Origin: a virus
Strand: one strand, 5' to 3'
Virus record (IMG/VR): IMGVR_UViG_3300008963_000727
Location: 1 to 64,000 of that record
Length of the DNA stretch: 64,000 nucleotides
Part shown: positions 1-64,000 of the stretch, piece after piece
Position numbering within the stretch: position 1 is the first letter of the stretch
Layout: each line of letters opens with the position of its first letter
Program-made: the position numbers and the translations under genes
Notes under the pieces: generated by a model
The model's input: the letters and a program-made list of their open reading frames with translations, nothing else
Database searches by the model: none
What the model was told of the DNA's origin: nothing

Positions 1-1
1 A

Positions 2-1069
2 CCAATTTACTCTGACAATTCGGGTGGCTTATCTCAAGAATTTACCAGATTAGGTGGGTCGCTAAGAAGCGTTATGCCACCAGAAATTGCAGCGGCAAAT
101 GCAGCATTATCAAGAAGTTTGGGGCAAATAACGAATATCTTTTCTGTCCCAGTTGATGATTTCGCAAAAGTATTACAAGATGTTGAAACTTTAAAAGACA
201 TTGATTCTATCCAAGACCAACCAGAACTTGTAGAGGATAATATTCAAGATATATGGTTTGATGAGAGCAGTCCTATTGATTTGGGCACAGGTCCTAGAGG
301 AAGACTATTGCTAACCGATTTAATTGGTATTGCTTCAGGATATAATATCGTTGCTCCAATACAGCAAAATAGAGAATTGTTCTTAGAATTAGAATCTGCG
401 GGGGTGTTTTTGCCATTTACTAAAAAAGGTGGACCCGAAGATCCAAGCATTGGGTTTTTTCAAGTTATTGAACATGTTTTAAATAACGAATATACAACTG
501 TCCAGACTACAGGCGGACAAGAGCCAGAAATTATTTCAGTTACAATAACAATACCATCAGGAGTAAAAGGAGAGGGAGAGTACGTAAAAGATACTTTTGG
601 AGAAGCATTTAATTCAGCTTGGTTCAATGGCATTTATCCAGAGTTAGTAGCAGCAACAAAAGCCATTGTTAATAATAATCCAGAAACCGCAAACACCATT
701 ATTGAAAACACCAAACGTTGGCAGATTCACCGTGCCAGAGAAAAACTCAACAGAGACAGGTTAATAGAACCAAATTTCTATGATCTACCACACTCCCGAG
801 AAGATTCCCTAAGATTTGCTCAGCAATTGCCTCAAAGAGCATTAGACATTACAGTTGGTGGTGCAGGACAACTTTTAGAAGGAATTGCTGACCGAAGTAC
901 AGAGGGTGGTCAAGCATTAATTTCTGCATTACGAGAAGGACGCAATATTGATCGCCTTGAATCTATCGGGATTTCAACCAGATCTATTAATTCTCCTCCA
1001 GAAGGTGACAGTATTAAGTTTGAAACATCAAAATATTCAGTTGATGAATCCAGAGACCGTCTTACATAG
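2..1069 (+). CDS. C-terminal part of a probable virion structural protein (5' end outside window)
   Basis: The reading frame is open to the left edge, so the ATG at 74 is probably internal and the true start lies outside the window. The visible 355 residues are acidic to neutral, have no membrane segment, and contain a proline/glycine-rich middle and a helical C-terminal third. I recognise no enzymatic motif. The style (long, soluble, ending just before an early-type promoter) fits a tail or baseplate protein, but that is inference from context; the function is unknown. Confidence 0.6.
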   Translation, partial: PIYSDNSGGLSQEFTRLGGSLRSVMPPEIAAANAALSRSLGQITNIFSVPVDDFAKVLQDVETLKDIDSIQDQPELVEDNIQDIWFDESSPIDLGTGPRGRLLLTDLIGIASGYNIVAPIQQNRELFLELESAGVFLPFTKKGGPEDPSIGFFQVIEHVLNNEYTTVQTTGGQEPEIISVTITIPSGVKGEGEYVKDTFGEAFNSAWFNGIYPELVAATKAIVNNNPETANTIIENTKRWQIHRAREKLNRDRLIEPNFYDLPHSREDSLRFAQQLPQRALDITVGGAGQLLEGIADRSTEGGQALISALREGRNIDRLESIGISTRSINSPPEGDSIKFETSKYSVDESRDRLT

Positions 1070-1072
1070 ACA

Positions 1073-1101
1073 TTGACATTTTAACATAATACTTGTATAA
1101 T
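1073..1101 (+). promoter_or_regulatory. sigma70-like promoter of the ligase gene, leaderless geometry
   Basis: TTGACA at 1073-1078, a 17-nt spacer and TATAAT at 1096-1101. Only six bases separate the -10 box from the ATG at 1108, so the expected transcription start falls on or next to the start codon. The TTG at 1093 lies inside the promoter and is therefore not the likely start. Confidence 0.85.
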
Positions 1102-1107
1102 AGCGGG

Positions 1108-2175
1108 ATGATTCAAATAACCAGTTTAGGTTCTAAGGTTTTTGAAGGGTTAAGAGTGGCTGCAGACTGGATTTACGATCTCAATAGTTCAAATAGCAGA
1201 AAACAAAAAGAACGAGTTATTGAACGGGCATTAATTGCATCAAGACTTGGGAGTAGCAGTGCACAATGTTTTCTTTACAATTGTTATTTGGCATATAATC
1301 CATTTTTTGTTTATCACACAAAATCTGTCCCAGAAACACAAGACTTGTCTGACAAGGAAAATCCGTGGATTGAGTTTTGGGGATTGATAGAAGATTTGCG
1401 AACAACAAAAGTATCTGGATACAAAGCAGAACGGTCCATTGAAAGAATGAGTTCTCGGTTTGATTCAGATGAATGGAACTTAGTTGCACGACCTGTTATC
1501 TTAAAAGATTTACGCTGCGGAATTTCAACAAAAACACTTAATAATGTTTTGGGTTCAACCGAATGGAAAATTCCTGTATTTGATTGCCAACATTCTCAAG
1601 ATAGTGAAAATCACCCACGACAACTTTCTGGAAGAAAATGGATAGAACCAAAGTTAGATGGTTCAAGAGCATTAGCAGTTATAACAGCCAGTTCAGTTGT
1701 TATGCATAGTAGAACTGGCAAAGTACTAAAAAACTTTAAACATCTTGAAAAACTGATACTTGAAAATATTGATATTTTTGACAGCCAAGCAAATCTTGGT
1801 ACTCGGTATGTCATTGATGGCGAGATCATAACAAAAGATGAAATGCTTGATGACGCCGTTTTTTACATATTTGACGTTATTCCACTTAGTGATTTTATAG
1901 ATGGCAGTTGTGAAATACAGCAGCATTACCGACACGAAATTATCCAGAATATAACTAAAAAATTACATCAACGAACTCCTTTTATTCGTGGTCTCAATGG
2001 TATTGAAGTAGATTTATCAACATCTGAAGGGCATAATATTATGCATCGGTACGCTCGCTCATCAGTCAATGATGGATTTGAAGGTATTATGATAAAAGAT
2101 CTAAACGCTCCATATTTTTGTGGGAATAGTAGTGCGTGGCTCAAATGGAAGCCTAGTATTTCTAATGCCCAATAA
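1108..2175 (+). CDS. ATP-dependent DNA ligase
   Basis: Seals nicks in duplex DNA using ATP via a lysyl-AMP intermediate. The nucleotidyltransferase motif I KLDGS is visible with the adenylated lysine near residue 182. Later motifs follow in order: VIDGEII (motif III/IIIa region), FEGIMIKD (motif IV) and WLKWKP (motif V). The N-terminal ~170 residues are helical, as in T4 gp30-like ligases. At 355 residues it is shorter than T4 gp30 (487), as are many phage ligases. I chose ATG 1108 because an upstream TTG at 1093 lies in the -35/-10 spacer. No Shine-Dalgarno sequence is visible, in keeping with a leaderless mRNA. The role in phage replication and repair is inferred from the family. Confidence 0.93.
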   Translation: MIQITSLGSKVFEGLRVAADWIYDLNSSNSRKQKERVIERALIASRLGSSSAQCFLYNCYLAYNPFFVYHTKSVPETQDLSDKENPWIEFWGLIEDLRTTKVSGYKAERSIERMSSRFDSDEWNLVARPVILKDLRCGISTKTLNNVLGSTEWKIPVFDCQHSQDSENHPRQLSGRKWIEPKLDGSRALAVITASSVVMHSRTGKVLKNFKHLEKLILENIDIFDSQANLGTRYVIDGEIITKDEMLDDAVFYIFDVIPLSDFIDGSCEIQQHYRHEIIQNITKKLHQRTPFIRGLNGIEVDLSTSEGHNIMHRYARSSVNDGFEGIMIKDLNAPYFCGNSSAWLKWKPSISNAQ

Positions 2176-2205
2176 AAATGTAGTTTGTGTTTATCACCTC
2201 TATGA

Positions 2206-2214
2206 GATAAATAC
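2206..2214 (+). promoter_or_regulatory. T4-type late promoter (GATAAATAC)
   Basis: GATAAATAC lies 20 nt upstream of the start of the GIY-YIG gene and is followed by a strong AGGAGG-like site (CGGAGG, 2221-2226). The box matches the class seen repeatedly in this window. Confidence 0.6.
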
Positions 2215-2234
2215 TTTTTTCGGAGGAATTACAG

Positions 2235-3101
2235 ATGTACCACTACACTTATATCATTACTAATAATAATGAAACAACTGATAATGGAAAATATTATATT
2301 GGTGTCAGGACTTCATTGAATATGCCACATGAAGATACAGAATACTTTGGATCCAGTGAATATCTTAAAGAGGATATCAATGAAAAAGGAAAAAATAGTT
2401 TTACGAAGGAAATTTTAGGTATTTTTAATAATCGCGAAGAAGCAATGCAGCATGAAATTGAGTTACATAATTTTTTTGATGTAGAAAAGAATGATTTATT
2501 TTATAATAAACACAATGCTAGAAATGAAGGATTTAGTTGGTACGGAAGAAATCATTCACCAGAAACAATAGAAAAAATAAAGAAACAACGCCAAAAACAA
2601 AAAGTAACAAAAGAACAAATTGAAAAGTTTAAAAATACATGGAAAGAAAAAACCGACGAGGAAAGAAATCAATATAAACTTTATAGACAAAAAATTTGGC
2701 AAGACAAAACGCCTGAAGAAAAAATAAATTTTAAAAATAAAATGTCTGAGATTGTGAAAGAACAGTGGAGAAAAATTTCAGAAGAAGAAAAAATAAAAAG
2801 AACCAAAAAAATTTTAGAAACAAAATCTAAATGGGACAATGAACAAAGAAAAAAAGATTTTGAAAATAGATCAAAAGCACAAAAAATATCAAAAAACAAC
2901 AGAACACCTAGCGAAATAAAAAATACCGTAAAAAAACGCAAAAAAACTTATGAGCAAATGTCTAAAGAACAATTAAATGAAATAAGTAATAAGTTAAGTA
3001 AAAAAATGAAAGGCAGAAAATGGTACAATAATGGATTTGTTTCTAAAATGTTTTTTGAAGATGATGTACCAGATGGCTTTAAACCGGGAAGAAAATTTTG
3101 A
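2235..3101 (+). CDS. GIY-YIG homing endonuclease
   Basis: The N-terminus carries a GIY-YIG nuclease core: YTYIITN followed about 12 residues later by YYIGVRTS, with a conserved acidic/helical stretch around residues 55-85. Next comes a NUMOD3-type DNA-binding motif (residues ~95-115, with SPETIEKIKKQ). The rest is a very lysine-rich helical tail (residues 110-250), and the C-terminus has another short DNA-binding module (KMKGRKWYNNG). This is the standard layout of phage free-standing mobile endonucleases (Seg / I-TevI-like). It is inserted between the ligase and a membrane-protein gene, and its TGA overlaps the downstream TTG start. It has its own late promoter, like I-TevI. Confidence 0.88.
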   Translation: MYHYTYIITNNNETTDNGKYYIGVRTSLNMPHEDTEYFGSSEYLKEDINEKGKNSFTKEILGIFNNREEAMQHEIELHNFFDVEKNDLFYNKHNARNEGFSWYGRNHSPETIEKIKKQRQKQKVTKEQIEKFKNTWKEKTDEERNQYKLYRQKIWQDKTPEEKINFKNKMSEIVKEQWRKISEEEKIKRTKKILETKSKWDNEQRKKDFENRSKAQKISKNNRTPSEIKNTVKKRKKTYEQMSKEQLNEISNKLSKKMKGRKWYNNGFVSKMFFEDDVPDGFKPGRKF

Positions 3102-5017
3102 TTTTTAGTTATGTAACACTTGCTACGGCATTAATTTTATCAGTATCAGCCATATATTATTCAGTCACTGGACTCGCCGCTATTTTTGCTGGGGCTGCAT
3201 TAACTACATTGATAATGGGAACTATTCTGGAGTCTTCTAAACTAGTTACAGTAGTTTGGCTTCATAGATATTGGCATCAGGCTACTTGGTGGTTAAAAAC
3301 ATACCTTGTAATTGCTGTTATCGTTTTAATGTTTATAACTAGTATGGGAATTTTCGGCGGATTATCAAACGCCCACGTTCAGCAGACTGCCCAAGGCGAC
3401 AGTGCCACTGCACAATTAGAAAGAATCAATTCAGAAATTGCACGACAAGAGGCTGTTGTTTCCCGGGCTGAAGACAAAATTGAATCTGCACAAAGTGAAG
3501 GTGTAGGTGGTGATTCAATTATTCAATCACAGATTGACAGAGAACAAGAAAGAATTGATCGTGCATACGAAAGAGTAGAACCTGCTATTCAAGAACAACG
3601 CGATATCATAGATCGTCAAGAGGGACGCATACTTGATGATATAGAAGAAATTGATACCGAATTAGACAGTCTAGACGCTGCAGTTTCAAATGGTGAAATC
3701 GCCACAGCACAAAGTATTATAGGTGTTCAATCAGATGGTATAATGGGTCCTAATACCAGAGAGGCAATTGAAAACTATCGCGATAGAAAATCAGATGACA
3801 AAGATGCTTTGGAAGAACGATTAGACGAGGTGGATAATGATTCACGTGTCATTGAGGCAAGGGAAGAAATTGATCGTCTGAGAAAACGCGTTGAATCGCA
3901 AGTTGAAGATTCCCAAAATTTGATTACAAGATTACGGTCTCAATTAGGAACAAACACTGGCGAAGATATTGACGCTGTAATTGATGAACAAACTGCACGA
4001 ATAGAATCAGCATCTGGCAAAATTGATAATCTTACCGAAGAAAAATTTGAAATAGAAGCCAAAACTAGACAGTTGGAAGCCGAGGTTGGTCCTATAAAAT
4101 ATATTGCGGAATTTGTATATGGAGAAGAGGCTGATCAAAATCTTCTTGAAAAAGCAGTGCAATGGGTTATTGTTATTATAATTTTTGTATTTGATCCGCT
4201 CGCAGTTCTTCTGCTCATTGCAAGTCAATATACATTTAGATGGAATGGACAAGACTTGTTTGACCACGTTACACCACCACCGCCTACAAGTCCGCCCACA
4301 AACAAAAATAATGGCGGAAGTACTGAAAATACTAACAGTAATAACACTAACAATGCTCAGCCTGTTACCGAAAGTAACGAAAAATATTCAAATATTGATG
4401 AAACTTTTGGTAATAGTGATTTTGAATGGACTCAGAAGGTAGATACTCCACACTATAACTATACTTTGGATTACGAAACTGCATATAATGATGTTTATAA
4501 TGATGATAGGCTTGCAACCAATTATGATCTAGAGGCCCCAGTATCCAGCGAAACAGAGAACCCAGAGCACTTTTATACTATTGATGAGACCAATGATTTA
4601 GAAACTACAGATTTTACTGAAAATTTGAGTGAGGAACATCCTTATGAACTAACAACTGGGTATGTTGAGTATAGAGGAAAACGATACACAAGAGATGTTT
4701 TCCAACGATTATATCCCAAGATTCAACTTCAATCAGACAATGATCCAAGAGAAACAAATGCTGGGTTTGGTACAGAATTCCCAACCAATCCAGAACGGGG
4801 AGATCTTTTTCTCCGAGTAGATTATTTGCCAACCAGATTGTTTAAGTGGAATGGTCAAAAATGGATTCCAGTAGATAAGGAACAAACAGACCAGTATGCA
4901 TATCACGATGCATATATTGATCACCTCATTGAAAAAATATCAACGGGCGAATATGATCCAGAATTATTAACAGATCTAGAAAGAACACAATTAGAAGAGA
5001 GACTAAAAGACCGGTAA
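3098..5017 (+). CDS. Large membrane-anchored coiled-coil protein with a PG-binding-like motif
   Basis: 639 residues, TTG start overlapping the previous stop. Three hydrophobic helices lie in the first ~95 residues (starting at residues ~3, ~28 and ~68) and a fourth at ~355-376, just before a proline-rich turn (PPPPTSPP). The segment from ~105 to 350 is strongly charged coiled coil (ERINSEIARQE and following heptads). Within it, near residue 209, VQSDGIMGPNTREAI resembles the core of a peptidoglycan-binding (PG_binding_1) repeat. The region after the last helix is Asn/Asp/Thr-rich, probably disordered, and ends in a small folded domain with WNGQKW. It could be a cell-envelope or superinfection-related protein; the function is not established. 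It sits directly upstream of clpX (2-nt gap). Confidence 0.8.
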   Translation: MIFSYVTLATALILSVSAIYYSVTGLAAIFAGAALTTLIMGTILESSKLVTVVWLHRYWHQATWWLKTYLVIAVIVLMFITSMGIFGGLSNAHVQQTAQGDSATAQLERINSEIARQEAVVSRAEDKIESAQSEGVGGDSIIQSQIDREQERIDRAYERVEPAIQEQRDIIDRQEGRILDDIEEIDTELDSLDAAVSNGEIATAQSIIGVQSDGIMGPNTREAIENYRDRKSDDKDALEERLDEVDNDSRVIEAREEIDRLRKRVESQVEDSQNLITRLRSQLGTNTGEDIDAVIDEQTARIESASGKIDNLTEEKFEIEAKTRQLEAEVGPIKYIAEFVYGEEADQNLLEKAVQWVIVIIIFVFDPLAVLLLIASQYTFRWNGQDLFDHVTPPPPTSPPTNKNNGGSTENTNSNNTNNAQPVTESNEKYSNIDETFGNSDFEWTQKVDTPHYNYTLDYETAYNDVYNDDRLATNYDLEAPVSSETENPEHFYTIDETNDLETTDFTENLSEEHPYELTTGYVEYRGKRYTRDVFQRLYPKIQLQSDNDPRETNAGFGTEFPTNPERGDLFLRVDYLPTRLFKWNGQKWIPVDKEQTDQYAYHDAYIDHLIEKISTGEYDPELLTDLERTQLEERLKDR

Positions 5018-5019
5018 TT

Positions 5020-6225
5020 ATGACTGATAATTCTCCTCATATCTGTAATTTCTGTAATCGCCCAGAATCTGAAGTTCAGAAACTTATTGTTAATAATTCT
5101 GTGGGTATATGCAATGAATGTGTTGTAATGTGCCAAGATTTATTAAAAGAACAAATTAATGGTTCTTCTGATAGTGTTAATATTAATCCAATAGAAATTA
5201 AAAACACTCTTGATAAAAATGTATTTGGACAAGATTGGGCCAAAATTGTCTTAAGTGTAGCAATTGCAAACCACTATAAAAGAATTTCAAATACAAATGA
5301 AAATAATTTGGCAAAATCAAATGTCTTAATGATTGGTCCCACTGGTTCAGGAAAAACATTATTAGCACAAACTGTAGCAAAGTATTTGGATGTTCCATTT
5401 ACTATTGCTGATGCTACCTCAGTAACCGAATCAGGATATGTAGGTGATGATGTTGAGAGTTTGGTTTCAAGATTATTAATTGCTGCTGATGGTGACGTTA
5501 AAAAATGTGAAAATGGCATTATTTTTGTTGATGAAATTGACAAAATTGCCAGAAAAAGCGAAAGCTCTTCTATCACTAGAGATGTTTCTGGCGAAGGCGT
5601 TCAACAGGCACTGTTAAAAATAGTAGAAGGCACTGTATGCCGGGTGCCTCCAGTGGGTGGTAGAAAAAATCCAAACTCGGGAACAGTTGATATTGATACG
5701 TCAAACATACTGTTCATTGCAGGTGGAGCGTTTATCGGTCTGGGTGATATTGTCCGTCGCCGTCAATCAGGAACAGCATCTGGTTTTACTGCACACATTG
5801 TCTCTCCGTCGGAAGAAGTGGATTTAGGCAAGGTTACCCCAGACGATCTTGTTAGTTTTGGAATGATTCCTGAATTTGTGGGAAGATTCCCAAATGTTGT
5901 CCCGCTAACAGAATTAGATAAGGGTGCATTAATATCAATATTAACAGAAGTTGATGGAAATTTAGTTAATCAATACAAAACATTATTTGCTCAAGAAGAT
6001 ATTGAACTTGAAATTACTCCAGATGCACTTGATGAGATCGCTGATAAAACGCTGGTCGGTGGAACAGGTGCCCGTGGGTTGCATTCAAACATAGAAAAAT
6101 CATTGCTCCCACATATGTTTGAAATGGTTCGGTATAGAGAAAACAATATTAACAAAATTATTGTAAATAAAGAACTTGTTGAACAACCAGCAAGTTTAAT
6201 TGATAAGAAATTTTACAATTTCTAA
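5020..6225 (+). CDS. clpX: ClpX, AAA+ unfoldase subunit of ClpXP
   Basis: Full-length ClpX (401 residues; E. coli 424). An N-terminal C4 zinc finger (Cys 9, 12, 31, 34) is followed by Walker A GPTGSGKT (106-113), pore loop GYVG (139-142), Walker B with FVDEID (D171, E172) and the RKH-type loop, here GGRKN. The small domain ends with TGARGLHSNIEKSL. By alignment with E. coli ClpX from memory, the ClpP-docking tripeptide IGF is replaced by SGF (254-256), so docking on host ClpP could be altered. It has the partner ClpP (21537) and adaptor ClpS (7105) in the same window. It uses ATP to unfold tagged proteins in the cytoplasm; the targets in infection are unknown. Confidence 0.96.
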   Translation: MTDNSPHICNFCNRPESEVQKLIVNNSVGICNECVVMCQDLLKEQINGSSDSVNINPIEIKNTLDKNVFGQDWAKIVLSVAIANHYKRISNTNENNLAKSNVLMIGPTGSGKTLLAQTVAKYLDVPFTIADATSVTESGYVGDDVESLVSRLLIAADGDVKKCENGIIFVDEIDKIARKSESSSITRDVSGEGVQQALLKIVEGTVCRVPPVGGRKNPNSGTVDIDTSNILFIAGGAFIGLGDIVRRRQSGTASGFTAHIVSPSEEVDLGKVTPDDLVSFGMIPEFVGRFPNVVPLTELDKGALISILTEVDGNLVNQYKTLFAQEDIELEITPDALDEIADKTLVGGTGARGLHSNIEKSLLPHMFEMVRYRENNINKIIVNKELVEQPASLIDKKFYNF

Positions 6226-6269
6226 AACAACACATAAATGTAATTAAAGGAACTCAAAGGTATTGACAA

Positions 6270-6509
6270 TTGAGAAAGAAAACTGACGAAATAAAGATTA
6301 AAGGAAATCGCGTAGAGGTTCGTGACGGACAATTTGAACGTGCACTTAAAAAGTTTAAGAAAAAAGTTGATGAATCTGGTGTGCTAAAAGATGTTCGGAA
6401 ACATGAATTCTATGAAAAGCCCTGCCAAGAAAGAAAGGCTAAAAAAGCCGCTGCGAGAAAGCGTTGGCTTAAAAAATTAAACGATGAAAAAAAGAATCAG
6501 CCCTTTTAA
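6270..6509 (+). CDS. rpsU: Ribosomal protein bS21 homologue
   Basis: 79 residues, very basic. The bS21 pattern is visible: [19 protein letters not shown], then a glutamate/arginine stretch and [16 protein letters not shown] with a lysine/arginine-rich helical tail. bS21 binds the 30S platform next to the anti-Shine-Dalgarno region and helps initiation; phage copies are known from marine phages and very large phages and are thought to bias ribosomes to phage mRNA. The start is TTG 6270: an in-frame TGA at 6264 excludes anything further upstream, and AAAGG at 6256-6260 is a fair ribosome binding site. It lies between clpX and hsp20. Confidence 0.92.
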
Positions 6510-6526
6510 ATGAACCGTAATTAGTG

Positions 6527-6564
6527 TATAATAAATACATGTGCAACGCCAACTTGGGTTGCAC
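6527..6564 (+). promoter_or_regulatory. Late promoter plus 5'-UTR hairpin upstream of hsp20
   Basis: ATAAATAC at 6531-6538 (also readable as TATAAT 6527-6532). A 7-bp hairpin GTGCAAC (6541-6547) / GTTGCAC (6558-6564) begins right at the expected transcription start. The hairpin does not include the AGGAGG ribosome binding site 30 nt further on, so it may cap or stabilise the mRNA. Confidence 0.6.
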
Positions 6565-6597
6565 TATTAGTCACTTGCTTAATAAAGGAGGACAACA

Positions 6598-7035
6598 ATG
6601 ACTAAAATTACTTCATTAGACCTATCACCGTTTTACAGAAATACAATTGGAATGGATCGAATTTTTGATCGCGTAATGGATCAAGTTGATACCGCTGGTT
6701 CCAATGGCAATTATCCACCATATAACATCGTTCGTGTTGATGAAGATCGTTATGAAATTCAGGTGGCAGTTGCTGGTTTCAATAAAGAAGAGATAGATAT
6801 TGAATACCATGAAGGACACCTAACTGTTACAGGTAGACAGGAAAACAAAAACGAAGATATTGAATATCTTTACCATGGTATTTCATCAAGAGACTTCACG
6901 CGTTCATTTACGCTTGCCGAATATGTAGAGGTAAATAATGCGGTTATTGAGAATGGAATTCTTACTATTAGTTTAGAGCGTATTGTCCCTGAGACAATGA
7001 AGCCTAAGTCTATTGCAATTACCCAAAAGGGATAA
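6598..7035 (+). CDS. Hsp20 / alpha-crystallin small heat-shock protein
   Basis: 145 residues with an alpha-crystallin domain (about residues 37-130). Visible hallmarks are YNIVRVDEDRYEIQVAVAGF, LTVTGRQE, the arginine-containing strand FTRSFTLAEYV and ENGILTISLERIVPE (the C-terminal consensus GILTI). The preceding ~35 residues with YRNTIGMDRIFDRV are the IbpA-like N-terminus. Small heat-shock proteins hold unfolding proteins for refolding; hsp20 genes are common in marine T4-like phages, where a role in virion assembly is suspected. It has a strong AAAGGAGG site and its own late promoter, and is followed by a hairpin terminator. Confidence 0.95.
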   Translation: MTKITSLDLSPFYRNTIGMDRIFDRVMDQVDTAGSNGNYPPYNIVRVDEDRYEIQVAVAGFNKEEIDIEYHEGHLTVTGRQENKNEDIEYLYHGISSRDFTRSFTLAEYVEVNNAVIENGILTISLERIVPETMKPKSIAITQKG

Positions 7036-7053
7036 TCAGTCTCTTGCAAACTA

Positions 7054-7080
7054 TAGAGCAGGGTCTTAGACCCTGCTCTA
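7054..7080 (+). terminator. Hairpin terminator between hsp20 and clpS
   Basis: A perfect 12-bp stem (7054-7065 with 7069-7080) and a 3-nt loop built on GAGCAGGGTC. There is no real T-tract after it (ACTAATTTAATTT), so it may be a weak terminator or a processing/stability hairpin. Confidence 0.65.
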
Positions 7081-7104
7081 CTAATTTAATTTACGAGGAA
7101 ACAA

Positions 7105-7419
7105 ATGACAACATCATCCGCATCAAGCGAGACAAAAGTAGAAATTAATACAGAGTTGCGTGAGCCACCAATGTACCAACTAATTTATATTAATGACAAT
7201 AGTACTGCATATGATTTTGTTGTTGAAAGTTTGATGAATCATCTTAATTATACTGAGGCTACTGCTCAAAAGATTACTGAAGAAGTTCATGAAGCGGGAT
7301 CTGCGTGTGTGGCAGTTCTTCCATATGAGATTGCAGAACAAAAGGGCATTGAGATTACAGTAAGTGCACGTAGCAACGGGTATCCTTTAAATATTAAAAT
7401 TGAGCCCGAAGCAGATTAA
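7105..7419 (+). CDS. clpS: ClpS, N-end-rule adaptor
   Basis: 104 residues, close to E. coli ClpS (106). After a ~20-residue flexible tail comes PPMYQLIYINDNS, with the N-degron pocket residues N30 and D31; His62 in EEVHEAG is the third pocket residue; ALRP-like ending YPLNIKIEPEAD. ClpS delivers proteins with bulky N-terminal residues to ClpA in proteobacteria. No clpA is seen here, so either host ClpA or the phage ClpX must be the partner. Ribosome binding site ACGAGGAAAC. It converges with the minus-strand gene at 7416, overlapping by 4 nt. Confidence 0.93.
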   Translation: MTTSSASSETKVEINTELREPPMYQLIYINDNSTAYDFVVESLMNHLNYTEATAQKITEEVHEAGSACVAVLPYEIAEQKGIEITVSARSNGYPLNIKIEPEAD

Positions 7420-8204
7420 ATTATTACTTCAATACGCTTTGGGTGATAAACAGACTTGGCCCAAGTTGATCCCTTTTCACCCAAGCAGTTATTAACATAT
7501 CGGATATTATTAATAACAGAATCAACATCTTTGTGGTAATGTCCAAAGCACCACGTATCAACTTTTCTTTCCGTGTCTTGTTCTAAAATTTGTTTAATAT
7601 ATGAATTGCCCAACAGATTATACTGAAGATCATCGTCAAATTCTTCATCGTGTTTTGTAATCATTTCGTGAGGAACAGTATGTGTAACAACAACAATTTT
7701 CTTAATATCTGGCATTGTCTGACACCGGTTGACAGTGTTTGCAAGATAATTCGCATCATTAATTGCCATAGCACGTAGTGTCATTGCATCACCAACATTA
7801 ATGTCATATCTATCAACAGCGTATTTTACTGAGTTTTCAAAATCCATGTTGGGATTGAAGTCGTATGTCCACCAGCCATTGGTACCGACTATCGCAACAC
7901 CATTGATTATGACCATGTTATCTTGCAGGAAAATAACATTTGGTATTTTTTGCAATTCTTCAACTAAGGTTTGATAACTTGAACCAAGATCAGAATAATT
8001 CCAACGATGCTCTGCATTACCATCAATATAAACGACTTTTTTGTAGCATTGGGACAAATGGGTAAGACAAGAAACCGTATCCTGAATATTTTTAGAAATA
8101 TCTCCAGCCACCACACAACATTGGCTGGTTGGCTGTCCATCCCAGTTAAAGCCATCTCGAGTTTCAAGATGTAAATCTGAAATTAAATCAAATGACAAGT
8201 ACAT
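7416..8204 (-). CDS. Calcineurin-like metallophosphoesterase
   Basis: 262 residues with the metal-binding motifs in order: DLHLE (D-x-H, residue ~10), AGDIS (GD), DGNAEHR (GN-x-E/H), VVTHTVP (histidine) and FGHYHKD (GHxH-like). These define the two-metal phosphoesterase fold. The substrate could be a phosphoester, nucleotide or nucleic acid and cannot be read from sequence. It is one of few minus-strand genes, read from a short 30-nt divergent gap shared with the gene at 8235. A second, different phosphoesterase lies at 17028. Confidence 0.9.
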   Translation of the reverse strand: MYLSFDLISDLHLETRDGFNWDGQPTSQCCVVAGDISKNIQDTVSCLTHLSQCYKKVVYIDGNAEHRWNYSDLGSSYQTLVEELQKIPNVIFLQDNMVIINGVAIVGTNGWWTYDFNPNMDFENSVKYAVDRYDINVGDAMTLRAMAINDANYLANTVNRCQTMPDIKKIVVVTHTVPHEMITKHDEEFDDDLQYNLLGNSYIKQILEQDTERKVDTWCFGHYHKDVDSVINNIRYVNNCLGEKGSTWAKSVYHPKRIEVII

Positions 8205-8210
8205 AATACA

Positions 8211-8217
8211 TATTTAC
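8211..8217 (-). promoter_or_regulatory. Possible late-type promoter for the minus-strand phosphoesterase
   Basis: On the minus strand GTAAATA is followed by six bases and then the ATG at 8204. This fits the late-box spacing seen elsewhere but the box is imperfect. Confidence 0.35.
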
Positions 8218-8234
8218 AATAAAAGGAAAAACTT

Positions 8235-8594
8235 ATGCAAATAATATTTGGTGAACCACCACAAGAAATAGTTGAGAAGTATGTGGTATTAGAATTGGAT
8301 ACCATAAAGTATGCTGAAGATGCAGAGCCGATAACTGCTTATTGTGTCATTGGTGGGGAAAATGTTACCTTAGAAGAGGTTTCTGTTCTTAAACAAACTG
8401 CTGATATGCATAAAGCATTAATGAACAATTATCGCAAAAAGAATTGGGATTTTTGTGAGCAAGCAATAGAGTCTCTTAGAGGAAAGTTTAAAGGAGAAAT
8501 GGATTCATTTTATGATGTATTAGAATCACGAATCCGAGACTATAAAAAAGGCAATATTGTATCTGAATGGGATGGAATTTTACGAAAGTATTAA
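8235..8594 (+). CDS. Conserved-looking phage protein of unknown function
   Basis: 119 residues, soluble, mixed alpha/beta N-terminal half (IVEKYVVLELDT, ITAYCVIGG) and a charged helical C-terminal half containing NNYRKKNWDFCEQAIESLRG. Good ribosome binding site (AAAAGGAAAAA, 8221-8231). Its 3' end overlaps the convergent glycosyltransferase-like gene by 4 nt. I recognise no family. Confidence 0.7.
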   Translation: MQIIFGEPPQEIVEKYVVLELDTIKYAEDAEPITAYCVIGGENVTLEEVSVLKQTADMHKALMNNYRKKNWDFCEQAIESLRGKFKGEMDSFYDVLESRIRDYKKGNIVSEWDGILRKY

Positions 8595-9967
8595 GATATT
8601 CCTATATTTTTCTTGCTTAATTCTATTCTTTCTGGATATTCAGATACAATTTGATCAGACCTATGTTTTGCATTTTTTTTCAAATATTTTTTATATAGCC
8701 TGTTTGACCGATATACAAGCCATAATTCTTTCGCAGTCTGGTTCTTTGGGTTATCTAACACACTTAATGAGTGTTGCAAATTTGTTTTTAATTCGGTTTT
8801 TATTAAATTAAAAAAATCATTCGAAAAAAACCATTTTTTATTTTCTTCGGCAATCAGATGCATTTTACAAAACAATTCATTTTTTTCGTTTTGTGTCAAA
8901 TTAGATATTTTTTTCATTGTTTCAATTATTTTTTCCATTCTTTTTGATGGGTCTGTGATAGTGTCATAACTTTCATCAATTAAACCATCAAATGATTTGA
9001 ATCCATATGATTTTAAATATTGTAATGCGTTTTTTTCAGAAACCAAAATAAAAGGTTTCCCGCAAGCAATTGGTCTCAAGATTTTTTCTGTTAGAAAAAT
9101 TTTATTTTGGTCAAAGACTGTTTCTAGTACTACATCAATTGCAGAATTTTTATAGTCATCTACAGAATATGATGCACTTAATGAAGGGTCAGAATTATTT
9201 TTTGTAATATATTCTGATTTATCAATTAATTCTTTTTCTTTTATTGAAATATTCCATTCTTTTGTTTTTGATAGACTATTACTAAAGTGTGACTGGTCAT
9301 TATACTCACTGAAAAATATATTTGCGTATTTGTCTATATTATTTTTAATCATTGTGCTTAAAAATTTAAGTCTATATTCTCTCACTCCTGACCATCCTCG
9401 GCAATAGATATTAAAATGCTTACTGAAATTAGAAAAAGAGGAATAATTAAGATATTCATCATGTTCAGCAAACCGATACCAATCTAAGGAGATAAAAGCA
9501 TGTGACCAGTAATACGCACCCACAAATCCATTTTTTTCGTACTTTTCTAAATCTTTACTTTCTTTTTCAGAATGTAATAAAATTTTCTTGTCATACACGG
9601 AAAAAACTATTTCCGGAGAACCATCTATATTTTTTTTCTTTTCTGCTATTTTTTGTTCTAAAGAATTTTCATGTCGTATATAATCAGCATTTTGATATAA
9701 TTCTTTCTTTTCTTCGGTTTTTCCATCATATAAAGTATAATATAATGGTTCTTGGTCATTACATATTAGTATTTTATGGTGCCAACTCCTGACGCTTCTT
9801 GATGATGATTTTAAGTTAAGCATAATATTCTGAATATGATTTTGCGTAGTCAAGTTTTTTATATTTTTAGAGCCATGTGGATCAAATCTGTACATGATTA
9901 GGTTTTTATTTGTGTGCCCAGTCAAACTGAATATATAATCATATAAGTTATCAAGAGGTATAGTCAT
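8591..9967 (-). CDS. Glycosyltransferase-like protein, paralogue 1 of 4
   Basis: 458 residues from ATG 9967; an upstream in-frame ATG at 10000 exists but lies inside the divergent dehydrogenase gene. The C-terminal third contains FLTEKILRPIACGKPFI, then YLKSYGFKSFDGLIDESYD and a DPSKRMEKI stretch. The same signature (TEK-x5-A-x3-PFI ... GF-x-F/D-x2-IDESYD ... R) recurs at 36334, 40871 and 53228, so the four are paralogues. The TEK...P core resembles the donor-binding part of GT-B transferases of the GT10 (fucosyltransferase) type. The glycosyltransferase role is inference. It is flanked by the sugar-nucleotide dehydrogenase at 9969, which supports a glycan pathway. Confidence 0.75.
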   Translation of the reverse strand: MTIPLDNLYDYIFSLTGHTNKNLIMYRFDPHGSKNIKNLTTQNHIQNIMLNLKSSSRSVRSWHHKILICNDQEPLYYTLYDGKTEEKKELYQNADYIRHENSLEQKIAEKKKNIDGSPEIVFSVYDKKILLHSEKESKDLEKYEKNGFVGAYYWSHAFISLDWYRFAEHDEYLNYSSFSNFSKHFNIYCRGWSGVREYRLKFLSTMIKNNIDKYANIFFSEYNDQSHFSNSLSKTKEWNISIKEKELIDKSEYITKNNSDPSLSASYSVDDYKNSAIDVVLETVFDQNKIFLTEKILRPIACGKPFILVSEKNALQYLKSYGFKSFDGLIDESYDTITDPSKRMEKIIETMKKISNLTQNEKNELFCKMHLIAEENKKWFFSNDFFNLIKTELKTNLQHSLSVLDNPKNQTAKELWLVYRSNRLYKKYLKKNAKHRSDQIVSEYPERIELSKKNIGIS

Positions 9968-9968
9968 T

Positions 9969-11207
9969 TTGAATTCAATAGGTTTTATCGGGTTAGGCAA
10001 ATTGGGCCTAGACTGTGCAGAAGTTTTTGCTGAACAGTATACGGTTTATGGTTACGATATTTACCCACGTCAAAGTCAGTCAGTCAATATTTGTGAATCA
10101 ATAAAAGAGTTAGTTAATAAAAGTGACTGGATTTTTATTGCGGTTCCAACTCCACACGATAAGGGCTATGATGGAAGTGTTCCAAGTTCTCATATGGAAC
10201 CACGGGATTTTGATCATTCTGCAGTGAAAGAAGCACTGACCTCTGTCAATACACATGCAGAAAGTTCTAAGAAAGTTGTGCTAATTTCAACAGTTTTGCC
10301 CGGCACAACACGCAAACATTTTGCTGAATTATTAAATGATAAGCATAGGTTATTTTATAATCCATATCTTATCGCTATGGGGAGTGTCAAATGGGACATG
10401 GTTAACCCTGAAATGATCATGATTGGAACAGAAAGTGGAGATGATGTTGAAGTACAAAAATTGATCGATATATATCAGCCAATTATGCAAAACAATCCCA
10501 GATACGTCACTGGCACTTGGGATGAGTGTGAGGCAATTAAAATTTTCTATAATACATTTATTTCAACAAAAATTGGCCTTGTGAATATGATACAAGATTG
10601 TGCTATGAAAATAGGTAATATCGATGTTGATGTTGTTACTGATGCATTGGCAAATAGTACAATGCGTATAATGGGCCCAAAATATATGACAGCAGGGATG
10701 GGCGATTCAGGGGCTTGTCATCCACGTGACAACATAGCACTCCGCTGGTTGGCAGAAGAATATGAACTTGGCTATGATCTATTTGATACAATTATGACAG
10801 CCCGGGAAAGACAAGCAGAAAATCTTGCTAAATTTTTGGTGCAGCAGAGTGAAGAACATAATGATCTGCCTATTGTAATTCATGGAAAATCTTATAAACC
10901 AAATGTCCCATATTGTATAGGAAGTTATTCAACATTAGTAGGACATTACGTAAAAGAATTGGGCCGTTCTGTTTGTTATGTTGATCCATTGGCAGATGAC
11001 ACTACTGAAGTTGTTGATGATGTTGCTTCACCCGCTGTAATATTATTAGCACATAACAGAAAAATAACTTATGGTTATACTGGCGAAGAGGCAGAAGACG
11101 AAGCATACTTTGAATTTGCTCCCGGAAGTGTCGTGGTTGACCCATGGCGAGCAACTGAAGAAAAATATAATATAAAGGTAATACATTATGGAAATACTAG
11201 AAAGTAA
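9969..11207 (+). CDS. UDP-glucose / GDP-mannose 6-dehydrogenase family protein
   Basis: 412 residues. The N-terminal Rossmann motif is GFIGLGKLGLDCA; a middle helical domain contains KIFYNTFISTKIGLVNM; the catalytic cysteine lies in GACHPRDNIALRWL (C250; the family has GxCxPKD). The C-terminal UDP-binding half has GKSYKPNVP and VYVDP-like motifs. The family oxidises the C6 hydroxyl of a nucleotide sugar to a uronate with two NAD+. K-to-R in the catalytic PKD motif (PRD here) is a variation. Start TTG 9969, only one base from the divergent ATG at 9967. It precedes an oxygenase and an amidinotransferase in an overlapping run, suggesting synthesis of a modified sugar or amine. Confidence 0.88.
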   Translation: MNSIGFIGLGKLGLDCAEVFAEQYTVYGYDIYPRQSQSVNICESIKELVNKSDWIFIAVPTPHDKGYDGSVPSSHMEPRDFDHSAVKEALTSVNTHAESSKKVVLISTVLPGTTRKHFAELLNDKHRLFYNPYLIAMGSVKWDMVNPEMIMIGTESGDDVEVQKLIDIYQPIMQNNPRYVTGTWDECEAIKIFYNTFISTKIGLVNMIQDCAMKIGNIDVDVVTDALANSTMRIMGPKYMTAGMGDSGACHPRDNIALRWLAEEYELGYDLFDTIMTARERQAENLAKFLVQQSEEHNDLPIVIHGKSYKPNVPYCIGSYSTLVGHYVKELGRSVCYVDPLADDTTEVVDDVASPAVILLAHNRKITYGYTGEEAEDEAYFEFAPGSVVVDPWRATEEKYNIKVIHYGNTRK

Positions 11208-11712
11208 AGACAGATGGTCTCGTTTTAAACTTCCAGAAGTTTGGTGGAAAGGTCACGAAACGCTCGCATATTACAATGAACAATTTAATGATCCTGACTC
11301 ACTGGCTTGGTGGCGGTCTCTTGGGTATACACAAACAAAATTTACTGGTGACATGTACGATATGAGATCAGAAGAACCGGAGTGGATGAACAGATTTCGC
11401 GAGTACCTGCCGTGGAAACACTTTTCTTGGTCAATATACAGAATGACTCCGGGATGTGCATTACCTAAGCATAGCGACCTTTATGTCCGGTTTAGAAAAT
11501 TACACAATATAGAAGATGCAAGTAAAATTCGACGTGCAGTTGTTTTCCTTGATGATTGGCAAAGCGGACACTATTTTGATGTAGATGATAACCCCATCTT
11601 GCAGTGGCGAGCAGGTGAAGGTGTGATATGGGAAAATGATGTTCCTCATAGTGCAGCGAATGTTGGTGTCACAGATCGTTATACATTACAGATTACCGGG
11701 GTTGTAGATTAA
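11188..11712 (+). CDS. Fe(II)/2-oxoglutarate-dependent oxygenase, Asp/Asn beta-hydroxylase-like
   Basis: 174 residues with the double-stranded beta-helix metal triad visible: LPKHSDLY (H-x-D) and the distal histidine in DVPHSAAN, followed by an arginine for 2-oxoglutarate in DRYTLQITG. The strand RRAVVFLDDWQSGHYF is typical of phage and marine aspartyl/asparaginyl hydroxylase-like proteins. It hydroxylates a protein side chain or small molecule; the substrate is unknown. It overlaps the dehydrogenase by 20 nt and is followed after 1 nt by the amidinotransferase, so the three are probably co-translated. Confidence 0.85.
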   Translation: MEILESKDRWSRFKLPEVWWKGHETLAYYNEQFNDPDSLAWWRSLGYTQTKFTGDMYDMRSEEPEWMNRFREYLPWKHFSWSIYRMTPGCALPKHSDLYVRFRKLHNIEDASKIRRAVVFLDDWQSGHYFDVDDNPILQWRAGEGVIWENDVPHSAANVGVTDRYTLQITGVVD

Positions 11713-11713
11713 C

Positions 11714-12637
11714 GTGGATATCAATGTTCATTCATATAATGAATGGGATAAACTGAAACAGGTGGTAGTTGGTTCTGCATTACATGCTAACTGGCCATCT
11801 AATGACTCAGTTTTCTCCAAAGAATCAGAAAAAACTTCTTGGACTGCAACTCCAGTACCATCTGGCCCCGTCCCAGATTGGGTGGTACGTGATACAGAAA
11901 GAGATTTAGAAAAACTATGTATTGTTTTAGAAGATCTTGGAGTAGATGTTCTTCGTCCAAATGAAATGGATTTTGTCACTCGTGAAGGAATGTATAATTA
12001 TTGTCCACGGGATAGGCTTCTCGTAGCAGGAGAAAAGGTTGTTGATCCTGCTATGATGTATCCATGTAGAGATCAAGAAATAGAGGCACTAGATTTTGTT
12101 GCCGATTTTGCTGATGTTGTAAAAATGCCAAGAAATTCTGGAATGACATTAGACGCCGCCAATATATGCAGATTGGGAGACACGTGGTTATACCTTGAAA
12201 GCCCGAGTGGGAATAGAAACGCAGCAAATTGGTTGAAAGAACAATTTCCTGAAATAGATATTCAAGTAGTCAATTTTTACTCTGGTGTCCATATAGACAG
12301 TACAATTGTTCCTTTAAATGATCATACTGTAATGTTAAATGCTCAAAGAGTAACTGAAGAAAATTGCCCAGCAGTATTTGATGAATGGGACAAAATATGG
12401 ATAGATGATTGTGCTGCACGTGCGTTTTATCGTTATCCATATGCCAGTAAGTGGATTGGAATGAACTGTTTAAGCGTAGATTCATCCACAGTCATTGTTG
12501 ATAATTTGCAAAAAAAGATAATTACATTATTAGAGAAGAAAAATTTTGATGTAATTCCGCTTGAATTAAGACACAGCAGGACACTTGGTGGCGGTTTTCA
12601 TTGTGTTACATTAGATACATGGAGACAAAATGATTGA
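11714..12637 (+). CDS. Amidinotransferase (glycine / inosamine amidinotransferase family)
   Basis: 307 residues, GTG start. The pentein-fold catalytic pieces are present: a DAANICRLGD segment (Asp), SGVHIDSTIVPL (His with Asp) and GGGFHCVTLD with the nucleophilic cysteine at 297. The early CPRD segment (YNYCPRDRLLVAG) is also typical. The family moves an amidino group from arginine to an amine such as glycine or an aminocyclitol. Its position after a nucleotide-sugar dehydrogenase and an oxygenase suggests guanidination of a sugar or amino compound. Related genes occur in marine T4-like phages, where their role is unclear. Confidence 0.87.
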   Translation: MDINVHSYNEWDKLKQVVVGSALHANWPSNDSVFSKESEKTSWTATPVPSGPVPDWVVRDTERDLEKLCIVLEDLGVDVLRPNEMDFVTREGMYNYCPRDRLLVAGEKVVDPAMMYPCRDQEIEALDFVADFADVVKMPRNSGMTLDAANICRLGDTWLYLESPSGNRNAANWLKEQFPEIDIQVVNFYSGVHIDSTIVPLNDHTVMLNAQRVTEENCPAVFDEWDKIWIDDCAARAFYRYPYASKWIGMNCLSVDSSTVIVDNLQKKIITLLEKKNFDVIPLELRHSRTLGGGFHCVTLDTWRQND

Positions 12638-13667
12638 TAAAGATCAACTAGCACGTACAATAGAAGACCAAATTAAACAGGTTATATCAGGGTACGTTGC
12701 TGAAACTATACAACAGCCAACATGGCAAAATCACCTTAAGACAATTATAAATCAAGTTGTTAGTAGAATGACAGGGGAGATGATGTCATCTACTGATAAC
12801 AGTGAGGTTGTTTCACAGGTAATTAGAGAAAGTTTAAGTCTTAACCAAGATGTTCTCACGAAAACATTTCCCGGTATTACAGACTTAAGTAAAACTGAAA
12901 AAGAACTTACTGTCTTAGATGGTACAGTAGTTGTTGAAAATGAATTGGTTTCCCGAGTTATACGTGCAATTGAAAGTATTAATGCTGAATCTGTGACTGT
13001 AAAAGATTTGTCAGTGACTGGCAGCGTAAACGTTGACAATGAGAGTTGGCAAAGTTTAGCAGACACTGTATCCACCAAAACACTTGATCAGTTAGGAGAA
13101 AGGTTTGTAACTGATACTGTAGATAAAGTATTAGATACGGCTAAAAATAGCGGAATTGAGTTCTCAAATGTACGACTTGGAGATCAGTTACTGGTTGATG
13201 GAAATCAATTGTCCAGCCGCATTACTGATACTAAAATAGAAAAAACTGGTACCCTAAAGTCATTAGATGTATCAGGCAATGCAGATATTTTTGATACCTT
13301 ACATGTAGTCAATGGACGAATCGGCGTAAACACTGACACCCCTGACATGTCTTTAAATATATGGGATGAAGAAGTGTCAATATCTGTTGGTAAAATTTCT
13401 TCCAACCGTGCATTCATTGGTAGCAATAGAAAGCATGAAATTGCATTAGGCGTAAATCGTCAAGGTGATATAGTTATTGATTCTGATGGCAATACAACTA
13501 TAAAGAACCTTCGTGTTGGTCGTAATACAATAGGACATGCTGATCAAGTTCCGGGGTGGTCTGGAACAAAAGGTGATTTCATTATTAATACTGCTCCCGG
13601 CAAAGACAATGTGTTTGGGTGGATTTGTTTAGGTGATTATCGCTGGAAAACACTGAAGTCTGTATGA
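12630..13667 (+). CDS. Tail fibre or baseplate-like structural protein
   Basis: 345 residues. The N-terminal ~100 residues are helical. A beta-repeat region follows (VTVKDLSVTGSVNVDN, TLKSLDVSGNADIFDT, GRIGVNTDTPDMSLNIWD), like the repeated strands of trimeric phage fibres. The C-terminal tip has IGHADQVPGWSGTKGDFI and ends in GWICLGDYRWKTLKSV, a pattern I associate with fibre tips of T4-like marine phages. It overlaps both neighbours by a few bases. A role in host contact is inferred from the fold type, not demonstrated. Confidence 0.7.
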   Translation: MIDKDQLARTIEDQIKQVISGYVAETIQQPTWQNHLKTIINQVVSRMTGEMMSSTDNSEVVSQVIRESLSLNQDVLTKTFPGITDLSKTEKELTVLDGTVVVENELVSRVIRAIESINAESVTVKDLSVTGSVNVDNESWQSLADTVSTKTLDQLGERFVTDTVDKVLDTAKNSGIEFSNVRLGDQLLVDGNQLSSRITDTKIEKTGTLKSLDVSGNADIFDTLHVVNGRIGVNTDTPDMSLNIWDEEVSISVGKISSNRAFIGSNRKHEIALGVNRQGDIVIDSDGNTTIKNLRVGRNTIGHADQVPGWSGTKGDFIINTAPGKDNVFGWICLGDYRWKTLKSV

Positions 13668-14203
13668 ATATAAGTTGGATTGTCACACCGCAATATCAAA
13701 CACAAGTAGATATTAAAGAGATAGGACCAATATGGGGTTCTGATATCACTTGGAGAATGTTTAACACTGATAATGTAATTTGTTTTGATTATCGTCGTGC
13801 ATCTGATTTAGTTACCAGAAACTTCCAAGAGCAGTGCAACTTTTACATACCAGAAAAGTTTTTTAGTGATTTAAATCGCCCATCATCTGTTCATCTCGTT
13901 GGTGGTGGATTTTCTGACGAAGTGGATCAAAAAGAAGAAGTGGTTGCTGCTCATCTTGTAAAAGATGTAAGTGATATAGTATTGTTAGGTGGATTTGATT
14001 TTTCAGCAGAATTTGAAAATTTAGAAGAATATGAACGGCATAGAGCAAATAATTTTCTTAATAGTATGAGACGCATTATAGAGACTTCTGAAAATATTCA
14101 GTGGGTTGCCCTTGATCATGTTAAACCACTTGATGAAAGATTCAGTAAGTTAGAAAACTTTACACAAGATACTACCGAAAATGTAGTATCTCTCCTCTCA
14201 TAA
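13664..14203 (+). CDS. Hypothetical protein following the fibre-like gene
   Basis: 179 residues, ATGA overlap with the fibre-like gene. The sequence is soluble and alpha/beta with a glycine-rich turn HLVGGGFSDEV and a strand-helix DIVLLGGFDFS. No known motif is visible. Tight coupling to the fibre-like gene suggests a related role such as a chaperone or accessory particle protein, which is inference only. Confidence 0.7.
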   Translation: MNISWIVTPQYQTQVDIKEIGPIWGSDITWRMFNTDNVICFDYRRASDLVTRNFQEQCNFYIPEKFFSDLNRPSSVHLVGGGFSDEVDQKEEVVAAHLVKDVSDIVLLGGFDFSAEFENLEEYERHRANNFLNSMRRIIETSENIQWVALDHVKPLDERFSKLENFTQDTTENVVSLLS

Positions 14204-14218
14204 ATTTCTCAATATAGA

Positions 14219-14247
14219 TTGACTAACCGAACACATTGTCATATAAT
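14219..14247 (+). promoter_or_regulatory. sigma70-like promoter of the UV endonuclease, leaderless geometry
   Basis: TTGACT (14219-14224), 17 nt, TATAAT (14242-14247), then exactly six bases to the ATG at 14254. The geometry is identical to that upstream of the ligase. Confidence 0.85.
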
Positions 14248-14253
14248 AGCACT

Positions 14254-15306
14254 ATGACAAATAAACGTATCGGATTTTGCTGTAAGTGGCTTAGCGACAT
14301 GAGTGCTAAGTCTAATTCCCTTAACCGCGACTTAAATGGTAGGTCAACTACCATGAAGTGGCTTCGTGAACACCCTGAAGATGCTGTAGAAAGACAGTGG
14401 GAGTTAATGAATTTTAACGCCCGTGCTGCATATAACCTTGTTGAACGCGTGGGCTCCTTAGAGCCTGAGTTGCGACAAGTCCGACTTGGCTCTGAGATGT
14501 TGCAAGGATATACAGAATCTAATTGGCAAGACTGGTGGCAGCAGCCGAGCGTTCAGCAACACCTTGAGTCAATTTTTGCTCCTGTGGGCAACCTTGCACG
14601 TAAGTTAGATGTTCGTCTTAGTTTCCACCCCGGACAGTTCTGCTGTTTAGTTTCTGATAATCCAGAGATTGTAGAGAGCAGTCTTGCAGAAATGGAATAC
14701 CATACAGACTTGGCTCGTTGGATGGGTTATGGAAAAGAGTTTCAGGATTTCAAAATCAATGTGCATGTAAGTGGTCGCCGTGGACCGGGGGCAATGCGTG
14801 AAGTAATCAATCGCATGAGCCCAGAACTTCGCAATTGCCTTACATTAGAAAACGATGAGTTTACAATTGGCATTGATGACCTCATTGAATTGCGAGATGT
14901 TGCTGCGATTGTCTTTGATGTGCATCATCATTGGGTTAAGACAGGTGAATATTTTAGTCCGCATGATGATCGTGTAAATTATATTTTGGAAAGTTGGCGG
15001 GGTGCTCGTCCTGTAGTGCACTATAGTCAGTGTCGTGAAGATCTTCTTGACGGACATGACCCCGATATTTTCCCAGATATGCAGTCACTGTTATCTGCTG
15101 GATTCAAGAAGACAAAGTTGAGAGCACACTCCGACTTTATGTGGAACAATGCACAAAATGAACAAATGTTAGAATTTTGGGAATGGGCTGATATTCAAGT
15201 GGAAGCCAAGGCCAAGAATCTTGCATCGGCTGATTTGTTAGACCGATGGATACAAAAAAGCCGGACAAATTGCCCGGCTGAAACTGAATGTGTCGAGGTT
15301 CTTTAA
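14254..15306 (+). CDS. uvsE: UV damage endonuclease (UvdE/UvsE family)
   Basis: 350 residues forming the TIM-barrel of UvdE. Recognisable landmarks are IGFCCKW at the start, LSFHPGQFCCL, a LENDEF metal/active-site strand and FDVHHHWV with metal-binding histidines. The enzyme nicks DNA 5' of cyclobutane dimers, 6-4 products and some abasic sites, starting repair without light. ATG 14254 is preferred over an upstream TTG inside the promoter; no Shine-Dalgarno is visible, fitting a leaderless mRNA. The last codons contain the terminator of the convergent gene. Confidence 0.93.
   Translation: MTNKRIGFCCKWLSDMSAKSNSLNRDLNGRSTTMKWLREHPEDAVERQWELMNFNARAAYNLVERVGSLEPELRQVRLGSEMLQGYTESNWQDWWQQPSVQQHLESIFAPVGNLARKLDVRLSFHPGQFCCLVSDNPEIVESSLAEMEYHTDLARWMGYGKEFQDFKINVHVSGRRGPGAMREVINRMSPELRNCLTLENDEFTIGIDDLIELRDVAAIVFDVHHHWVKTGEYFSPHDDRVNYILESWRGARPVVHYSQCREDLLDGHDPDIFPDMQSLLSAGFKKTKLRAHSDFMWNNAQNEQMLEFWEWADIQVEAKAKNLASADLLDRWIQKSRTNCPAETECVEVL
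15254..15279 (-). terminator. Rho-independent terminator for the minus-strand basic-protein gene
   Basis: Read on the minus strand: AGCCGG-type stem (15259-15279) followed by six T (complement of 15254-15259). It lies inside the last codons of the UV endonuclease, so the same bases code for protein on + and stop transcription on -. Confidence 0.8.
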
Positions 15307-15587
15307 GTGTTCGACTTTTTAGTAGTTGTCTTTTTGGTACCTGTGGTGCTGGTTTTTCTTCCAGTAGTTGCACTCTTTTTGGTGCCAGTCTTGCTGGTAC
15401 TACTCGCGGTCTTCTTGGCACCAGCAGTATTAGTTTTGGTGGCAGTTGCCTTCTTAGTTGAACCAGTAGTGGTTTTTTTAGTAGTTGACCGCGTGGCTGG
15501 TTTCTTTTCAGCAGGTTTTTGTGATGCAACTTGCTGAGATTCTGTTGGTGTATTTCCACCAAACAGGCGTTTAATAAAATTAAACAT
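15303..15587 (-). CDS. Lysine/threonine-rich low-complexity basic protein, histone H1-like
   Basis: 94 residues. The first ten (MFNFIKRLFG) are hydrophobic and basic. The rest is nearly only K, T, S, A and G in repeats such as GTKKS, TTKK and STKKAT. The composition resembles bacterial and phage H1-like DNA-compacting proteins, so DNA or RNA binding is plausible but unproven; the hydrophobic N-terminus could instead be a membrane or capsid anchor. Strong AGGAGG site, and its own terminator at 15254. It overlaps the end of the UV endonuclease by 4 nt. Confidence 0.75.
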   Translation of the reverse strand: MFNFIKRLFGGNTPTESQQVASQKPAEKKPATRSTTKKTTTGSTKKATATKTNTAGAKKTASSTSKTGTKKSATTGRKTSTTGTKKTTTKKSNT

Positions 15588-15656
15588 AATTTCCTCCTTT
15601 TGGTTATTTATGTATAGATATTATTAGGTCAATGAATTTTATTATAGGAGAAACAA

Positions 15657-15836
15657 ATGAAAGACTTTTTTATTTTTAATTGGATTACTTCACGGTTTTC
15701 AGAAAGGACGACATGGGACGGAGTAGTGCTAATTGCTGCTGGATTATCTTTCTTTCTGCTTAAGCCTATTGCATCAATTGTAGCAGCACTTGCCGTACTG
15801 TATGGTCTTTGGACTATTCTGCAGCCAGAATTCTAA
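15657..15836 (+). CDS. Small membrane protein
   Basis: 59 residues from ATG 15657 with a good site (TAGGAG, 15645-15650). A charged N-terminus with FNWITSRFSERTTWDG is followed by two adjacent hydrophobic segments (VVLIAAGLSFFLL and IASIVAALAVLYGLW). Small two-helix proteins of this kind are common in T4-like marine phages. Function unknown. Confidence 0.75.
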   Translation: MKDFFIFNWITSRFSERTTWDGVVLIAAGLSFFLLKPIASIVAALAVLYGLWTILQPEF

Positions 15837-16108
15837 GAATCACCGCCCATTTCATCATAGCCGATGTTTTTGGACTTGAGAAATTTTTTAAACTCTTCTT
15901 TTTCGGAGGGGTCGTAAAACATTACTTGGGCTCTGTCACCGGCTTTACTATATGATTCTTGCTCTGAACGAAACTCTTTCATTAAAGATGTCAGTTCATA
16001 AGAACTAATATCTAAAAGCATGACGTTTGGTTGTGTGATTAACTGTTGTTCTTCTTGTTCAAGCAAGTTGATTGTTTCACGAATTTGGTCAGCAGTGTTT
16101 TTATTCAT
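15833..16108 (-). CDS. Hypothetical small helical protein
   Basis: 91 residues starting MNKNTADQIRETINLLEQ. I use ATG 16108 because a late-type box (ATAAATAT) ends four bases upstream; a longer reading to 16195 would place the promoter inside the gene. The N-terminal half is a glutamine/glutamate-rich helix and the C-terminus is FKKFLKSKNIGYDEMGGDS. It overlaps the convergent membrane-protein gene by 4 nt. No family recognised. Confidence 0.7.
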   Translation of the reverse strand: MNKNTADQIRETINLLEQEEQQLITQPNVMLLDISSYELTSLMKEFRSEQESYSKAGDRAQVMFYDPSEKEEFKKFLKSKNIGYDEMGGDS

Positions 16109-16110
16109 CT

Positions 16111-16120
16111 TAATATTTAT
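16111..16120 (-). promoter_or_regulatory. T4-type late promoter on the minus strand
   Basis: Minus-strand ATAAATATTA, with ATAAATAT ending four bases before the ATG at 16108. Late-box spacing predicts a leaderless or nearly leaderless RNA. Confidence 0.6.
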
Positions 16121-16246
16121 GATGTTAGTAAAATTCTCAGATCTTAAATTTATTTTGCACTGCACAATAAAATGATAAATAAAATCAGTTGTCAAACGCT
16201 ATTATAGGTTTGCCAATTATAACTCGCTTACCAAAAGGAGATAATT

Positions 16247-16438
16247 ATGAGTTACATTCAACATTTTTCAACACAAGAACTTCTCAACAACATTGAGAAA
16301 AATTATAATTCTGTGTCCAGATTCATTCAGCCAGAGTGGTTGCGTTCATATTATGAAACTGTAACTGCAGCAAACTTTGAGGTTGCTCGTGCAACTGTTG
16401 CTGAAGTAGAAAAGGCACTCCCCGTTAATAATAATTAA
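16247..16438 (+). CDS. Small soluble protein of unknown function
   Basis: 63 residues, helical, with TQELLNNIEKNYNSVSRFI and EVARATVAEVEKAL, reminiscent in composition of phasin-like helices but too short to assign. Strong AAAGGAG site. A clear terminator follows. Confidence 0.7.
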   Translation: MSYIQHFSTQELLNNIEKNYNSVSRFIQPEWLRSYYETVTAANFEVARATVAEVEKALPVNNN

Positions 16439-16455
16439 AATAATTGTTGATTTGC

Positions 16456-16506
16456 AATCCGGTCTATGTTAGGCTTCATCTAAGTTTAGCAAGACCGGAT
16501 TTTTTA
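16456..16506 (+). terminator. Rho-independent terminator
   Basis: Ten-base stem AATCCGGTCT (16456-16465) with AGACCGGATT (16492-16501), followed by TTTTT. The T-tract runs straight into the ATG of the next gene at 16506, so that gene needs read-through. Confidence 0.85.
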
Positions 16507-16772
16507 TGAAACGGATTATAATCACAAGTGCATTTGCACTGTCACTAAGTGGGTGTGCTGGATTGACGTCACAAAGCCCACCTACTGATGTAGCACTCAT
16601 TCCAAATGACTGTGCAAATACGCATCATATTATTCCGTGGCTGGAGAGCCAACTTGAACGCCCTAAAGGCGTATTCCAATCCAACGCTCAACATCAGGAG
16701 AGTATTCGTGCAATTAAACACCGTATTTGGAGCATGCGTTATCATTGTGAGCCTACTGACGACAGCATGTAG
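16506..16772 (+). CDS. Small lipoprotein
   Basis: 88 residues. Type II signal peptide MKRIIITSAFALSLSGC with lipobox LSGC, so lipidation at Cys17 is expected. The mature part is short, with NDCANTHHIIPW and a YHC near the end. The last 65 nt overlap the next lipoprotein gene in another frame. An overlapping pair of small lipoproteins recalls spanin gene arrangements, but neither has the membrane-plus-coiled-coil layout of an inner-membrane spanin, so I do not assign a lysis role. Confidence 0.72.
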   Translation: MKRIIITSAFALSLSGCAGLTSQSPPTDVALIPNDCANTHHIIPWLESQLERPKGVFQSNAQHQESIRAIKHRIWSMRYHCEPTDDSM

Positions 16773-17037
16773 CACATCATCTGCACCGACATATTCAATG
16801 AGTGTTGATAGTTTAAATCACTATCAAGTTGATTGTTCAAAAAAAGAAGAACAGATACACTTTATTCAGAGTATGCGACCAACAGAGCCACAGCGTAATA
16901 TGGCAGCGATTGTTGCGACAGTACCATTCGCATGGATGGGTGATGTTGGGAATTATTCTGGTCAGCGTGAAGTAGCGTCTGGCCGCAAAGACTGGATGTT
17001 AAATCAGATTCTTATGGAGTTAAATCGATGCCCTTAG
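16708..17037 (+). CDS. Second small lipoprotein, start embedded in the preceding gene
   Basis: 109 residues from GTG 16708, which has AGGAG seven bases upstream and gives a proper lipoprotein signal (MQLNTVFGACVIIVSLLTTAC, lipobox TTAC). Longer readings to 16606 have no such signal. The mature part contains two further cysteines and a hydrophobic patch AAIVATVPFAWMGDVGNY. Overlaps the previous gene by 65 nt and the next by 10 nt. Envelope protein of unknown role. Confidence 0.65.
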   Translation: MQLNTVFGACVIIVSLLTTACSTSSAPTYSMSVDSLNHYQVDCSKKEEQIHFIQSMRPTEPQRNMAAIVATVPFAWMGDVGNYSGQREVASGRKDWMLNQILMELNRCP

Positions 17038-17582
17038 AAAAAAATATATGGCTGATTGCAGACACACATTTGAATCATAAAAACATTCTTCATTTTAGAA
17101 ATTATCATACCGGAGAATTAATTCGACCCGGGTTTGATGATATTCATCAGATGAATGAGTATATTATTGATCAGTGGAATTCTCATATCAATCCGGGTGA
17201 TAAAGTTATTCATCTTGGTGATGTATTCTTTGGACCAAAAGAAGAATTTCTTCCTATGTGGAAACAGTTGCATGGTTCCAAAGAATTAATAGTTGGTAAT
17301 CATGATGATGTTAAGTTCTTTGCTAAAAATGAATTAGTCACAAAAATTCATATGTGGAAGCAGATGCGAGATTTTGGATTGCTGTTATCACATGTTCCTT
17401 TGCATGAGAAACAATTAAGACGTGGTCCACCCGGCGAGGAACATGATTATATGGATAATCATCTACTCAATGTGCATGGTCATATTCATGATGAACCATC
17501 GCCACCGGGGCCATACCGTTGCATTTGCGTGGAACAGACGGATTATAAACCAGTAAATTTAGAGAACTTGACAATCACATAA
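17028..17582 (+). CDS. Metallophosphoesterase (small phage type)
   Basis: 184 residues with a complete set of metal ligands: ADTHLNH (D-x-H), HLGDVFF (GD), IVGNHDD (GNHD), LSHVPLH (His) and VHGHIHDE (GHxH). The GNHD core and short length match the YfcE-like or phage phosphoesterase group. The substrate may be a nucleic acid end or a nucleotide. Overlaps the lipoprotein gene by 10 nt. Confidence 0.9.
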   Translation: MPLEKNIWLIADTHLNHKNILHFRNYHTGELIRPGFDDIHQMNEYIIDQWNSHINPGDKVIHLGDVFFGPKEEFLPMWKQLHGSKELIVGNHDDVKFFAKNELVTKIHMWKQMRDFGLLLSHVPLHEKQLRRGPPGEEHDYMDNHLLNVHGHIHDEPSPPGPYRCICVEQTDYKPVNLENLTIT

Positions 17583-17628
17583 TCGTTTACTAAACTTAAA
17601 CCTCATTTACAGTAAAGGAGTAACTAAA

Positions 17629-17814
17629 ATGTTTCTTGATGATCGCGAAGCAGTAAACAGTCTGATTGAAGATATTTTTGAGCGTGAAATTTCTCCTGTA
17701 CATGAAAGTGGTTGGGTTGATATGGGCGAAATTTTTACTAATGATGATATCAACATGCTAACTGAAACGCACTCAGAACTTGATTGCACTCCAAATCTTG
17801 AAAAGTATATGTAA
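17629..17814 (+). CDS. Small acidic protein of unknown function
   Basis: 61 residues, strongly acidic, with DREAVNSLIEDIFEREISPV and a D/N-rich loop FTNDDINML. AAAGGAG site. A terminator follows after 8 nt. No family recognised. Confidence 0.7.
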   Translation: MFLDDREAVNSLIEDIFEREISPVHESGWVDMGEIFTNDDINMLTETHSELDCTPNLEKYM

Positions 17815-17822
17815 TTAAGAAG

Positions 17823-17851
17823 TGTGGGTAGGATTTCTGCCCACATTTTTT
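17823..17851 (+). terminator. Rho-independent terminator
   Basis: TGTGGG (17823-17828) pairs with CCCACA (17840-17845), followed by six T. The T-tract also provides the -35 box of the next promoter. Confidence 0.78.
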
Positions 17852-17878
17852 GAAACAGCATTAAAACTACACTATTCA
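17850..17878 (+). promoter_or_regulatory. sigma70-like promoter
   Basis: TTGAAA (17850-17855), 17 nt, TATTCA (17873-17878), upstream of the small gene at 17900. Confidence 0.6.
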
Positions 17879-17899
17879 TCAGCCAACAAGAGATTAGAA

Positions 17900-18037
17900 A
17901 TGATTCGCCAACCCGGGGATATTCAACGAGATATTGATCGTGCCAAAAACAATCAAGAGCGTGATCAGTTGTATCGCGAACTTTCCCAATCACAGGCACA
18001 TTGGGACCGAATAAGATTGATAGGTGCACTGGGTTGA
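17900..18037 (+). CDS. Small charged helical protein
   Basis: 45 residues from ATG 17900 (MIRQPGDIQRDIDRAKNNQ), a single charged helix ending in IRLIGALG. A longer GTG reading at 17822 lies in a terminator and promoter, so the short form is preferred. Function unknown. Confidence 0.6.
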   Translation: MIRQPGDIQRDIDRAKNNQERDQLYRELSQSQAHWDRIRLIGALG

Positions 18038-18062
18038 CACGATAGTCCGGAAGTAATATACT
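18034..18062 (+). promoter_or_regulatory. sigma70-like promoter
   Basis: TTGACA (18034-18039), 17 nt, TATACT (18057-18062), upstream of the SprT-like gene. The -35 overlaps the stop codon of the previous small gene. Confidence 0.85.
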
Positions 18063-18103
18063 GATCACATCATTTAGGGCAATACAGCAAAGAGAGATTG
18101 GAA

Positions 18104-18568
18104 ATGAATCTTCAGGAAGCAGAAACCCTCGCAATTGAGTTGATTAACAAGCACCTTGATGGCACATGGTCTTTTCGCTGGAACCGTCGTCAAAGAGCAT
18201 TCGGACTTTGCCATTATGGTCGTAACACAATTGAATTGAGTCGGATCCTTACTGAAACAGAATCCGAGTATGCCACGCGGCAGACTATTCTTCATGAAAT
18301 CGCTCACGCTATCGCAGGGTTCCATGCAGGTCATGGACCAGAGTGGAAAATGGTTGCTCGTCGCCTTGGCGTAGAAAACCCCAAATGTAAGCGTAATGCA
18401 ACCGGTGATACTAAGCCAAATTACAAGTGGGCCATTAAGTATAACAATGAAGTAATTAAGGGTTATTTCCGTCGTCCCAATCGTAATATTCAGCGACGCA
18501 TCTCACAGATGTATCTTAGGGGGCGTCCTGAAACCGAAGGACAACTTTATATCGAGCGTGTGGCATGA
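18104..18568 (+). CDS. SprT-like zinc metalloprotease domain protein
   Basis: 154 residues. The HEIAHAIAG motif (H64-E-x2-H68) with a third ligand candidate in AGHGPEWK matches SprT/Spartan-type domains. C-terminal part basic, with PKCKRNATGDTKPNYKW, possibly nucleic-acid binding. Spartan relatives cut DNA-protein crosslinks; the role here is inferred only. ATG 18104 preferred over TTG 18098. The stop overlaps the next ATG. Confidence 0.85.
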   Translation: MNLQEAETLAIELINKHLDGTWSFRWNRRQRAFGLCHYGRNTIELSRILTETESEYATRQTILHEIAHAIAGFHAGHGPEWKMVARRLGVENPKCKRNATGDTKPNYKWAIKYNNEVIKGYFRRPNRNIQRRISQMYLRGRPETEGQLYIERVA

Positions 18569-18711
18569 AATCACTAATTATTCTTGTAATTGGAATCACA
18601 GTCGGGTATTATTTTGGTATGGAAAACGTCGATAGCATCAGTGGTGTTATCGACATTACCCGAGATGCGTTTCAGTTTGCAGCAAATAAACTTGGAGAAT
18701 ACAATGATTGA
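18565..18711 (+). CDS. Very small membrane protein
   Basis: 48 residues in ATGA overlap with the SprT-like gene. One N-terminal hydrophobic helix (SLIILVIGITVGYYFGM) followed by an amphipathic tail. Overlaps the next ATG by 8 nt. It sits in a tightly coupled run, which supports it being a real gene. Confidence 0.65.
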   Translation: MKSLIILVIGITVGYYFGMENVDSISGVIDITRDAFQFAANKLGEYND

Positions 18712-18928
18712 TATTCAGGGCGTAACCCGTGAACAAGCAGAGATCCTTGATCAACTTTGGGCGTGTGAGTCTGAGGATGATGTGCATGAACTTCGTCTGG
18801 CTATGGACCCCGATCAGTGGCACACGCTTGATTTGTTGGTTGAAGCAATTGCTTTGGGTGTTTTAGATGAAGAAGTTCAATCAGAAGTTGATTGTGCACA
18901 GGTAAGGACTATTTTATCCAACTTTTAG
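18704..18928 (+). CDS. Small acidic protein of unknown function
   Basis: 74 residues from ATG 18704 with GGAGAA upstream (MIDIQGVTREQAEILDQLW). Helical and acidic. A longer frame from 18590 would run through the membrane-protein gene and is not used. No family recognised. Confidence 0.7.
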   Translation: MIDIQGVTREQAEILDQLWACESEDDVHELRLAMDPDQWHTLDLLVEAIALGVLDEEVQSEVDCAQVRTILSNF

Positions 18929-18940
18929 GTATAAAATTTT

Positions 18941-19066
18941 ATGGATTCTAATTCACTAAAAAAGAGTATTGAGGAATCTCGCAAACAGCGTGAAAAAACT
19001 CTGCGAAGAATTGATAAATTAGAATCTGACATTCGTAAAGTTAAGCGGATGCTTAACCTATCATAA
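18941..19066 (+). CDS. Small coiled-coil protein
   Basis: 41 residues, MDSNSLKKSIEESRKQREK then RRIDKLESDIRKVKRML: an almost continuous basic/acidic heptad helix. Weak ribosome binding site. Real but functionally unknown small phage gene, judged from composition and tight spacing. Confidence 0.6.
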   Translation: MDSNSLKKSIEESRKQREKTLRRIDKLESDIRKVKRMLNLS

Positions 19067-19079
19067 TGGATAAACAGTT

Positions 19080-19652
19080 ATGAAAAAAATCACATCTTTG
19101 TTGGCACTAACTTTTGGTATTGCGATTTCTGCACAGGCACAGGAATGTGTGTATCAATCACGAACGGTCACAAAAAACGACCTTGAAATTAGTGAGCGTA
19201 GTAACATTGTCCGAGATGTAACTGATGTTGGCAATGGCAACCGTAAATGCACAGTTCACTTTAGTGTCAGAATTAATCAAGACTGGAAAATGGCGACTGG
19301 TGAATGGGAGTGGTCTGGAAACAAACCACACCAACAGGCATGTGCCAAGGCAGTTCAACTTGCTGAAAAAATGGTAATTGAACGCGTTGCTGAACGAGAT
19401 GTTAGCAATGAACAAGTTCTTGTTTGTAATGATGATGAACGATATGAACAGTTAAAAAACATTGATGTCGGTACAGTTGGTTCTATTGAACAGTTTCGTC
19501 CCCATCCAGAATATGATAATTCTTTTTATCATCAGGGAGCAGAGTGCCGTTGGTTTGTGGATGCAAACTTTACAGGTACAGAAATTCGCAAGTATGAAGG
19601 TGTTATTTGTGAAACTAAACCTGATAAGTGGGTTGTTGTTGATAAATTTTAA
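19080..19652 (+). CDS. Exported protein of unknown function
   Basis: 190 residues with a classical signal peptide (MKKITSLLALTFGIAISAQA, cut before QECVYQ). The mature domain has five cysteines in an even-looking spread (ECVYQ, RKCTVHF, QACAKAV, LVCNDDE, AECRWFV, VICETKP), suggesting disulfides in the periplasm or cell surface. Exported proteins are unusual for phages and fit the envelope theme of the downstream lipoprotein and curli-like genes. Confidence 0.72.
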   Translation: MKKITSLLALTFGIAISAQAQECVYQSRTVTKNDLEISERSNIVRDVTDVGNGNRKCTVHFSVRINQDWKMATGEWEWSGNKPHQQACAKAVQLAEKMVIERVAERDVSNEQVLVCNDDERYEQLKNIDVGTVGSIEQFRPHPEYDNSFYHQGAECRWFVDANFTGTEIRKYEGVICETKPDKWVVVDKF

Positions 19653-19653
19653 C

Positions 19654-19682
19654 TTGACATTAGGTTTATTAATTAATATAAT
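19654..19682 (+). promoter_or_regulatory. sigma70-like promoter
   Basis: TTGACA (19654-19659), 17 nt, TATAAT (19677-19682), upstream of the run 19719-21388. Confidence 0.88.
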
Positions 19683-19718
19683 ACCAAGTGCCACTAAATT
19701 TAACAGAAGGATACAATA

Positions 19719-19931
19719 ATGAATTGGGATAGAAACGGTCATATTATTAGCGGGATGTACGAAGGCGTTGCTTACGCCGGACGTGTAACTAACTCCCGAG
19801 CAAAGTCTGGTGGAGAAATTCAGCACACTATTGACCTTTTTGAGCCAATTTATGTTGATGGCAAGCGTCATGATAAAATCACGGTAAATGATCTATTTGT
19901 CTTGCCTAATCGTTCTCGGATGAGTGCATAA
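19719..19931 (+). CDS. Small beta-rich protein of unknown function
   Basis: 70 residues, MNWDRNGHIISGMYEGVAY then a strand-rich core ending VNDLFVLPNRSRMSA. AGAAGGA site. The pattern (short, SH3-like strand order) is common among phage small proteins. Unknown. Confidence 0.72.
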   Translation: MNWDRNGHIISGMYEGVAYAGRVTNSRAKSGGEIQHTIDLFEPIYVDGKRHDKITVNDLFVLPNRSRMSA

Positions 19932-19935
19932 AATT

Positions 19936-20205
19936 ATGGAAAAATACTACATCGATGAATTTGTAAATTATATTGCTCCATCTCGTGGACGTTGTATTGA
20001 TATGAGCACACAAGTAAAAGCAGATGATGATAGTGTGCTATATGAAGAGATTCCCGATGAGTTTGCAAGTAGATTTCAATGGGACACTTGTAATAAACGT
20101 GCTTTTCCCGTGATGGTTTGGGAAAAGGAAGGAGAGCCCGTGGCATACTGGGATTGTGAGTATTGTGTGGGCTATTTTATGAACACTGAGGTATCTGATG
20201 TTTAA
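19936..20205 (+). CDS. Small protein of unknown function
   Basis: 89 residues from ATG 19936, which follows the previous stop by 4 nt; a GTG at 19924 is an alternative. Contains WDTCNKRAFPVMVW and a C-x2-C (WDCEYCVGYF) that could bind metal. Unknown. Confidence 0.65.
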   Translation: MEKYYIDEFVNYIAPSRGRCIDMSTQVKADDDSVLYEEIPDEFASRFQWDTCNKRAFPVMVWEKEGEPVAYWDCEYCVGYFMNTEVSDV

Positions 20206-20359
20206 TATTCAGTTGTGTACTTTTACAAAAGATTATGAAGGGGTTAGATTCAGTGTCTTTTCTGTGGGCATTACCGGTGAAAGAGAAAGATGCCTGTTTG
20301 CCATTGCCAAAGACGAAGATGCTTGGTATTTTGATATATTCTTTTTACGAATTATATAA
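20198..20359 (+). CDS. Small protein of unknown function
   Basis: 53 residues (MFNIQLCTFTKDYEGVRFS...), beta-rich, overlapping the previous gene by 8 nt. Unknown; retained because of coupling and compact coding. Confidence 0.55.
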   Translation: MFNIQLCTFTKDYEGVRFSVFSVGITGERERCLFAIAKDEDAWYFDIFFLRII

Positions 20360-20377
20360 TTACGCCGAGGCAAAAAC

Positions 20378-20788
20378 GTGTTAGAAGAAAAGATCAATCA
20401 ATATCGCGAAAACTTTGATATGGTGAGAGAGTTGTCGAATGACAATACTGCTGTGTTTGAGTATATTATTGATCTTGGAAAAAAGTTACAGGCAGACCCA
20501 CTGTCAGAAGAAAAAAGAACAGAGCATAGCCGTGTAAGCAAATGTCAATATGATTTGTTTGTAGATTGGGAAAATGGTAAATGGCATGCATATTCAAATG
20601 GGTTGATTTCTAGTGGATATGCGTATATACTCTTAGACGTGTTTAATAGTATTCCACTTGAAGAAGTCAATAAGGTAACAAGTGAATCATTTGAACCGTT
20701 GGGAATATCTCAACTATTATCAATGAACCGATCAGATGGATTTTACCAGATGATTGAAATTATGAAGCGTAACGCAACAAAGGTATAA
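20378..20788 (+). CDS. SufE-like Fe-S cluster assembly protein
   Basis: 136 residues, GTG start. The SufE pattern is visible: EYIIDLGKKLQADPLSEE, then RVSKCQYDLFV with the sulfur-accepting cysteine position (C56; family V-x-GCQS), GLISSGYAYILLDVFN, and FEPLGISQLLSMNRSDGF. SufE takes persulfide sulfur from SufS/CsdA for Fe-S cluster building. The glycine before the Cys and the serine after it are changed (KCQY), so activity is not certain. Phage copies are rare; related Fe-S proteins occur in marine phages. Confidence 0.78.
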   Translation: MLEEKINQYRENFDMVRELSNDNTAVFEYIIDLGKKLQADPLSEEKRTEHSRVSKCQYDLFVDWENGKWHAYSNGLISSGYAYILLDVFNSIPLEEVNKVTSESFEPLGISQLLSMNRSDGFYQMIEIMKRNATKV

Positions 20789-20791
20789 AAA

Positions 20792-21388
20792 ATGTTTATT
20801 AAAACTACACGTAACACAGTTGGTATTGCTGCCGTAGCATTAACACTGGCTGCTTGTTCCTCTACTTCAGACATTTATCAAGAGCGAGCAGAAAAGCAGC
20901 GTGAACTTGACAGCAAGGCCGTTGAAAGCACACTTGATAATATGCCAGACTGGATGACAGAAGTTCCAGAATCAGAGTCTGCAATTTATCAGAATGGTTC
21001 TGCTGCTAGTAGCAATTTATCAATGAGCCGGGCAAAAGCACGAAATATGGCTTATGGTCAGATTTGTGTTGCAGCAGGTGGTACTGTGAGTCAACAGAAT
21101 CAGACATTTATTTCTGATACTGGTAACTCCAGTGTAGAAAATTCTGAATTGGCTATTCGTAGTATGTGCACATCAACTGACATTACTGGAGCAGAAGTTG
21201 CTGATGAGGTAGTTGTACAGGAAAATAGTCGTTATCGTACATATGTTCTTGTTGCACTTCCAATTGGTGATGCAAATGTTCTCCTAGAGCGGAAACGTGA
21301 ACAGGAGATTCAAGAAAAAGCACTAGACCGTTCTAGTGAAGTTTTTGAAGAGATTGACACCAGAGAAGAAGCCCAGTCTTCTGAATAA
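20792..21388 (+). CDS. LPP20-like lipoprotein
   Basis: 198 residues. Signal peptide with lipobox LAACSS (Cys22). The mature part has the LPP20 features PDWMTEVPES and YQNGSAASSNLSMSRAKARNMAYGQI, then a beta strand TYVLVALPIGDANVL. LPP20-family proteins are outer-membrane lipoproteins of unknown function. It lies 150 nt before clpP and about 800 nt before the curli-type genes, with a terminator between. Confidence 0.78.
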   Translation: MFIKTTRNTVGIAAVALTLAACSSTSDIYQERAEKQRELDSKAVESTLDNMPDWMTEVPESESAIYQNGSAASSNLSMSRAKARNMAYGQICVAAGGTVSQQNQTFISDTGNSSVENSELAIRSMCTSTDITGAEVADEVVVQENSRYRTYVLVALPIGDANVLLERKREQEIQEKALDRSSEVFEEIDTREEAQSSE

Positions 21389-21422
21389 TAAAAAATCTAA
21401 CCAACGGCCATTCGGTCATTAA

Positions 21423-21484
21423 CCCAGTCAGCGTCTGTCTCCTTTGCCCCTTTTGCCCTGTCTACGCTGACTGGGCATTTTTTT
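21423..21484 (+). terminator. Rho-independent terminator before clpP
   Basis: CCCAGTCAGCGT (21423-21434) pairs perfectly with ACGCTGACTGGG (21464-21475), loop 29 nt, followed by CA and seven T. Confidence 0.85.
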
Positions 21485-21497
21485 GTCTTAAAGAAAT

Positions 21498-21505
21498 ATA
21501 AATCA
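21498..21505 (+). promoter_or_regulatory. Possible late-type promoter of clpP
   Basis: TATAAATC at 21498-21505, 31 nt before the clpP ATG; one base from the late box TATAAATA. Confidence 0.35.
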
Positions 21506-21536
21506 TAAATTAATATATAAACAAAAAGAGGAAAAC

Positions 21537-22121
21537 ATGCCTAATTTAGTGCCCATTGTTTTGGAAAAAACTGCTCAAGGCGAGCGTAGTTACGACATTT
21601 ATAGTCGGTTATTAAAAGACCGAATCATAATGCTTGATACAGAGGTTAGTGAACATTCTGCAAGCCTTATTGTGGCACAAATGCTATTCTTAGAGTCAGA
21701 AGATCCAGACTCTGATATTCTGTTTTACATCAACTCCCCCGGCGGCAGCGTCACTGCTGGCATGAGCATTTACGACACGATGCAGTTTATTAAATGCGAT
21801 GTTTCAACTATTGTTATAGGGCAAGCCGCGAGTATGGGGTCATTGTTATCTGCAAGTGGAACAGCAGGGAAAAGAAAGATTCTGCCTCACGCTCGGCATA
21901 TGATCCATCAACCATTGGGCGGTGCGTCAGGGCAAGCATCAGATGTAGAAATACAAGCCAAAGAATTACTTCGCTGGAAAACAATTCTTACGGGCGTGTA
22001 TGCTAAGCATACTGGCAAGGATGTAGAAGCACTTCAGGCTGATATGGAACGAGATAACTTCATGGGTGCACAAGAGTCAATTGATTATGGCTTGGCTGAC
22101 GAATTAATTTATAATAGATAA
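21537..22121 (+). CDS. clpP: ClpP, serine protease subunit
   Basis: 194 residues, full length for mature-type ClpP. The catalytic triad is intact: Ser99 in GQAASMGS, His124 in RHMIHQP and Asp173 in MERDNFM. Hydrophobic substrate-binding motif [16 protein letters not shown] is present. It forms the tetradecameric chamber fed by ClpX or ClpA. The phage also carries ClpX (5020) and ClpS (7105), so a complete phage-specific protease is possible. Good AGAGGAAA site and its own transcription unit after a strong terminator. Confidence 0.96.
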
Positions 22122-22184
22122 ATTAAAATCTATACTTAATTTGTCCAAAATATAAATTAAATAACACATAGGAAAGTATATACT

Positions 22185-22676
22185 ATGTGTTTACTTAAAA
22201 ATTGTCTTATCACTGCAGTACTTGTTGCCGCCATGGTCCTCTTTGGCGGTACAGTTTTTGCATCCCAACTAACACATCAATTTAAAAATCCTTCTTTTTC
22301 AGGACAAGGATGGTCAAACCACGTCTTGTCTAATGAACAATTGAGGCACAATCGCGAGAAAGAAATTCGTGAACGTAAAGAAGCAGAGCAACGACGTTTA
22401 GAAAGAGAAATGGAAGATTCTATTCTCAAGAAGTTTGTGACTAACATGGAATCAAGAATTTACGCCACTTTGTCAAAACAAATGGTAGACAATATGTTTA
22501 CAAAATGTGAGGAAGGGGATGAATCTTGTACTCAGCCTGACGGTGGGTCTACGGAAATAGAAGGATCCACTATTACTTGGAATAGATCTGAATCAGGTGC
22601 TATTACACTTACTGTAGATGGACCAGAGGGCTTTACAGAAATAGATATACCCGGTCCCGGGGAATTATTATTTTGA
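22185..22676 (+). CDS. csgF: CsgF-like curli assembly factor
   Basis: 163 residues with a signal peptide (cut near VFASQ). The mature N-terminus SQLTHQFKNPSFSGQG matches the CsgF N-terminal peptide that inserts into the CsgG channel (E. coli: F-x-NPxFGG). The rest differs: a long charged helix (residues ~50-75, EREKEIRERKEAEQRR-like), then a small C-terminal beta domain with two cysteines. In curli systems CsgF sits on the outside of the CsgG pore and holds the nucleator. Overlaps csgG by 4 nt. Confidence 0.85.
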   Translation: MCLLKNCLITAVLVAAMVLFGGTVFASQLTHQFKNPSFSGQGWSNHVLSNEQLRHNREKEIRERKEAEQRRLEREMEDSILKKFVTNMESRIYATLSKQMVDNMFTKCEEGDESCTQPDGGSTEIEGSTITWNRSESGAITLTVDGPEGFTEIDIPGPGELLF

Positions 22677-23509
22677 TAAAGACACCTATAAATCTTGTAT
22701 TTTGTTTAGCGATTTTAAGTGGGTGTGCTGCAACTGGAGAAGATAGATTTCAATCTGAACCTGCAGATATACAACCTGCTCCTATGCAGGAAAAATTAGA
22801 TGATATCCCCGAGTTAAATGGACCAAAGATTACGATAGCAGTTTATGATTTTTCAGATAAAACAGGACAAAGACAACCCAATGAAAATATAGCAAGTTTA
22901 TCTACCGCAGTTACACAAGGTGCAGAGGTTTGGGTTATTAAAAGTTTACAAGATATCGGCAATAGTTCGTGGTTTGATGTTGTTGAGCGAGTAGGTTTAG
23001 ATAATTTAGTAAAAGAAAGACAACTTATACGAAATACCAGAGAAAATTATGGCGAAGAGAGCCGCCAATTAGACCCAATGCGATTTGCAGGGTTAATATT
23101 AGAGGGTGGTATTGTAGGTTATGATGCAAATGTTTTAACCGGAGGTGCAGGGGCAAGGTACTTGGGAATTGGGGTAGATACCGAGTACAGGGTAGATACA
23201 GTAACTGTTGTAATGAGGTTAGTAAGTGTTAATTCAGGAAGAGTTTTAACGTCTGTGGCAACAGAAAAAACAATATTATCAACAAAGACGGGGGCAAATT
23301 TATTTCGTTTTTTTGATATGGGAACAGAACTCGTTGAGACTGAAATGGGCATGACAGCCAACGAGCCTGTAAATTATGCTGTGAGGGCAGCAATAGAAGC
23401 CGGAGTAATAGAACTTGTTTATCAAGGAGCGGAAAAAGAACTCTGGCAGTTTAAAGGGAGCGACAAAAATGAGAGGGGCATTAACTCTAACGCTGATACT
23501 AATGGTTAG
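22673..23509 (+). CDS. csgG: CsgG-like curli secretion channel lipoprotein
   Basis: 278 residues, TTG start in TTTTGA overlap. Lipobox LSGCAA gives a lipid anchor. CsgG signatures follow: ITIAVYDFSDKTGQRQP, STAVTQGAEVWVIKSL, ERVGLDNLVKERQLIR, LILEGGIVGYDANVLTGG, GARYLGIG, EKTILSTKTGANLFRFFD and NEPVNYAVRAAIEAGVIEL. CsgG forms the nonameric outer-membrane pore that exports curlin. In the constriction loop the usual Phe (E. coli F56) appears as Leu (ASLSTAV), by my alignment. CsgE and the regulator CsgD are not in the window. Confidence 0.93.
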   Translation: MIKTPINLVFCLAILSGCAATGEDRFQSEPADIQPAPMQEKLDDIPELNGPKITIAVYDFSDKTGQRQPNENIASLSTAVTQGAEVWVIKSLQDIGNSSWFDVVERVGLDNLVKERQLIRNTRENYGEESRQLDPMRFAGLILEGGIVGYDANVLTGGAGARYLGIGVDTEYRVDTVTVVMRLVSVNSGRVLTSVATEKTILSTKTGANLFRFFDMGTELVETEMGMTANEPVNYAVRAAIEAGVIELVYQGAEKELWQFKGSDKNERGINSNADTNG

Positions 23510-24155
23510 TATGGCATGGGCAAATGAAATATATGTGGATCAGATTGGTGATAATCTTGATCTTGATATCACACAAGATGGCACAGATAACGTTGCAGGT
23601 ACTTCAGAAGAACCAATGGTACTGAATGGCGATGATATGACTTTTGACATAGATCAGATAGGCGATAACAATATTATTGCAGCAACTATCAATGGTAATA
23701 CCTACACAGGTACTATTAGCCTTACTGGCAACAACAACAATGTTGATCTTGCTTGTGATAGTGTTGATGCAGTTCAATGTGAAACTGTGACAGCAGATAT
23801 TACAGTTAATGGTGATGGTGCAGACATAGATCTTCGCATAGGCGAAACTGCGGATGCTTCCGATCTTGTAGCAACATTCACAGTAGACGGTGATGCGAAC
23901 GTGATTGACGCTGAAGTAGACGGTGTAGATGCTGATGCTACTGTGGTGATTGACAACAGTAGCAGTCTTGCAGGTGGCAATACTGTTAATGTTGATATGG
24001 ATGGTGACGGTGATGTCAACGGACATTCACTCAATCTTGATATTACAGGTGGCGGCGGTGTTTATAACGTGACACAGAGCGGCATAAATGACAACACAGT
24101 GGATGCAACATTTGAAGGCGATAACGCTACTGTTGATATTGATCAGTCTGACTAA
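23469..24155 (+). CDS. Curlin-like (CsgA/CsgB type) amyloid repeat protein, major
   Basis: 228 residues from ATG 23469 with AAAGGGAG upstream; signal peptide ends near AWANE. The mature protein is made of short repeats with Q/I/G-D-N spacing typical of curlins: VDQIGDNLDLDITQDG, FDIDQIGDNNIIAA, YNVTQSGINDNTV. The middle is aspartate- and asparagine-rich with valine/isoleucine strands. It has two cysteines in the middle. The start overlaps csgG by 41 nt and the end overlaps fecR by 68 nt. Likely the exported fibre subunit; the highly acidic composition differs from E. coli CsgA. Confidence 0.82.
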   Translation: MRGALTLTLILMVSMAWANEIYVDQIGDNLDLDITQDGTDNVAGTSEEPMVLNGDDMTFDIDQIGDNNIIAATINGNTYTGTISLTGNNNNVDLACDSVDAVQCETVTADITVNGDGADIDLRIGETADASDLVATFTVDGDANVIDAEVDGVDADATVVIDNSSSLAGGNTVNVDMDGDGDVNGHSLNLDITGGGGVYNVTQSGINDNTVDATFEGDNATVDIDQSD

Positions 24156-25230
24156 TATTTCTGCACACGCCGCAATAGGTAGCGTGTCAGAAATATCAGG
24201 CTCGGGCGTGTTAGAACGTGAAGAGTCCGTTATTCAGGGTGAGCAAGGCACAGAAGTAGAATCCTACGATACTGCTGTGACCGAAAAAGGCAGGATGAGA
24301 ATTGACTTTGTGGATGATACTCGTGTTGATGTCACAGAGCATTCTCGTCTTGTTATAGATGAATTTGTGTATGATCCTGCTGCAAACGAAGGTTCACTTG
24401 CCCTAAAAATCAGTCTGGGTTCTGTCAAATATGCATCTGGACAAATCGCGAAAAAGCATCAGCAGAATGTAAAAATAGAAACGCCGTCCGCTACCATTGG
24501 TGTACGTGGTACTGACTTTGCGATGGTAGTAGATGAAATAGGAGGCTCCACAGTCACATTATTGCCTTCATGCAGAATAGTGAATCCCAGAGAACCCGCA
24601 CAATGTTTTGTGGGTGAAATAACTGTTGAATCCGATGCGGGTATGGTTGTAATGAATGAAGCATTTCAAACTACAGTAATAGAAACAGGAAATAAGCCAC
24701 CATCTAAGCCGTTGGTGCTTGATATAGACCCATCACAATTAAACAGTATGTTGATTGTGAGAAAAGAATCCAACTATGACTTGACTGCAAGAGAGTTGCA
24801 AGAACAGGCAGATGCGTTGGACGTGGATTATCTTGAGTTTGATGAATTAGATGAGGATAGTTTGCAAGAAACAATTGATGGAATATGGAATACAGAATTA
24901 GGTGATACTGCAGATATATTAAAAGTTGATATATTTGATATTATGCAAAATCTTCGTAATAACGTTAATTCCGCACTTGCAAATCAATTAGATAACCAAT
25001 ATGTGTTTGGAGACAGGCCAGAGGGATTAGATCCAGAAACTGGTATATTCTTTCAAGCCCCGCCACCAGAATTTACAGTAAGAAGAAAAGATGAAGCGGG
25101 AAACACATTTGAACTTAAACTAAGTGAATCACATGGTTATTCAATAGACATTTTACAAGGAAATTTTATAAAATATGATTATCAAACTGGTATTGGCAAT
25201 AATCGTATTAGGATTGATCAAAGTCGCTAA
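24088..25230 (+). CDS. FecR-domain exported protein
   Basis: 380 residues from ATG 24088. The first 28 codons give a good signal peptide (ITLLLILISLTNISAHA) although they also code, in another frame, for the end of the curlin. The mature part starts IGSVSEISGSGVLEREE and contains the FecR core: a beta-rich stretch with RMRIDFVDDTRVDVTEHS, and IETPSATIGVRGTDFAM, the FecR hallmark. The C-terminal half is acidic and helical. FecR domains outside iron uptake commonly accompany sensor proteins and curli-type systems; here it probably senses or binds an envelope partner of the cyclase at 25526. Confidence 0.88.
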   Translation: MTTQWMQHLKAITLLLILISLTNISAHAAIGSVSEISGSGVLEREESVIQGEQGTEVESYDTAVTEKGRMRIDFVDDTRVDVTEHSRLVIDEFVYDPAANEGSLALKISLGSVKYASGQIAKKHQQNVKIETPSATIGVRGTDFAMVVDEIGGSTVTLLPSCRIVNPREPAQCFVGEITVESDAGMVVMNEAFQTTVIETGNKPPSKPLVLDIDPSQLNSMLIVRKESNYDLTARELQEQADALDVDYLEFDELDEDSLQETIDGIWNTELGDTADILKVDIFDIMQNLRNNVNSALANQLDNQYVFGDRPEGLDPETGIFFQAPPPEFTVRRKDEAGNTFELKLSESHGYSIDILQGNFIKYDYQTGIGNNRIRIDQSR

Positions 25231-25501
25231 TGCGGATGAAATTGATATCCTTCAACAAGGCAATGATTTTGAACTTTCTGTTCTACAATCATCTGGAGAT
25301 AACTTTTTACAAGGTAGCGTTGTAGGAGATAACCACTCTATAACCTCTGAGCAATCTGGGAGTTCTTCTGCATCGTTTGATTTAACGAATTCTGGCGGTG
25401 GTGTTAATTTAAATATTCAACAAAATGACAATGATTCTGTATCCGTGACTAAAATTTGCACAGACCCCGCTGGGTGTTCTGTTTCTATTAATCAAAATTA
25501 A
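25175..25501 (+). CDS. Second curlin-like protein, minor
   Basis: 108 residues with a signal peptide (IIKLVLAIIVLGLIKVANA). The mature part has curlin-type repeats: IDILQQGNDFELSVLQS, GDNFLQGSVVGDNHSITS, LNIQQNDNDSVSV, SVSINQN. It has two cysteines in KICTDPAGCSV. It starts inside fecR (56 nt overlap). The short size suggests a nucleator (CsgB-like) or a capping subunit; inference. Confidence 0.78.
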   Translation: MIIKLVLAIIVLGLIKVANADEIDILQQGNDFELSVLQSSGDNFLQGSVVGDNHSITSEQSGSSSASFDLTNSGGGVNLNIQQNDNDSVSVTKICTDPAGCSVSINQN

Positions 25502-25513
25502 TAATACACGAAC

Positions 25514-25521
25514 ATAAATAT
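25514..25521 (+). promoter_or_regulatory. T4-type late promoter of the CHASE2 cyclase
   Basis: ATAAATAT at 25514-25521 followed by four bases and the ATG at 25526. A leaderless late transcript is expected. Confidence 0.65.
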
Positions 25522-25525
25522 CCCA

Positions 25526-27580
25526 ATGAAGTGGATAACTCATTGGACAACGGCTCTCATAACCTTAATCTTAATTCTATCTATACACTACAGTGATGGG
25601 TTTATCACCGAGACGCTTCGCCTTAAACAATTTGACCTACTACAACAAACCGATCCCGTTCAAGTTTCCAAAGACATTGGCGTTGTTACTATTGATGAGG
25701 ATGCAATAGAACGATATGGACAATGGCCTTGGAGCAGGGAAACTATAGCAGATATAATATGGCAGTTGAGAAAAGATGGGGCAGGTGTAATTGTACTTCC
25801 TATTTTATTTTCAGAAATTGACAGGTTAGGGGGTGATGAGTATCTTGCTGAAACCCTTGAAAACAACAGCATAGTAATATCACAAACAGGCACACAGAGG
25901 TATAGTCAAAACTCTGTTCCAAGAGGCATCGCAAAAATAGGCGAACCTGTGCCCTATCTATTCCAATGGCAAGGCGTTTTGGGTCCTATTCCAGAGCTAG
26001 GAAAAGCAGCAGATGGTGTGGGCGTTATCAATACAGTTCCTGAGATAGACGGCGTTGTTCGCAGAGTGCCACTTCTTATGCGAGTAGAAGACGAGGTGTT
26101 TCCCTCTTTGGGAGTAGAAGTTATTAGAGTAGCAACAGGCCAACCATCTTATCAAGTAAAAGAATCTGGATCGGGAATAGAGGCAGTCCGAGTTCCCGGG
26201 TTTCCCATAATAAACACAGACCCCAATGGAAGAATATGGTTACGATGGAATAAAAAATTCCCCACCATATCTGCAGCAGAATCTGACTTTTCAGAGTTTC
26301 AAGGCAAAACTGTAATCATTGGTGCTCAAGCCGCAGGGATAAGTGGTATCATAGCCTCCCCAACAGGACCAAGATATAATTACGAACCCGCAGCAGTAAC
26401 TTTACAAACACTTATTGACGGCGAACAAATTGAGCGTCCTTACTGGGCATTTCAAGCAGAACTTGCATCTACTCTTGCGTTAGGCTTGGTGGTTATTGTT
26501 CTTGGAAGATTCACGCCTTATTGGGTAGTGGGTATAGGAATGATTGCACTTAGTGCCACACTTGTATTCGCTGTAGATTATGCTTGGTCTAACTATTTGT
26601 ACATGCTTGATGGTACAATGCCTCTTGCTGCATTAATTCTTGTTGGATTACACTCAGTATTTCTTCGCTTTGTGAAAGAATTTAAAGAAAAACAAGCAAT
26701 TAAAAAGCAATTTTCTGGATATGCTTCCCCACAAGTTGTAAAACTACTTCAGACCAATCCTGATTTAATCAAACACGGCACAAAAAAGAAAATCACAACC
26801 GTAATGACTGATCTCCGAGGATTTACTCCTCTAAGTGAAAGTTTTGGTGATGATGTTCAAGGTTTGACGCGTATGATGAACTCATATATGGATGCAATAT
26901 CCAAGCCCGTTCTTGAAAGTAATGCCATGATTATCAAGTACATTGGTGATGCAACCATGCATATTCACAATGCACCGATAGATGACGATATGCATGCTAC
27001 AAACGCTGTATCCACCGCATTAAAGATGTTATCTGCAGTTGATCGGTTCAATGAGCATTTGACAGAACAAAATAAACCACAAATTGGAATGGGTGTAGGA
27101 ATTAATACTGGTAAAGCCTATATGGGAGAAATTGGTAGTACTCAGCGTCACAGTTATGATGTATTGGGTGATAGTGTTAATGTTGCCGCTCGTTTAGAAG
27201 GACAATCAAAGTCCTATGGCGTAAGAATAGTCACAGGTTCTGAAACCGCTCATTTAACATACAAACAGTTTTTCTATCTGGAGTTAGATAAAATAGCAGT
27301 AAAAGGAAAGAGCAAACCGTTAAAAATTTACACGGTATTAGAACACGCCGAAAATACACCTGACGAATATTTTGATGCAAGAGAAAAGCATGATCGTATG
27401 TTAGAGATGTATCGCATTAAAAACTTTGATGAAACAATTACATTATGCAATGAGTTGTGTGGAAGTTTTGATGGTGCCATGGATGCTTATTATGATTTGT
27501 GGATAGAGCGTTGTAAATTTATGCTTGCCCAAGATTTGCCATCTGATTGGGATGGCACATTCACAGCAACCAGCAAATAA
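25526..27580 (+). CDS. CHASE2-domain class III adenylate/guanylate cyclase
   Basis: 684 residues: one N-terminal membrane helix, an extracytoplasmic CHASE2 domain (about residues 40-305, with DIGVVTIDEDAIERYGQWPW), three more membrane helices (~310-385) and a cytoplasmic class III catalytic domain (~415-605). The metal aspartates D429 (MTDLRGFT) and D475 (KYIGDATM), and SYDVLGDSVNVAARLEG with the transition-state Asn and Arg, are intact. The K and D of the substrate pocket favour ATP. It would make cAMP in the host in response to an envelope signal. Bacterial genes of this type often follow a fecR gene, as here. Confidence 0.92.
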   Translation: MKWITHWTTALITLILILSIHYSDGFITETLRLKQFDLLQQTDPVQVSKDIGVVTIDEDAIERYGQWPWSRETIADIIWQLRKDGAGVIVLPILFSEIDRLGGDEYLAETLENNSIVISQTGTQRYSQNSVPRGIAKIGEPVPYLFQWQGVLGPIPELGKAADGVGVINTVPEIDGVVRRVPLLMRVEDEVFPSLGVEVIRVATGQPSYQVKESGSGIEAVRVPGFPIINTDPNGRIWLRWNKKFPTISAAESDFSEFQGKTVIIGAQAAGISGIIASPTGPRYNYEPAAVTLQTLIDGEQIERPYWAFQAELASTLALGLVVIVLGRFTPYWVVGIGMIALSATLVFAVDYAWSNYLYMLDGTMPLAALILVGLHSVFLRFVKEFKEKQAIKKQFSGYASPQVVKLLQTNPDLIKHGTKKKITTVMTDLRGFTPLSESFGDDVQGLTRMMNSYMDAISKPVLESNAMIIKYIGDATMHIHNAPIDDDMHATNAVSTALKMLSAVDRFNEHLTEQNKPQIGMGVGINTGKAYMGEIGSTQRHSYDVLGDSVNVAARLEGQSKSYGVRIVTGSETAHLTYKQFFYLELDKIAVKGKSKPLKIYTVLEHAENTPDEYFDAREKHDRMLEMYRIKNFDETITLCNELCGSFDGAMDAYYDLWIERCKFMLAQDLPSDWDGTFTATSK

Positions 27581-27584
27581 ATAC
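27577..27584 (+). promoter_or_regulatory. T4-type late promoter
   Basis: ATAAATAC overlapping the cyclase stop codon and ending four bases before the ATG at 27589. Leaderless geometry. Confidence 0.65.
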
Positions 27585-27588
27585 TTTT

Positions 27589-27867
27589 ATGGAGTTTTTA
27601 ACACTTGTATCTGAAGTTGGATTCCCTATTGCTGGTGCACTGGTAGCAGGAGCATTTGTTTTTATATCGCTGAGATTTATACTTGCAAGTGTTACCGAAT
27701 CTCTAAACACTCTCAAAAACATTATATCTCAATTAGATAACCGTGTCTTAACAATGAACAATGATCTTGTAAAAATAGATGCACTTATGAGTTATGCATT
27801 AGGAGTTAAACCAAACATAGAGCGGATTGCTGCGAATGAGGGCAAGGATGATGCTCGCCGAGATTAA
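27589..27867 (+). CDS. Small holin-like membrane protein, BhlA/UviB-like
   Basis: 92 residues from ATG 27589. One membrane helix (GFPIAGALVAGAFVFISLRFI) preceded by SEVGFPI, and a helical tail SLNTLKNIISQLDNRVLTM. The layout (short N-terminus, YGFPI-like helix, coiled tail) resembles BhlA/UviB holin-like proteins. It is a paralogue of the next gene. Lysis role is inference. Confidence 0.68.
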   Translation: MEFLTLVSEVGFPIAGALVAGAFVFISLRFILASVTESLNTLKNIISQLDNRVLTMNNDLVKIDALMSYALGVKPNIERIAANEGKDDARRD

Positions 27868-27869
27868 AA

Positions 27870-28214
27870 ATGGATAACATTGTCAATGCCATTAATGAAT
27901 ATGGTTTTCCTATTGTTGCCGCAGTGGGAATGGGTGGGTTCATTTATTATATATGGCGATGGGTAACAGAAACCGTTGATCCAGTTATTGGCGAGACAAT
28001 GGGAACACTTATTAAGTTAGTAGATAGAGTTAGAATGTTGGATAACGATATGATTCGTCTCAACACAAAACTCGCAATGGTTTTAGAACATAAATCTCAT
28101 ATTGACCAAAATCTTTCAGCAGAACAGCGAGATGAATTAGAAGAAATTATTCATCGCTATCAATCACAAAGTGAAACATTTGATTCTACTGGAAACTCCC
28201 CCAAAAACAAATAA
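27870..28214 (+). CDS. Small holin-like membrane protein, paralogue of 27589
   Basis: 114 residues. NAINEYGFPIVAAVGMGGFIYYIW is the membrane helix with the same YGFPI lead-in as its neighbour; the tail DRVRMLDNDMIRLNTKL matches the neighbour's coil, then an extra C-terminal extension. Tandem duplication is likely. No amidase or other endolysin is visible nearby. Confidence 0.68.
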   Translation: MDNIVNAINEYGFPIVAAVGMGGFIYYIWRWVTETVDPVIGETMGTLIKLVDRVRMLDNDMIRLNTKLAMVLEHKSHIDQNLSAEQRDELEEIIHRYQSQSETFDSTGNSPKNK

Positions 28215-28235
28215 TATAATTTGGTGCTCTGCAAC

Positions 28236-28262
28236 ATAAATACTCCCATAAAAAAGGAGTAT
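28236..28262 (+). promoter_or_regulatory. Late promoter nested in an RBS-hiding hairpin
   Basis: ATAAATAC (28236-28243). A 7-bp stem ATACTCC (28240-28246) / GGAGTAT (28256-28262) buries the GGAG ribosome binding site. Late RNA is expected to start around 28248-28250, after the 5' arm, so only read-through RNA could form the hairpin. Confidence 0.65.
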
Positions 28263-28266
28263 AAAG

Positions 28267-28488
28267 TTGTATATCATGTCATTAGGAAAATCTATTTCTG
28301 AAATGTCTATTGAAGAGATTAACCGTGCAGTGCAAGATAGATCGGACTGGATAGAAAATTATCTGAGTATATCACTTGAGGGCGATACGACGGTTGATAT
28401 GGAACCATTAAGGCATTGGTCCAATGAACTATATGCACTCAATTCTGCCAGAATACAACGCTTTTCAGAATTAAAAGCCACAGCATAA
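28267..28488 (+). CDS. Small protein under hairpin/late-promoter control
   Basis: 73 residues from TTG 28267 (spaced 7 nt from GGAG) or 70 from ATG 28276 (MSLGKSISEMSIEEINRAVQ). Acidic, helical, with LEGDTTVDMEPLRHW. Function unknown. The T4-like switch upstream suggests a late product. Confidence 0.65.
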   Translation: MYIMSLGKSISEMSIEEINRAVQDRSDWIENYLSISLEGDTTVDMEPLRHWSNELYALNSARIQRFSELKATA

Positions 28489-28494
28489 ACTCTG

Positions 28495-28503
28495 ATTAAA
28501 TAC
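28495..28503 (+). promoter_or_regulatory. Late-type promoter
   Basis: ATTAAATAC, seven bases before the ATG at 28511. Confidence 0.5.
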
Positions 28504-28510
28504 AGGTATT

Positions 28511-29158
28511 ATGATACCTTCAGCCAACATTCATGCAAACAGTAATGCCAAGATTATTTTTTCCAGTTTAAAAACTGTAGGACAGCATTACTACTATCGT
28601 AATTCTGCGATTGATAAAATATTCTTCTTAAATATACCCAAAAATGCATCGTCCTATATTAGAAACACGATGCATTTTATTGATAACCCATCCACCGAAC
28701 CACGAAGTTTTTGTATTGTTCGTGAGCCATTAGAAAGATTTATAAGCATTTACAAATATATGATAAATGTAGAAGAAAGATTTGACGAGTTCTTTCAAGC
28801 ATTCTTGTATGATAAAGATTTATCTAATGAGAATTATATAAAAGTTGGTGTTGAACACCTAATGCCGCAATCGTTTTTTGTAGATAACGCACCATCTGAA
28901 TGGAAAAAACAATGCCAACTTATCACAATGGAAGATTTTTTTGCTGATGGTGTGGAATCTGGACTTCAACAAGTTGGATTAAAATCCAGAATTAGTCTTC
29001 CTAATACCAAAGTTAATTCCTCTGACTATGATGCATCATACAAAGATTGGATAATTGATAAAATCTATAAAGACCACTCAGAAATTTTTGACAAATATCT
29101 ATCTCAAGATTCTGAACTGTACCAAAAAGCAAAAAATAGAGAAGTGCTAATCCCTTGA
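28511..29158 (+). CDS. Sulfotransferase-family protein 1
   Basis: 215 residues. FFLNIPKNASSYIRNTM is the 5'-phosphosulfate-binding loop (PK-x2-SS) and FCIVREPLERFISIYKYM the 3'-phosphate motif (R-x-P-x2-RF-x-S). The enzyme should move sulfate from PAPS to a sugar or protein. A second member lies at 57106. With glycosyltransferase-like genes in the same window, glycan sulfation is a reasonable guess. Confidence 0.8.
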   Translation: MIPSANIHANSNAKIIFSSLKTVGQHYYYRNSAIDKIFFLNIPKNASSYIRNTMHFIDNPSTEPRSFCIVREPLERFISIYKYMINVEERFDEFFQAFLYDKDLSNENYIKVGVEHLMPQSFFVDNAPSEWKKQCQLITMEDFFADGVESGLQQVGLKSRISLPNTKVNSSDYDASYKDWIIDKIYKDHSEIFDKYLSQDSELYQKAKNREVLIP

Positions 29159-29183
29159 CATATGATGCTATACGGTGTAGCAT
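29155..29183 (+). promoter_or_regulatory. Promoter of the tRNA-Leu
   Basis: TTGACA (29155-29160), 17 nt, TAGCAT (29178-29183), ten bases before the tRNA 5' end. The -35 overlaps the sulfotransferase stop codon. Confidence 0.75.
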
Positions 29184-29192
29184 ACTAAAAAT

Positions 29193-29277
29193 GCCCGGGT
29201 GGTGGAATGGGTAGTCACTGAGGATTTAAAATCCTTTGCCGCAAGGCGTGCGAGTTCGAGTCTCGCTCCGGGCACCA
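29193..29277 (+). tRNA. tRNA-Leu (TAA)
   Basis: 85 nt including CCA. Acceptor GCCCGGG with TCCGGGC, long variable arm (class II), anticodon loop TTTAAAA with TAA, T-loop GTTCGAGTC. Encoded CCA. Confidence 0.93.
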
Positions 29278-29286
29278 AATAAAAAT

Positions 29287-29328
29287 TCTGATGGTATTTT
29301 AAACTGTTTAAATACAATTGCCATCAGA
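29287..29328 (+). other. Long imperfect hairpin between tRNA-Leu and tRNA-Thr
   Basis: TCTGATGG (29287-29294) pairs with CCATCAGA (29321-29328) and the inside contains a further near-perfect AT-rich palindrome (GTATTTTAAAC with GTTTAAATAC). Possibly a tRNA processing element or small RNA. Confidence 0.5.
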
Positions 29329-29331
29329 CAG

Positions 29332-29360
29332 TTGCCGAGTTAATCGCTCGGCAATTTTTT
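29332..29360 (+). terminator. Rho-independent terminator after tRNA-Leu
   Basis: TTGCCGAG (29332-29339) / CTCGGCAA (29347-29354) followed by TTTTTT, ending exactly at the tRNA-Thr 5' end. Confidence 0.85.
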
Positions 29361-29434
29361 GCCCGGTTAGTTAAATGGTATAACCACGGTTTTGTAATCC
29401 GTTGTTGGGAGTTCGATTCTCTCACCGGGCACCA
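29361..29434 (+). tRNA. tRNA-Thr (TGT)
   Basis: 74 nt with CCA. Acceptor GCCCGGT with ACCGGGC, anticodon loop TTTGTAA, T-loop GTTCGATTC. The last pair of the anticodon stem is T-T. Confidence 0.9.
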
Positions 29435-29442
29435 ATACACTC

Positions 29443-29500
29443 GGCCTGTATCTCAGTTGGATAGAACCAGCCTTCTATAGTAAAGTCATTTGAACCAAAC
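29443..29500 (+). pseudogene. Degenerate tRNA-Arg (TCT) remnant
   Basis: A good 5' half (GGCCTGTATCTCAGTTGGAT, then AGAACCAGCC TTCTA) resembles a tRNA D-arm and anticodon arm with TCT, but the 3' half is lost: no T-arm or matching acceptor strand follows. Either a decayed gene or the target scar of a recombination event. Confidence 0.6.
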
Positions 29501-29512
29501 CCTCTTTAATAA

Positions 29513-29520
29513 CTAAATAC
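29513..29520 (+). promoter_or_regulatory. Late-type promoter
   Basis: CTAAATAC 24 nt before the GTG at 29544; one base from the window's late box. Confidence 0.45.
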
Positions 29521-29543
29521 CTTAATAAACATAGGATTATGAA

Positions 29544-30422
29544 GTGATAGTTACTGACCTATTTGAAGGTATTTCTGATATAATTTTTCATCGCACTGGA
29601 TTTGGAAATCTAAAACAAATTCTTGAAAAAGACCAATTTGAACTGCGTCCAACATTTGCTAAACCATCAGAACAAGAATCAACCAGACGAAAGACAGACT
29701 TGTACTTTATGTCTACTGCCAGAACAAAAAACAGCAAATATATTAGTGACAGTGGATCTCCAGTATTAACACTTGATGGTCAAAAACTAAAACAAAATTA
29801 TTCTGGTTATGGTATGGATTATTATGGCCCATCATGGAGAGAAGTCAGTGGTGGTGAATATGAGCAAGAAGATCGTGTTTTCTCGCAAAAACCTAACATA
29901 ACCAATGCCAAAAAATATATTCTAATGATAGAGTTAGTCATGGAGTTCAATGCTGGTCAAGCAGACAATATTTTTAAAATTTATAGCATGGCTAAAAAAA
30001 GCGGCATACCAATAAAATTTTATGATAGTAAAGAAGATAGAAACCTTGGTAAAAATGCATTATCAGAAAAGGCGGTAAGAGAGGAGTTAAAGCGAAATCT
30101 TGCTAATTTAGAAAAGCGTAGACCATACACTCCACCGAGAAAAGAAATGTATGTTGGTGACGCAGTTCCTGCTATATTTTTAGGATTAAAGTTTGACCCA
30201 GAAGATAACATTCCTGCAGATGCAAAAACCCGAATTGATAAATTTCTAAGAAAATGGCCGGGAATGGACAAAGAATCTGTGCGTGTAGATTTTCACAATG
30301 CAGTATCTGATAAAAAATACAGAAACTTGATGACTCAAATTGTCGCGTTTATGAAGAAAAATAATTTGCGAACGATTGATGATTTGGGCGAGTTTGTGTA
30401 TCAAAAATGGATAGATAGATAA
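29544..30422 (+). CDS. Protein with possible ADP-ribosyltransferase-like fold and capsid-targeting-like N-terminus
   Basis: 292 residues, GTG start (MIVTDLFEGISD). The next segment FHRTGFGNLKQILEKDQF, then FMSTARTKNS and YEQEDRVFS, resembles the order of strands and the E-x-E/D element of ART-type folds, but no motif is conclusive. The first 12 residues (hydrophobic-acidic, TDLFEG) recall T4 capsid-targeting N-termini such as that of Alt, an injected ART. So an injected host-modifying enzyme is possible; low certainty. Its stop overlaps the ATG of the cysteine-protease-like gene. Confidence 0.6.
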   Translation: MIVTDLFEGISDIIFHRTGFGNLKQILEKDQFELRPTFAKPSEQESTRRKTDLYFMSTARTKNSKYISDSGSPVLTLDGQKLKQNYSGYGMDYYGPSWREVSGGEYEQEDRVFSQKPNITNAKKYILMIELVMEFNAGQADNIFKIYSMAKKSGIPIKFYDSKEDRNLGKNALSEKAVREELKRNLANLEKRRPYTPPRKEMYVGDAVPAIFLGLKFDPEDNIPADAKTRIDKFLRKWPGMDKESVRVDFHNAVSDKKYRNLMTQIVAFMKKNNLRTIDDLGEFVYQKWIDR

Positions 30423-30943
30423 TGGTTAAAATTTTTGAAGTTGAAAACAACAATACAAATACAATCGAAAATATTATAAAAATTGCACAAAACATATTTG
30501 GCACTGATAATCTTAGCAGTGGCAACTGTGGAAATTTTGCGTTAGCATTAGGTAAAATTCTTAAAGAAAAAGGCTTAAATCCAAAACTTGCTTTTACATT
30601 CAGAGAAGTAGATGATCTTACAAGCACCGAAATATCTAATCAAGGTACTCAAACTATCAGCAAAACAACTGTGTCCACTGAAACTATAGATGATGTTATT
30701 AACGCAGAAACTGATATCTATCATATTATTTTAAAAGTAAATGGGCAGTATTACGATGGCACAGGAAAAACAAACACAGACGAATTATTAGATATGGCAG
30801 ATGATCAATATGATGATTATTATCCGGGATTTTTTGATAATATCGAGTTGAATGACCCGGCTATGTTAAAATTAATACGAACTGAAACCAACTGCCAAAT
30901 TCCAATGCAAACATTTTATCAAAAAATTAAAGAAAAAATTTAA
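30422..30943 (+). CDS. Papain/transglutaminase-like cysteine enzyme candidate
   Basis: 173 residues, ATAATG overlap with the previous gene. A Cys36 at the start of a helix (SSGNCGNFALALGKIL), His101 (IYHIILKVNGQYY) and Asp112 (YDGTG) appear in the order and context of papain-like or transglutaminase-like triads. It may cut or modify a protein, perhaps in partnership with 29544. No signal peptide. Inference from motif order only. Confidence 0.62.
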   Translation: MVKIFEVENNNTNTIENIIKIAQNIFGTDNLSSGNCGNFALALGKILKEKGLNPKLAFTFREVDDLTSTEISNQGTQTISKTTVSTETIDDVINAETDIYHIILKVNGQYYDGTGKTNTDELLDMADDQYDDYYPGFFDNIELNDPAMLKLIRTETNCQIPMQTFYQKIKEKI

Positions 30944-30976
30944 CATTCAAAACACAAGATAAATTATAGAGTCAAT

Positions 30977-31054
30977 TCCGGCGTGGCTGAGATGGTAAAA
31001 GCGGCTGACTGTTAATCAGCGTCATTTATGTAGGTTCGACTCCTACCGCCGGAG
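30977..31054 (+). tRNA. tRNA-Asn (GTT)
   Basis: Acceptor TCCGGCG with CGCCGGA, anticodon stem TGACT-GTTAATC, T-loop GTTCGACTC, discriminator G. CCA is not encoded (CATT follows), unlike the other tRNAs here. Confidence 0.9.
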
Positions 31055-31087
31055 CATTCATATCCTTTCTCAATCTCCCATATCTTA

Positions 31088-31095
31088 ATAAATAC
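31088..31095 (+). promoter_or_regulatory. T4-type late promoter
   Basis: ATAAATAC five bases before the ATG at 31101. Confidence 0.65.
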
Positions 31096-31100
31096 ACTGT

Positions 31101-31628
31101 ATGAAAATAAAAGATATCTTATCCGAGGATAAAGATCCACTTTCTCAGTGGAACAACCAAGATCCAGTAAATTATATTAAACACTTACAAAAAACTTTTG
31201 GCAAACCTGACGAACTAACAACAGAACGTGCAGTTTGGTACAACAAAGATGGATTCAAGCGTATTGAAGTGTTGGATGAATATATCCTTCATAGTTCACC
31301 AACCCCACATTACGATTTTGTTTATTCATATATTGATTTGGATATCCCACATGAACTCTCTGATGAATTTGCCAAAAGTTCAGAAAGCATCCTAATTGAC
31401 CACCTTAAGGGTGAAGTGGGTGGACGCTGTGCTACACTTACTGCTAATGCGGTAACGCTGCAATATGTTATCGATGTTGTTACTAATAATGTTAAGCCTT
31501 CAAAAGCAGAATATGAAAAGCGTATTAAATCAATGAAGCGTATGTTTGAGAAAGGCGAAAAATATGAAAACGATTGGTGGCCTGACAAATCAAACGATGC
31601 TGACCCCAGCAATCCTTATTACAAATAA
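31101..31628 (+). CDS. Hypothetical phage protein with capsid-targeting-like N-terminus
   Basis: 175 residues, MKIKDILSEDKDPLSQW. The LSED-type N-terminus recalls capsid-targeting peptides. The C-terminus KYENDWWPDKSNDADPSNPYYK is acidic and aromatic. No catalytic motif. Probably a late product, from its promoter. Confidence 0.65.
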   Translation: MKIKDILSEDKDPLSQWNNQDPVNYIKHLQKTFGKPDELTTERAVWYNKDGFKRIEVLDEYILHSSPTPHYDFVYSYIDLDIPHELSDEFAKSSESILIDHLKGEVGGRCATLTANAVTLQYVIDVVTNNVKPSKAEYEKRIKSMKRMFEKGEKYENDWWPDKSNDADPSNPYYK

Positions 31629-31642
31629 TTGCACAATAATAC

Positions 31643-31671
31643 TTGACAAGCACTCCCCTCGCCTGTATTCT
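31643..31671 (+). promoter_or_regulatory. sigma70-like promoter
   Basis: TTGACA (31643-31648), 17 nt, TATTCT (31666-31671). Confidence 0.82.
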
Positions 31672-31704
31672 GCACACAAGTGTTAGTTAAAAAGGATGCT
31701 TGAT

Positions 31705-32034
31705 ATGTCAATGAACAAGATTATTCGTGAAAGAAAAGTCGCAGTGCTATACTCGCCGGGCTTTGGTGGCGGTTGGTTTTCTTGGAACACAGGCTGCCCA
31801 GAGTGCATCTTTGACCCTGAGATAGTCCAAATGGTACTTGACCGCGAACAAGCAGACGCAATTGAAGGGCGAGCACGAGAGAAGTGGAATCAGGGTGACA
31901 ACCATTTCTTCCCGGGCGGTGCAGATGCTCTTCAGGTGGCGTGGTTGCCCGAGGGTGTTCGTTTCTTTATCGAAGAGTATGATGGTTCAGAGGCAATAGT
32001 CACAGAACACGAAGTAAAATGGGTTACAGCATGA
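31705..32034 (+). CDS. Conserved phage protein of unknown function (FGxGWxSWN type)
   Basis: 109 residues from ATG 31705 (in-frame ATGs at 31696 and 31711 are alternatives; AAAGGA is best spaced for 31705). VAVLYSPGFGGGWFSWN followed by two cysteines (TGCPECIFDP) is a pattern I know from many unrelated phages, function unknown. Overlaps the next ATG by 4 nt. Confidence 0.75.
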   Translation: MSMNKIIRERKVAVLYSPGFGGGWFSWNTGCPECIFDPEIVQMVLDREQADAIEGRAREKWNQGDNHFFPGGADALQVAWLPEGVRFFIEEYDGSEAIVTEHEVKWVTA

Positions 32035-32270
32035 TCAAACAGCGTATTCAAGATTGTATATCTGGTTCAGGTTATCTTGAACGATACGGATCGCACCCGG
32101 GAACCTTACCGCTCATCGGCCCTGTCGTACTAGATGCGGTGGCTGGTTCAGAGCGAGGTTGGATGGGTAGTGTATTAGGTGCTGTTATGATGCTTGTGTT
32201 GTTTGGTGGCGTGTGGTTAATTGGAGCACATGATCGCGGCAAAGAACATCGTCTTCAACGCCGGGGTTGA
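32031..32270 (+). CDS. Small single-pass membrane protein
   Basis: 79 residues, ATGA overlap (MIKQRIQDCISGSGYLERYG). One helix near the C-terminus (MGSVLGAVMMLVLFGGVWLI) followed by a charged tail DRGKEHRLQRRG. Unknown. Confidence 0.65.
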   Translation: MIKQRIQDCISGSGYLERYGSHPGTLPLIGPVVLDAVAGSERGWMGSVLGAVMMLVLFGGVWLIGAHDRGKEHRLQRRG

Positions 32271-32295
32271 CAACTCAACTGTTAAAGCATATATT
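32267..32295 (+). promoter_or_regulatory. sigma70-like promoter
   Basis: TTGACA (32267-32272) overlapping the previous stop, 17 nt, TATATT (32290-32295). Confidence 0.8.
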
Positions 32296-32329
32296 GAAAT
32301 AACTTGAAATATACCAAGAGGATTTAAAA

Positions 32330-32506
32330 ATGGGATTTCTTGAAACACTTACAATTGTATTCATCGTACTCAAACTAACCGCAGTTATTGATTGGAGTTG
32401 GTTATATGTTTTCTCTCCTATCTTTGTTGCAGTCGGCATCTACTTTCTGATTTTTGCAACATACTTTGTTGTAGAACTACGATCTAAATTACGATCTATC
32501 AAGTAA
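32330..32506 (+). CDS. Small membrane protein, Fragile-X-F type phage family
   Basis: 58 residues with two hydrophobic segments. MGFLETLTIVFIVLKLTAVIDWSWLYVFSPIF matches the layout of the widespread phage proteins named transmembrane Fragile-X-F (VLKLTGVIDWSWWWVFAP). AGAGGA site. Function unknown. (Motif shown in parts: FIVLKLTAVIDWSWLYVF.). Confidence 0.75.
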   Translation: MGFLETLTIVFIVLKLTAVIDWSWLYVFSPIFVAVGIYFLIFATYFVVELRSKLRSIK

Positions 32507-32520
32507 TAGGAAAAGTAGTC

Positions 32521-32706
32521 ATGGTTGATATTGTAGATGATATTAGAAATGACCCAAGACAGTGCCCTGCATGTGAGCAGGGCATTATCTGTCCAATGAT
32601 TAAACAAGAAACCAGTGAGTATTTGGGGCGTATGATTTGTGATACTTGTGGGTCAGAGTTTAAAGTATCATACGAAAAGTATGCAGAACTTCAGGGTATA
32701 TCATGA
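32521..32706 (+). CDS. Small zinc-ribbon protein
   Basis: 61 residues. CPAC (residues ~18-21) and a later CDTC give four cysteines for one zinc; a CPM lies between. Might bind nucleic acid or a polymerase subunit. Overlaps the next ATG by 4 nt. Confidence 0.7.
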   Translation: MVDIVDDIRNDPRQCPACEQGIICPMIKQETSEYLGRMICDTCGSEFKVSYEKYAELQGIS

Positions 32707-32912
32707 GTGAAAATTCAATATTAAAAGCAAGAATAGACTCTTGCGAAAGGCGACAAACAGTAGCCGGAATATTAATAGCAATTGGTGTTGCAGCACAACA
32801 GTCAGGCAGTTTTTTTGATTGCTGGACAGTTGAGTATCTTGGGGTTGTTAAAATATTAGCTGGGTTGGCTGTTTTGACATATTCAATGTACCGTTCTGTT
32901 GTAGATTATTAA
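32703..32912 (+). CDS. Small two-helix membrane protein
   Basis: 69 residues with helices VAGILIAIGVAAQQSG and VVKILAGLAVLTYSMY and two cysteines (DSCERR, DCWTVE). Unknown. Confidence 0.65.
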   Translation: MSENSILKARIDSCERRQTVAGILIAIGVAAQQSGSFFDCWTVEYLGVVKILAGLAVLTYSMYRSVVDY

Positions 32913-32924
32913 TTTAAAAAAACA

Positions 32925-32953
32925 TTGACTGAGAAATCATTTACTGATAGTCT
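32925..32953 (+). promoter_or_regulatory. Promoter of the tRNA-Lys
   Basis: TTGACT (32925-32930), 17 nt, TAGTCT (32948-32953). TAGCAT/TAGTCT -10 boxes precede both promoter-bearing tRNAs. Confidence 0.72.
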
Positions 32954-32979
32954 ACACATATTGAAATAAGTTTTAAAAC

Positions 32980-33055
32980 GGGTGCGTAGCTCAGTTGGTA
33001 GAGCATCGGACTTTTAATCCGCTGGCCGGGGGTTCGAGACCCTCCGCACCCACCA
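32980..33055 (+). tRNA. tRNA-Lys (TTT)
   Basis: 76 nt with CCA. Acceptor GGGTGCG with CGCACCC, anticodon loop CTTTTAA, T-loop GTTCGAGAC. Confidence 0.95.
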
Positions 33056-33080
33056 TACATTAAAATAGGAAATAAAACAT

Positions 33081-33890
33081 ATGACATGTGGATGTGGCAG
33101 ATCACCAGACGGTTGTAGAGGTTGGCACAACCTCTCAGAAGAAGAATATCAGGTTGAGTATCAGCGGTTTCTGGCAGAAGAACAGGGACTGATGACTGTA
33201 ACCGAAGTAGAACATTATACTGATAATCTTTTTCGGTTTAGAGTGACAAAGCCAGACAACTTTGAATTTACTGCTGGCGACTTTACTATGATTAGTATTG
33301 ATGACGCTCCTAAACGTGCATATAGTATTACTTCAAGTCCTAGTGACGATTACTTAGAATTCTATAGTATCAAGGTTCCAGATGGTCCTCTTACTAGTAA
33401 GTTGCAGAACATTGTAGTTGGAGATACCGTTTATGTCAGTAACCAGCCAACGGGCAGTTTAATCCTTGATAATCTAAGCGATGGTAAAGACCTTTGGATG
33501 CTGGCAACAGGCACTGGTATTGCCCCATTTATTAGTTTGCTACGAGACGCCGCTACCAAGGAAAAGTATGAAAATCTTCACCTTGTTTGGAGTGTGAGAA
33601 CCGCTGATGAACTTGCGGCATATGATGAATTTCTAAAAGATGCAGGTGTAGATTATATTCCTGTTGTCACTCAAGATGGTACATGGGGTGGATTTACGCA
33701 GCGTATTACTGATTTGATTAGGAAAGGCATATTAATGACTGACGCTGCACCAGACACAGATAAAGTCATGCTTTGTGGAAACATGGATTTTAATGTAGAA
33801 ATTCGTGACATCCTAAAAAGCAAGAACTGGGTACAAGGTGGCAGAAAAACTCCCGGTTCATTTGTTCTTGAACGTGCATTCGTAGGATAA
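33081..33890 (+). CDS. Ferredoxin-NADP reductase-like flavoprotein with an N-terminal cysteine module
   Basis: 269 residues. The first ~30 are MTCGCGRSPDGCRGWHNLSEE, a Cys-rich module also seen in marine phage proteins and possibly metal-binding. Then an FNR fold: FAD-binding RAYSITSSPS (R-x-Y-S), a nucleotide site ATGTGIAPFISLLRD and CGN near residue 234, ending PGSFVLERAFVG, the bacterial FNR C-terminus. It would transfer electrons between NADPH and a ferredoxin or flavodoxin. With SufE it hints at Fe-S or redox metabolism carried by the phage. The fusion is unusual. Confidence 0.88.
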   Translation: MTCGCGRSPDGCRGWHNLSEEEYQVEYQRFLAEEQGLMTVTEVEHYTDNLFRFRVTKPDNFEFTAGDFTMISIDDAPKRAYSITSSPSDDYLEFYSIKVPDGPLTSKLQNIVVGDTVYVSNQPTGSLILDNLSDGKDLWMLATGTGIAPFISLLRDAATKEKYENLHLVWSVRTADELAAYDEFLKDAGVDYIPVVTQDGTWGGFTQRITDLIRKGILMTDAAPDTDKVMLCGNMDFNVEIRDILKSKNWVQGGRKTPGSFVLERAFVG

Positions 33891-33899
33891 CGATTTTAT

Positions 33900-33976
33900 T
33901 CGGGAATAGTTTAATTGGCAGAACGCTGGACTTTGAATCCAGAGATGACTCGGTTCGATTCCGTCTTCCCGAACCA
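33900..33976 (+). tRNA. tRNA-Gln (TTG)
   Basis: 77 nt with CCA. Acceptor TCGGGAA with TTCCCGA, anticodon loop CTTTGAA, T-loop GTTCGATTC. Starts 9 nt after the flavoprotein stop. Confidence 0.93.
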
Positions 33977-33978
33977 TT

Positions 33979-33987
33979 TATAAATAT
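33979..33987 (+). promoter_or_regulatory. T4-type late promoter
   Basis: TATAAATAT directly after the tRNA-Gln CCA, ending four bases before ATG 33992. Confidence 0.68.
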
Positions 33988-33991
33988 CAAA

Positions 33992-34414
33992 ATGATTAAT
34001 CCTAAACAATATATTACAGATAACAGAATCAAACTTCGTGGGTTTGGCCCACAGGGGGCACAGGGAGAAGAAAATAGAAAGCGTGGTGACCAGTTTATGA
34101 GAGAACTGATTGCCAACACGTCTCAGCACCCATTCAACAATAACGCCAGAATTATTGGCAATGCTCATGTAGTAATAGAATACGATGGTGACGGAGTTCG
34201 TATTAAAAATATTCAGTCTCATGAACCCGGTTCTGGTGCTGGCACAAGAGCACTTCAATATCTCATAAGATTGTCTGAAAAACACAAAGTACCACTCCAT
34301 TTGTATGCCAAGGGGTATGCATCAACCAAGACAAGTCAGTTAAAAAATTGGTATAAACGGTTTGGATTTGAGCCAGATGAGAGTGGTGCACAAGAAATGA
34401 CCCGCAAACCTTGA
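33992..34414 (+). CDS. GNAT-family acetyltransferase-like protein
   Basis: 140 residues. The acetyl-CoA loop is suggested by EPGSGAGTRALQYLIRLS (motif A, R/Q-x2-G-x-G/A), then PLHLYAKGY and LKNWYKRFGFEPDE, the usual GNAT ending. The N-terminal ~50 residues are divergent. The substrate is unknown. Confidence 0.72.
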   Translation: MINPKQYITDNRIKLRGFGPQGAQGEENRKRGDQFMRELIANTSQHPFNNNARIIGNAHVVIEYDGDGVRIKNIQSHEPGSGAGTRALQYLIRLSEKHKVPLHLYAKGYASTKTSQLKNWYKRFGFEPDESGAQEMTRKP

Positions 34415-34428
34415 TACGAGGGTTAATC

Positions 34429-34842
34429 ATGAATACCTTGGAAACATTTAATCATCTTGTTGGACCAGTTGAAAAGTTTGATGACTTGTTAGGTCATTGT
34501 ATTACTCACATTGATAAAAAGCATGATGAACTAAAATTGTATCTAAGCGATGCAGTATATGTTCATATGTATCATCAACAAGACTGCTGTGAAGATGTGT
34601 TTATTGAAGACGTTTGTGGTGACTTAGATGACTTAATTGGTTCTCCACTACTTCAGGCAGAAGAAGTCAGTAACCGTGATGACGAAGGCCCGCTAAATGA
34701 ATATGATGAATCATATACATGGACATTTTACAAATTCGCCACAAATAAAGGTTTTGTGACTATTCGTTGGTATGGGTCATCAAATGGGTACTACTCTGAG
34801 TATGTTGATGTAGAAGTTGTTGATGATTCTAAACGCAACTAA
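34429..34842 (+). CDS. DUF7448-like phage protein
   Basis: 137 residues from ATG 34429 with GAGGG upstream. DDLLGHCITHI, HQQDCCEDVFIEDVCGDLDDL and SYTWTFYKFATNKG, TIRWYGSSNGYYSE are the hallmarks of this beta-rich family, frequent in phages, function unknown. Paired cysteines in QDCCED. Confidence 0.82.
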   Translation: MNTLETFNHLVGPVEKFDDLLGHCITHIDKKHDELKLYLSDAVYVHMYHQQDCCEDVFIEDVCGDLDDLIGSPLLQAEEVSNRDDEGPLNEYDESYTWTFYKFATNKGFVTIRWYGSSNGYYSEYVDVEVVDDSKRN

Positions 34843-34880
34843 TATTGCGTATAAAAACTAAACGCAAACATATCTAACTG

Positions 34881-34908
34881 TTGACTTCTTTGTGGTAGTC
34901 TGTATAAT
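34881..34908 (+). promoter_or_regulatory. sigma70-like promoter
   Basis: TTGACT (34881-34886), 16 nt, TATAAT (34903-34908). Confidence 0.82.
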
Positions 34909-34945
34909 CGTACTCAGACTTAAGGCAAAGCAGAGGCAACAAGTC

Positions 34946-35098
34946 ATGAAAGAAACCATTCAGTCTTATATTGATGCTTGTGACAGCAATATTGCAAAGT
35001 ATATGCTCATTGAAGACAAAGAAGAGCGTGAACGGGCACTCGATGCAATCTATGTCATGAAAGCCGAATTTGAAAAAACCCTTGCAGAACTACAGTAG
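34946..35098 (+). CDS. Small helical protein
   Basis: 50 residues from ATG 34946 (MKETIQSYIDACDSNIAKYM) after AGAGGCAAC. An upstream reading would pass through the promoter. A charged coiled-coil. Same AGAGGCAAC ribosome binding region as the next gene. Unknown. Confidence 0.65.
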   Translation: MKETIQSYIDACDSNIAKYMLIEDKEERERALDAIYVMKAEFEKTLAELQ

Positions 35099-35110
35099 TA
35101 TTGATATACT
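35082..35110 (+). promoter_or_regulatory. sigma70-like promoter
   Basis: TTGCAG (35082-35087), 17 nt, TATACT (35105-35110), starting within the end of the previous gene. Confidence 0.65.
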
Positions 35111-35142
35111 ATCCTTGTTGGTTAAAAAAAGAGGCAACGAAA

Positions 35143-35568
35143 ATGGCTTACATCACTACCGAAGAAGTCCGTGCTATTCGCAATGAACTCAAGAACTGGT
35201 TCCCGACAATGAAGTTTTCTGTACGGAAAGATGATGGTCTTGCAGTTACTGTATCCATTCTTTCTGGTGATTGTGATTTTTCTGATATTGAACTACGTAA
35301 CTTCATCACTGGAGATATCGTCAACTTCAGTGGTTACATACAGGTCAACCACCATCATCTTTATAACTATGGGGATCATCAGTATCTTCTTGGTGAAATT
35401 CTTGATGTCATCAAGACTGCACCAGCAAATGCAGAAGGTGGTCGGGCATGGTATAACAACTCTGATGCCATGGTTGATTACTTTGACACTGCTTTTTACA
35501 TTCATATGGAAATCGGTCGTTGCAACCGCTCATATAAGTTTGTAGAAAGTAAAAAGAAGGCAGCATAA
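35143..35568 (+). CDS. LPD29-like domain protein
   Basis: 141 residues from ATG 35143. VRAIRNELKNWFPTMKFSV, then VNHHHLYNYG and DYFDTAFYIHMEIGRCNRSY follow the pattern of the large-polyvalent-protein domain 29 found in phages and mobile elements, where it is often part of multi-domain proteins. Here it stands alone. Its function, possibly anti-defence, is unknown. Confidence 0.78.
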   Translation: MAYITTEEVRAIRNELKNWFPTMKFSVRKDDGLAVTVSILSGDCDFSDIELRNFITGDIVNFSGYIQVNHHHLYNYGDHQYLLGEILDVIKTAPANAEGGRAWYNNSDAMVDYFDTAFYIHMEIGRCNRSYKFVESKKKAA

Positions 35569-35586
35569 AGAAACTTGGGATATTGT

Positions 35587-35609
35587 GTCGTGGCTGCAAT
35601 GGCCACGAC
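35587..35609 (+). other. Stable hairpin in a 154-nt untranslated leader
   Basis: GTCGTGGC (35587-35594) pairs with GCCACGAC (35602-35609). The 35569-35722 gap also has CCTC-AATTATTC-GAGG. It lies just after the LPD29-like gene and could be its 3' end or a processing element; no T-tract follows directly. Confidence 0.5.
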
Positions 35610-35708
35610 TTCTCAAAAAGAAAAACAAACCCACAATTTGGCCGTGCAGCATTGTACTTTTCTCCTCAATTATTCGAGGTTATTTTAGTGGGCACGGGTA
35701 TTTTTTCT

Positions 35709-35718
35709 CTATAAATAT
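35709..35718 (+). promoter_or_regulatory. T4-type late promoter (CTATAAATAT)
   Basis: CTATAAATAT, four bases before ATG 35723. Confidence 0.7.
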
Positions 35719-35722
35719 TCCA

Positions 35723-36337
35723 ATGCATGATTCTATTGACGATGACTGGGTATGGGACAAAGTACCCACTGAACATTTATGGATATTTGACAAGTTAATT
35801 CTTGCGAAAAAGTGTGGGTATTCCTCTGGTCCAGTTGGCATATCTGTTCCGCAACCCGGTTGGTATATTGTTCGTCCATGTGTGCATATTATGGGATTTG
35901 GCTTGGGTGCTCAACGAGCGTGGATAGATAGTAAAACTGACGAATACTCATTTGGGCACTTTTGGTGTGAATGGTTTTCGGGTAGGCATCTATCAGTTGA
36001 TTACTCATACGGGAAACAAGTTTTATGCGTTGAAGGGCATAAAAACAATTTATCGGATGCAGCACATAATCTTTCTATTTGGGATAAATGGGTCAAAACA
36101 AATGATGATGTGTCACTCCCCAAAATTTTAAATTTTTTAAAAGAATATCCGTATGTCAATTGTGAGTTTATTGGTGGAAAATTAACTGAAGTACATCTTA
36201 GACACAATCCTGACTTTCGTTGGGGGCAATTGGAATACATTCCAGTATGGGAGGGAGAGAGTACAATACCACCAAGTAGATATACTTTTGTTCATGACCC
36301 AGAAGTTCATGGACGTATTGGGGCGTTTATAAAATGA
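35723..36337 (+). CDS. Conserved phage protein of unknown function
   Basis: 204 residues from ATG 35723 (MHDSIDDDWVWDKVPTEHLW). A longer frame to 35585 would contain the promoter and hairpins. WCEWFSGRHLSVDYSYGKQV and HIMGFGLGAQ are strongly patterned; I associate them with a conserved T4-like marine phage protein but know no function. The last codons overlap the next ATG by 4 nt. Confidence 0.72.
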   Translation: MHDSIDDDWVWDKVPTEHLWIFDKLILAKKCGYSSGPVGISVPQPGWYIVRPCVHIMGFGLGAQRAWIDSKTDEYSFGHFWCEWFSGRHLSVDYSYGKQVLCVEGHKNNLSDAAHNLSIWDKWVKTNDDVSLPKILNFLKEYPYVNCEFIGGKLTEVHLRHNPDFRWGQLEYIPVWEGESTIPPSRYTFVHDPEVHGRIGAFIK

Positions 36338-37332
36338 ACAAAAAAACTTTTACCATAACACCAGATACTAAAGAGATAGATTTAACAGCAGAGGTTTATT
36401 ATGTAGAAGATCATATACCAGATTTGGATAATTTTGTTGAATGTGTTGAATTAGACTTCAGAATTAACAATTCTAATTCTATAAAATATTATTTTGATAA
36501 ACATGGCGTGGATTACAGAGAAAAACAATTTGTATTTGATCATTACTTGTATTACGATGATTTTAAAGATAATGGGTATTTTAATCCAAGTCTATTCATT
36601 TCTGATGTAAAAGATTTTTTGAAGTATGAAAAAGACAATAACATTAATCACCAATTTTCAGTTGATGATGTAATTAAGAAAAAACATATCCCATTAAATT
36701 GTTTAATGAATAAAGGTAGACCACACAGAGAAATCACAAGTTGCTGGTTGCTAAACAATGTTAATTTAAAAAATTTGCTCTACACACAAAGATGCCAATC
36801 ATCAAATCACCGATCTTCTGCAAGAAACTATATTGATTTTTTAGACAATAAAAATAGTATTAAAGAATACAGTGAATTGCCAAAAAGATGGATTAATTTT
36901 TATTCTTCTCTGACATACAAAGACAATGCTCAACGATTTTACCAATATTTTAATCCAAAAATTTTTTCTAAAACTTTTTTTAGTTTGGTGTTAGAGCCTG
37001 ACTTCCTTGACAATTCTTGTTCATTAAGCGAAAAGTATATCTATGCAATAAAAGGTTTGACTATTCCTATAGTAAGTGGATATAAAATATATGAAAAACT
37101 AGAAGCATTAGGCTTTCACATTTTTGATGATATTATAAACACTGATTATCAATATGAAATACACCCAGTAAAAAGAATATGGAAAATGTTAGAGAGTAAT
37201 AAAGAATTAATGACTGGCAGTATAGAACGTTTTAAAAATGAATCAGTAAAACAGCGAATGATTGAAAATTATAATCACGTTGACAATGTTGACAAATTAA
37301 TATATAATTTCCGGTATTTAAATGACAGATAA
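36334..37332 (+). CDS. Glycosyltransferase-like protein, paralogue 2 of 4
   Basis: 332 residues. The family core is recognisable: SEKYIYAIKGLTIPIVSG then LEALGFHIFDDIINTDYQYE and a VKRIWKML stretch. Compared with paralogue 1 the DESYD block is worn to NTDYQ. N-terminal half has KGRPHREITSCWLLNN, shared in type with paralogue 4 (RPHRKILANQL). The donor and acceptor are unknown. Confidence 0.7.
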   Translation: MNKKTFTITPDTKEIDLTAEVYYVEDHIPDLDNFVECVELDFRINNSNSIKYYFDKHGVDYREKQFVFDHYLYYDDFKDNGYFNPSLFISDVKDFLKYEKDNNINHQFSVDDVIKKKHIPLNCLMNKGRPHREITSCWLLNNVNLKNLLYTQRCQSSNHRSSARNYIDFLDNKNSIKEYSELPKRWINFYSSLTYKDNAQRFYQYFNPKIFSKTFFSLVLEPDFLDNSCSLSEKYIYAIKGLTIPIVSGYKIYEKLEALGFHIFDDIINTDYQYEIHPVKRIWKMLESNKELMTGSIERFKNESVKQRMIENYNHVDNVDKLIYNFRYLNDR

Positions 37333-37334
37333 AA

Positions 37335-37769
37335 ATGCCAAAAATAGAAAATTGTTCTTTTCATGATGTGCAGCGTGGCAATCATCGTATATCTCCCATT
37401 GGTTCGGTGTTGATTCAGATTTCTGATCCACCAGATCCTGTATACCCAGAACCTGCCGAAGATGTATTTGTTGAAAAGCACCAGTTTGCATTTCTTGATG
37501 CGGACAATCCAACACAATATTTTCCAGAAGAACAGTTAATTTCAACAGAGCAAGCACAACAAATTGTTGAGATACTAAAAACCGCTCTTGACAATGAACA
37601 AGATGTTTTAGTACATTGTGTGGTAGGAGCCTGTCGTTCTGGTGCTGTTGTTGAAGTAGCAGAAATGATGGGATTTGACGAATGCTTTCGTTATCGTTTG
37701 CCTAATGTTAGAGTTAAACGTATGTTAATGGAAGCCGCTGGTTTATTGCCAGTTGATACTAAAGGATAA
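37335..37769 (+). CDS. Tyrosine/dual-specificity phosphatase-like protein
   Basis: 144 residues. The P-loop VLVHCVVGACRSGAV has the C-x5-R signature (C95, R101) with following serine. N-terminal strands VLIQISDP fit the DSP fold; a general-acid Asp could lie at LDADNP. It may dephosphorylate a protein, RNA cap-like or phosphoester. Begins 3 nt after the transferase-like gene. Confidence 0.78.
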   Translation: MPKIENCSFHDVQRGNHRISPIGSVLIQISDPPDPVYPEPAEDVFVEKHQFAFLDADNPTQYFPEEQLISTEQAQQIVEILKTALDNEQDVLVHCVVGACRSGAVVEVAEMMGFDECFRYRLPNVRVKRMLMEAAGLLPVDTKG

Positions 37770-37775
37770 CATATA

Positions 37776-38009
37776 ATGACCTTACCATTTGAAAGAAAAA
37801 GAGCGGTAACAAATACCGAGCAGTTCTTAAAGGATTTGCTCGACCCTCAAAAAACACCACGAGTACCAGCAAACGTTCGTCGTCAGGCTGGTTCGTTGTT
37901 AAAGCACTATCCTCGTCATCATGAAATGGACAGTGCTGGAGAACAAGCTCCAAATATTTTTGGTGATGATGATTTAAAAGTATTGACAAAGAATAATAAA
38001 CCTGTATAA
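37776..38009 (+). CDS. BPSL0761-like small protein
   Basis: 77 residues. MTLPFERKRAVTNTEQFL, then TPRVPANVRRQAGSLLKHYP and NIFGDDD follow the BPSL0761 family pattern (small, helical, widespread in proteobacteria and phages, function unknown). Confidence 0.78.
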   Translation: MTLPFERKRAVTNTEQFLKDLLDPQKTPRVPANVRRQAGSLLKHYPRHHEMDSAGEQAPNIFGDDDLKVLTKNNKPV

Positions 38010-38067
38010 TATAATAAAGTTCTTTTACAATTTAATATTAAAATCGTAACTTAATTTAGTTAGAGCA

Positions 38068-38095
38068 GATCAGCAATAAATAATATTGTATGATC
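38068..38095 (+). promoter_or_regulatory. Late promoter inside a start-codon hairpin of the homing endonuclease
   Basis: GATCA-G-CAATA (38068-38078) pairs with TATTG-TA-TGATC (38084-38095); the ATG at 38090 lies in the 3' arm and ATAAATAA (38076-38083) in the loop side of the 5' arm. A late RNA starting at about 38089-38090 would be leaderless and free of the hairpin. Confidence 0.58.
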
Positions 38096-38914
38096 CATCA
38101 AAAAATAATAAAGTTAGTAAATCAAGGCTACCTCAAAAAAGATATTCCAGAAATTTTAGGAGTATCATATAGTTTGGTAAGAAAGGTTTCAAAAGGCATT
38201 GAGAGTAAAAATCGTTATGCATCAAGAAAAAATAACAATCCAGTAATAAATGCCAATTGTCAATATTGTGGTAAACTTTATAAAACAAAAGTATCTTTGC
38301 GTCAGCATGAAATACGGTGTAAAGAAAACCCCGACAAAATAAAAGTTAAACCTTCATATGGAATGTTAGGTAAGGAGGGAAAAGGTTCTAATCAGTTTCT
38401 AAAAGCAGAAAGATTAAATCAGCCAAAGCCTGTCGTCTCCGAAGAAACTAGAAAAAAAATATCAGAGGCGAGTAAAAAAAGAGTATGGACGACTGAACAA
38501 AAGTCTAATCATTCTAAATCTATGTTGAAAGCCGTTGAAGATTATCCTGAATCATATTCGGTGAATAACATTATTGGTAGAGTTAAACAAATTGAATACA
38601 GGGGAATTCTCTTAAAAGGTAATTGGGAAGTTAAGACCGCAGAGTGGCTAGACTTTAATAAAATAGAGTGGCAATATGAACATTGTTCTTATCCCTACAT
38701 TTTTGAGGGCAAAGAACGGCGTTATTTTCCAGATTTTTATTTGCCAGAGTATGATTCTTATTTGGAAGTAAAAGGATTTGAAACAGAACAAGATCGGGCA
38801 AAGTGGAATCAATTAACAGCAAATCTTGTAGTTATTGATAAAAAAGTAGTTGACAATTTGTATGATTATAGTATAATGCAACTATTGAATGAACATAAGT
38901 TTTTGGGACCATAG
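38090..38914 (+). CDS. PD-(D/E)XK-type homing endonuclease
   Basis: 274 residues. A helix-turn-helix-like N-terminus (LKKDIPEILGVSYSLVRKVS), a C2H2-like zinc finger (CQYCGKLYKTKVSLRQHEIRC, residues ~57-77) and a NUMOD-type motif with VSEETRKKISEASKKR. The C-terminal nuclease has RRYFPDFYLPEYDSYLEVKG, the PD...E-x-K core, as in vsr-like free-standing endonucleases. Its last 10 bases form the 5' end of the tRNA-CAT. Placement against a tRNA is typical of mobile endonucleases. Confidence 0.85.
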   Translation: MIHQKIIKLVNQGYLKKDIPEILGVSYSLVRKVSKGIESKNRYASRKNNNPVINANCQYCGKLYKTKVSLRQHEIRCKENPDKIKVKPSYGMLGKEGKGSNQFLKAERLNQPKPVVSEETRKKISEASKKRVWTTEQKSNHSKSMLKAVEDYPESYSVNNIIGRVKQIEYRGILLKGNWEVKTAEWLDFNKIEWQYEHCSYPYIFEGKERRYFPDFYLPEYDSYLEVKGFETEQDRAKWNQLTANLVVIDKKVVDNLYDYSIMQLLNEHKFLGP

Positions 38915-38982
38915 TTTAATTGGTTAAAACCCCGTCCTCATAAGACGCGTGAGTCTCAGTTCAAATCTGAGTGGTCCCACCA
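38905..38982 (+). tRNA. tRNA with CAT anticodon (Met, or Ile if modified by TilS)
   Basis: 78 nt with CCA. Acceptor GGGACCA with TGGTCCC, anticodon stem CGTC-CTCATAA-GACG, T-loop GTTCAAATC, A73. CTCATAA occurs in both elongator Met and tRNA-Ile2. A TilS-like gene at 45655 makes lysidine-modified Ile2 plausible. The 5' end overlaps the homing endonuclease stop. Confidence 0.9.
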
Positions 38983-39004
38983 TTTAAAAAAAATATGGAG
39001 ACAA

Positions 39005-39154
39005 TATAACGATACACACTCAGGGTTGCGTTCAGTGTACAAGACATGAACGGTAAATGTACTAGAACCATCGGGAGTGGCTTCCCGACTGCACTATACA
39101 GACCCTGCCAAATCCTAGGCTATCGGGCAATAAAAATGAGTGTGTATTGTTATG
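39005..39154 (+). ncRNA. Structured RNA A, closed by an 18-bp stem
   Basis: 39005-39022 pairs with 39137-39154, all 18 positions (two G-T wobbles). Inside are a TCGGGA/TCCCGA hairpin (39071-39088), a GTTC-A-GTGTAC / GTAC-TA-GAAC arm (39029-39069) and GCC/GGC around 39107-39120. About 150 nt, no ORF, directly after the tRNA-CAT. It lacks recognisable tmRNA, 6S or RNase P motifs. Resembles in position the stable RNAs C and D of the T4 tRNA region, but similarity was not tested. Confidence 0.75.
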
Positions 39155-39171
39155 GTGTCATCAATGCAATT

Positions 39172-39266
39172 TTTTAGTATAGAGACTGAAACACTCTGCA
39201 GGGTGTTCCTTTCGGTGGAGGAAGTTTACCTTTAGAGGGAAAAACCGAACAGTCTCTATTCTAAAA
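39172..39266 (+). ncRNA. Structured RNA B, three-way junction
   Basis: TTTTAG-T-ATAGAGACTG (39172-39188) pairs with CAGTCTCTAT-T-CTAAAA (39250-39266), 16 bp with one T-T mismatch. Inside: ACACTC-TGCA-GGGTGT hairpin (39191-39206) and TTCGGT (39211-39216) with ACCGAA (39244-39249). About 95 nt. Confidence 0.72.
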
Positions 39267-39282
39267 CATTGTTATCATTGAC

Positions 39283-39392
39283 AAGATGACTGCTGAAATG
39301 GGAGTAGCCGGGTTCGATTCCCGTGCACCCGGTGGCCGGTGATAAAAAGGTAGCTCCGCTCGGTGGTTCAACTCCACCCTGTCAGTCATCTT
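39283..39392 (+). ncRNA. Structured RNA C with two T-arm-like hairpins
   Basis: AAGATGACTG (39283-39292) pairs perfectly with CAGTCATCTT (39383-39392). Inside lie CGGG-TTCGATT-CCCG (39309-39323) and GGTGG-TTCAACT-CCACC (39362-39378), both with tRNA T-loop sequence and 7-nt loops, and AGC-TCC-GCT. No anticodon arm or CCA in the usual places. About 110 nt. Confidence 0.72.
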
Positions 39393-39429
39393 CTCAATGG
39401 TTTTAAAAGTAAAAAAATAGGAAAAATTT

Positions 39430-39876
39430 GTGATTGAAGAAACCGAAGAACCCGTAGTACGAATTCATCCACTTGAAAAGAAATCAGTGGATTATTTGGT
39501 TGAGATGTTTCAGAAAACACCTGAAGGTAATGTGCGTGGGTTTGATGTCACAGAGACTTACCGCTGGGGTCAGGGATTTGTTCCCGAAGAAGACATGGAT
39601 TGGGTTGAGGAAGAAGAAGTAGCAGTGTGCGACCCTCAACATGGATGGGGAGCAGAACTGGACGACCTTATCGCAGTATCCGTAGAATTCCATGGCGAAT
39701 TTGATTCCGAAGAACGAGATTATATTGAACAGTTATGCACTCGTGAAACAGAAGACGCTGATGGTCTTACAGGTTTGGAGTGGATCTTTGGTGGTGAGCA
39801 TGATTGGGAAGTGGATATGGAACAGATTCTAATTCGAGCACCTTTTGTTATAGACAAAGGCGAAGAAGACACTTAG
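39430..39876 (+). CDS. Acidic hypothetical protein
   Basis: 148 residues, GTG start after AGGAAAAAT. Very acidic (DMDWVEEEEVAVCDP, EFDSEERDYIEQ), aromatic WGQGF and HDWEVDME. No motif. It is the only coding gene between the structured RNAs. Confidence 0.72.
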   Translation: MIEETEEPVVRIHPLEKKSVDYLVEMFQKTPEGNVRGFDVTETYRWGQGFVPEEDMDWVEEEEVAVCDPQHGWGAELDDLIAVSVEFHGEFDSEERDYIEQLCTRETEDADGLTGLEWIFGGEHDWEVDMEQILIRAPFVIDKGEEDT

Positions 39877-39894
39877 TTTAAATATTAAATCATT

Positions 39895-39980
39895 ACCCCC
39901 TGTTCCCGACAGCGGTCTTCTAAACCGCTTCCTTAATGTTGGGTGGAAGGTGCAAGGTTCAATTCCTTCAGGGGGTGCCA
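39895..39980 (+). tRNA. tRNA-Arg (TCT)-like RNA lacking a D-arm
   Basis: Acceptor ACCCCCT (39895-39901) with AGGGGGT (39970-39976), discriminator G, CCA. Anticodon arm AGCGGT-CTTCTAA-ACCGCT (39911-39929) with TCT. T-loop GGTTCAATTCC. Only nine bases separate acceptor and anticodon stem; there is no D-arm. Instead CCCGAC (39905-39910) pairs with GTTGGG (39938-39943), extending the anticodon helix. May be a truncated tRNA, a tRNA mimic or a fourth structured RNA. Confidence 0.7.
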
Positions 39981-39999
39981 AACAAAAGAGAGAAACATT

Positions 40000-40578
40000 A
40001 TGAAAATTAATCTACGCAAAGCACACGCTATTCAAACACAGATTCGTGAAGAAATGAATCGTTTAGATTTTTCTACCGAAATTTCACTTAATGAATATGA
40101 GTGGGCAGAAGACCAAGTTAAGACAGCCAAGAGCAATCTTGATGGTCACTTGAAAACATGGGATAAACTAACTGGCGTTATGCTTGATATTCGCAAGAAG
40201 GTTGCACGAGCAAATGCAGATGAAGGTATTTCTGACCTCCTCGCAGATGCAGCAATGATTGACAAGCAAATTCAACTTTACACGCAGTTTGCAAATGCCC
40301 GACCACAAGATAAAACTACTGTTTTGAACGGTCGTCTTAAAAAGCGTCAGGAATCTACTGAAGCAAGCCATTATGGTGGCTTTGGTGGTGTTTCTATTAG
40401 CACAGGCGTTCTGACTGATAATGATATTGACAAATATCGCTTAGAACTTGCCAACCTTAAACGTACCAAGCAGGAAGTACAGGAAATGATTCTTGCTGCT
40501 AACATTGACACTGAAATTGAGTTAGATGAAGATGAAGAAAAACTTCTTGCTCGTTTAGGTATGATTTCCGATTTTTGA
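40000..40578 (+). CDS. Helical protein of unknown function
   Basis: 192 residues from ATG 40000 (MKINLRKAHAIQTQIREEMN); an earlier ATG at 39943 is inside the tRNA-like RNA. Mostly amphipathic helices, with a glycine-rich hinge HYGGFGGVSIS near residue 125 and an acidic end. AGAGAGAAA site. No family recognised. Confidence 0.72.
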   Translation: MKINLRKAHAIQTQIREEMNRLDFSTEISLNEYEWAEDQVKTAKSNLDGHLKTWDKLTGVMLDIRKKVARANADEGISDLLADAAMIDKQIQLYTQFANARPQDKTTVLNGRLKKRQESTEASHYGGFGGVSISTGVLTDNDIDKYRLELANLKRTKQEVQEMILAANIDTEIELDEDEEKLLARLGMISDF

Positions 40579-40608
40579 TGGTTAAGCCTGTTTTGAGTGG
40601 TAAACCAT

Positions 40609-40850
40609 CCAGAAGCGGTTGAAAAGTGAGGATGAACCCCAGTAAGTTTTTTCTTACTATTTTTTAACAGAGAACGCGTTGATGACGTGACTTTCTGCAG
40701 TGTTCCAAAGTGATTATTTGATTTTGTAAATTGTTCTTTGGAAATAAGCAGTTTGTAAATTGTGATTTGTGCATTGTTTATGCTGGATCACTGATACGGT
40801 TAATCAGCATATGTCTTTTGTTTTTGTTCATTACTCGTTCACCGCTTCTG
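40609..40850 (+). ncRNA. Structured RNA E, about 240 nt, closed by a long-range stem
   Basis: CAGAAGCGGT (40610-40619) pairs with ACCGCTTCTG (40841-40850); the helix continues imperfectly to ATGAAC (40632-40637) / GTTCAT (40826-40831). Inside: CTGC...TTCCAAAG (40695-40710) with CTTTGGAA...GCAG (40736-40751); ATGCTG (40780) with CAGCAT (40805-40810); a small hairpin 40641-40658. The direct repeat TTTGTAAATTGT occurs twice (40724, 40752). No ORF. A late promoter for the next gene begins 7 nt after the helix. Confidence 0.7.
40641..40665 (+). terminator. Weak hairpin-T terminator inside RNA E
   Basis: AGTAAG-TTTTTT-CTTACT followed by A and six T. All-AT-rich 6-bp stem, so termination may be partial; it would shut off the upstream gene. 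Confidence 0.55.
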
Positions 40851-40856
40851 TTTTTC

Positions 40857-40865
40857 TATAAATAT
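40857..40865 (+). promoter_or_regulatory. T4-type late promoter (TATAAATAT)
   Basis: TATAAATAT, five bases before ATG 40871. Confidence 0.72.
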
Positions 40866-40870
40866 CACTA

Positions 40871-41896
40871 ATGAATTTTCGCAGAGAATTTACCGTTGCT
40901 TATCCCTTTCAAGCACAATTTCCAAATGCTATTGAAATAGACCGCTCAGAGTTTTCTCTGGTACTTGACGGCATTTTTGAAAATTATAATGACGTAAGAC
41001 AAGAAATCCCACCCGTACCAAAAGAAGATATATGCTTTATATTTGAAGAAAATTGTGAGTCATATAAAGAGTGGGACTGGGATTTTGTATTAAACAGAAT
41101 TTATAGTTGTCTTAAAGATATCCCAATATTTGTCAATGACGAGTATTACTACAATATCTTTAAAAGAAATGGGTTTTCAGTTTGGAGATACTGGCCCGGC
41201 CATCTAATTGCTCCAATATATGAAATCAACTCAGATTTCGATTTACGCCTTGATAGCATTGACAAAACATTTTGTCGGTTAAGTAGTAGTCGCCATGACC
41301 ACAATTATTACATACACAAATTCTTAGTAGAAAAACAGTTGTTGGATAATACACACTGGAGTTATAGCAAGTGTGATTATCATGAGTGGTACTACAACTT
41401 CAATCGTTTTCTAAATTTAAGAGAACGTGATTATACGGAATTGCCAGAGCAGGAACAGGCTGGATCACACATTGGGCAGATGATGTCTTTTGATAGCCTA
41501 CAGCCACATATAAAAAGTGCAGTGAGCATAAATTGTGAAACTGTATTTCATGGCCATGGACCGTGTTATTCTGAAAAGTTAATTAAATGTGCTAACCTTG
41601 CTCGACCATTTATTGAAGTGAGTTCTCCACATACACTAAAAGATTTGCGAAAATGGGGATTTGAAAGTTTTCCAGATTTGATTGATGAATCCTATGATGA
41701 CATAGAAGATCCACATGAACGTATCGAACACGTTTGTGGCGAGATTGATAGGCTATCTAAAATACCACTACAACATTTTAAAGACTATATTGCGAAGAAC
41801 GAAGAAAAATTACATCATAATTTTGTTGTGGGCCAACGAATGGCAGAGTCCGTTTTCGAGCAAAATTATCGCGGCTTAATATTGCCCAATTTATAA
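40871..41896 (+). CDS. Glycosyltransferase-like protein, paralogue 3 of 4
   Basis: 341 residues. Core: YSEKLIKCANLARPFIEVSS, then LRKWGFESFPDLIDESYDD and EDPHERIEHV. The DESYD block is the best preserved of the four. N-terminal part has an RYWPGHLIAPIYE stretch and RLSSSRHDHNYYIHKFL (motif near residue 140, like RPHR of the others). Late promoter at its start. Confidence 0.75.
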   Translation: MNFRREFTVAYPFQAQFPNAIEIDRSEFSLVLDGIFENYNDVRQEIPPVPKEDICFIFEENCESYKEWDWDFVLNRIYSCLKDIPIFVNDEYYYNIFKRNGFSVWRYWPGHLIAPIYEINSDFDLRLDSIDKTFCRLSSSRHDHNYYIHKFLVEKQLLDNTHWSYSKCDYHEWYYNFNRFLNLRERDYTELPEQEQAGSHIGQMMSFDSLQPHIKSAVSINCETVFHGHGPCYSEKLIKCANLARPFIEVSSPHTLKDLRKWGFESFPDLIDESYDDIEDPHERIEHVCGEIDRLSKIPLQHFKDYIAKNEEKLHHNFVVGQRMAESVFEQNYRGLILPNL

Positions 41897-41944
41897 AACT
41901 TTTTAGCATTACCAAAATTCTTTAAGTATGGCAAAGGAATATTT

Positions 41945-42412
41945 GTGACAACCAAAATAGACTTCAACAACATCGATAAATTTTTAGAAACTTGTGGTCC
42001 AGAAACACGATTGTATGTAGGTTGTGATAGTCGGGTATTTCACAATAGCGAACGAAAACCAATGATTTCTTATACTACAGCCATTGTTGTGCATATCGAT
42101 AGCAAGCACGGTGGGAAATTGTTTTATGAAAACTCGGTTGAAGAAGCCAAGGGATTAGACAAAAAGAAACCCAGTCTTCGTTTAATGACCGAAGTGTATA
42201 AAGTATCACAATTATATCTTGATTTGATTGATAATGTTGACAATTGTTTAGACAAAGACATTGAGATACATCTTGATATTAATCCAGAAAAAGAGCATAA
42301 AAGTTCTGCAATTATAACTGAAGCATTGGGATATATTCGAGGTATGTGTCAAGTTGATGCTAAAGTAAAACCAGAAGCATGGGCTGCATCATCAGTGGCA
42401 GATGCTTTTTGA
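41945..42412 (+). CDS. YkuK/DUF458-type RNase-H-like protein
   Basis: 155 residues, GTG start after AAAGGAAT. LYVGCDSRVF (G-x-DS, strand 1 acidic residue), TTAIVVHIDSKHGGK, RLMTEVYKVSQLYLDL and EIHLDINPEKEHKSS, AWAASSVADAF follow the DUF458 family. The fold is RNase-H-like, suggesting a nuclease or nucleic-acid-binding role; biochemical function not established. Confidence 0.82.
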   Translation: MTTKIDFNNIDKFLETCGPETRLYVGCDSRVFHNSERKPMISYTTAIVVHIDSKHGGKLFYENSVEEAKGLDKKKPSLRLMTEVYKVSQLYLDLIDNVDNCLDKDIEIHLDINPEKEHKSSAIITEALGYIRGMCQVDAKVKPEAWAASSVADAF

Positions 42413-42442
42413 ATAAATACTTGAGTCAGTAGGAGACTCAAG
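42411..42442 (+). promoter_or_regulatory. Late promoter nested in an RBS-hiding hairpin
   Basis: GAATAAATAC (42411-42420) overlaps the 5' arm CTTGAGTC (42420-42427), which pairs with GACTCAAG (42435-42442). The loop holds AGTAGGA, the ribosome binding site; the TTG start follows immediately. A late RNA starting near 42425-42427 lacks the 5' arm. Confidence 0.75.
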
Positions 42443-42772
42443 TTGTCAAAAAAATCTTATAAAAACTCATTCCAAGAATTTGCTGATTTAAACAAAGATG
42501 GCAAAATCACAGAACAAGAATTAGTTCATTACGAAAAACTAATTGAACTGGAAAACGAAGATGAAAAATCTGATGCCCAAAGAAAAATGGCTTGGTTTAG
42601 TTTGAGTGGAATGCTCTTATATCCGTTCGCTGTGGTAGTTGCTAATCTTTTGGGTCTTGATAAAGCACCTGACATTTTGGGAGATATGGCACCAACTTAT
42701 TTTGTCTCTGTGGCTGCTATTGTTGCTGCTTTTTATGGCAAAGAAGCCTACGTTGGTAAAAAATCTAGTTAG
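42443..42772 (+). CDS. EF-hand membrane protein, holin-like
   Basis: 109 residues, TTG start. DLNKDGKITEQEL is a canonical EF-hand calcium loop (residues ~14-26), then a charged linker and two hydrophobic segments (WFSLSGMLLYPFAVVVANLL and FVSVAAIVAAFYG). Calcium-regulated membrane protein; a holin or ion-linked role is possible given T4 lysozyme-like control upstream, but that is inference. The stop overlaps the convergent gene. Confidence 0.78.
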   Translation: MSKKSYKNSFQEFADLNKDGKITEQELVHYEKLIELENEDEKSDAQRKMAWFSLSGMLLYPFAVVVANLLGLDKAPDILGDMAPTYFVSVAAIVAAFYGKEAYVGKKSS

Positions 42773-43011
42773 CCAATTACTTTTAATAATCCGTTGACAG
42801 CCGACACTAAGTTGCTGCGTAATTCCATATCGTCGCCATCTTGATCTAATCTATCTGTTCTGATTAAATCTTCTAATAGTTCTTTATACTCAGAGTCAGT
42901 GAGATTTCCTCTACGATATTGTTGATGAATAGCCTTGGCAACTTCGGCTCTTTCTCTTGCCCAGCGTTTCTCTGAAGTCATTACTTCTTCTAATTGATCC
43001 ATTGCACTCAT
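42769..43011 (-). CDS. Small charged protein of unknown function
   Basis: 80 residues on the minus strand, overlapping the EF-hand gene by 4 nt and the lipoprotein gene by 4 nt. Helical, MDQLEEVMTSEKRWARERAE, then LTDSEYKELLEDLIRTDRL. Coupled to the lipoprotein; possibly its cytoplasmic partner or a virion protein. Unknown. Confidence 0.7.
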   Translation of the reverse strand: MSAMDQLEEVMTSEKRWARERAEVAKAIHQQYRRGNLTDSEYKELLEDLIRTDRLDQDGDDMELRSNLVSAVNGLLKVIG

Positions 43012-43400
43012 AGTTTAAATCTCCCTAATATTGCTTCGGCTGCTCTACCACTCTGTTGTTGCATATTTCGCTTTTTCAAATTGCAATATACAGGATTGAT
43101 AGAATTCTCTTTCTCAAATCTGTTTTCAAATGCTTCTACTGTTTCATCAAGTGGTTGGATTAATTGTAGAACATCTTGGTGTCTCCAACCGGAACTCTTG
43201 CTGTATGTTTGGAACCATTCTATTTCATCTGTTATTGCCGTTATTTGATTTTGTTTTAGATTATCACAATCAACATTATTAACTGCAATTTGAATATCAA
43301 CAATAGACTCTGCTTGATTTGGATCCCAAAAACTTGGAATTTTTATTGTTGAGCAACCAGTTATGGTGGCTAATAATAGTACAGTTGCGAACGATCTCAT
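43008..43400 (-). CDS. Lipoprotein near the holin-like gene
   Basis: 130 residues. Signal MRSFATVLLLATITGC with lipobox ITGC. The mature part has NVDCDNLKQ and NPVYCNLKK cysteines and a helical IEWFQTYSK segment. A lysis (outer-membrane spanin-like) role could be imagined because it sits beside the EF-hand membrane gene, but no spanin partner is recognisable. Minus strand, late promoter upstream. Confidence 0.72.
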   Translation of the reverse strand: MRSFATVLLLATITGCSTIKIPSFWDPNQAESIVDIQIAVNNVDCDNLKQNQITAITDEIEWFQTYSKSSGWRHQDVLQLIQPLDETVEAFENRFEKENSINPVYCNLKKRNMQQQSGRAAEAILGRFKL

Positions 43401-43404
43401 ACTT

Positions 43405-43412
43405 TTATTTAG
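43405..43412 (-). promoter_or_regulatory. Late-type promoter, minus strand
   Basis: Minus-strand CTAAATAA then AAGT then the ATG at 43400. Confidence 0.5.
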
Positions 43413-43443
43413 GTGTAATTCGGATATTAACTTCTGCTTTAAA

Positions 43444-43451
43444 ATAAATAC
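43444..43451 (+). promoter_or_regulatory. T4-type late promoter
   Basis: ATAAATAC 22 nt before ATG 43474. It forms a divergent pair with the minus-strand box at 43405. Confidence 0.65.
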
Positions 43452-43473
43452 TTTATAAACTACAATTAAAATT

Positions 43474-45213
43474 ATGAGATTTCAAGAATTTTCCAAATTT
43501 ATAATAAAGCCACACCTGTTTGAGAATAAGCAGCAATACAAGCAAATCATGGATACCATGGTGAATGCTGATATTATCAGTCAAGAAAGAGCCAATGAGA
43601 AACTAAAAGAAGTAAGAACTCTTCTTAAAAGAGCAGATCGTATCATCTGGTGGCTTCGCTGGTGGAGAATAAAAGAGACCGGTGAAGTTATTGATGCAAA
43701 AATACAAGAATTGGAAAATAAATGGCAGTTTGTGCAATCTGATAGAGATGCTGGTACAGACGCACCACAATCAGCGGAAGAGCTTAAACAACAAGTTCAA
43801 CAATTAGAAAATCTGTATAAAAAAATAACCAAAAAAAATTTTGACTTTTATGTTAATAACACTAGTAATTTAATAGAGTTTCAAGGTGCATTTAATGTTT
43901 TAGCTTTAGGGAATCACTGGTCTACCATGTTTGAGCAATCTCCCCAAGTTAATGCAGTAGAATGGGAAGCAAATCTTGATCCAACTGAACTTATTAGACG
44001 ATTACAAGAAGCAGAAAGAGAGTGGGAACAAAAACAGCGTGAGGAAATTGAACCTGAACCTGACGACCAAATCATTATTGATTACGGCAAATACGCTTGG
44101 GTTAAATTAGACAGAGAATATTGTGAAATAGAAGGCAGAGCAATGGGTCATTGTGGCAACACAGGTGCACCGTCTGGTGGAGATCGTATATTAAGTTTCC
44201 GCTCAAAAGTCGGTGAAACAAAACAAAAGCCACATCTTACCTTTATTTTGGACCAGAACGGGTATTTGGGAGAAATGAAAGGGCGTGGTAATGACAAACC
44301 CAGCGAGAAATATCATCCGTATATAATTGATTTACTACAGAAAGATTTTGTAAAAGGCATCAAAGGCGGTGGTTATTTGCCTGAAAATAACTTTGAGATG
44401 GAAGATTTAGACGATGGTGTTGCCGAAAAATTATTAGATGCAAAACCTGCATTGGGCGGTTTAGTTGCAATTTATGAAAAACAGGGAATGAGTGAGGAAG
44501 TCATAAATGCGTTTGAATCTCAATTACGAAGTTCTGAACTAGATTATGAAGATATAGTTAAAAATGGAGAAGATTCATATATTGTTATTGGTGAATTTTC
44601 CGAATTAATCGATATTAGTAATCAATTTTCAGTTGATAGAACAGTTTCAGATCTTATAGATATTTTTGAAGATTCAGACACTTATCAAAACATAAGCAAT
44701 ATGGTTGATGGCACACTCGGCGAAGATGGCTATGCAAAAGAGTTATACGACGAATTAGACGAGGATGTTCAAGAAAAAATCGAAAAATATGCAAGAGAAG
44801 ATGCCGGTGAAACGGCTGATATTGACAGTTTTGAAGATATGATAGAAGAATCATTGGATATTCGTCGTATGTTTATGAGTGCCTTGTTTGATGGAATATA
44901 TTCTGGTACAACTGCGAAAGCAGAAAAGTACCTAGGTGAGTGGTTAAGAGACAATGGTTTCGTACAAACAGAAGGTTCTGAAAAATATCAACTTAGATTA
45001 TCTATTGAACTTATGTTAGATTTTATGGAGTCCCTCACCGATGATCGCCCCATAAATGTTTCTCAATTTGGTGACTGGGGTGACATACTAGATGCACTTA
45101 CCAGTATTTCAGAGCCAACTATAAGCATTGACAATGTATATGCTTATGATGAGGATGCAGCCAAAGAAAAATTGCAAGAAGAGATTGACGAATTGTTTGG
45201 TGAAGACAATTAA
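43474..45213 (+). CDS. Large phage protein with MGHCG motif and capsid-targeting-like N-terminus
   Basis: 579 residues. N-terminus MRFQEFSKFIIKPHLFENK is close in style to T4 internal-protein targeting peptides (M-x2-YQEFI). Residues ~45-200 are helical with a WWLRWWRI patch. The middle, YCEIEGRAMGHCGN to ILSFRSKVGE, PHLTFILDQNGYLGEMKGRGN, is a distinctive motif block that recalls PcfJ-like proteins. The C-terminal half is acidic. Probably a packaged or virion-associated protein; the activity is unknown. Late promoter upstream. Confidence 0.72.
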   Translation: MRFQEFSKFIIKPHLFENKQQYKQIMDTMVNADIISQERANEKLKEVRTLLKRADRIIWWLRWWRIKETGEVIDAKIQELENKWQFVQSDRDAGTDAPQSAEELKQQVQQLENLYKKITKKNFDFYVNNTSNLIEFQGAFNVLALGNHWSTMFEQSPQVNAVEWEANLDPTELIRRLQEAEREWEQKQREEIEPEPDDQIIIDYGKYAWVKLDREYCEIEGRAMGHCGNTGAPSGGDRILSFRSKVGETKQKPHLTFILDQNGYLGEMKGRGNDKPSEKYHPYIIDLLQKDFVKGIKGGGYLPENNFEMEDLDDGVAEKLLDAKPALGGLVAIYEKQGMSEEVINAFESQLRSSELDYEDIVKNGEDSYIVIGEFSELIDISNQFSVDRTVSDLIDIFEDSDTYQNISNMVDGTLGEDGYAKELYDELDEDVQEKIEKYAREDAGETADIDSFEDMIEESLDIRRMFMSALFDGIYSGTTAKAEKYLGEWLRDNGFVQTEGSEKYQLRLSIELMLDFMESLTDDRPINVSQFGDWGDILDALTSISEPTISIDNVYAYDEDAAKEKLQEEIDELFGEDN

Positions 45214-45226
45214 TAGATAATATTAC

Positions 45227-45258
45227 ATAAATAAGGCATATAGGAGCGAAATATGCCT
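45227..45258 (+). promoter_or_regulatory. Late promoter nested in an RBS- and start-hiding hairpin
   Basis: ATAAATAA (45227-45234) touches the 5' arm AGGCATAT (45234-45241), which pairs with ATATGCCT (45251-45258). The loop holds AGGAG and the 3' arm includes the ATG at 45253. A late RNA starting around 45239-45241 lacks most of the 5' arm. Confidence 0.75.
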
Positions 45259-45594
45259 GATACTGCAGAGTTAGAACAACTTATAGCACCGTATCTAACA
45301 GGTCTTTTTATATTAGTACTAACACTTTGGTTTAGAGACTTAGCAACCAAAATGGCAAAAGGACTTGCTTTTAAACTTGATAAAAATTTCAATGAAGGTG
45401 ATCAAGTTATTTTAGACGGTACTCCCGCTGTTATTATTAGAATTGGAATCACTACCACAGTTTTTGGAACATATAGGACGGAACCAGACAGTGTTGATGT
45501 AAAACACTACTGGAGATATGTACCAAATGAACGCATACCTTATCTTACCTTAGAAAAAATTATCAGCGATAACGGAACAAAAGAAACCGCTTGA
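45253..45594 (+). CDS. Small MscS-domain-like membrane protein
   Basis: 113 residues. One membrane helix (LIAPYLTGLFILVLTLWF), then the MscS beta-domain signature NEGDQVILDGTPAVIIRIG and TTVFGTY, with YWRYVPNERIPYL. It has only one pore-type helix, so on its own it may form or modulate a small channel. Late, translationally gated gene. Confidence 0.78.
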   Translation: MPDTAELEQLIAPYLTGLFILVLTLWFRDLATKMAKGLAFKLDKNFNEGDQVILDGTPAVIIRIGITTTVFGTYRTEPDSVDVKHYWRYVPNERIPYLTLEKIISDNGTKETA

Positions 45595-45619
45595 CATTCT
45601 GTTTTACATGATGTAGCCT
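45591..45619 (+). promoter_or_regulatory. sigma70-like promoter of the TilS-like gene
   Basis: TTGACA (45591-45596) overlapping the MscS-like stop codon, 17 nt, TAGCCT (45614-45619). Confidence 0.7.
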
Positions 45620-45654
45620 ACTGTATGAAAGTAGCCACATTGTAAAACTGGATA

Positions 45655-46272
45655 ATGATTAAACTTCAAGGTCAACTACCACACAAATTCATTCTCGCCT
45701 GTTCCGGCGGCGTTGACTCTATGAGTGCGTTAGACTTCTTGCAGCGAAAGCACGAGGTTGTTGTGCTCTATGTCAATCACGGCACTGTTCAAGCAACTGC
45801 AATGCAAGATTGTGTGGTCAATTATTGTCAGGAAAATGACATTGAGGTTATTGTCAGACATATTGACAACCCAAACCGACCAGATGATAAAAGTCCAGAA
45901 GAACACTGGCGTAACGAACGCTATCGTATTATTGATGCCGTATCTGAAGATACCGATTTGCCAGTTGTCACCTGTCACCATCTTGATGATTGTATTGAGA
46001 CTTGGATTTGGTCAGCAATGCATGGCATTCCAAAAATCATTCCGTGGAATCGTCTAAACACAGTTATTCGTCCATTTCGTCTTACACCCAAGCGTGTTTT
46101 TAGACAGTGGGCTGAGCGACACAATGTGCCGTATGTTGAAGATTCCAGCAATAGTGAAATGCGATATACCAGAAATTATGTCAGGCATGTATGTGTCCCG
46201 CATGTAAAGCACATTAATCCCGGAATTGAAAAAACGATTGCGAAAAAAGTTTTGACTTCCGGTCCTGCATAA
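45655..46272 (+). CDS. tilS: TilS-like tRNA-Ile lysidine synthetase
   Basis: 205 residues, the catalytic core only. PP-loop SGGVDS (17-22), EEHWRNERYRIIDA, TCHHLDDCIETWIW and VIRPFRLTPK, DSSNSEMRYTRNYVRH follow the TilS/MesJ order. TilS adds lysine to C34 of a CAU anticodon, turning a Met-like codon reader into Ile (AUA). A tRNA-CAT lies at 38905. The C-terminal tRNA-binding domains of the full bacterial enzyme are missing, as in short TilS forms. Activity is inferred. Confidence 0.85.
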   Translation: MIKLQGQLPHKFILACSGGVDSMSALDFLQRKHEVVVLYVNHGTVQATAMQDCVVNYCQENDIEVIVRHIDNPNRPDDKSPEEHWRNERYRIIDAVSEDTDLPVVTCHHLDDCIETWIWSAMHGIPKIIPWNRLNTVIRPFRLTPKRVFRQWAERHNVPYVEDSSNSEMRYTRNYVRHVCVPHVKHINPGIEKTIAKKVLTSGPA

Positions 46273-46292
46273 TTTAATAGAGGAAATAGACA

Positions 46293-46502
46293 ATGAAAGA
46301 TATCCATAAAATGTTACTTTCACGAGAGCAAGTAGAAAAAATGTACGATTTGCTTCAAGAAAATGATAAAGCACGGTACATGTGGCTTCGGTCAAAAGAC
46401 AACTTGACCGGAATAGGCCCAGATGTTTTGATAGCAACGGTTGAAGATATTAACACAGACATACTGAAAGAAAAAGATATCACAGACCCGGGGACTTGGT
46501 AA
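46293..46502 (+). CDS. Small hypothetical protein
   Basis: 69 residues, charged, MLLSREQVEKMYDLLQEND at the start and an acidic end. AGAGGAAA site. Coupled by 7 nt spacing to the next gene. Unknown. Confidence 0.68.
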   Translation: MKDIHKMLLSREQVEKMYDLLQENDKARYMWLRSKDNLTGIGPDVLIATVEDINTDILKEKDITDPGTW

Positions 46503-46504
46503 TT

Positions 46505-46783
46505 ATGACTAGAGTACAAAAACGGTTTCTTCAAAAGATTGCAAAGCCTGTTCTTACTACTGCTACAGTTTTGGGAACAATTTCATTAACGCATTTTGCT
46601 GCGACACTGTGGGGATATACTCTTGCTCATGTGGTGTTGGCCCTATTTTATATTGTGCCACTGGTTTGTTTCTTGGGTGGAATCTTATATGGGTTATTCG
46701 TGTTTTGTTCTGATAACTGGCATGATGCACGAGAAGAAGTAGAACAAGAAAACGAAACTCTTATGCAGGTGTTGAAAAAATGA
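46505..46783 (+). CDS. Small two-helix membrane protein
   Basis: 92 residues from ATG 46505 (an upstream TTG at 46496 is less likely). Helices GTISLTHFAATLWGYTLA and FYIVPLVCFLGGILYGLFVF, then an acidic coiled tail. Unknown. Confidence 0.68.
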   Translation: MTRVQKRFLQKIAKPVLTTATVLGTISLTHFAATLWGYTLAHVVLALFYIVPLVCFLGGILYGLFVFCSDNWHDAREEVEQENETLMQVLKK

Positions 46784-47190
46784 TTAAACATGATCCAGTA
46801 TTTCCAACTGAAAAGGTAGTTGAGCATTATACTAAAAAAGACGGTGTGTCTGTACAGTATGTATGCACCACTGATCTTTCTCTCAGTGACACACCTGCAG
46901 ATGTTTTTTACCGTGAAACACCACATCCAGAGTTTGGTAATCGTTATTTTGGCTTATATTATCATCCCGATGGGCAGGTAATGATTACTAATGCTGATGG
47001 AGTGGAAGAGTTCGAGTTTGGCTTAGTAGAAAATGATGATGGTGATTTAGAATATTCACGGAGCCATCATGACTATAAACAATTTGAAAATGGTAACACA
47101 ATTGATGGTGGAAGAACCTATATCCGTTCGTCTCTGAATGGATGCGAGGTATACCGAGTAAAAGATGGAAAATTTGTCAAAGATGAATGA
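46780..47190 (+). CDS. Hypothetical protein
   Basis: 136 residues, ATGA overlap. Beta-rich, with YYHPDGQVMITNADGVEEF. Aromatic. Unknown; belongs to a run of overlapping small genes from 46293 to 52512. Confidence 0.7.
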   Translation: MIKHDPVFPTEKVVEHYTKKDGVSVQYVCTTDLSLSDTPADVFYRETPHPEFGNRYFGLYYHPDGQVMITNADGVEEFEFGLVENDDGDLEYSRSHHDYKQFENGNTIDGGRTYIRSSLNGCEVYRVKDGKFVKDE

Positions 47191-47416
47191 TGTCAATACA
47201 GAAGCGAAACCCACAGATTATGCCGAGTACGGTGGAGATATTGATCGTTGGGAAAACAAAAATTTAGAATATCCAGATTGTAGTTGTGGTTGTATCTGGT
47301 ATGACCGTATAGACGATGATTATGGATATTGCAGAAACCCACGTTCAGAAAGATTTGGACTGCTTACCTTTGAACATCAATCTGGGTTTAACTGTTTTGA
47401 AGAATCTAATGCTTAA
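47183..47416 (+). CDS. Small cysteine-rich protein
   Basis: 77 residues from ATG 47183 (47165 is an alternative). Cys motif DCSCGCIWYDRIDDDYGYC then NCFE: up to five cysteines able to bind zinc or an Fe-S cluster. Unknown. Confidence 0.65.
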   Translation: MNDVNTEAKPTDYAEYGGDIDRWENKNLEYPDCSCGCIWYDRIDDDYGYCRNPRSERFGLLTFEHQSGFNCFEESNA

Positions 47417-47438
47417 CAACAATTTAAGAGGTTAAAAA

Positions 47439-47744
47439 ATGAGCAAGTATGTAATGGTTGACGCAATTTCACAGTTTCGTATGCGTTATGTTGTAGAAGT
47501 TCCCGATGATGCTGAATGCGATCCGATTGAATATGCAGAAGATTCCGTAGTTTGCGAAGATGTCAAAGAATTTACACAGAAACATCTTGGCGAAACAATT
47601 GTTAGTTCGCGTGAGGTTACACTAGAAGAAGCAATTAAGCAGTTTAGAGAAGATGAGCCTATAAATGTTGGATGGACTAATGATATAATTGTTGAAAACG
47701 CAATTACCGAAATTGGTTATAAACCAGAAAGGATTAAAAAATGA
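47439..47744 (+). CDS. Small acidic hypothetical protein
   Basis: 101 residues, AGAGG site. RYVVEVPDDAECDPIEYAED resembles several small phage proteins with a common acidic motif. Unknown. Overlaps the next ATG by 4 nt. Confidence 0.68.
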   Translation: MSKYVMVDAISQFRMRYVVEVPDDAECDPIEYAEDSVVCEDVKEFTQKHLGETIVSSREVTLEEAIKQFREDEPINVGWTNDIIVENAITEIGYKPERIKK

Positions 47745-47932
47745 AAATTAATATTGAATTAGATTTGACAACAGATGAAGCAAAAGAACTCTTTATACCA
47801 TCTGAAAAGCAAGCAGAATTAGGTAGCCAAGTTTATGAAAAGTGGTTAGAATCTGTGCATAAAAGTATCACGGAAGTATATAATCCAATAAATTATATGA
47901 ATAATGAAGATAAAAGCGGTACACCCAAGTAA
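47741..47932 (+). CDS. Small acidic helical protein
   Basis: 63 residues, MKINIELDLTTDEAKELFIP. Helical. Overlaps the next gene by 29 nt. Confidence 0.65.
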   Translation: MKINIELDLTTDEAKELFIPSEKQAELGSQVYEKWLESVHKSITEVYNPINYMNNEDKSGTPK

Positions 47933-48203
47933 ATTTTTCTACAATCAATACCGTTATCGTGTTAGTGTGCAGTCATATGTTGTGCTAAAACCAGAAACCT
48001 GCTGCCCACACCGAACAACAGTGAATGATAAACCACCGCTTGACGAAACTCGCCGTGCTATAAGCAGCCGAGACACAAAACTTGTCCCTGATGTATCACA
48101 GTGGGGTAATGTCACGGTCTACTTCAATGATATATCTTTGGTAGATGACCTTAAAAATATGGAAGACTTGCTGGTTTATAATTTGGTAGAAGCCGTAATT
48201 TAA
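47904..48203 (+). CDS. Small hypothetical protein
   Basis: 99 residues; start ATG 47904 inside the preceding gene. Contains PETCCPHRTTV, possible metal site. Unknown. Confidence 0.6.
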   Translation: MKIKAVHPSKFFYNQYRYRVSVQSYVVLKPETCCPHRTTVNDKPPLDETRRAISSRDTKLVPDVSQWGNVTVYFNDISLVDDLKNMEDLLVYNLVEAVI

Positions 48204-48212
48204 ACACATTGG

Positions 48213-48674
48213 ATGGAGAAAATGACAACTGAAAAAGATGATATACTGCAAAAATTCACCGACATAAGTGAAGAAATACAAGCAGCGAAAGATGAATACG
48301 AAAAACAGAACGATGCGTGGTGGGAAGGTCTTACCGAGAAAGAAAGAGAAGACGCCTTCTACGCAGTGTGTAAGAGAATCTGGAAGGCAGATGGTCAGGA
48401 CAGAGGTTCCTATCGTCATACACTTTACCAAGTATTTGGTTTTGACACTGGAATGTACGGCAGAGGTTTAGACTGTGGATATATGTCAATCCATAATGCT
48501 ATCTTTGATGGTGAAGAATTAAATGCAATGTCGGGCATTAATCGTCTTGAGGTTATTGATGCCGATGAAAGAAGTTATGTAAGGTATCTTGACAAGAGAG
48601 AAATTCCAAAGTATTCTCTACAAGACGATAATAACACATTGAAAATTTTTATTGATGACAAAATTATAGGTTGA
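48213..48674 (+). CDS. Hypothetical protein
   Basis: 153 residues; ATG 48213 or 48222. EKREDAFYAVCKRIWKAD-like motif and DCGYMSIHNAIFDGEEL. Acidic and aromatic. Unknown. Confidence 0.68.
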   Translation: MEKMTTEKDDILQKFTDISEEIQAAKDEYEKQNDAWWEGLTEKEREDAFYAVCKRIWKADGQDRGSYRHTLYQVFGFDTGMYGRGLDCGYMSIHNAIFDGEELNAMSGINRLEVIDADERSYVRYLDKREIPKYSLQDDNNTLKIFIDDKIIG

Positions 48675-48677
48675 ACA

Positions 48678-48941
48678 ATGCCTTATATTAAAAAAGAACA
48701 GCGTGACATATTCAGAGATTTGCCAAAAAATTTGGGATACTGTTGTGATAACGCTGGAGAACTGAACTATATTTTTACAGTGGTTGTTCAAAATTATCTC
48801 AGAGATAAAGGATTAAATTACCAGAACGTCAATGATTGTATTGGTGCATTAGAGGGTTGTAAACTTGAGTTATACCGGCGTATTGCAGCACCGTATGAAG
48901 ATACAAAAATTGATGAAAACGGTGATGTAAAGGAAGTCTAA
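48678..48941 (+). CDS. DUF6899-like small phage protein
   Basis: 87 residues. MPYIKKEQRDIFRDL, then GELNYIFTVVVQNYL, NDCIGALEGCKLELYRRIAAPYED follow a conserved phage family (MPYIxxxxR ... GELNY ... YRR-x2-APYE). Overlaps the next ATG by one base. Function unknown. Confidence 0.8.
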   Translation: MPYIKKEQRDIFRDLPKNLGYCCDNAGELNYIFTVVVQNYLRDKGLNYQNVNDCIGALEGCKLELYRRIAAPYEDTKIDENGDVKEV

Positions 48942-49420
48942 TGATTCAAGAAACCTATTATAAGAAAGATGAAAACGGAGATTTTGTTCCTGTTTCACAT
49001 TATGATAGCAATGTAATGGAAAGTTTGCCTTACGGTGCACACTTGATTCGCGTAGCCCCCGGTCGTGGTGCAACACGCTATCACATTGATCCAGATAATG
49101 CCGCAGTTATTGCTGCGTTAGAATATGCCCGTGATGCTATTATCGTTGAACTGGTAGAAAACAGTTATGCAAAATCAAGTCATACGCCAGTGACTGCAAT
49201 GCAGAAAGAAGCATGGGACAATATGAAAGAGGCATTTGGAAATGATTTAGTTGGGTTGCAACATCCAAGCCCACACGAGGTTGCTCAAGCAGCAATATCA
49301 GAGTTGGAATTTCTGGTTGACGAAATGTTATCCAACGAGAGTGTTAAGAAAGCCTATGAAGAATTTGTCTTAATGGCAAAACTGTGTGGTCAGGAAAAAC
49401 AAAAAAAGGCAACATCATGA
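48941..49420 (+). CDS. Hypothetical protein
   Basis: 159 residues. RVAPGRGATRYHIDPDNAAVIAALEYARDAI has a beta-helix feel; the rest is helical. Unknown. ATGA overlap with the next gene. Confidence 0.7.
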   Translation: MIQETYYKKDENGDFVPVSHYDSNVMESLPYGAHLIRVAPGRGATRYHIDPDNAAVIAALEYARDAIIVELVENSYAKSSHTPVTAMQKEAWDNMKEAFGNDLVGLQHPSPHEVAQAAISELEFLVDEMLSNESVKKAYEEFVLMAKLCGQEKQKKATS

Positions 49421-49830
49421 AGAGTGAAACACCCGCCGAAGGCATTTTGAAGAAAAAAGATTATGGTGATGCTGTGTGGTATGAAGTTGAATGTGATTGC
49501 GGATCAAAGGATCATTATCACAGCATTTGGATAGAAGCAGACCGAGAAACAAAACAGATTTCAGTTGATATCACTACAGAAGTATCAACCGACTTTTGGA
49601 GTACAACTGTTGAACAAAATCCTCGGGTAGATAATGAAGCACTCTATTGGGTGTGGAGTTGGGCTGCATACATTCTAAATGAAACTGTGCGTCGCAGTCG
49701 GTTGATTTGGAATATTCTATTCCGTGGTTATGTAAAATATGAGTCAAGCATTTTTCTTTCTCGGCAACAAGCATTAAACTATGCTAACACACTTAACAAA
49801 GCAATAAAGAAAGTAGAAAGTGATGGGTGA
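49417..49830 (+). CDS. Small hypothetical protein with a putative membrane-adjacent helix
   Basis: 137 residues from ATG 49417. CDCGSKDHYHSIWIE includes a C-x-C metal candidate; WVWSWAAYILNETVRRSRLIW is a tryptophan-rich amphipathic or membrane helix. Unknown. Confidence 0.65.
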   Translation: MKSETPAEGILKKKDYGDAVWYEVECDCGSKDHYHSIWIEADRETKQISVDITTEVSTDFWSTTVEQNPRVDNEALYWVWSWAAYILNETVRRSRLIWNILFRGYVKYESSIFLSRQQALNYANTLNKAIKKVESDG

Positions 49831-50167
49831 TACTATTAAAAATTTTTCCAAAAAATATCGTGCTCGTGTAGAAGAAAGCCCCTATCGCGTTAATAAGGTC
49901 AAAAACACTGGCGTAACTTTTAGTGATAGAGAAGCAATTACAGATCCTGCTCTAGATATTGAATATGAACAAATGGTCGCAATTCACATGCCACAAGCAC
50001 AGTTTCATGCTCTTGTGGAACATGATACGTGGATTAGAAAACACTTTGGAAAAAGCATAGATCTAATAATTGACCAACACGAACACGAAAGTCGTGTTAG
50101 AAATGAAAATCCTGCTGTGAAAGATGCATATGAAAAGTATCTTACCGTGCTCAGTCTAGCACAATAA
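49823..50167 (+). CDS. Hypothetical protein
   Basis: 115 residues at most from 49820, 114 from ATG 49823. Charged, helical, HEHESRVRNENPAVKDAYEKY. Unknown. Confidence 0.68.
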   Translation: MGDTIKNFSKKYRARVEESPYRVNKVKNTGVTFSDREAITDPALDIEYEQMVAIHMPQAQFHALVEHDTWIRKHFGKSIDLIIDQHEHESRVRNENPAVKDAYEKYLTVLSLAQ

Positions 50168-50182
50168 TTTATTGAGGCAATT

Positions 50183-50245
50183 ATGAAAAATATAACCAAG
50201 ACCTTTCCTATGGGAGTTGGTAAATTAAATGGTTCCAAAACATGA
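50183..50245 (+). CDS. Possible leader peptide
   Basis: 20 codons (MKNITKTFPMGVGKLNGSKT) after GAGGCAA; the stop overlaps the next ATG. Could be a translational coupling peptide. Low confidence because so short. Confidence 0.4.
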   Translation: MKNITKTFPMGVGKLNGSKT

Positions 50246-50409
50246 AAACTAAAAGAAACAAATATCCTGATTATGTTCAGGTATCGCATGACGGCGATAT
50301 ATATGTTGATGTAGACAAGTGGATTCAGTCTCCCGAACGCGAACGCGAAATAGAATACACAGAACAATTGAGAAGGTATTTGAAAAATGAACAAAACATT
50401 AACCTATGA
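50242..50409 (+). CDS. Small hypothetical protein
   Basis: 55 residues (MKTKRNKYPDYVQVSHDGDI). Overlaps the next gene by 23 nt. Charged. Missing from simple minimum-length lists but fits the operon spacing. Unknown. Confidence 0.6.
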   Translation: MKTKRNKYPDYVQVSHDGDIYVDVDKWIQSPEREREIEYTEQLRRYLKNEQNINL

Positions 50410-50587
50410 AGAATGGTTAGAAAAACACGGAAGTAAAATAAAAGGCAACCTATGGACGTCAGTAGAAGAGCAGATATCTGAATTTCAAAAGTTTCATGGA
50501 GAGTCTTTGCAAGATGAAGTTGATAAGATAAATCAACAAGAGTATCAGTTATACTTACAACGAGTTGATGCAGGATTAGAAGAATGA
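50387..50587 (+). CDS. Small hypothetical protein
   Basis: 66 residues, helical, MNKTLTYEEWLEKHGSKIKG. Overlaps the next gene by 4 nt. Unknown. Confidence 0.65.
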   Translation: MNKTLTYEEWLEKHGSKIKGNLWTSVEEQISEFQKFHGESLQDEVDKINQQEYQLYLQRVDAGLEE

Positions 50588-51285
50588 AAGCGACCATAGG
50601 TAAACACGTGCACTGGTTCAACACCCAGCGTATAGAAAAACGATACCTAGAGTGGCGTCACGGTAAGTATGACTGGCAAGTCAATGATAGCGAACACGAT
50701 TGGTTAGATCGAACAGTATTGAAGTTCCTGGATGGATGGCAGAATGTACTGCATTATACCATCAACCTGATTCAGAGTCGACGTAAGCAAAAAGTACGAG
50801 TGCATGTAGACCCATGGGACGTTTGGAATGCAAACGAAACCCTTTCTCACATTATTCTACCTGTTTTAGAGCAGTTACGCGTAACCAAACAGGGTGCTCC
50901 GTTTGTTGATTTAGAAGACGTGCCCAAGAAATTGCATGGCGACAAACTTACCAAAAAGCAGAAAGAAAATGGCGAAGTAGACGACAAGCATTTTGAACGC
51001 TGGGATTACGTTCTAGACGCTATGATCTGGAGTTTTAGAGAAATTTCCGAAGACATGCCCGGCGAAGAAGAGTTTTTTACTGGAGAAAGTGATCTTATAT
51101 GGACCAAAGTTGATGTAAAAGGCAACGAAGTTGATGACGACTATGACGGCATAATTTATTACAGAATGGACAAAGGTCCTAATGATACTAGACATTTTGA
51201 CAAAGAAGGATATGATGCATATTCGGAGCGTGTGGATTATGGCCTAAAAATGTTTGGAAAATATTTTAGGGCACTTTGGGATTAG
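50584..51285 (+). CDS. Conserved phage protein of unknown function
   Basis: 233 residues. RRKQKVRVHVDPWDVWNANETLSHIILPVLEQL then KQGAPFVDLEDVPKKL and RWDYVLDAMIWSFREI recall a protein family often seen in tailed phages (VRVHIDPYDTW ... WDYVLDEMIWAF). Function not known. Starts with ATGA overlap. Confidence 0.78.
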   Translation: MKATIGKHVHWFNTQRIEKRYLEWRHGKYDWQVNDSEHDWLDRTVLKFLDGWQNVLHYTINLIQSRRKQKVRVHVDPWDVWNANETLSHIILPVLEQLRVTKQGAPFVDLEDVPKKLHGDKLTKKQKENGEVDDKHFERWDYVLDAMIWSFREISEDMPGEEEFFTGESDLIWTKVDVKGNEVDDDYDGIIYYRMDKGPNDTRHFDKEGYDAYSERVDYGLKMFGKYFRALWD

Positions 51286-51286
51286 T

Positions 51287-51544
51287 ATGGCTTGGTCAAT
51301 AGGTAATGAATCCCGCTGCGTTGTTAGAAATCTAACGCATGACATAGACAAAAATGGTGATATTCTGGAGTTTGAACCAAAACAAAAATTGGTTATCAAA
51401 ATAAACGAATCATCTATATTAGAAATGTTATATGTTGAATCTACAAAAATGTATCAATGTGTTCTTGGTAAAAATGTATTCGTATCGCTTGGCCCAGATT
51501 GGCGTATAGACAAAGAACAAGAGGACAACAAAGATGGGCGGTAA
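51287..51544 (+). CDS. Small hypothetical protein
   Basis: 85 residues from ATG 51287 one base after the previous stop. NESRCVVRNLTHDIDKNGD. Beta-rich with WRIDKEQ near the end. Unknown. Confidence 0.65.
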   Translation: MAWSIGNESRCVVRNLTHDIDKNGDILEFEPKQKLVIKINESSILEMLYVESTKMYQCVLGKNVFVSLGPDWRIDKEQEDNKDGR

Positions 51545-51665
51545 ATGGGAAGGTGGCAAAGGTGATCAACGAAGAAAAGGTGCAGATGATGACAAATACA
51601 AAAAAGGGTGGGACAGAATTTGGAACCCTGACTCTAACAAACAACCAGATAGAAAACACGATTGA
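51534..51665 (+). CDS. Small conserved phage protein (GKWEGGKG type)
   Basis: 43 residues, MGGKWEGGKGDQRRKGADD then a KGWDRIWNPD block. The pattern (GGKGSxxRP ... NWDRIF) is one I know from many phages, function unknown. It overlaps the next gene in a different frame, so both frames of 51586-51665 may be coding. Confidence 0.7.
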   Translation: MGGKWEGGKGDQRRKGADDDKYKKGWDRIWNPDSNKQPDRKHD

Positions 51666-52512
51666 TATATCTGATGCATTGTTTAGTGATGATGATATTA
51701 CAATTGACATCGATTGCATAGATTTGAGTGCTGGAGATGCAAGTATTGATGCAACAATAGACTGGCCATTTGATATATTTGATGTGGGTACTCCACTGAG
51801 AAAATTCACTTTTCCATCTGATCTTCTTGCTATTATCTGTGAGTTGAAGAATAAACAAATTGGCAATGTAGAAATTGTTCAGATACTGGAAGGATTTTTG
51901 CTATCTGGTACACTGGACATTGGCGACTCTGAACTTGAGAAGCATTTTCACAACCCTAGTAATGCTGCAAAAGAAAAAGCAGATGATATTAGAAAACACT
52001 TTGAAAGTAAATTCACGGTGGCAGCATTAAAATCTGGTGATGTTAGTGACACAAGAAAAAAGATGATGAGACTTTTAAGAGAAGACCTCTCTGCTAAAAC
52101 GGTTAATTCTGCTTGTTTTCCTTTGTTGGTAACTATCCCAGATTTTTATGATGAAGATTTAAAATTAGAACATCTACAATCACATTATCGTTCAGAAAAG
52201 TCAGCGTATAAAAATGATATGGTGCCTATTGCTAAAACACTTTACCCTGTATTGAAAACATCCAGAGGAAAAAGTGGTGGGAACGGAAGTTCACATTCAG
52301 GTGCAAGTTATTTTTGGGTGGATGAGGAAAAATATGTCTATAGAATATGGTGTGAGCGTTCAAACCGTCTGCGTCCATTTTTAGATTACTTTTTTTCAAA
52401 AGAAAGCGTTGATTTTGTTATACATAAAATGTCCAGAGACAAGATCCCGTCTGTAGATTTGTTTTTCTATGATGTGAGACAAATTCAGCCAGCAGAGACA
52501 ATTTATATTTAA
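51586..52512 (+). CDS. Hypothetical protein, helical
   Basis: 308 residues from ATG 51586 (AAAAGG seven nt upstream); a TTG at 51499 gives 337. The start overlaps the small gene above. A start near 51678 cannot be excluded. Helical central part (RKHFESKFTVAALKSGDVSD) and a C-terminal domain with SGASYFWVDEEKYVYRIWCE, NRLRPFLDYFF. No motif recognised. Confidence 0.65.
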   Translation: MMTNTKKGGTEFGTLTLTNNQIENTIDISDALFSDDDITIDIDCIDLSAGDASIDATIDWPFDIFDVGTPLRKFTFPSDLLAIICELKNKQIGNVEIVQILEGFLLSGTLDIGDSELEKHFHNPSNAAKEKADDIRKHFESKFTVAALKSGDVSDTRKKMMRLLREDLSAKTVNSACFPLLVTIPDFYDEDLKLEHLQSHYRSEKSAYKNDMVPIAKTLYPVLKTSRGKSGGNGSSHSGASYFWVDEEKYVYRIWCERSNRLRPFLDYFFSKESVDFVIHKMSRDKIPSVDLFFYDVRQIQPAETIYI

Positions 52513-52514
52513 AG

Positions 52515-52548
52515 ATAAGTACATGATAATTTGGAGATTATCATGTAC
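52515..52548 (+). promoter_or_regulatory. Late promoter nested in a perfect start-hiding hairpin of the nuclease gene
   Basis: ATAAGTAC (52515-52522, a one-base variant of the late box) overlaps the 5' arm GTACATGATAAT (52519-52530), which pairs perfectly with ATTATCATGTAC (52537-52548). The six-base loop TTGGAG holds the ribosome binding site; the ATG at 52543 lies in the stem. Late RNA beginning near 52527-52529 loses most of the 5' arm. Confidence 0.78.
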
Positions 52549-53013
52549 GAATACAGGGCAAAAGTAATTAATGTTGTAGATGGCGATACTGTTGATGTTG
52601 ATATTGATTTAGGATTTGACATCATATTGCGAGATGAAAGAGTACGCATAATGGGTATTGATACACCAGAGTCAAGAACATTAGACAGAGTAGAAAAACT
52701 ATTTGGCAAACTTGCTGGTAAAAGGGTTGGAGAATTATTAGAAGGTGATGTCATTCTCTGTACTCGTTTGAATAAAGAAGGCGAAGATATGCGAGGCAAG
52801 TTTGGGCGAGTATTGGGTGACTTTAAAATTGGTGATAAGTTATTAACTGAAATTTTAGTTGAAGAAGGTTACGCAGTCCCATATGACGGTGGTGCAAAAG
52901 AAGATATTGATGCTAAACACTTGGCTAATAGAAAACGATTATTGGCAGAAGGTGTAGTCACCGAAGAAGAACTTAAAGCCGCAGAAGAAGAAACACGAAG
53001 ATTAGCCAATTAA
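52543..53013 (+). CDS. Staphylococcal-nuclease-like (thermonuclease) protein
   Basis: 156 residues from ATG 52543. KVINVVDGDTVDVDIDLGF, RVRIMGIDTPESR (Arg and Glu of the active site) and KFGRVLGDFKIG (second Arg) are the SNase hallmarks. No signal peptide, so an intracellular or released nuclease. Translationally gated and late: it could degrade host DNA or release nucleotides at the end of infection. C-terminal acidic helix. Confidence 0.88.
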   Translation: MYEYRAKVINVVDGDTVDVDIDLGFDIILRDERVRIMGIDTPESRTLDRVEKLFGKLAGKRVGELLEGDVILCTRLNKEGEDMRGKFGRVLGDFKIGDKLLTEILVEEGYAVPYDGGAKEDIDAKHLANRKRLLAEGVVTEEELKAAEEETRRLAN

Positions 53014-53018
53014 AACGG

Positions 53019-53048
53019 TTGACTTTTGTGTCACTGTTATAATATTAT
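53019..53048 (+). promoter_or_regulatory. sigma70-like promoter
   Basis: TTGACT (53019-53024), 18 nt, TATTAT (53043-53048), upstream of ATG 53077. Confidence 0.68.
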
Positions 53049-53076
53049 AAACTTTGGTTTCTTAGGAGAGTAAACC

Positions 53077-53226
53077 ATGAAAAAAATTATGAACCGTTTA
53101 TACATTGCAGTCATATTTGTTCCTGTTCTTGTATGGACTACACTATATGAACTTGCTGTTGGTGTTCCTCGGTTACTGCTTCGTTCGTGGAAAGCAGAAA
53201 TTAAGGCAATGCGAAATGAGTGGTGA
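53077..53226 (+). CDS. Small membrane protein
   Basis: 49 residues, MKKIMNRLYIAVIFVPVLVW then a basic tail (LLLRSWKAEIKAMRNEW). AGGAGAG site. One hydrophobic helix. Unknown; not in the same frame as the following transferase-like gene. Confidence 0.68.
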   Translation: MKKIMNRLYIAVIFVPVLVWTTLYELAVGVPRLLLRSWKAEIKAMRNEW

Positions 53227-53227
53227 G

Positions 53228-54307
53228 ATGGAAATACTTGTCCAAGCAGACACTGATAACAAAGAAAATTTATTAAAATCATTTGAAAATAATAAAATCA
53301 AGTTTCAACATATAAATTTTTTTGATAATGATGAGAATTGTTACCTAATTCCTGAATTTATCGATGCTCTTGTCGTATTTGACTGTCATATGTTAGAAGA
53401 TTTATTTAATACGGATGCCGGTGTTAAATCAATATTCAGGTTCTTAAAAAACAAAAAAAATAAACTATGGGTATATCAAGATATAGATAATACAATCTTT
53501 CTAACATCGCAGAAATTTAAGAAAATATTATTTTATATAGATAAAAATATTATTTTTTCTAATATTTTTTTAATACATGATTCGCATCTTGTAAAAAAAT
53601 CTTTTTTTTACTCATTTAAAAATATTAAAAATTATATCAAACCATTACCAGATGATTTTTCCAGATTTCCTACAATATCTGAAAAAATAAAAAAAGGAGA
53701 TGATTCGAAATTTTTTTTATTAACCACAGTCGTTAAACATTGTAGACCGCATAGAAAAATTCTCGCCAATCAGTTACGACAACGGAACAATCTTTTAGAT
53801 AATTCTCATATAATTATGCACAACAACAGCGAAGATGCACATAACAATTGGATAGGTGAGCAAACTACTGTTCATGGTTGGCAAGATGGAAACCCATCTA
53901 TGGATTTATATAATAATAGTCTTTTTGAACTAGTACCAGAAACTGAGTACAAGCAATTATATCTTATAACAGAAAAAATTATCAAACCAATTGCCACAAT
54001 GACGCCTTTTTTAATACTATCAACAATGGGTTACTTAGATTTTTTGCGAAGTATAGGGTTTAAGACATTTGATGGGATTATTGATGAATCATATGATTTA
54101 GAACACCGTGTTGAAGATAGATCAAGAATGATTTTGAATGAACTAGAAAATATTTTGCATAAAGGCCCAAAAACTGTTTACAAAGAATGTTTGCCTATCC
54201 TAGAACACAATTTTCATCATTTGATGTATCTTTCTGGTTCTCATGATTATAAACATGATGAATTTATTAGATATTGTTTAGAAAAAACTAAACAAAATAT
54301 ACAATAA
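53228..54307 (+). CDS. Glycosyltransferase-like protein, paralogue 4 of 4
   Basis: 359 residues from ATG 53228; a 5' extension to 53105 overlaps the membrane-protein gene and is not used (an ATG at 53216 is an alternative). Core: LITEKIIKPIATMTPFLILS, LRSIGFKTFDGIIDESYD and RSRMILNEL. N-terminal half has HCRPHRKILANQLRQRN, as in paralogue 2. Unknown donor and acceptor; possibly adds sugar to DNA, protein or cell wall. Confidence 0.76.
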   Translation: MEILVQADTDNKENLLKSFENNKIKFQHINFFDNDENCYLIPEFIDALVVFDCHMLEDLFNTDAGVKSIFRFLKNKKNKLWVYQDIDNTIFLTSQKFKKILFYIDKNIIFSNIFLIHDSHLVKKSFFYSFKNIKNYIKPLPDDFSRFPTISEKIKKGDDSKFFLLTTVVKHCRPHRKILANQLRQRNNLLDNSHIIMHNNSEDAHNNWIGEQTTVHGWQDGNPSMDLYNNSLFELVPETEYKQLYLITEKIIKPIATMTPFLILSTMGYLDFLRSIGFKTFDGIIDESYDLEHRVEDRSRMILNELENILHKGPKTVYKECLPILEHNFHHLMYLSGSHDYKHDEFIRYCLEKTKQNIQ

Positions 54308-54310
54308 GTA

Positions 54311-54339
54311 TTGATATCCGTATTATAATCATATATAAT
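54311..54339 (+). promoter_or_regulatory. sigma70-like promoter
   Basis: TTGATA (54311-54316), 17 nt, TATAAT (54334-54339). Confidence 0.78.
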
Positions 54340-54366
54340 ACGCATAGATAAGCCAAGGAGTTGGAA

Positions 54367-54483
54367 ATGATTAGCAATTTTTTAAAGAAGGTGTTTAACA
54401 CCAAAAAGCCTACCAAAGAAGAAAGGCTTGACAAATCAGAGCATCGCAAGTACACTACAAAATATGAAGACCTTTGTCAGTAA
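54367..54483 (+). CDS. Very small charged protein
   Basis: 38 residues (MISNFLKKVFNTKKPTKEE) after AAGGAG. Basic then acidic, helical. Its promoter and site support it being translated. Unknown. Confidence 0.6.
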   Translation: MISNFLKKVFNTKKPTKEERLDKSEHRKYTTKYEDLCQ

Positions 54484-54535
54484 AAGTTCTTCATTGTAAA
54501 ACTTAAACACTATTAGCAATATAGAGAGATCCAAC

Positions 54536-54760
54536 ATGCTTACTATTAATGGACGCGAAGTTGATGTATCTGCCACAGTAGATGGTCACGGTGCTGCCGC
54601 TGCTGCTATCATGGGTGCCGATGTTTTTGCTGACGCATATATTGATTATGCAGAGTGGGTGGATACCGGTGAAGAATTTACGATTGCAGAGTATAAAGAG
54701 CATGAAGATATTCTGAACGATTTGGACGCTGGAGATATTTACTTCCATCAGGTAGCGTAA
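54536..54760 (+). CDS. Small acidic protein, paralogue of 61812
   Basis: 74 residues, MLTINGREVDVSATVDGHG then FADAYIDYAEWVDTGEEFT. The pattern NxREVxV ... DAYI-x2-A-x5-TGEE-x-T is shared with the gene at 61812. A terminator follows. Unknown. Confidence 0.7.
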   Translation: MLTINGREVDVSATVDGHGAAAAAIMGADVFADAYIDYAEWVDTGEEFTIAEYKEHEDILNDLDAGDIYFHQVA

Positions 54761-54775
54761 TACAGTTTAATACGG

Positions 54776-54815
54776 CCCCCGTCAGTTGCTTTATAGGACT
54801 GCTTGGGGGTTTTTA
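54776..54815 (+). terminator. Rho-independent terminator
   Basis: CCCCC (54776-54780) with GGGGG (54805-54809), inner CAGT/ACTG, followed by TTTTT. Confidence 0.85.
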
Positions 54816-54838
54816 TTTTTGAATTTTAAATTAAATCT

Positions 54839-55036
54839 ATGACAAGAAAAATAATGGGCAGGATGATTGAACTTGCTGACCACCAATTTGAGACTTGGGA
54901 AACGATCGCAATAGCAGTAATGGATTATATTAGTGAAGAAGAACTCGCCAAAATAGCAATCAAAGAAGAATTCATTGATCATGATGATGAAATTTTGACT
55001 GGTATCCACATTAACAAAGATAATACCGATGAGTGA
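54839..55036 (+). CDS. Small acidic protein upstream of a methyltransferase
   Basis: 65 residues (MTRKIMGRMIELADHQFETW), no clear ribosome binding site. Overlaps the methyltransferase start by 8 nt. Could be a small regulatory protein of the cassette. Unknown. Confidence 0.6.
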   Translation: MTRKIMGRMIELADHQFETWETIAIAVMDYISEEELAKIAIKEEFIDHDDEILTGIHINKDNTDE

Positions 55037-55793
55037 AATAACACTAATGCAGGGCGATTGTCTTGAGAGCATTGATCTAATTTACGAAAAAAGCGGATGC
55101 TGTGTTGATATGGTCTTAACCGACCTTCCTTATGGTACCACTTCAAATAAATGGGATTCTGTAATTGATTTAGAGAAAATGTGGGATAGGCTTGAATATA
55201 TTTGCGAACATACAGCAGCAAAGGTTTTTACCGCATCGCAACCATTTACTTCAACTTTAATTACTTCCAATATTAGTAAATTTCGTCATGAATGGATTTG
55301 GATCAAAAATAGAGGAAGCAATTTTGCTAATACAGTAAGAGAACCTATGAAAGAACATGAATCTGTTTTGGTTTTCAGTAATGGCAAATGGACTTATAAT
55401 AAACAAATGCAGCCAAGGACTGGATCGGGGCTTGATAGGGTCAAATATAATGTAGCATTTGAATCCAAATCGTCAAATTATCGTGACTTTGAAGGTAGAA
55501 AAACTAACAATCTGAAAGATCTTCGTGTCCCATCCTCGTGGCAAAAGTTTAACACCGAAGTTGGTTTACACCCAACCCAAAAACCTGTGGCTTTGATGGA
55601 ATATCTTATCAAAACTTATACAGACGAAGGCGATACAATTTTGGATTTTACAATGGGATCTGGAACTACCGGCGTGGCGGCGTCGAACCTCAATCGAAAT
55701 TTTATCGGTATTGAACTTGATCCTGAATATGTTGAGATTGCCAGAGCAAGAATTGGATCAGACAATCTATCAAATTTCTTTGACTTTGAGTAA
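55029..55793 (+). CDS. DNA adenine/cytosine-N4 methyltransferase 1 (beta class)
   Basis: 254 residues. Motif IV DLPY (32-35) is N-terminal and motif I TMGSGTTGVAA near the C-terminus, so the order is beta class. HPTQKP lies before motif I. Amino methylation of adenine or N4-cytosine is expected. Target sequence not readable. The C-terminus (LSNFFDFE) is almost the same as in methyltransferase 2, so the pair arose by duplication. Confidence 0.9.
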   Translation: MSEITLMQGDCLESIDLIYEKSGCCVDMVLTDLPYGTTSNKWDSVIDLEKMWDRLEYICEHTAAKVFTASQPFTSTLITSNISKFRHEWIWIKNRGSNFANTVREPMKEHESVLVFSNGKWTYNKQMQPRTGSGLDRVKYNVAFESKSSNYRDFEGRKTNNLKDLRVPSSWQKFNTEVGLHPTQKPVALMEYLIKTYTDEGDTILDFTMGSGTTGVAASNLNRNFIGIELDPEYVEIARARIGSDNLSNFFDFE

Positions 55794-55826
55794 AAAATGA
55801 TGAAAATTTAATAATTATGGAGAGTT

Positions 55827-56348
55827 ATGTTTTTAGTTGAAGATGCAGTTGATATAAAATATATTAAAGAAAATTTAAATGATTTGTGGGCGGGTACTAT
55901 ATTTGAAGGATATAGATACTTAGATAATAAACAAAAAGGTGAGTTTGGGGAGAGATATGTTGAACGCGGAATGAAAAAAAACCATGATATTCAACCGTCA
56001 AAATATAATAATGCAGGGCATGACAGAATCATTGACAAAATCCCCACAGAAATTAAATTCTCTCTTGCCCACAGTGATCACAAAAAAGGTATTATAAAAG
56101 ATAATTGTTGGACAATGAATCATGTTGCCGAGGGGAAAGATTGGGAAAGGCTCATATTTGTGGGTATTAACTCAGACCCAAAAAATCCTGTAATTAAATG
56201 GATGACTAAAAATGACTTTATTTCTTTAAAGAGTAAATATTTTAATCCACAACAAGGTGGCAACAGTGCGGACAATGATGATTGGATGACTGCAAGCAGA
56301 AAACTTTTTGAGTTGACAAAGGAAATGCGAGATATATCTGAATGGTAA
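55827..56348 (+). CDS. Candidate restriction endonuclease (PD-(D/E)XK-like)
   Basis: 173 residues between the two methyltransferases. KGEFGERYVERGM, then NNAGHDRIIDKIPTEIKFS (D66, E75, K77) resembles a D...E-x-K site. No DNA-binding domain is visible. Cassette position suggests a restriction partner; a repair nuclease or MTase accessory is the alternative. No homology search was possible. GGAGAG site; overlaps methyltransferase 2 by 7 nt. Confidence 0.6.
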   Translation: MFLVEDAVDIKYIKENLNDLWAGTIFEGYRYLDNKQKGEFGERYVERGMKKNHDIQPSKYNNAGHDRIIDKIPTEIKFSLAHSDHKKGIIKDNCWTMNHVAEGKDWERLIFVGINSDPKNPVIKWMTKNDFISLKSKYFNPQQGGNSADNDDWMTASRKLFELTKEMRDISEW

Positions 56349-57079
56349 ATTTGATGCAAGGTGAATGTCTGGAAATGATGGCAGAAATTCCAGATAATTC
56401 AATTGACATGGTTTTGGTTGATCTTCCTTATGGAACAACCGCATGTAAATGGGACAGTATAATTCCATTCGATAAATTGTGGGAACATTATTACAGAGTG
56501 TGCAAAGAAAATGCAGCAATGGTCTTTACAAGTGTTCAACCATTTACGACAACATTGATTGCATCTAACATCAACGACTACCGTTATGAATGGATTTGGG
56601 AAAAACCACAGGGAACAAATCCAATGTGTGCAAAAGTTATGCCGTTGAAGAACCACGAGAATATTGCGGTTTTCTACCGTAAAAAACCAACATACAATCC
56701 TCAAATGTGGTATAGCACACCATACTCTGGTTTTTCTTCCGAAACGGCAAAGATTGGTGAGGTGTATAATAGTGCAAAATCAAAGCACAGAGACAATCCA
56801 GATGGTTCAAGATATCCCAAAACAATTATTAAATGTAAACAAGATAAAGGATTGCACCCAACACAAAAACCATTAGAACTAATGCAATATCTAGTCAAAA
56901 CATACACTGATTTGGGTGATACTGTTTTAGATAATACAATGGGTAGCGGCACCACGGGTGTTGCTTGTGTCACCACCGGTCGTAATTTCACAGGTATTGA
57001 GTTAGACTCCGATTACTTTGCTGTCGCCAAAAAAAGAATAGATTCTGAAAAACTATCAGATTTTTTTGACTTTGAGTAA
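56342..57079 (+). CDS. DNA adenine/cytosine-N4 methyltransferase 2 (beta class)
   Basis: 245 residues. DLPY (27-30), HPTQKP and TMGSGTTGVAC in the same beta order. About half the residues match methyltransferase 1 in the core strings I can align by eye, but the target-recognition stretch between them (PQGTNPMCAKVMPLKNHE vs RGSNFANTVREPMKEHE) differs, so two sequences may be recognised. No separate terminator between the genes. Confidence 0.9.
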   Translation: MVNLMQGECLEMMAEIPDNSIDMVLVDLPYGTTACKWDSIIPFDKLWEHYYRVCKENAAMVFTSVQPFTTTLIASNINDYRYEWIWEKPQGTNPMCAKVMPLKNHENIAVFYRKKPTYNPQMWYSTPYSGFSSETAKIGEVYNSAKSKHRDNPDGSRYPKTIIKCKQDKGLHPTQKPLELMQYLVKTYTDLGDTVLDNTMGSGTTGVACVTTGRNFTGIELDSDYFAVAKKRIDSEKLSDFFDFE

Positions 57080-57091
57080 AGATAATACTTA

Positions 57092-57099
57092 CTAAATAA
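57092..57099 (+). promoter_or_regulatory. Late-type promoter
   Basis: CTAAATAA followed by six bases and ATG 57106. Confidence 0.5.
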
Positions 57100-57105
57100 G
57101 CCGAA

Positions 57106-57708
57106 ATGTTAATCTCTCATAAACATAAATTTGTTTTTACTGCTATTCCTAAAACAGGAACGAGATCGGTATATACAGTTTTAAAAAAGCATTATGATGG
57201 TGAAGTATATAAAGACCATCATACTGTAATACCGGATGAGTTCAAACACTTTTATTCATTTACGGTAATTAGAAACCCATATGATAGAGTAGTTTCTATG
57301 TGGTGGGCTACTTGTAAAAGAGAGTTAAGCACAGAAAAAACATATTTGGGCGATGATTTTAGAGTATTGGCAGGTTCAGATAAATTAGAAGATTTACTGT
57401 CCTACATGCTCAAGACAGACCGTAAAAATAATTTATTATCAAAGCAAAATGATTATCTAAAGCATAACCGGTTTGACTGTTTGCTGCGTAATGAAAAACT
57501 AAACGAACAGTTTAAAGACCTTCCATTTATTACCGGTGATGAAGATTTGCCAAGAGTAAATTCCACAACATTAGTTGGTGGTAGAACAGTTCTCGCCAGA
57601 GACCCAGATCCATTTGCACATATTAATTCCAAGTCCTTGAAACTTATTAATGAGTATTATGCAGAGGACTTTGATGTTCTTCCATATGAGAAAGTAACAA
57701 AACTATAA
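57106..57708 (+). CDS. Sulfotransferase-family protein 2
   Basis: 200 residues. KFVFTAIPKTGTRSVYTVL is the PAPS loop and FTVIRNPYDRVVSMWWATC the 3'-phosphate motif. Clearly the same family as 28511 but with the classical PK-TG-T-S loop. No terminal membrane helix, so a soluble enzyme. Substrate unknown. Confidence 0.83.
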   Translation: MLISHKHKFVFTAIPKTGTRSVYTVLKKHYDGEVYKDHHTVIPDEFKHFYSFTVIRNPYDRVVSMWWATCKRELSTEKTYLGDDFRVLAGSDKLEDLLSYMLKTDRKNNLLSKQNDYLKHNRFDCLLRNEKLNEQFKDLPFITGDEDLPRVNSTTLVGGRTVLARDPDPFAHINSKSLKLINEYYAEDFDVLPYEKVTKL

Positions 57709-57712
57709 CCAT

Positions 57713-57741
57713 TTGACATTTTCTCACTTTTGTCGTAAATT
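57713..57741 (+). promoter_or_regulatory. sigma70-like promoter, leaderless geometry
   Basis: TTGACA (57713-57718), 17 nt, TAAATT (57736-57741), six bases to ATG 57748, the same spacing as at the ligase and the UV endonuclease. Confidence 0.78.
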
Positions 57742-57747
57742 ATTTTT

Positions 57748-58380
57748 ATGACTACAAAATCCGAAATAAAAGACAGGTTTGTTCAGAAGTTTGGAGAGCC
57801 AACAACTCCAGATTATCTGGCAAAGTGTGTCATTGAGAATATTAAACTCGCACTACCTGCAATCAAGGTTCAAGGATTTTTTTGGGAGTTTATCTCAACT
57901 GCGGCAATCCCGAATAGGAACTGTTCTCCTGTTAATGGCGTTGATTTTTTAGAGAACCAACCTGACACACTAAAGTATTATCCCGGATTTTATGGGTCAT
58001 TGAGTATACGCGTTGATAAGTTATTATGGTTGGGCGACTATCCCAAAAAATACTGCCCGATTAACAAGGCTACAAAAAATTCACTTGTCCATATAGAAAA
58101 CGGCACAATGAACAATGGATTCAGATGGGAACTTAGCCCTTGGACTGAAATATTTGCGTATTGTATTAAAAACAATTTAACAAGTCCACTTGTATATACA
58201 TGGGAAATGTGTTTTTTTGAGGATGACTGGACACACTTTAAACCGTGGAGAGAAGAAGCAACTACCATGGGTATTCTAAAAAATGAACTTGTTCGTGGCG
58301 TAAATCACATTTCTCATAGTTACTCTTGGGTAGATCCGGCAACGCTTGAAGATGATAATCGTATTGTTAGTTTAGATTAA
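57748..58380 (+). CDS. Hypothetical protein, leaderless
   Basis: 210 residues (MTTKSEIKDRFVQKFGEPTT). Mixed fold with WEFISTAAIPNRNCSPVNG and YSWVDPATLEDD. No motif recognised; early-type promoter. Confidence 0.7.
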   Translation: MTTKSEIKDRFVQKFGEPTTPDYLAKCVIENIKLALPAIKVQGFFWEFISTAAIPNRNCSPVNGVDFLENQPDTLKYYPGFYGSLSIRVDKLLWLGDYPKKYCPINKATKNSLVHIENGTMNNGFRWELSPWTEIFAYCIKNNLTSPLVYTWEMCFFEDDWTHFKPWREEATTMGILKNELVRGVNHISHSYSWVDPATLEDDNRIVSLD

Positions 58381-58391
58381 CAATTTATCTC

Positions 58392-58420
58392 TTGACACGC
58401 TATAGGAATGCTGATACATT
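58392..58420 (+). promoter_or_regulatory. sigma70-like promoter
   Basis: TTGACA (58392-58397), 17 nt, TACATT (58415-58420). Confidence 0.78.
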
Positions 58421-58453
58421 CAAACTTCGTTAAACAAATTTGGAGAAACCAAA

Positions 58454-58726
58454 ATGACAAACCGTGAATCCATGCTTGCAAATCTTCGTGAGGGTGCTTA
58501 CCGAGTAACTTTCACCAAAAAGAATGGTGATACTCGTGAGATGCTTTGCACCCTTGAAATGCGAAATATTCCAGACTACATGCGACCAGTCAGCGAATCC
58601 GCTGTAAAAGATAACCCAGAGGTCATCCGTGTATTTGACATGGAAAAGTATGAATGGCGTTCATTCCGGGTAGATTCAGTAACTAACTTTGAATTTGAAC
58701 CCAACCCAGAATATGCCATCTATTAA
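58454..58726 (+). CDS. DUF2693-like small phage protein
   Basis: 90 residues. NLREGAYRVTFTKKNGDTREMLCTL, then VFDMEKYEWRSFRVDSV are the hallmarks of the small SH3-like family common in T4-like phages. Function unknown. (Motif parts: VTFTKKNGDTREMLCTL; WRSFRVDSV.). Confidence 0.82.
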   Translation: MTNRESMLANLREGAYRVTFTKKNGDTREMLCTLEMRNIPDYMRPVSESAVKDNPEVIRVFDMEKYEWRSFRVDSVTNFEFEPNPEYAIY

Positions 58727-58752
58727 ATCTGTGGTTGCTATTATAGAATTCG

Positions 58753-58760
58753 ATAAATAT
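58753..58760 (+). promoter_or_regulatory. T4-type late promoter
   Basis: ATAAATAT 22 nt before ATG 58783, with GGAGGTG as site. Not in a hairpin. Confidence 0.5.
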
Positions 58761-58782
58761 TTTTTGGAGGTGAAAAACTACA

Positions 58783-58974
58783 ATGGGTGACATGCTTTAT
58801 AATAGCAACCGTGCACAACCGCCAGTTGGCGTTAAAATGATTGAGGAAGATGAAAAATGGTATTGGGTTGATGATATTGAAATCCCAAACGGACCATTTG
58901 ACACTCGTCATGAAGCCGTTCAGGCTGCGTGGGCAGACCAAGACCTTGATTTAGATGACGACAACAATTACTAA
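58783..58974 (+). CDS. Small acidic protein
   Basis: 63 residues, KWYWVDDIEIPNGPFDTRHE and a DDD tail. Beta-strand then helix, like many small phage proteins. Unknown. Confidence 0.7.
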   Translation: MGDMLYNSNRAQPPVGVKMIEEDEKWYWVDDIEIPNGPFDTRHEAVQAAWADQDLDLDDDNNY

Positions 58975-58991
58975 ACACAGGAGTATTCATC

Positions 58992-59294
58992 ATGGGAATG
59001 TTTGATAGGATTTATTATGAAGGCAAAGAATATCAGACTAAAGATACTCCCGTGCAGTGTTTAGATACATATGAAATCCGTGGTGATGAACTATGGCTTA
59101 AAAATGTCGAGCGTGTGTGGGTCAATGATGATGACGCGATTCTTGGCGGTTATCTAAAGCCCATCTCAGAAAAGTGGGAAGCCGTGCCAGATTTTGATGG
59201 CAGTATAGAATTCTATGATGACAAAGATATCTATATTGCCCTATTCTGGGAAGGCAAGATGATTAAAATTAAAAAGAGAGACAGCAATACTTGA
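58992..59294 (+). CDS. Conserved phage protein (MGMFD type)
   Basis: 100 residues. MGMFDRIYYEGKEYQTKDTP then YEIRGDELWLKNVERV is a pattern seen in many phages; function unknown. Overlap-free, close to the next gene. Confidence 0.75.
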   Translation: MGMFDRIYYEGKEYQTKDTPVQCLDTYEIRGDELWLKNVERVWVNDDDAILGGYLKPISEKWEAVPDFDGSIEFYDDKDIYIALFWEGKMIKIKKRDSNT

Positions 59295-59295
59295 A

Positions 59296-59724
59296 ATGCT
59301 TCTCCAAAAAGCCAAATCAACATTTAATCGTCTTTATGAACCCTATGATTTAAAAACCGCTCATAAAGCCAGATTAGAAAAACGCCAGCCCCGAGAACAG
59401 ATTATCCGCGAGTATGACTGGGAAAATCTTCCTGAATGGTTCACAGACCGCTGGCATGTTGATTTTTTTATATTAACAAAAGAATACTTCAAGCGTTGGC
59501 ATACTTGGTATTTGATTCAAGGAGATAAAAAATTAGCCGAGCAGTATGCATTATATGATTATCCAGAAAGAATGATGAGTACCATTACTAATATATGTTT
59601 TTGGATACCCACCTATTCACACTGGCTAATAAAATACAATGACAATGACGAAATGGTTGTCAGAACACACATAACAAATCCAGACTCACGACTTGGGTTT
59701 GGCACTTTTACAGAAATTCAATAA
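59296..59724 (+). CDS. Hypothetical protein
   Basis: 142 residues, aromatic and basic, FKRWHTWYLIQGDKKLAEQY. Unknown. Confidence 0.68.
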   Translation: MLLQKAKSTFNRLYEPYDLKTAHKARLEKRQPREQIIREYDWENLPEWFTDRWHVDFFILTKEYFKRWHTWYLIQGDKKLAEQYALYDYPERMMSTITNICFWIPTYSHWLIKYNDNDEMVVRTHITNPDSRLGFGTFTEIQ

Positions 59725-59747
59725 CAGAAAACTTTGTAGGTGACAAA

Positions 59748-59984
59748 ATGGCTAACTTCAATGACCGTTTAACCCGCCTTGAAAAAGCAGTTGAGCGAAT
59801 TGAGCAACGACTCTGGGAACAAGACAATGAACCACTTGTTCCTGATGACGGAGGATTAGTTGACTTTGACGATGTCTCTCCTGAGATAAAAGAACTTAAA
59901 GAACAAATTGCTCAATTAGAAATTCAACGTCAAAACTTACTCAATGATGGTGAGAACGTCATTGAGTTTCCGCAAAAGACATAA
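59748..59984 (+). CDS. Small coiled-coil protein
   Basis: 78 residues. RLTRLEKAVERIEQRLWEQ and EIKELKEQIAQLEIQRQNLL are two coils with an acidic spacer. Unknown. Confidence 0.72.
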   Translation: MANFNDRLTRLEKAVERIEQRLWEQDNEPLVPDDGGLVDFDDVSPEIKELKEQIAQLEIQRQNLLNDGENVIEFPQKT

Positions 59985-59991
59985 ATTTTTC

Positions 59992-60018
59992 TTGACATCT
60001 TTTAAAATTGTCTATACC
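59992..60018 (+). promoter_or_regulatory. sigma70-like promoter
   Basis: TTGACA (59992-59997), 15 nt, TATACC (60013-60018). Confidence 0.6.
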
Positions 60019-60052
60019 CTAGGGTCGTTTTTAGAAAATAGAGAGAACAGAG

Positions 60053-60337
60053 ATGAGTAATCCAAATGTTGATTGGGATCATGCTCCAGAATGGGCCCAG
60101 TGTTGGGCAATGGATGCTGATGGTATGGCTTGCTGGTATGATGCAGAACCAGATTTAGATGAACCAGATTTGGTATGGACTACCATAAAAGAAAGTGTGT
60201 GGTCAGGCTTTGCGGAAGAAATGAAGTCGGCGGTAGCCCCCACTTTCGAGTGGAGTAGTAAAGATTGGAAAAAATCTCTGTCTCACCGGTGGGTGGCTGA
60301 AAGACTCACAGATAGACCGCTAAAAGAACGAGCATGA
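60053..60337 (+). CDS. Small acidic hypothetical protein
   Basis: 94 residues. WDHAPEWAQCWAMDADGMACW is tryptophan-rich; related short tryptophan-acidic phage proteins exist, function unknown. Confidence 0.68.
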   Translation: MSNPNVDWDHAPEWAQCWAMDADGMACWYDAEPDLDEPDLVWTTIKESVWSGFAEEMKSAVAPTFEWSSKDWKKSLSHRWVAERLTDRPLKERA

Positions 60338-60368
60338 GATGTGAAGTTAAGAACAAGGAATTTTAACA

Positions 60369-61217
60369 ATGCTTTTTGAATCGGAAATTCCCAAAGAGTT
60401 TGTAAAAAAACTTTTAAAGAAAGTCAATATCGATCATGATGCAGAAGTAAAGGCGATTTCTAAACCAAAATCTAATGATTTTGATGATGATGTTTTTATA
60501 GTAAATATTCTCCCGAATGGCGACACTACTGGTGCTGCTAAAGTTTTTGCAGAAACAGGAGATTATTGGGCTAAACTAATCATGAAATCAGGTAAATTCC
60601 CTCAATGGGATTGGTCTGTTCGTGGTGCCAAAGAGGCACTTCGCGGAATGAGCGTGAAAGGTAAGTTTTTTTCAATAGAGACAGATAGTTTTGGCACTGA
60701 TTTTAGGGCAAAAAAACCTACTCAAGAAGAATTGCGGAAATATTATTTTGATGATTTTGATGCACTTGCTGGAGGCATACATGGTGTATATTTTCATATG
60801 AAAAAAGTCTTTTTGCCTAAGTTAAGAGCCAAGATGGAAACAATGATTGACGACATCTATGCCAATTTAAGGTATCTCAGTAACGAGAAAAAACATTTAA
60901 ATGCAAAAACTGAACAAGAACGGGCATTGGAATGCGTTGCTGCGATAGAAAAAATTTCAAAAACTGGTTTTGACGAAGATCAACTATTAAAATCATTTGG
61001 CAAATATCAAAGTGGGTTTAATAGTTTTAACATAAATGACAAAGAGTTTGAAAATTTATTACAAACAGAACCTAATATTAGGGCTAAATGGGCAAAGATA
61101 GTTCTAGAATCGGCAAAAATGCAGCATGGTGTAGTAAAAAATATGCATTATGCACATGTTGTGAAAACACTTAAAAAGGAAACAGACACGGAGAACAACG
61201 ATGTATTTTACACCTAG
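60369..61217 (+). CDS. Hypothetical protein
   Basis: 282 residues. N-terminal beta strands (DDVFIVNILPNGDTTGA), middle helices with PQWDWSVRGAKEALRG, C-terminal helical block. No motif. Overlaps the next gene by 17 nt. Confidence 0.7.
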   Translation: MLFESEIPKEFVKKLLKKVNIDHDAEVKAISKPKSNDFDDDVFIVNILPNGDTTGAAKVFAETGDYWAKLIMKSGKFPQWDWSVRGAKEALRGMSVKGKFFSIETDSFGTDFRAKKPTQEELRKYYFDDFDALAGGIHGVYFHMKKVFLPKLRAKMETMIDDIYANLRYLSNEKKHLNAKTEQERALECVAAIEKISKTGFDEDQLLKSFGKYQSGFNSFNINDKEFENLLQTEPNIRAKWAKIVLESAKMQHGVVKNMHYAHVVKTLKKETDTENNDVFYT

Positions 61218-61401
61218 TGAAATTGAAAAAATGATTGAGAACATTAAAGTAAAAATGCAGGGGCTTTCTCCTATAGACCCCGATTTTATTGAACTTGATT
61301 GCGAACTTAACGCTCTATATCAAGAGTTACAGTTGATGGAGGACAATATGGCTCGTCTTCAAGAAGAAGAACTTTATTATCAAGAAGAATTTGTAGATTG
61401 A
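61201..61401 (+). CDS. Small coiled-coil acidic protein
   Basis: 66 residues, MYFTPSEIEKMIENIKVKMQ then a long acidic helix. Unknown. Confidence 0.68.
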   Translation: MYFTPSEIEKMIENIKVKMQGLSPIDPDFIELDCELNALYQELQLMEDNMARLQEEELYYQEEFVD

Positions 61402-61408
61402 AAGACTA

Positions 61409-61437
61409 TTGACATAATCAATCAGTGTGCCTATACT
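61409..61437 (+). promoter_or_regulatory. sigma70-like promoter
   Basis: TTGACA (61409-61414), 17 nt, TATACT (61432-61437). Confidence 0.85.
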
Positions 61438-61472
61438 ACAAGTGAACTTTTGGCAAAGAAAGGAAATATATC

Positions 61473-61727
61473 ATGGATCGCAATCAAATCATTGAAAATT
61501 ACCTCAATCTTGCCCGCGATGCTCAGGAAGCAGAGTATTACTGGGAGAACAATACAGGCAGTGAAGAGGCATACGTTGATGCCACAGACGCAGCCCACCT
61601 TTATTATCGTGACAACAGCATTACTCGTCAGGAACTGACTGACTACAATGACAGTAAACGAAATGTGGTCAAGTGCGATAACGTCAACGATGCTCTCGCG
61701 GCAATGGAAAACTTTTTCTCAAAGTAA
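61473..61727 (+). CDS. Small acidic helical protein
   Basis: 84 residues. MDRNQIIENYLNLARDAQEAEY. AAAGGAAA site. Unknown. Confidence 0.72.
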   Translation: MDRNQIIENYLNLARDAQEAEYYWENNTGSEEAYVDATDAAHLYYRDNSITRQELTDYNDSKRNVVKCDNVNDALAAMENFFSK

Positions 61728-61747
61728 AAAGAATAACATTCAAAGGA

Positions 61748-61776
61748 TTGACATTCTTAGACTACAATCATACAAT
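61748..61776 (+). promoter_or_regulatory. sigma70-like promoter
   Basis: TTGACA (61748-61753), 17 nt, TACAAT (61771-61776). Confidence 0.82.
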
Positions 61777-61811
61777 GCTGTATGGACACTATTAAACAAG
61801 AGGACTTGAAA

Positions 61812-62072
61812 ATGAAATTGAATGAACGTGAAGTTGAAATTGTTAGTTTTGGTGGAATTGATATGCGAGACTACCCGGAACTCTGTGATGCGTATATTGA
61901 AAATGCACGATTCACAGATACTGGCGAAGAACTTACAGAAGAACAGATTGACACTTTCCACGAAATGTATAAGTGTGATGTCAACGGTCTAGCCGCTATA
62001 GAGGCGGTAGAGGGTATGTTAGAGACAGGGGTTGACACACTCTACTCAAGAGCATATACTGTACACAGTTAG
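61812..62072 (+). CDS. Small acidic protein, paralogue of 54536
   Basis: 86 residues from ATG 61812, which has AGAGG nine nt upstream; ATG 61782 is an alternative. LNEREVEIVSFGGIDMRDY and DAYIENARFTDTGEELTEEQ match the small protein at 54536. The next promoter lies in its last codons. Unknown. Confidence 0.72.
   Translation: MKLNEREVEIVSFGGIDMRDYPELCDAYIENARFTDTGEELTEEQIDTFHEMYKCDVNGLAAIEAVEGMLETGVDTLYSRAYTVHS
62032..62060 (+). promoter_or_regulatory. sigma70-like promoter inside the previous gene
   Basis: TTGACA (62032-62037), 17 nt, TATACT (62055-62060), within the 3' end of the gene ending at 62072. Confidence 0.82.
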
Positions 62073-62091
62073 AGCAAAGAGGATAAACAGA

Positions 62092-62253
62092 ATGATTTAC
62101 CTAGTACTATTCGGATACAACTTGGAAGGCATGTGGAAGGACGATGCAAAGTCGTTCAGAGATGAGAACAAGGCCAAGGAGTACGGCGAGAGGATCCTGA
62201 GCGAAAACTCACTCTACGACTTCTACGAAGTTATTCCTATGGAGGTAGAGTAA
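62092..62253 (+). CDS. Small hypothetical protein
   Basis: 53 residues from ATG 62092 after AGAGGA (MIYLVLFGYNLEGMWKDDAK). Codon use here is GC-richer (CTC, TAC, GAG) than in neighbours, hinting at different ancestry. Unknown. Confidence 0.68.
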   Translation: MIYLVLFGYNLEGMWKDDAKSFRDENKAKEYGERILSENSLYDFYEVIPMEVE

Positions 62254-62265
62254 GAAGATCGTGGG

Positions 62266-62294
62266 TTGACACACCCCCCACTCTCCCCTATACT
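62266..62294 (+). promoter_or_regulatory. sigma70-like promoter
   Basis: TTGACA (62266-62271), 17 nt C-rich spacer, TATACT (62289-62294). Confidence 0.85.
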
Positions 62295-62326
62295 GTAGTC
62301 CAACTTATGGCAAAGAGAGCGGAAAG

Positions 62327-62602
62327 ATGGAATACACCTTTGAAATCTATAAAAAAGATGGTCGCACCAAAGCAGGTGAGCGGTTTCTGAAAGAGGTCAC
62401 GGTTGACTGCGGAGATTCGGACGCCGGTGTTGTTAAGGCACAAAACGAAATCTCTGAAAAGTTTCCAGCACCATCTTATCGTATTGAGCAGCATGTAACT
62501 TGGGTAACCCGCACTAATTTTATGTCGGGCAAAGAGTTCAAAGAGCGGTATGACACGCCTCATTATTGCTCACCCTCAAGCGAATCATACTGGAGTATGT
62601 AA
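62327..62602 (+). CDS. Small hypothetical protein
   Basis: 91 residues, MEYTFEIYKKDGRTKAGERF then beta strands; VTWVTRTNFMSGKEFKERYD. AGAG site. Unknown. Confidence 0.7.
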   Translation: MEYTFEIYKKDGRTKAGERFLKEVTVDCGDSDAGVVKAQNEISEKFPAPSYRIEQHVTWVTRTNFMSGKEFKERYDTPHYCSPSSESYWSM

Positions 62603-62610
62603 AAAACATA

Positions 62611-62643
62611 AGTAAGAGGGGCACAAGGAAGTGCCTCCTTACT
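62611..62643 (+). terminator. Strong hairpin after the small gene
   Basis: AGTAAGAGGGGCAC pairs with GTGCCTCCTTACT (one mismatch). There is no T-tract, so termination or protection of the 3' end is uncertain. Confidence 0.55.
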
Positions 62644-62670
62644 ACTAAATCTCAAAATCAATAGGTACCT

Positions 62671-63069
62671 ATGAATTTAGAATATGCTTTTATTCTGTTG
62701 CTTGCATTTCAAATCAAGCATTTCGTTGCAGATTATCCGCTGCAAAACTATCAAATGGTAGTAGAAAAAGGTCATTATGGTAAAAAGGGTGGAATATATC
62801 ATTCTCTTATCCATGCTGTTATGACATTTGCTGTGTTGGTGGCATTTGATTATCTCGTATTCCCCGTTGAATACACTGTAATGTTTGCTATAGCAGCAAT
62901 AGAGTTTTTCGTGCATTATCATATTGATTGGGGCAAAATGCAGATGTCAAAGCAATTCACTCCGCAAGAAAAAGGGTTTTGGAACTGGATTGGTTTTGAT
63001 CAATTGTTACATCATCTTACTTACATAGTGTTTGTGTGGGTTATCATAGGATCAAAGTTGATTGTCTAA
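62671..63069 (+). CDS. DUF3307-like membrane protein
   Basis: 132 residues, four hydrophobic segments. FQIKHFVADYPLQNYQMV, then HSLIHAVMTFAVLVAF and HYHIDWGKM are the DUF3307 landmarks (HF-x2-DF...Q, H-x2-H). Integral membrane protein of unknown activity, found in bacteria and phages. The stop overlaps the next gene. Confidence 0.78.
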   Translation: MNLEYAFILLLAFQIKHFVADYPLQNYQMVVEKGHYGKKGGIYHSLIHAVMTFAVLVAFDYLVFPVEYTVMFAIAAIEFFVHYHIDWGKMQMSKQFTPQEKGFWNWIGFDQLLHHLTYIVFVWVIIGSKLIV

Positions 63070-63268
63070 TATAGAACACCGTCTGTACGATATAGAATTA
63101 TGGCAAGAAAACAATATTGTTGATCGCAAGATAATGTTGGCAACACCTGCACGTATAACTTGGTATGCACTCCAAGGCTATCAAATTTTTGATTATTCTC
63201 AAAAGTTAGAAATGGAACCAGAGTTTTTTGACACCGAACAAGAAACCGTAATAGTTGATAAACAATAA
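63062..63268 (+). CDS. Small hypothetical protein
   Basis: 68 residues from TTG 63062 (overlap of 8 nt with the membrane-protein gene). ARITWYALQGYQIFDY. Unknown. Confidence 0.6.
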   Translation: MSNIEHRLYDIELWQENNIVDRKIMLATPARITWYALQGYQIFDYSQKLEMEPEFFDTEQETVIVDKQ

Positions 63269-63275
63269 CTGATTG

Positions 63276-63284
63276 TATAAGTAC
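63276..63284 (+). promoter_or_regulatory. Possible late promoter (TATAAGTAC)
   Basis: TATAAGTAC, 30 nt before ATG 63315. The same one-base variant as at the nuclease gene. Confidence 0.45.
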
Positions 63285-63314
63285 GGTCCCGAGATATAAA
63301 CCCGGAGAAATATT

Positions 63315-64000
63315 ATGCAAAACACAAGCGAACACGAACATCATCTTTCCCCACTGCTACGCCAAACATCTGACGTTGTTGTAGATCATGCTGAAGGCAT
63401 GTATGTATGGGGAGAAGATGGCAAGGGATATATGGATTTTTCTTCGGGAATTGGCGTTTTAAGCACAGGGCATTCTCACCCAAAAGTTATTGAGGCTGCA
63501 AAGGATCAGATTGATAAAGTAGTGCATGCCCAGTATGCTATTATGAAGCATCGCCCTATTTTAGAATTGTCAGATCGAATTTGTGAATTATTGCCTGATT
63601 CTATAAATTCTGTATTCTTTTCAAGTGCAGGAACAGAGGCAGTGGAAGCATCAATCCGACTGGCACGACAGGCAACCGGCAAGCCAAATATTATTGCTTT
63701 CCGTGGCTGCTTCCACGGTAGGACTATGGGAAGTCTAAGCACAACTACCTCGAGTGCTGCTGTTCGTCAGGGTGTGCAGCCTATGATGGGTGGCGTTGTA
63801 ACGGCACCTTTCCCCGACACTAATTGGTATAATATGACAGAGGATGAGGCTGCAGACTTCTGTTTGCGTGAACTTGATTATATCCTGCAGGTGCAGAGTG
63901 TGCCTATGGAAACTGCTGCAATGCTGATAGAAAGCATTCAGGGAGAAGCAGGATATATCACTGCAAGCAAGCGTTTCATGCAGGGACTGGAAGAGCGTTG
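63315..64000 (+). CDS. Class III PLP-dependent aminotransferase, N-terminal part (runs off the window)
   Basis: 228 codons visible from ATG 63315 (CCGGAG site). GKGYMDFSSGIGVLSTGHSHP, FFSSAGTEAVEASIRLAR and FRGCFHGRTMGSLS, then IESIQGEAGY (family PVQGEGG) are class III landmarks, close to GABA or acetylornithine aminotransferases. The PLP-binding lysine would lie beyond the window. Transfers an amino group between an omega-amine and a keto acid. Unusual in a phage; with amidinotransferase and dehydrogenase genes it hints at amine or amino-sugar metabolism. Confidence 0.88.
   Translation, partial: MQNTSEHEHHLSPLLRQTSDVVVDHAEGMYVWGEDGKGYMDFSSGIGVLSTGHSHPKVIEAAKDQIDKVVHAQYAIMKHRPILELSDRICELLPDSINSVFFSSAGTEAVEASIRLARQATGKPNIIAFRGCFHGRTMGSLSTTTSSAAVRQGVQPMMGGVVTAPFPDTNWYNMTEDEAADFCLRELDYILQVQSVPMETAAMLIESIQGEAGYITASKRFMQGLEER

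What the first reader, a model, noticed from the sequence alone, without database searches (positions are those of the whole stretch)
39172..39266. RNA B: compact three-way-junction RNA
A 16-bp closing helix with one mismatch plus two internal helices gives a clean three-way junction of tRNA size but not tRNA sequence.
Basis: seen in the sequence. Interest (0 to 1): 0.72.

Follow-up and report, generated by a model that had tools for sequence, protein, structure and literature searches.

The report
Phage tRNA-array RNA cassette, shared helix
Next to its tRNA genes, a marine phage carries a roughly 100-base stretch that very probably makes a small RNA; its long closing stem recurs around otherwise different RNAs in the tRNA clusters of other uncultured phages, which points to an undescribed set of swappable RNA cassettes whose function is unproven.

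Summary
The closing helix is real and rare. It is longer than described: 22-nt arms at 39167-39188 and 39250-39271 with 20 Watson-Crick pairs. It is the only such helix in the window, and only 1 of 20 shuffled windows held any. The "clean three-way junction" is not established: the 61-nt interior folds no better than shuffled sequence (z -0.93), and one long arm scores slightly better than the junction.

The main result lies outside the finding. The helix's 17-bp core (UUUUAGAAUAGACAYUG/CARUGUCUAUUCUAAAA, two positions varying in RNA B) also closes RNAs with unrelated interiors in tRNA arrays of other uncultured phages. Across 14 distinct versions 98% of cells pair and 9 of 17 pairs show changes on both sides (0/500 shuffles). 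G-U outnumbers A-C 15 to 1 on the tRNA strand, which argues for RNA. RNA B sits between two other structured modules, behind a perfect sigma-70 consensus promoter and tRNA-Met. A syntenic relative has both neighbours but lacks RNA B.

No homologue of the interior was found. I read RNA B as an excisable RNA cassette, most likely a protein-binding decoy against host defence; the decoy function is inferred.

The parts
39167..39271 (+). RNA B, the whole cassette (105 nt)
39172..39188 (+). 5' arm of the shared 17-bp closing helix, TTTTAGTATAGAGACTG
   Evidence: same register as the helix in other phage tRNA arrays
39250..39266 (+). 3' arm of the shared closing helix, CAGTCTCTATTCTAAAA
39189..39249 (+). 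Interior (payload) of RNA B; fold ambiguous, no homologue found
   Evidence: searches
38850..38877 (+). Sigma-70-type promoter match, 12 of 12 bases, 16-nt spacer; perfect promoter at the equivalent place in L002 (1300-1327)
   Evidence: consensus match only
38905..38982 (+). tRNA-Met (CAT), first gene of the predicted unit
39000..39159 (+). RNA A, conserved structured RNA directly upstream of RNA B
   Evidence: 27 of 44 predicted pairs with compensatory changes in 11 sequences; model matches in 11 of 31 records
39276..39399 (+). RNA C, 17-nt closing arms (16 of 17 complementary) and two T-arm-like GGTTCRANNCC motifs (39311-39321, 39365-39375)
   Evidence: counterpart with three such motifs in L002

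Best explanation
RNA B is one cassette of a phage tRNA/noncoding-RNA array. It is transcribed from a sigma-70-type promoter together with tRNA-Met, RNA A and RNA C. Its closing helix is the conserved, interchangeable part: it lets the cassette fold on its own and is the likely place where nucleases free a stable RNA of about 95-105 nt. The interior is the variable payload. The most likely payload function is binding a host protein, as a decoy or RNA antitoxin against an RNA-dependent or tRNA-cleaving defence, which would explain why interiors differ while the helix is kept. Supported by sequence: membership of the shared-helix set and selection on the helix as RNA (about 0.85). Inferred: excision at the helix (about 0.6). 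Inferred by analogy only: the decoy function (about 0.3).
For: Closing helix far beyond chance. Its 17-bp core equals, in register and with one compensatory C-G to G-C change, a helix that closes RNAs with unrelated interiors in other phage tRNA arrays. Over 14 distinct helices 9 of 17 pairs change on both sides, 98.3% of cells pair, 0 of 500 shuffles match, slid controls collapse. G-U to A-C ratio 15:1 on the tRNA strand. Perfect consensus promoter upstream, also in L002. RNA B is absent from L002 although both flanking modules are there, and similar cassettes sit beside different neighbours in other contigs. Defence analogy: abiF RNA motif in the L023 array and a weak one in L031 with no Abi_2 gene detected in the records; an abiF RNA neutralises its toxin in trans by direct binding (PMC12373285); phage pseudo-ToxI RNA mimicry as precedent (PMC5449768).
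Against: No expression data. The interior is not more stable than chance and has no homologue, so nothing shows that it is selected. RNA B matches no known antitoxin RNA. The abiF motif is a neighbour in other phages, not part of RNA B. RNA A in this window has a different closing helix, so the shared helix is not used by every module here. The helices compared were selected by similarity and are related by descent, so the covariation counts are not independent.
Confidence: 0.5

Rival explanations
1. The helix is only a processing or insulating element. Nucleases cut in it to mature the neighbouring tRNA and RNAs, and the interior is filler without its own function.
For: The helix is what recurs, while interiors are unrelated. 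The RNA B interior folds like shuffled sequence and has no homologue. RNA B is dispensable: L002 lacks it.
Against: Some interiors are conserved between contigs (L025/L031, L023/L032, L022/L030) and RNA A's interior is strongly conserved and covarying, so the helix usually packages something that is kept. A pure spacer would not need about 60 to 140 nt inside.
Confidence: 0.3
2. RNA B is a miniature inverted-repeat mobile element: the arms are terminal repeats for a transposase, and the RNA helix is incidental.
For: Arms are inverted repeats of fixed length with variable interiors, present/absent between relatives.
Against: Arm sequences vary in compensated pairs rather than staying fixed. G-U outnumbers A-C 15 to 1 on the tRNA strand, not expected for a DNA repeat. 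No target-site duplication was apparent by eye in the comparison with L002. All copies seen are in tRNA/RNA arrays.
Confidence: 0.06
3. RNA B is a decayed tRNA whose acceptor stem was replaced or lengthened.
For: tRNA-like size, place in a tRNA array, and two cassettes with the same helix hold T-arm-like remnants (L031 6643-6755, L032 4109-4212).
Against: RNA B has no GGTTCRANNCC motif and no tRNA match by ARAGORN or Rfam, even at a permissive threshold.
Confidence: 0.08
4. Chance hairpin in AT-rich intergenic DNA.
For: The interior is not exceptional, and 1 of 20 shuffled windows held comparable helices.
Against: The arms match, in the right register, a helix sequence that recurs in other phage tRNA arrays, and the module lies between two other structured RNAs.
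Confidence: 0.02

Closest known systems
abiF RNA (Rfam RF03085), RNA antitoxin of AbiF/Abi_2 systems
   Same: Small structured RNA; the motif is present in a related phage array (L023) and weakly in another (L031). An abiF RNA acts in trans by binding a toxin (PMC12373285), the mode of action proposed here.
   Different: RNA B does not match RF03085; no Abi_2 gene found in the records searched.
Stable RNAs of the phage T4 tRNA cluster (species 1 and 2, RNA C and D)
   Same: Non-tRNA RNAs of about this size encoded inside a T4-type phage tRNA cluster (from memory).
   Different: Sequences were not compared here; no blastn similarity of RNA B to any of 50,697 phage records.
ROOL and GOLLD RNAs
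   Same: Ornate structured RNAs associated with phages (PMC12286853); often near tRNA genes (from memory).
   Different: Much larger; no Rfam match in this region even at a permissive threshold.
ToxI / pseudo-ToxI
   Same: Precedent for phage-encoded RNA mimicking a defence antitoxin (PMC5449768).
   Different: ToxI is a tandem-repeat pseudoknot RNA; RNA B is a single unit in a long helix. Not compared by sequence here.

Membership tests
Shared-helix phage RNA cassette (set described here) | 17-bp closing helix TTTTAGAATAGACAYTG/CARTGTCTATTCTAAAA or a compensated variant, in register | tested here: met
   16 of 17 positions paired, one compensatory flip, one U.U mismatch
Shared-helix phage RNA cassette (set described here) | Lies in a tRNA/noncoding-RNA cluster, on the tRNA strand | tested here: met
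   Between RNA A and RNA C, downstream of tRNA-Met on the + strand
Shared-helix phage RNA cassette (set described here) | Interior related to that of another cassette | tested here: not met
   Only the helix matches; interiors differ within the set, so this is not required for the helix-defined set
Shared-helix phage RNA cassette (set described here) | Released as a discrete RNA | not testable with these tools
   Needs RNA-seq or a Northern blot
tRNA | Cloverleaf with T-loop GGTTCRANNCC and acceptor end | tested here: not met
Any Rfam 15 family, including ROOL, GOLLD and abiF | Covariance-model score at the gathering cut-off | tested here: not met
   abiF searched separately
   Interior z -0.93; alternatives within 0.8-2.5 kcal/mol; no homologues for covariation
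MITE-like mobile element | Target-site duplication and fixed terminal-repeat sequence | tested here: not met
   No duplication apparent by eye against L002; arms vary in compensated pairs
T4 tRNA-cluster stable RNAs | Homologous sequence or structure | not tested
   T4 RNAs were not fetched or aligned; only the blastn search of phage records bears on it (no match)

The most novel reading that the evidence does not exclude
Uncultured phages carry banks of swappable RNA cassettes: different RNA effectors held in a common processing helix inside a tRNA array and used as decoys or antitoxins against host defences, with RNA B as one payload of unknown target.
Probability: 0.25. Interest if true: 0.85.

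Novelty: new variant of a known kind. Interest (0 to 1): 0.58.

Why it matters
Phage tRNA clusters are usually annotated for tRNAs only. Here the gaps hold a recurrent, covarying helix that packages different RNAs. The 17-bp helix is a sequence handle for finding hidden RNAs in uncultured viruses, and some of these arrays carry a motif of a known RNA antitoxin (one clear, one weak). If the payloads are defence decoys, the set would be a source of RNA-based counter-defence factors, and the idea is directly testable in laboratory strains.

Tried and rejected
1) Interior homologues of RNA B: exact and gapped patterns in IMG/VR; a covariance model over 31 records (itself on both strands, the L022 closing helix, and one marginal E 0.07 hit in the record of L008 that I did not follow up); blastn in phage and plasmid records (none; one E = 3 chance match); blastn and nhmmer over fetched loci. 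Nothing beyond the closing helix.
2) Rfam at gathering and permissive thresholds: tRNAs, abiF in L023, and chance or tRNA-derived matches only.
3) GTDB genomes: no match to the closing-helix pattern or to the RNA A core.
4) More relatives through neighbouring proteins: only the contig of L002. Relatives found through the cyclase gene (L003-L019) show no RNA A.
6) An Abi_2 toxin beside the abiF motif: not found in 12 records, several of them fragments.
7) gp23 family search in the genome: nothing, and the controls were silent too, so uninformative.
8) Literature searches found no description of this helix or of RNA A; the library is partial.

Full report
WHERE IT IS. The window lies in a 194,522-bp IMG/VR virus record. 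In the one gene compared with isolate phages, a cyclase at 25526-27580, the best matches are Methylophilales phages of the Melnitz group (57% identity) and Pelagibacter phage HTVC008M. The finding lies between a tRNA-Met (38905-38982) and an ORF starting at 39430. No ORF of 50 aa or more overlaps 38915-39429 on either strand.

WHAT IS REALLY THERE. The inverted repeat is longer than reported: 39167-39188 pairs with 39250-39271, 20 of 22 positions Watson-Crick. A scan of the window for helices of this quality found only this one; 19 of 20 dinucleotide shuffles had none. The 95-mer folds at z -3.77. In the whole predicted transcript the helix keeps pair probabilities of 0.9 to 1.0 except at its two mismatches and one pair of 0.78. 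The interior is another matter. Alone, 39189-39249 folds at z -0.93, and 35 of 200 shuffles do as well. The closing helix is established; the three-way junction is possible but unproven.

THE UNIT. Three modules follow each other closely, each closed by a long helix: RNA A (39000-39159), RNA B (39167-39271), RNA C (39276-39399). A perfect sigma-70 consensus match (12 of 12) lies at 38850-38877, just before tRNA-Met. A relative, L002, has a perfect promoter match at the equivalent place, then tRNA-Met, RNA A and a counterpart of RNA C with three T-arm-like motifs, but no RNA B. RNA B is therefore a dispensable module, gained here or lost there.

THE SHARED HELIX. RNA A's near-invariant core occurs in ten IMG/VR contigs, some dense with tRNA genes (21 in L022, 20 in L029). 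In these phages the helix TTTTAGAATAGACAYTG/CARTGTCTATTCTAAAA closes RNA A and also RNAs with unrelated interiors, 72-177 nt overall. RNA B's helix is the same sequence in the same register, apart from one mismatch and one compensatory C-G to G-C change. Over 14 distinct helices 98.3% of cells pair and 9 of 17 pairs have changes on both sides; none of 500 shuffles matched and slid versions collapse. On the tRNA strand G-U outnumbers A-C 15 to 1 (38 to 4 in RNA A). An A-C cell on this strand would be G-U on the other, so the bias points to selection on RNA from the tRNA strand rather than on a DNA repeat. Cautions: the helices were picked for similarity, they are related by descent, and I joined the arms by hand for the alignment. 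The swap of both partners at several positions is the stronger point. RNA A itself has 27 of 44 predicted pairs with a compensatory change in at least one sequence.

CASSETTE BEHAVIOUR. Similar cassettes sit beside different neighbours: L025 545-618 and L031 6323-6396; L023 2913-2998 and L032 3764-3848; L022 5880-5962 and L030 664-746. Two cassettes hold T-arm-like remnants (L031 6643-6755, L032 4109-4212). This looks like exchange of payloads within a common frame; it is an inference from contig comparison, not an observed event.

HOW IT MOST LIKELY WORKS. Supported by sequence: RNA B belongs to a set of modules with a shared helix that is conserved as structure, on the tRNA strand, behind a strong consensus promoter. 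Inferred: transcription as one unit with tRNA-Met, independent folding, and cutting at or beside the helix to free a stable RNA. Inferred by analogy, with lower confidence: the interior binds a host protein as a decoy or antitoxin. The analogy rests on an abiF RNA motif in the L023 array (45.4 bits, cut-off 37) and a weak one in L031 (23.8 bits), without a detectable Abi_2 gene in the records searched; on the experimental result that an abiF RNA neutralises its toxin in trans by direct binding (PMC12373285); and on phage pseudo-ToxI mimicry (described in PMC5449768). RNA B itself matches neither abiF nor any other Rfam family. The main rival, that the helix is just a processing spacer, is not excluded for RNA B, because its interior has no homologue.

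NOVELTY. No Rfam family matches RNA A, B or C in the window. RNA B has no match among 50,697 phage records, and a stretch with two RNA A copies has none either. Papers found describe an abiF RNA in a cyanophage (PMC9964418) and large phage-associated RNAs (PMC12286853), not this helix; the library is incomplete. Non-tRNA RNAs in phage tRNA clusters are known (T4; from memory), so I rate this a new variant of a known kind: the shared-helix cassette set appears undescribed.

LIMITS. Uncultured sequence only, no expression data, host unknown, a single copy of RNA B, interior without homologues.

Noticed in passing
window 39000-39159; L002, L020-L026, L028, L029: RNA A: a conserved structured RNA of about 160 nt with a near-invariant 3' core (GCCAAATCCTAGGCTATCGGGCAATAAA), 27 covarying pairs, no Rfam match and no match in isolate phages; two copies in L026. 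Probably a better-supported finding than RNA B.
   Followed up: partly
window 39276-39399; L002 1625-1800: RNA C: a long closing helix around two T-arm-like motifs (three in L002), as if several T-arms were mounted in one RNA.
   Followed up: partly
window 39894-39977: tRNA-like element with a UCU-type anticodon loop (CTTCTAA), long acceptor, long variable arm and only about 9 nt where the D-arm should be; missed by ARAGORN, weak tRNA-Sec match in Rfam (34.6 bits, cut-off 47). L002 has an ordinary tRNA-Arg(TCT) at the corresponding place.
   Followed up: no
window 40580-40870; L002 2505-2800: Possible further structured RNA: 23-nt inverted repeat 40610-40632/40828-40850 between two ORFs, arms well conserved in L002 while the interior diverges.
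   Followed up: no
window 38090-38914: Endonuclease-like ORF (best PHROG annotated as endonuclease) directly before tRNA-Met, absent at that place in L002; it ends with its own perfect promoter match, so the array keeps a promoter on either side of the insertion.
   Followed up: partly
L023 3624-3655 (-); L031 8881-8912 (+): abiF RNA motif (clear in L023, weak in L031) in phage tRNA arrays, with no Abi_2 gene found in the records searched: possibly a solitary antitoxin RNA.
   Followed up: partly
L022, L025, L030, L031: Modules between the shared-helix cassettes are closed by a second recurrent stem (CACACT...AGTGTG), suggesting at least two helix types alternating in the arrays.
   Followed up: no

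Follow-up and report, generated by a model that had tools for sequence, protein, structure and literature searches.

RNA C, a 110-nt RNA encoded downstream of a tRNA-Met gene in a virus record, is very probably a member of a structurally defined class of phage RNAs. The plan of this class is well supported: an acceptor-like closing stem encloses two or three T-arms, the last of which is located at the foot of the stem or close to it, and there is no anticodon arm. RNA C itself is real, conserved in plan and unusual, and can be described as a tRNA-related, putatively stable phage RNA. It lies in a window of 64,000 nucleotides (the whole stretch of DNA that was analyzed), taken from a virus record that is 194,522 bases long; the features of RNA C and of its surroundings are listed in Table 1.

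Table 1. RNA C, its structural elements and the features encoded upstream of it (positions in the window)
Feature	Position	Strand	Description	Basis
Promoter-like site	38850..38877	+	sigma-70-type, TTGACA-16-TATAAT	12/12 matches; consensus match only
tRNA-Met gene	38905..38982	+		ARAGORN, Rfam
RNA A	39011..39149	+	stem-closed structured RNA, kept in other phage contigs	fold z -4.21
RNA B	39180..39260	+	stem-closed structured RNA	fold z -3.10 (39176-39265)
RNA C	39283..39392	+	110 nt; two T-arms in closed RNA	sequence, folds, shuffles
Closing stem P1, 5' strand	39283..39292	+	AAGATGACTG	sequence, fold
P2, 5' strand	39301..39305	+	GGAGT, partner 39353-39357	predicted: minimum-energy and constrained folds
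T-arm 1	39309..39323	+	CGGG-TTCGATT-CCCG, 4 bp, loop 39313-39319	sequence, fold
UGG-loop hairpin	39326..39341	+	CACC(C)GG-TGG-CCGGTG	sequence; inner CCGG-TGG-CCGG in constrained fold
Motif	39349..39357	+	GGTAGCTCC	common to TAGTCAG family and Streptomyces-phage RNAs
T-arm 2	39362..39378	+	GGTGG-TTCAACT-CCACC, 5 bp, loop 39367-39373	sequence, fold
Spacer	39379..39382	+	CTGT, T-arm 2 to closing stem	sequence
Closing stem P1, 3' strand	39383..39392	+	CAGTCATCTT	sequence, fold

The initial annotation described two T-arm-like hairpins within one closed RNA that has a perfect 10-bp stem and no anticodon arm, and this description is borne out by the sequence, ARAGORN, Rfam and shuffles. All 10 pairs of the closing stem, read from the sequence, are Watson-Crick pairs. 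Six tRNAs are predicted in the window by ARAGORN, none of them at RNA C; Rfam gives no match at the gathering threshold in 39283-39392 and, at E≤10 in 38985-40000, likewise nothing over RNA C. A cloverleaf with an anticodon arm is found there by neither program, and a tRNA or an intron-bearing tRNA was rejected on these grounds. Furthermore, no ORF of at least 60 aa covers 39283-39392. The geometry of tRNA, with a 7-bp acceptor continuous with a 5-bp T-stem, is present in the TAGTCAG family (see below) and most other relatives and is absent from RNA C, with its 10-bp stem and CTGT spacer. The sequence of RNA C contains UGG and lacks UGGU. A circularly permuted tRNA, with T-arm 1 followed by the 6-bp hairpin as a possible acceptor, was rejected on inspection of the sequence only: this reading puts T-arm 2 in the place of the D-arm, and the relatives stack their last T-arm on the closing stem.

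It is extremely unlikely that this arrangement arose in the window by chance. A pair of T-arms within 115 nt occurs once in the real window, where it is closed, and in none of 100 dinucleotide shuffles; the pattern GTAGC..TTCGA..GGTAGCTC also occurs once in the window and is absent from 100 shuffles, and a three-T-arm RNA is encoded in the syntenic position in the relative L253. What speaks for chance is the modest z-score of the fold: taken as a whole, RNA C is only mildly more stable than its shuffles (z -1.80), 12 of 200 of which fold as well. The minimum-energy fold (-39.4) excludes T-arm 1, and forcing both T-arms (-38.7) costs 0.7 kcal/mol. T-arm 1 has a rival pairing with the 39327-39334 region, its pair probability being about 0.46 at the three inner pairs and 0.16 at the outermost one; that of T-arm 2 is about 0.95, and in the closing stem the end pair reaches 0.55 and the other nine 0.95-1.0. 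RNA C is thus atypical in its 4-nt spacer and in the competing fold at T-arm 1. Given the unremarkable fold, the omission of T-arm 1 and the 4-base spacer, RNA C alone makes a moderate case, and the argument is carried by its relatives.

On the plus strand, the promoter-like site, tRNA-Met and RNAs A, B and C follow each other in this order and direction. The site is the sole one with 12/12 matches to the sigma-70-type consensus; at a threshold of at least 9/12 matches, 3 sites are found and 2.1 are expected from shuffles. RNA C would probably be cotranscribed with tRNA-Met and RNAs A and B. The invariant 24-base core of RNA A, TGCCAAATCCTAGGCTATCGGGCA, recurs in 8 further stretches of IMG/VR, one of which is in the contig of L253; in 7 of these 8, ARAGORN predicts tRNAs no more than 1.5 kb away. 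RNA A has no Rfam match at E≤10 and no match in named phages. In L341 and L343, further stem-closed RNAs are encoded in tandem downstream of RNA A, and their closing stems (AGAATAGACA...TGTCTATTCT type) are almost identical. Downstream of RNA C, the gene at 39895-39979 (+) is tRNA-like but unusual: UCU occupies the anticodon position, the D-arm is not clear, and tRNA-Sec is matched only weakly (34.6 bits against a cut-off of 47). It has an 82.9% match in Nitrincola phage 1M3-16, and an ordinary tRNA-Arg (tct) is found near the same place in L253. The other 130,522 bases of the virus record contain no tRNA; a permuted tmRNA with the tag ANDDFYSEDFALAA is present there, outside the window (G000:140235-140576, or L469:16235-16576; ARAGORN). 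A detector of two-T-arm RNAs returned no further case elsewhere in this record.

The sole close relative found is L253 (contig IMGVR_UViG_3300026114_000004), in which a neighboring protein is 91% identical and the region 39986-42417 is matched at 85%. L253 retains tRNA-Met and RNA A (78% over 38897-39160), and RNA B was not seen there in the comparison with the window. At the place of RNAs B and C, L253:1633-1791 encodes an RNA of different sequence with three T-arms, the loops of which are TTCGAGT, TTCGAGT and TTCGACC; the last T-arm is 1 nt away from a closing stem of 16 bp, including 4 G-U pairs (counted by eye). The minimum-energy fold of this RNA (-66.9) omits T-arms 1 and 2, compared with -65.7 when they are forced. 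The L253 RNA has little sequence likeness to RNA C and the same plan. Their common position suggests that the two RNAs share an ancestor; replacement of one RNA by another is also possible. Searches for relatives with the neighboring 148-aa protein returned none, those with the 211-aa neighbor returned only the contig of L253, and a search for RNA C in named phages gave 19 weak matches (best E 0.3), none covering 80% of the RNA.

Two scans of IMG/VR extended the comparison. Two T-loop motifs 22-48 nt apart were found in at least 120 stretches, many of which are not tRNAs, and GGTAGCTCC shortly before a T-arm in at least 119; the latter scan is the source of a family of RNAs that start with TAGTCAG. 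Because it also returned tRNA-Met-like genes, other tRNAs and coding matches, GGTAGCTCC by itself does not define the group, and it was rejected as a marker on its own. Five of the loci (L155, L204, L220, L237 and L131) are, as judged by eye, tRNA-Met-like genes with GGGTAGCTCCC at the place of a long variable arm, an element that is unusual for tRNA-Met.

The TAGTCAG RNA consists of a closing stem, a T-arm, a UGGA-loop hairpin (where RNA C has its UGG-loop hairpin), a GGGTAGCTCCC hairpin and a second T-arm. The alignment comprises 32 distinct sequences, namely 30 picked by script from 53 copies together with L177 and L199, which the filter of the script had passed over, with other end points for L166 and with GGTAGCTCC-scan matches outside the family left out. 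Across these 32 sequences, 97.4% of the cells are paired, and both sides have changed in 14 of 25 pairs, compared with 5.4 in shuffles (0/500) and 0-3 in slid versions of the structure; in the last T-arm, three pairs change together (the GAG to TCA class). The loop of T-arm 1 conforms to TTCRANN in 28/32 sequences (TTCGAGT in 26, TTGGATT in 2, TGCAAGT in 2, TTCAAGT in 1 and TTCGACT in 1) and retains the T54/A58-type positions in all 32, whereas that of T-arm 2 conforms to TTCRANT in 32/32. A complete scan with the TAGTCAG leader only, for which T-arms were unselected, yielded 26 stretches: 24 contain the TAGTCAG RNA, each with both T-arms, and 2 are unrelated coding sequence. The initial annotation would have been refuted by homologues lacking conserved T-loop bases, and it withstands this check: as these counts indicate, the T-loop bases are the best-kept part of the homologues and architectural relatives. 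RNA C scores 19.0 bits (E 0.0011) with a covariance model of the TAGTCAG family. The model was rejected as proof of homology, for it fails to tell RNA C from tRNA: an ordinary tRNA-Thr scores 20.9 bits, and the score of RNA C therefore does not show descent from this family. When the whole virus record was searched with the model, RNA C was not returned at E≤10.

A second family with the same plan is represented by the RNA of Streptomyces phage TunaTartare (L122:1405-1543), in which three T-arms are enclosed by a 10-bp closing stem. It matches 26 records of Streptomyces phages (Stanwilliamsviridae), and in the records that were opened it sits among tRNA genes. A tmRNA, annotated or detected as an Rfam match, is located nearby in 7 of 8 phages (TunaTartare, Faust, Moab, Comrade, Stigma, Belfort and Sham), with none near the RNA in the NootNoot stretch. 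The resemblance to RNA C lies in the closing stem, the several T-arms, GGTAGCTCC before the last T-arm and the tRNA cluster; the differences are the number of T-arms, a closing stem of 8-10 bp that is only 0-1 nt from the last T-arm, and the remaining sequence. Ten sequences were aligned, 7 distinct ones from the 26 records and 3 from IMG/VR contigs; in the stretch compared, Belfort is identical to Comrade, and L106 and L219 match NootNoot and Comrade, so that these three were left out. The closing stems were counted by script with their ends located by eye, because the alignment had lost the register of the stem. There are 7 distinct closing stems among the 10 sequences, each with 8/8 positions paired, compared with 4.4/8 when strands are swapped. 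The inner helices are less variable than the closing stems: 95% of cells are paired, and cells with changes on both sides number 14 against 4.4 (0/500), although the pairs with such changes number only 5 against 3.2 (62/500). In one contig, L152, T-arm 1 is short of one base, and one T-arm 2 loop of this set is TTTGAGC.

In the phage records that were opened, this RNA either has no annotation or is labelled in part as tRNA-Ser. The annotated tRNA-Ser (tcg) of Comrade (NC_048728, 77362-77443) and tRNA-Ser (cga) of Belfort (MW365952, 78044-78125) are located inside the multi-T-arm RNA, and the CGA of these annotations is probably that of a T-loop. The two labels are what would favor an unusual tRNA, with the first hairpin as the anticodon arm and UUCGANN read as the anticodon CGA (Ser). 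However, this interpretation is very unlikely: a D-arm is absent, position 33 of the TAGTCAG RNA is G in two sequences, the supposed anticodon varies while T54 and A58 are invariant, other copies have two such hairpins ahead of the last T-arm, and neither ARAGORN nor Rfam makes a call on RNA C.

It is also quite unlikely that these RNAs are remnants of tRNA genes or products of recombination, that is, degenerate hybrids that persist by neglect. Phage tRNA clusters are rich in tRNA-derived sequence, RNA C differs strongly in sequence from the L253 RNA, and T-arm 1 of L152 is broken, all of which would fit this reading. However, covariation and retained T-loops are seen in two separate families, and the window and L253 share an architecture despite the change in sequence. 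The more specific suggestion of the initial annotation, that RNA C is a fusion of two tRNA 3' parts, found no special support, given that only T-arms are seen and that some relatives have three of them.

The position of the T-arm relative to the closing stem was compared in sets that had been chosen for T-arms, and partly for GGTAGCTCC, rather than for closing stems or UGGU. Among the 147 distinct non-tRNA T-arms listed that follow another T-arm, 43 have a 7-bp closing partner at spacing 0 and 58 have one at spacing 1, whereas the tested spacings between 6 and 30 give just 2-6 each; the 1432 true tRNA T-arms show the same peak (966 at spacing 0 and 677 at spacing 1). UGGU, as in the D-loop, is present within 60 nt upstream in 86 of the 147 T-arms listed, and its complement ACCA in 16 of the 147. 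Multi-T-arm candidates number 64 among the matches listed, or 75 under a looser rule, and the distance between the last T-arm and the stem is 0 or 1 in 58 of the 64 and 4 in 3 of them. RNA C shares the features of this group: one closed RNA contains at least two T-arms that have TTCRANN loops and do not belong to a tRNA, and a closing stem of at least 7 bp is located 0-4 nt (typically 0-1) 3' of the last T-arm. The stem of RNA C has 10 bp, and its spacing of 4 lies at the permissive limit of this range.

Most of the relatives were retrieved by T-arm patterns. Closed pairs account for 31/89 of the viral matches listed, compared with 7 in the offset control, which implies that part of the detector matches arose by chance; for contigs of bacteria and archaea retrieved with this same pattern, the figure is 5/31 with a control of 2. 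The detector found none in 729 kb of viral loci that had been retrieved by a protein and not by T-arms. The enrichment of the listed candidates near tRNA genes is weak (44/64, vs. 49% of random positions, in preselected loci). In one contig, L039, a multi-T-arm RNA is accompanied by a tRNA and by a GOLLD RNA (254.5 bits), with elements at 529-904 (-) and about 248-331 (-). In a contig of Bacillus tequilensis KCTC 13622 (L403:6110-6520), a structured region of about 400 nt contains several hairpins that resemble T-arms, together with a closed RNA that has two T-arms; the region has no Rfam match and was not found in named phages.

The acceptor/T-arm spacing of the relatives would also be compatible with a mere processing tag, whereby the 3' T-arm and the closing stem draw the enzymes that process tRNA ends and the RNA is excised from the transcript of the tRNAs and stable, its interior being unrelated to this function. 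In the TAGTCAG family, the acceptor is that of a tRNA-Leu-like gene located on the same contig (L030) and a CA is present at the 3' end, and lncRNAs are known to exploit tRNA mimicry for RNase P (PMC4810234). Nevertheless, this explanation appears improbable as it leaves the second and third T-arms, which are conserved as well, without an explanation, and the geometry in question is absent from RNA C.

Compared with tRNA (RF00005), RNA C has the sequence and stem of the T-arm and a closing stem, and its relatives show the 7+5 bp acceptor/T-arm stack; what distinguishes the group is the presence of two or three T-arms and the lack of an anticodon arm and a D-arm. GOLLD and ROOL, like RNA C, are structured phage RNAs of unknown function that are encoded near tRNA islands (PMC12286853), but are several times longer and have other sequences and folds; RNA C does not match their Rfam models. 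These RNAs form RNA-only cages (PMC12286853), and T-loops serve as a general packing module (PMC4810234), raising the possibility of a scaffold or self-assembling RNA in which the T-arms would dock within or between copies and tRNA enzymes would not be the target. The combination of GOLLD, tRNA and multi-T-arm RNA in L039 and the UGG loops close to the T-arms point in this direction. However, the T-loops keep the tRNA sequence TTCRANY, a narrower pattern than that of T-loops at large, most relatives have their last T-arm at the tRNA spacing from the closing stem, and RNA C matches neither GOLLD nor ROOL, so that such a scaffold is unlikely.

The preferred interpretation is a tRNA mimic. The elbow or T-arm of tRNA is read by RNase P, RNase Z, the CCA enzyme, TruB, some synthetases and the ribosome, and both viral and cellular RNAs mimic it (PMC4810234). 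There is about an even chance that RNA C is such a mimic, handled by T-arm enzymes. Host enzymes that recognize the T-arm or elbow would then read its T-arms: the ends might be formed by RNase P, RNase Z and the CCA enzyme, and the T-arms might be modified by TruB and TrmA, the outcome being a stable, modified RNA unable to decode. That the RNA is a substrate for tRNA enzymes, as proposed in the initial annotation, is plausible from the geometry of the relatives, from which RNA C departs by its 4-nt spacer. With a 10-bp stem and this spacer, RNA C does not have the acceptor/T-arm geometry of tRNA, so that RNase P and similar enzymes are less convincing partners and TruB-like enzymes would be likelier ones for RNA C.

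RNAs that carry two or three T-arms but lack an anticodon arm cannot function as decoding tRNAs, yet they could occupy factors that bind the elbow. The decoy role put forward in the initial annotation is accordingly possible; in a more specific form, in which RNA C would act during infection as a multivalent bait or competitor that occupies a T-arm or elbow binding factor, it is the use considered most likely, albeit tentatively and with less than even odds. Phage tRNAs can evade immunity based on tRNA cleavage (PMC11555353), and a term search of that article returned no mention of multi-T-arm RNAs. A literature search covering titles and the beginnings of abstracts, with the older T4 RNA C literature outside its scope, yielded no description of RNAs with several T-arms. 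On a broader and distinctly speculative view, several unrelated phage lineages would encode an undescribed class of RNAs composed of two or three tandem tRNA-elbow modules (each a G-G loop and a T-arm) within an acceptor-like closing stem, which would be made together with tRNAs, carry T54/Psi55 and serve as multivalent baits for a host factor, possibly a defense nuclease that attacks tRNA, with RNA C of bacteriophage T4 as a single-module member. If so, scattered pieces of phage tRNA clusters that are unannotated or misannotated would become one searchable and testable group of RNAs, and it could be tested whether tRNA-like RNAs, and not replacement tRNAs only, are among the means by which phages resist tRNA-directed immunity. 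T4 RNA C, the role of which is unknown in the best studied phage, would gain a structural explanation and relatives.

T4 RNA C (species 1 RNA, rnaC; 71046-70908 in NC_000866) is a small, stable RNA encoded at one end of a cluster of phage tRNA genes. No role is known for RNAC or RNAD (PMC3014915), and a Northern blot shows the two as late RNAs (PMC9697503). Like RNA C, it has a T-arm at its 3' end, followed by an acceptor-like strand, and no anticodon arm there. The T-arm of T4 RNA C, CCGGG-TTCGAAT-CCCGG, directly precedes the acceptor-like strand (spacer 0), as opposed to the 4-nt spacer of RNA C; furthermore, it is a single T-arm rather than one of two or three, and expression is known for T4 RNA C and not for RNA C. 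Homology between the two was not detected: there are no Straboviridae among the 19 weak matches to RNA C in named phages, and the 716 records that match rnaC do not include this virus. The 5' partner of the T4 acceptor was assigned by the author, the best partner according to the script being an internal stretch. In the Enterobacter phages PG7 and AS6, the T-stem CCGGG/CCCGG is replaced by CCTGG/CCAGG, a compensated change of one stem pair, and the proposed acceptor CGATTCG/CGTTTCG, which has two U-U mismatches, by CGGTTCG/CGTTCCG, with one compensating pair.
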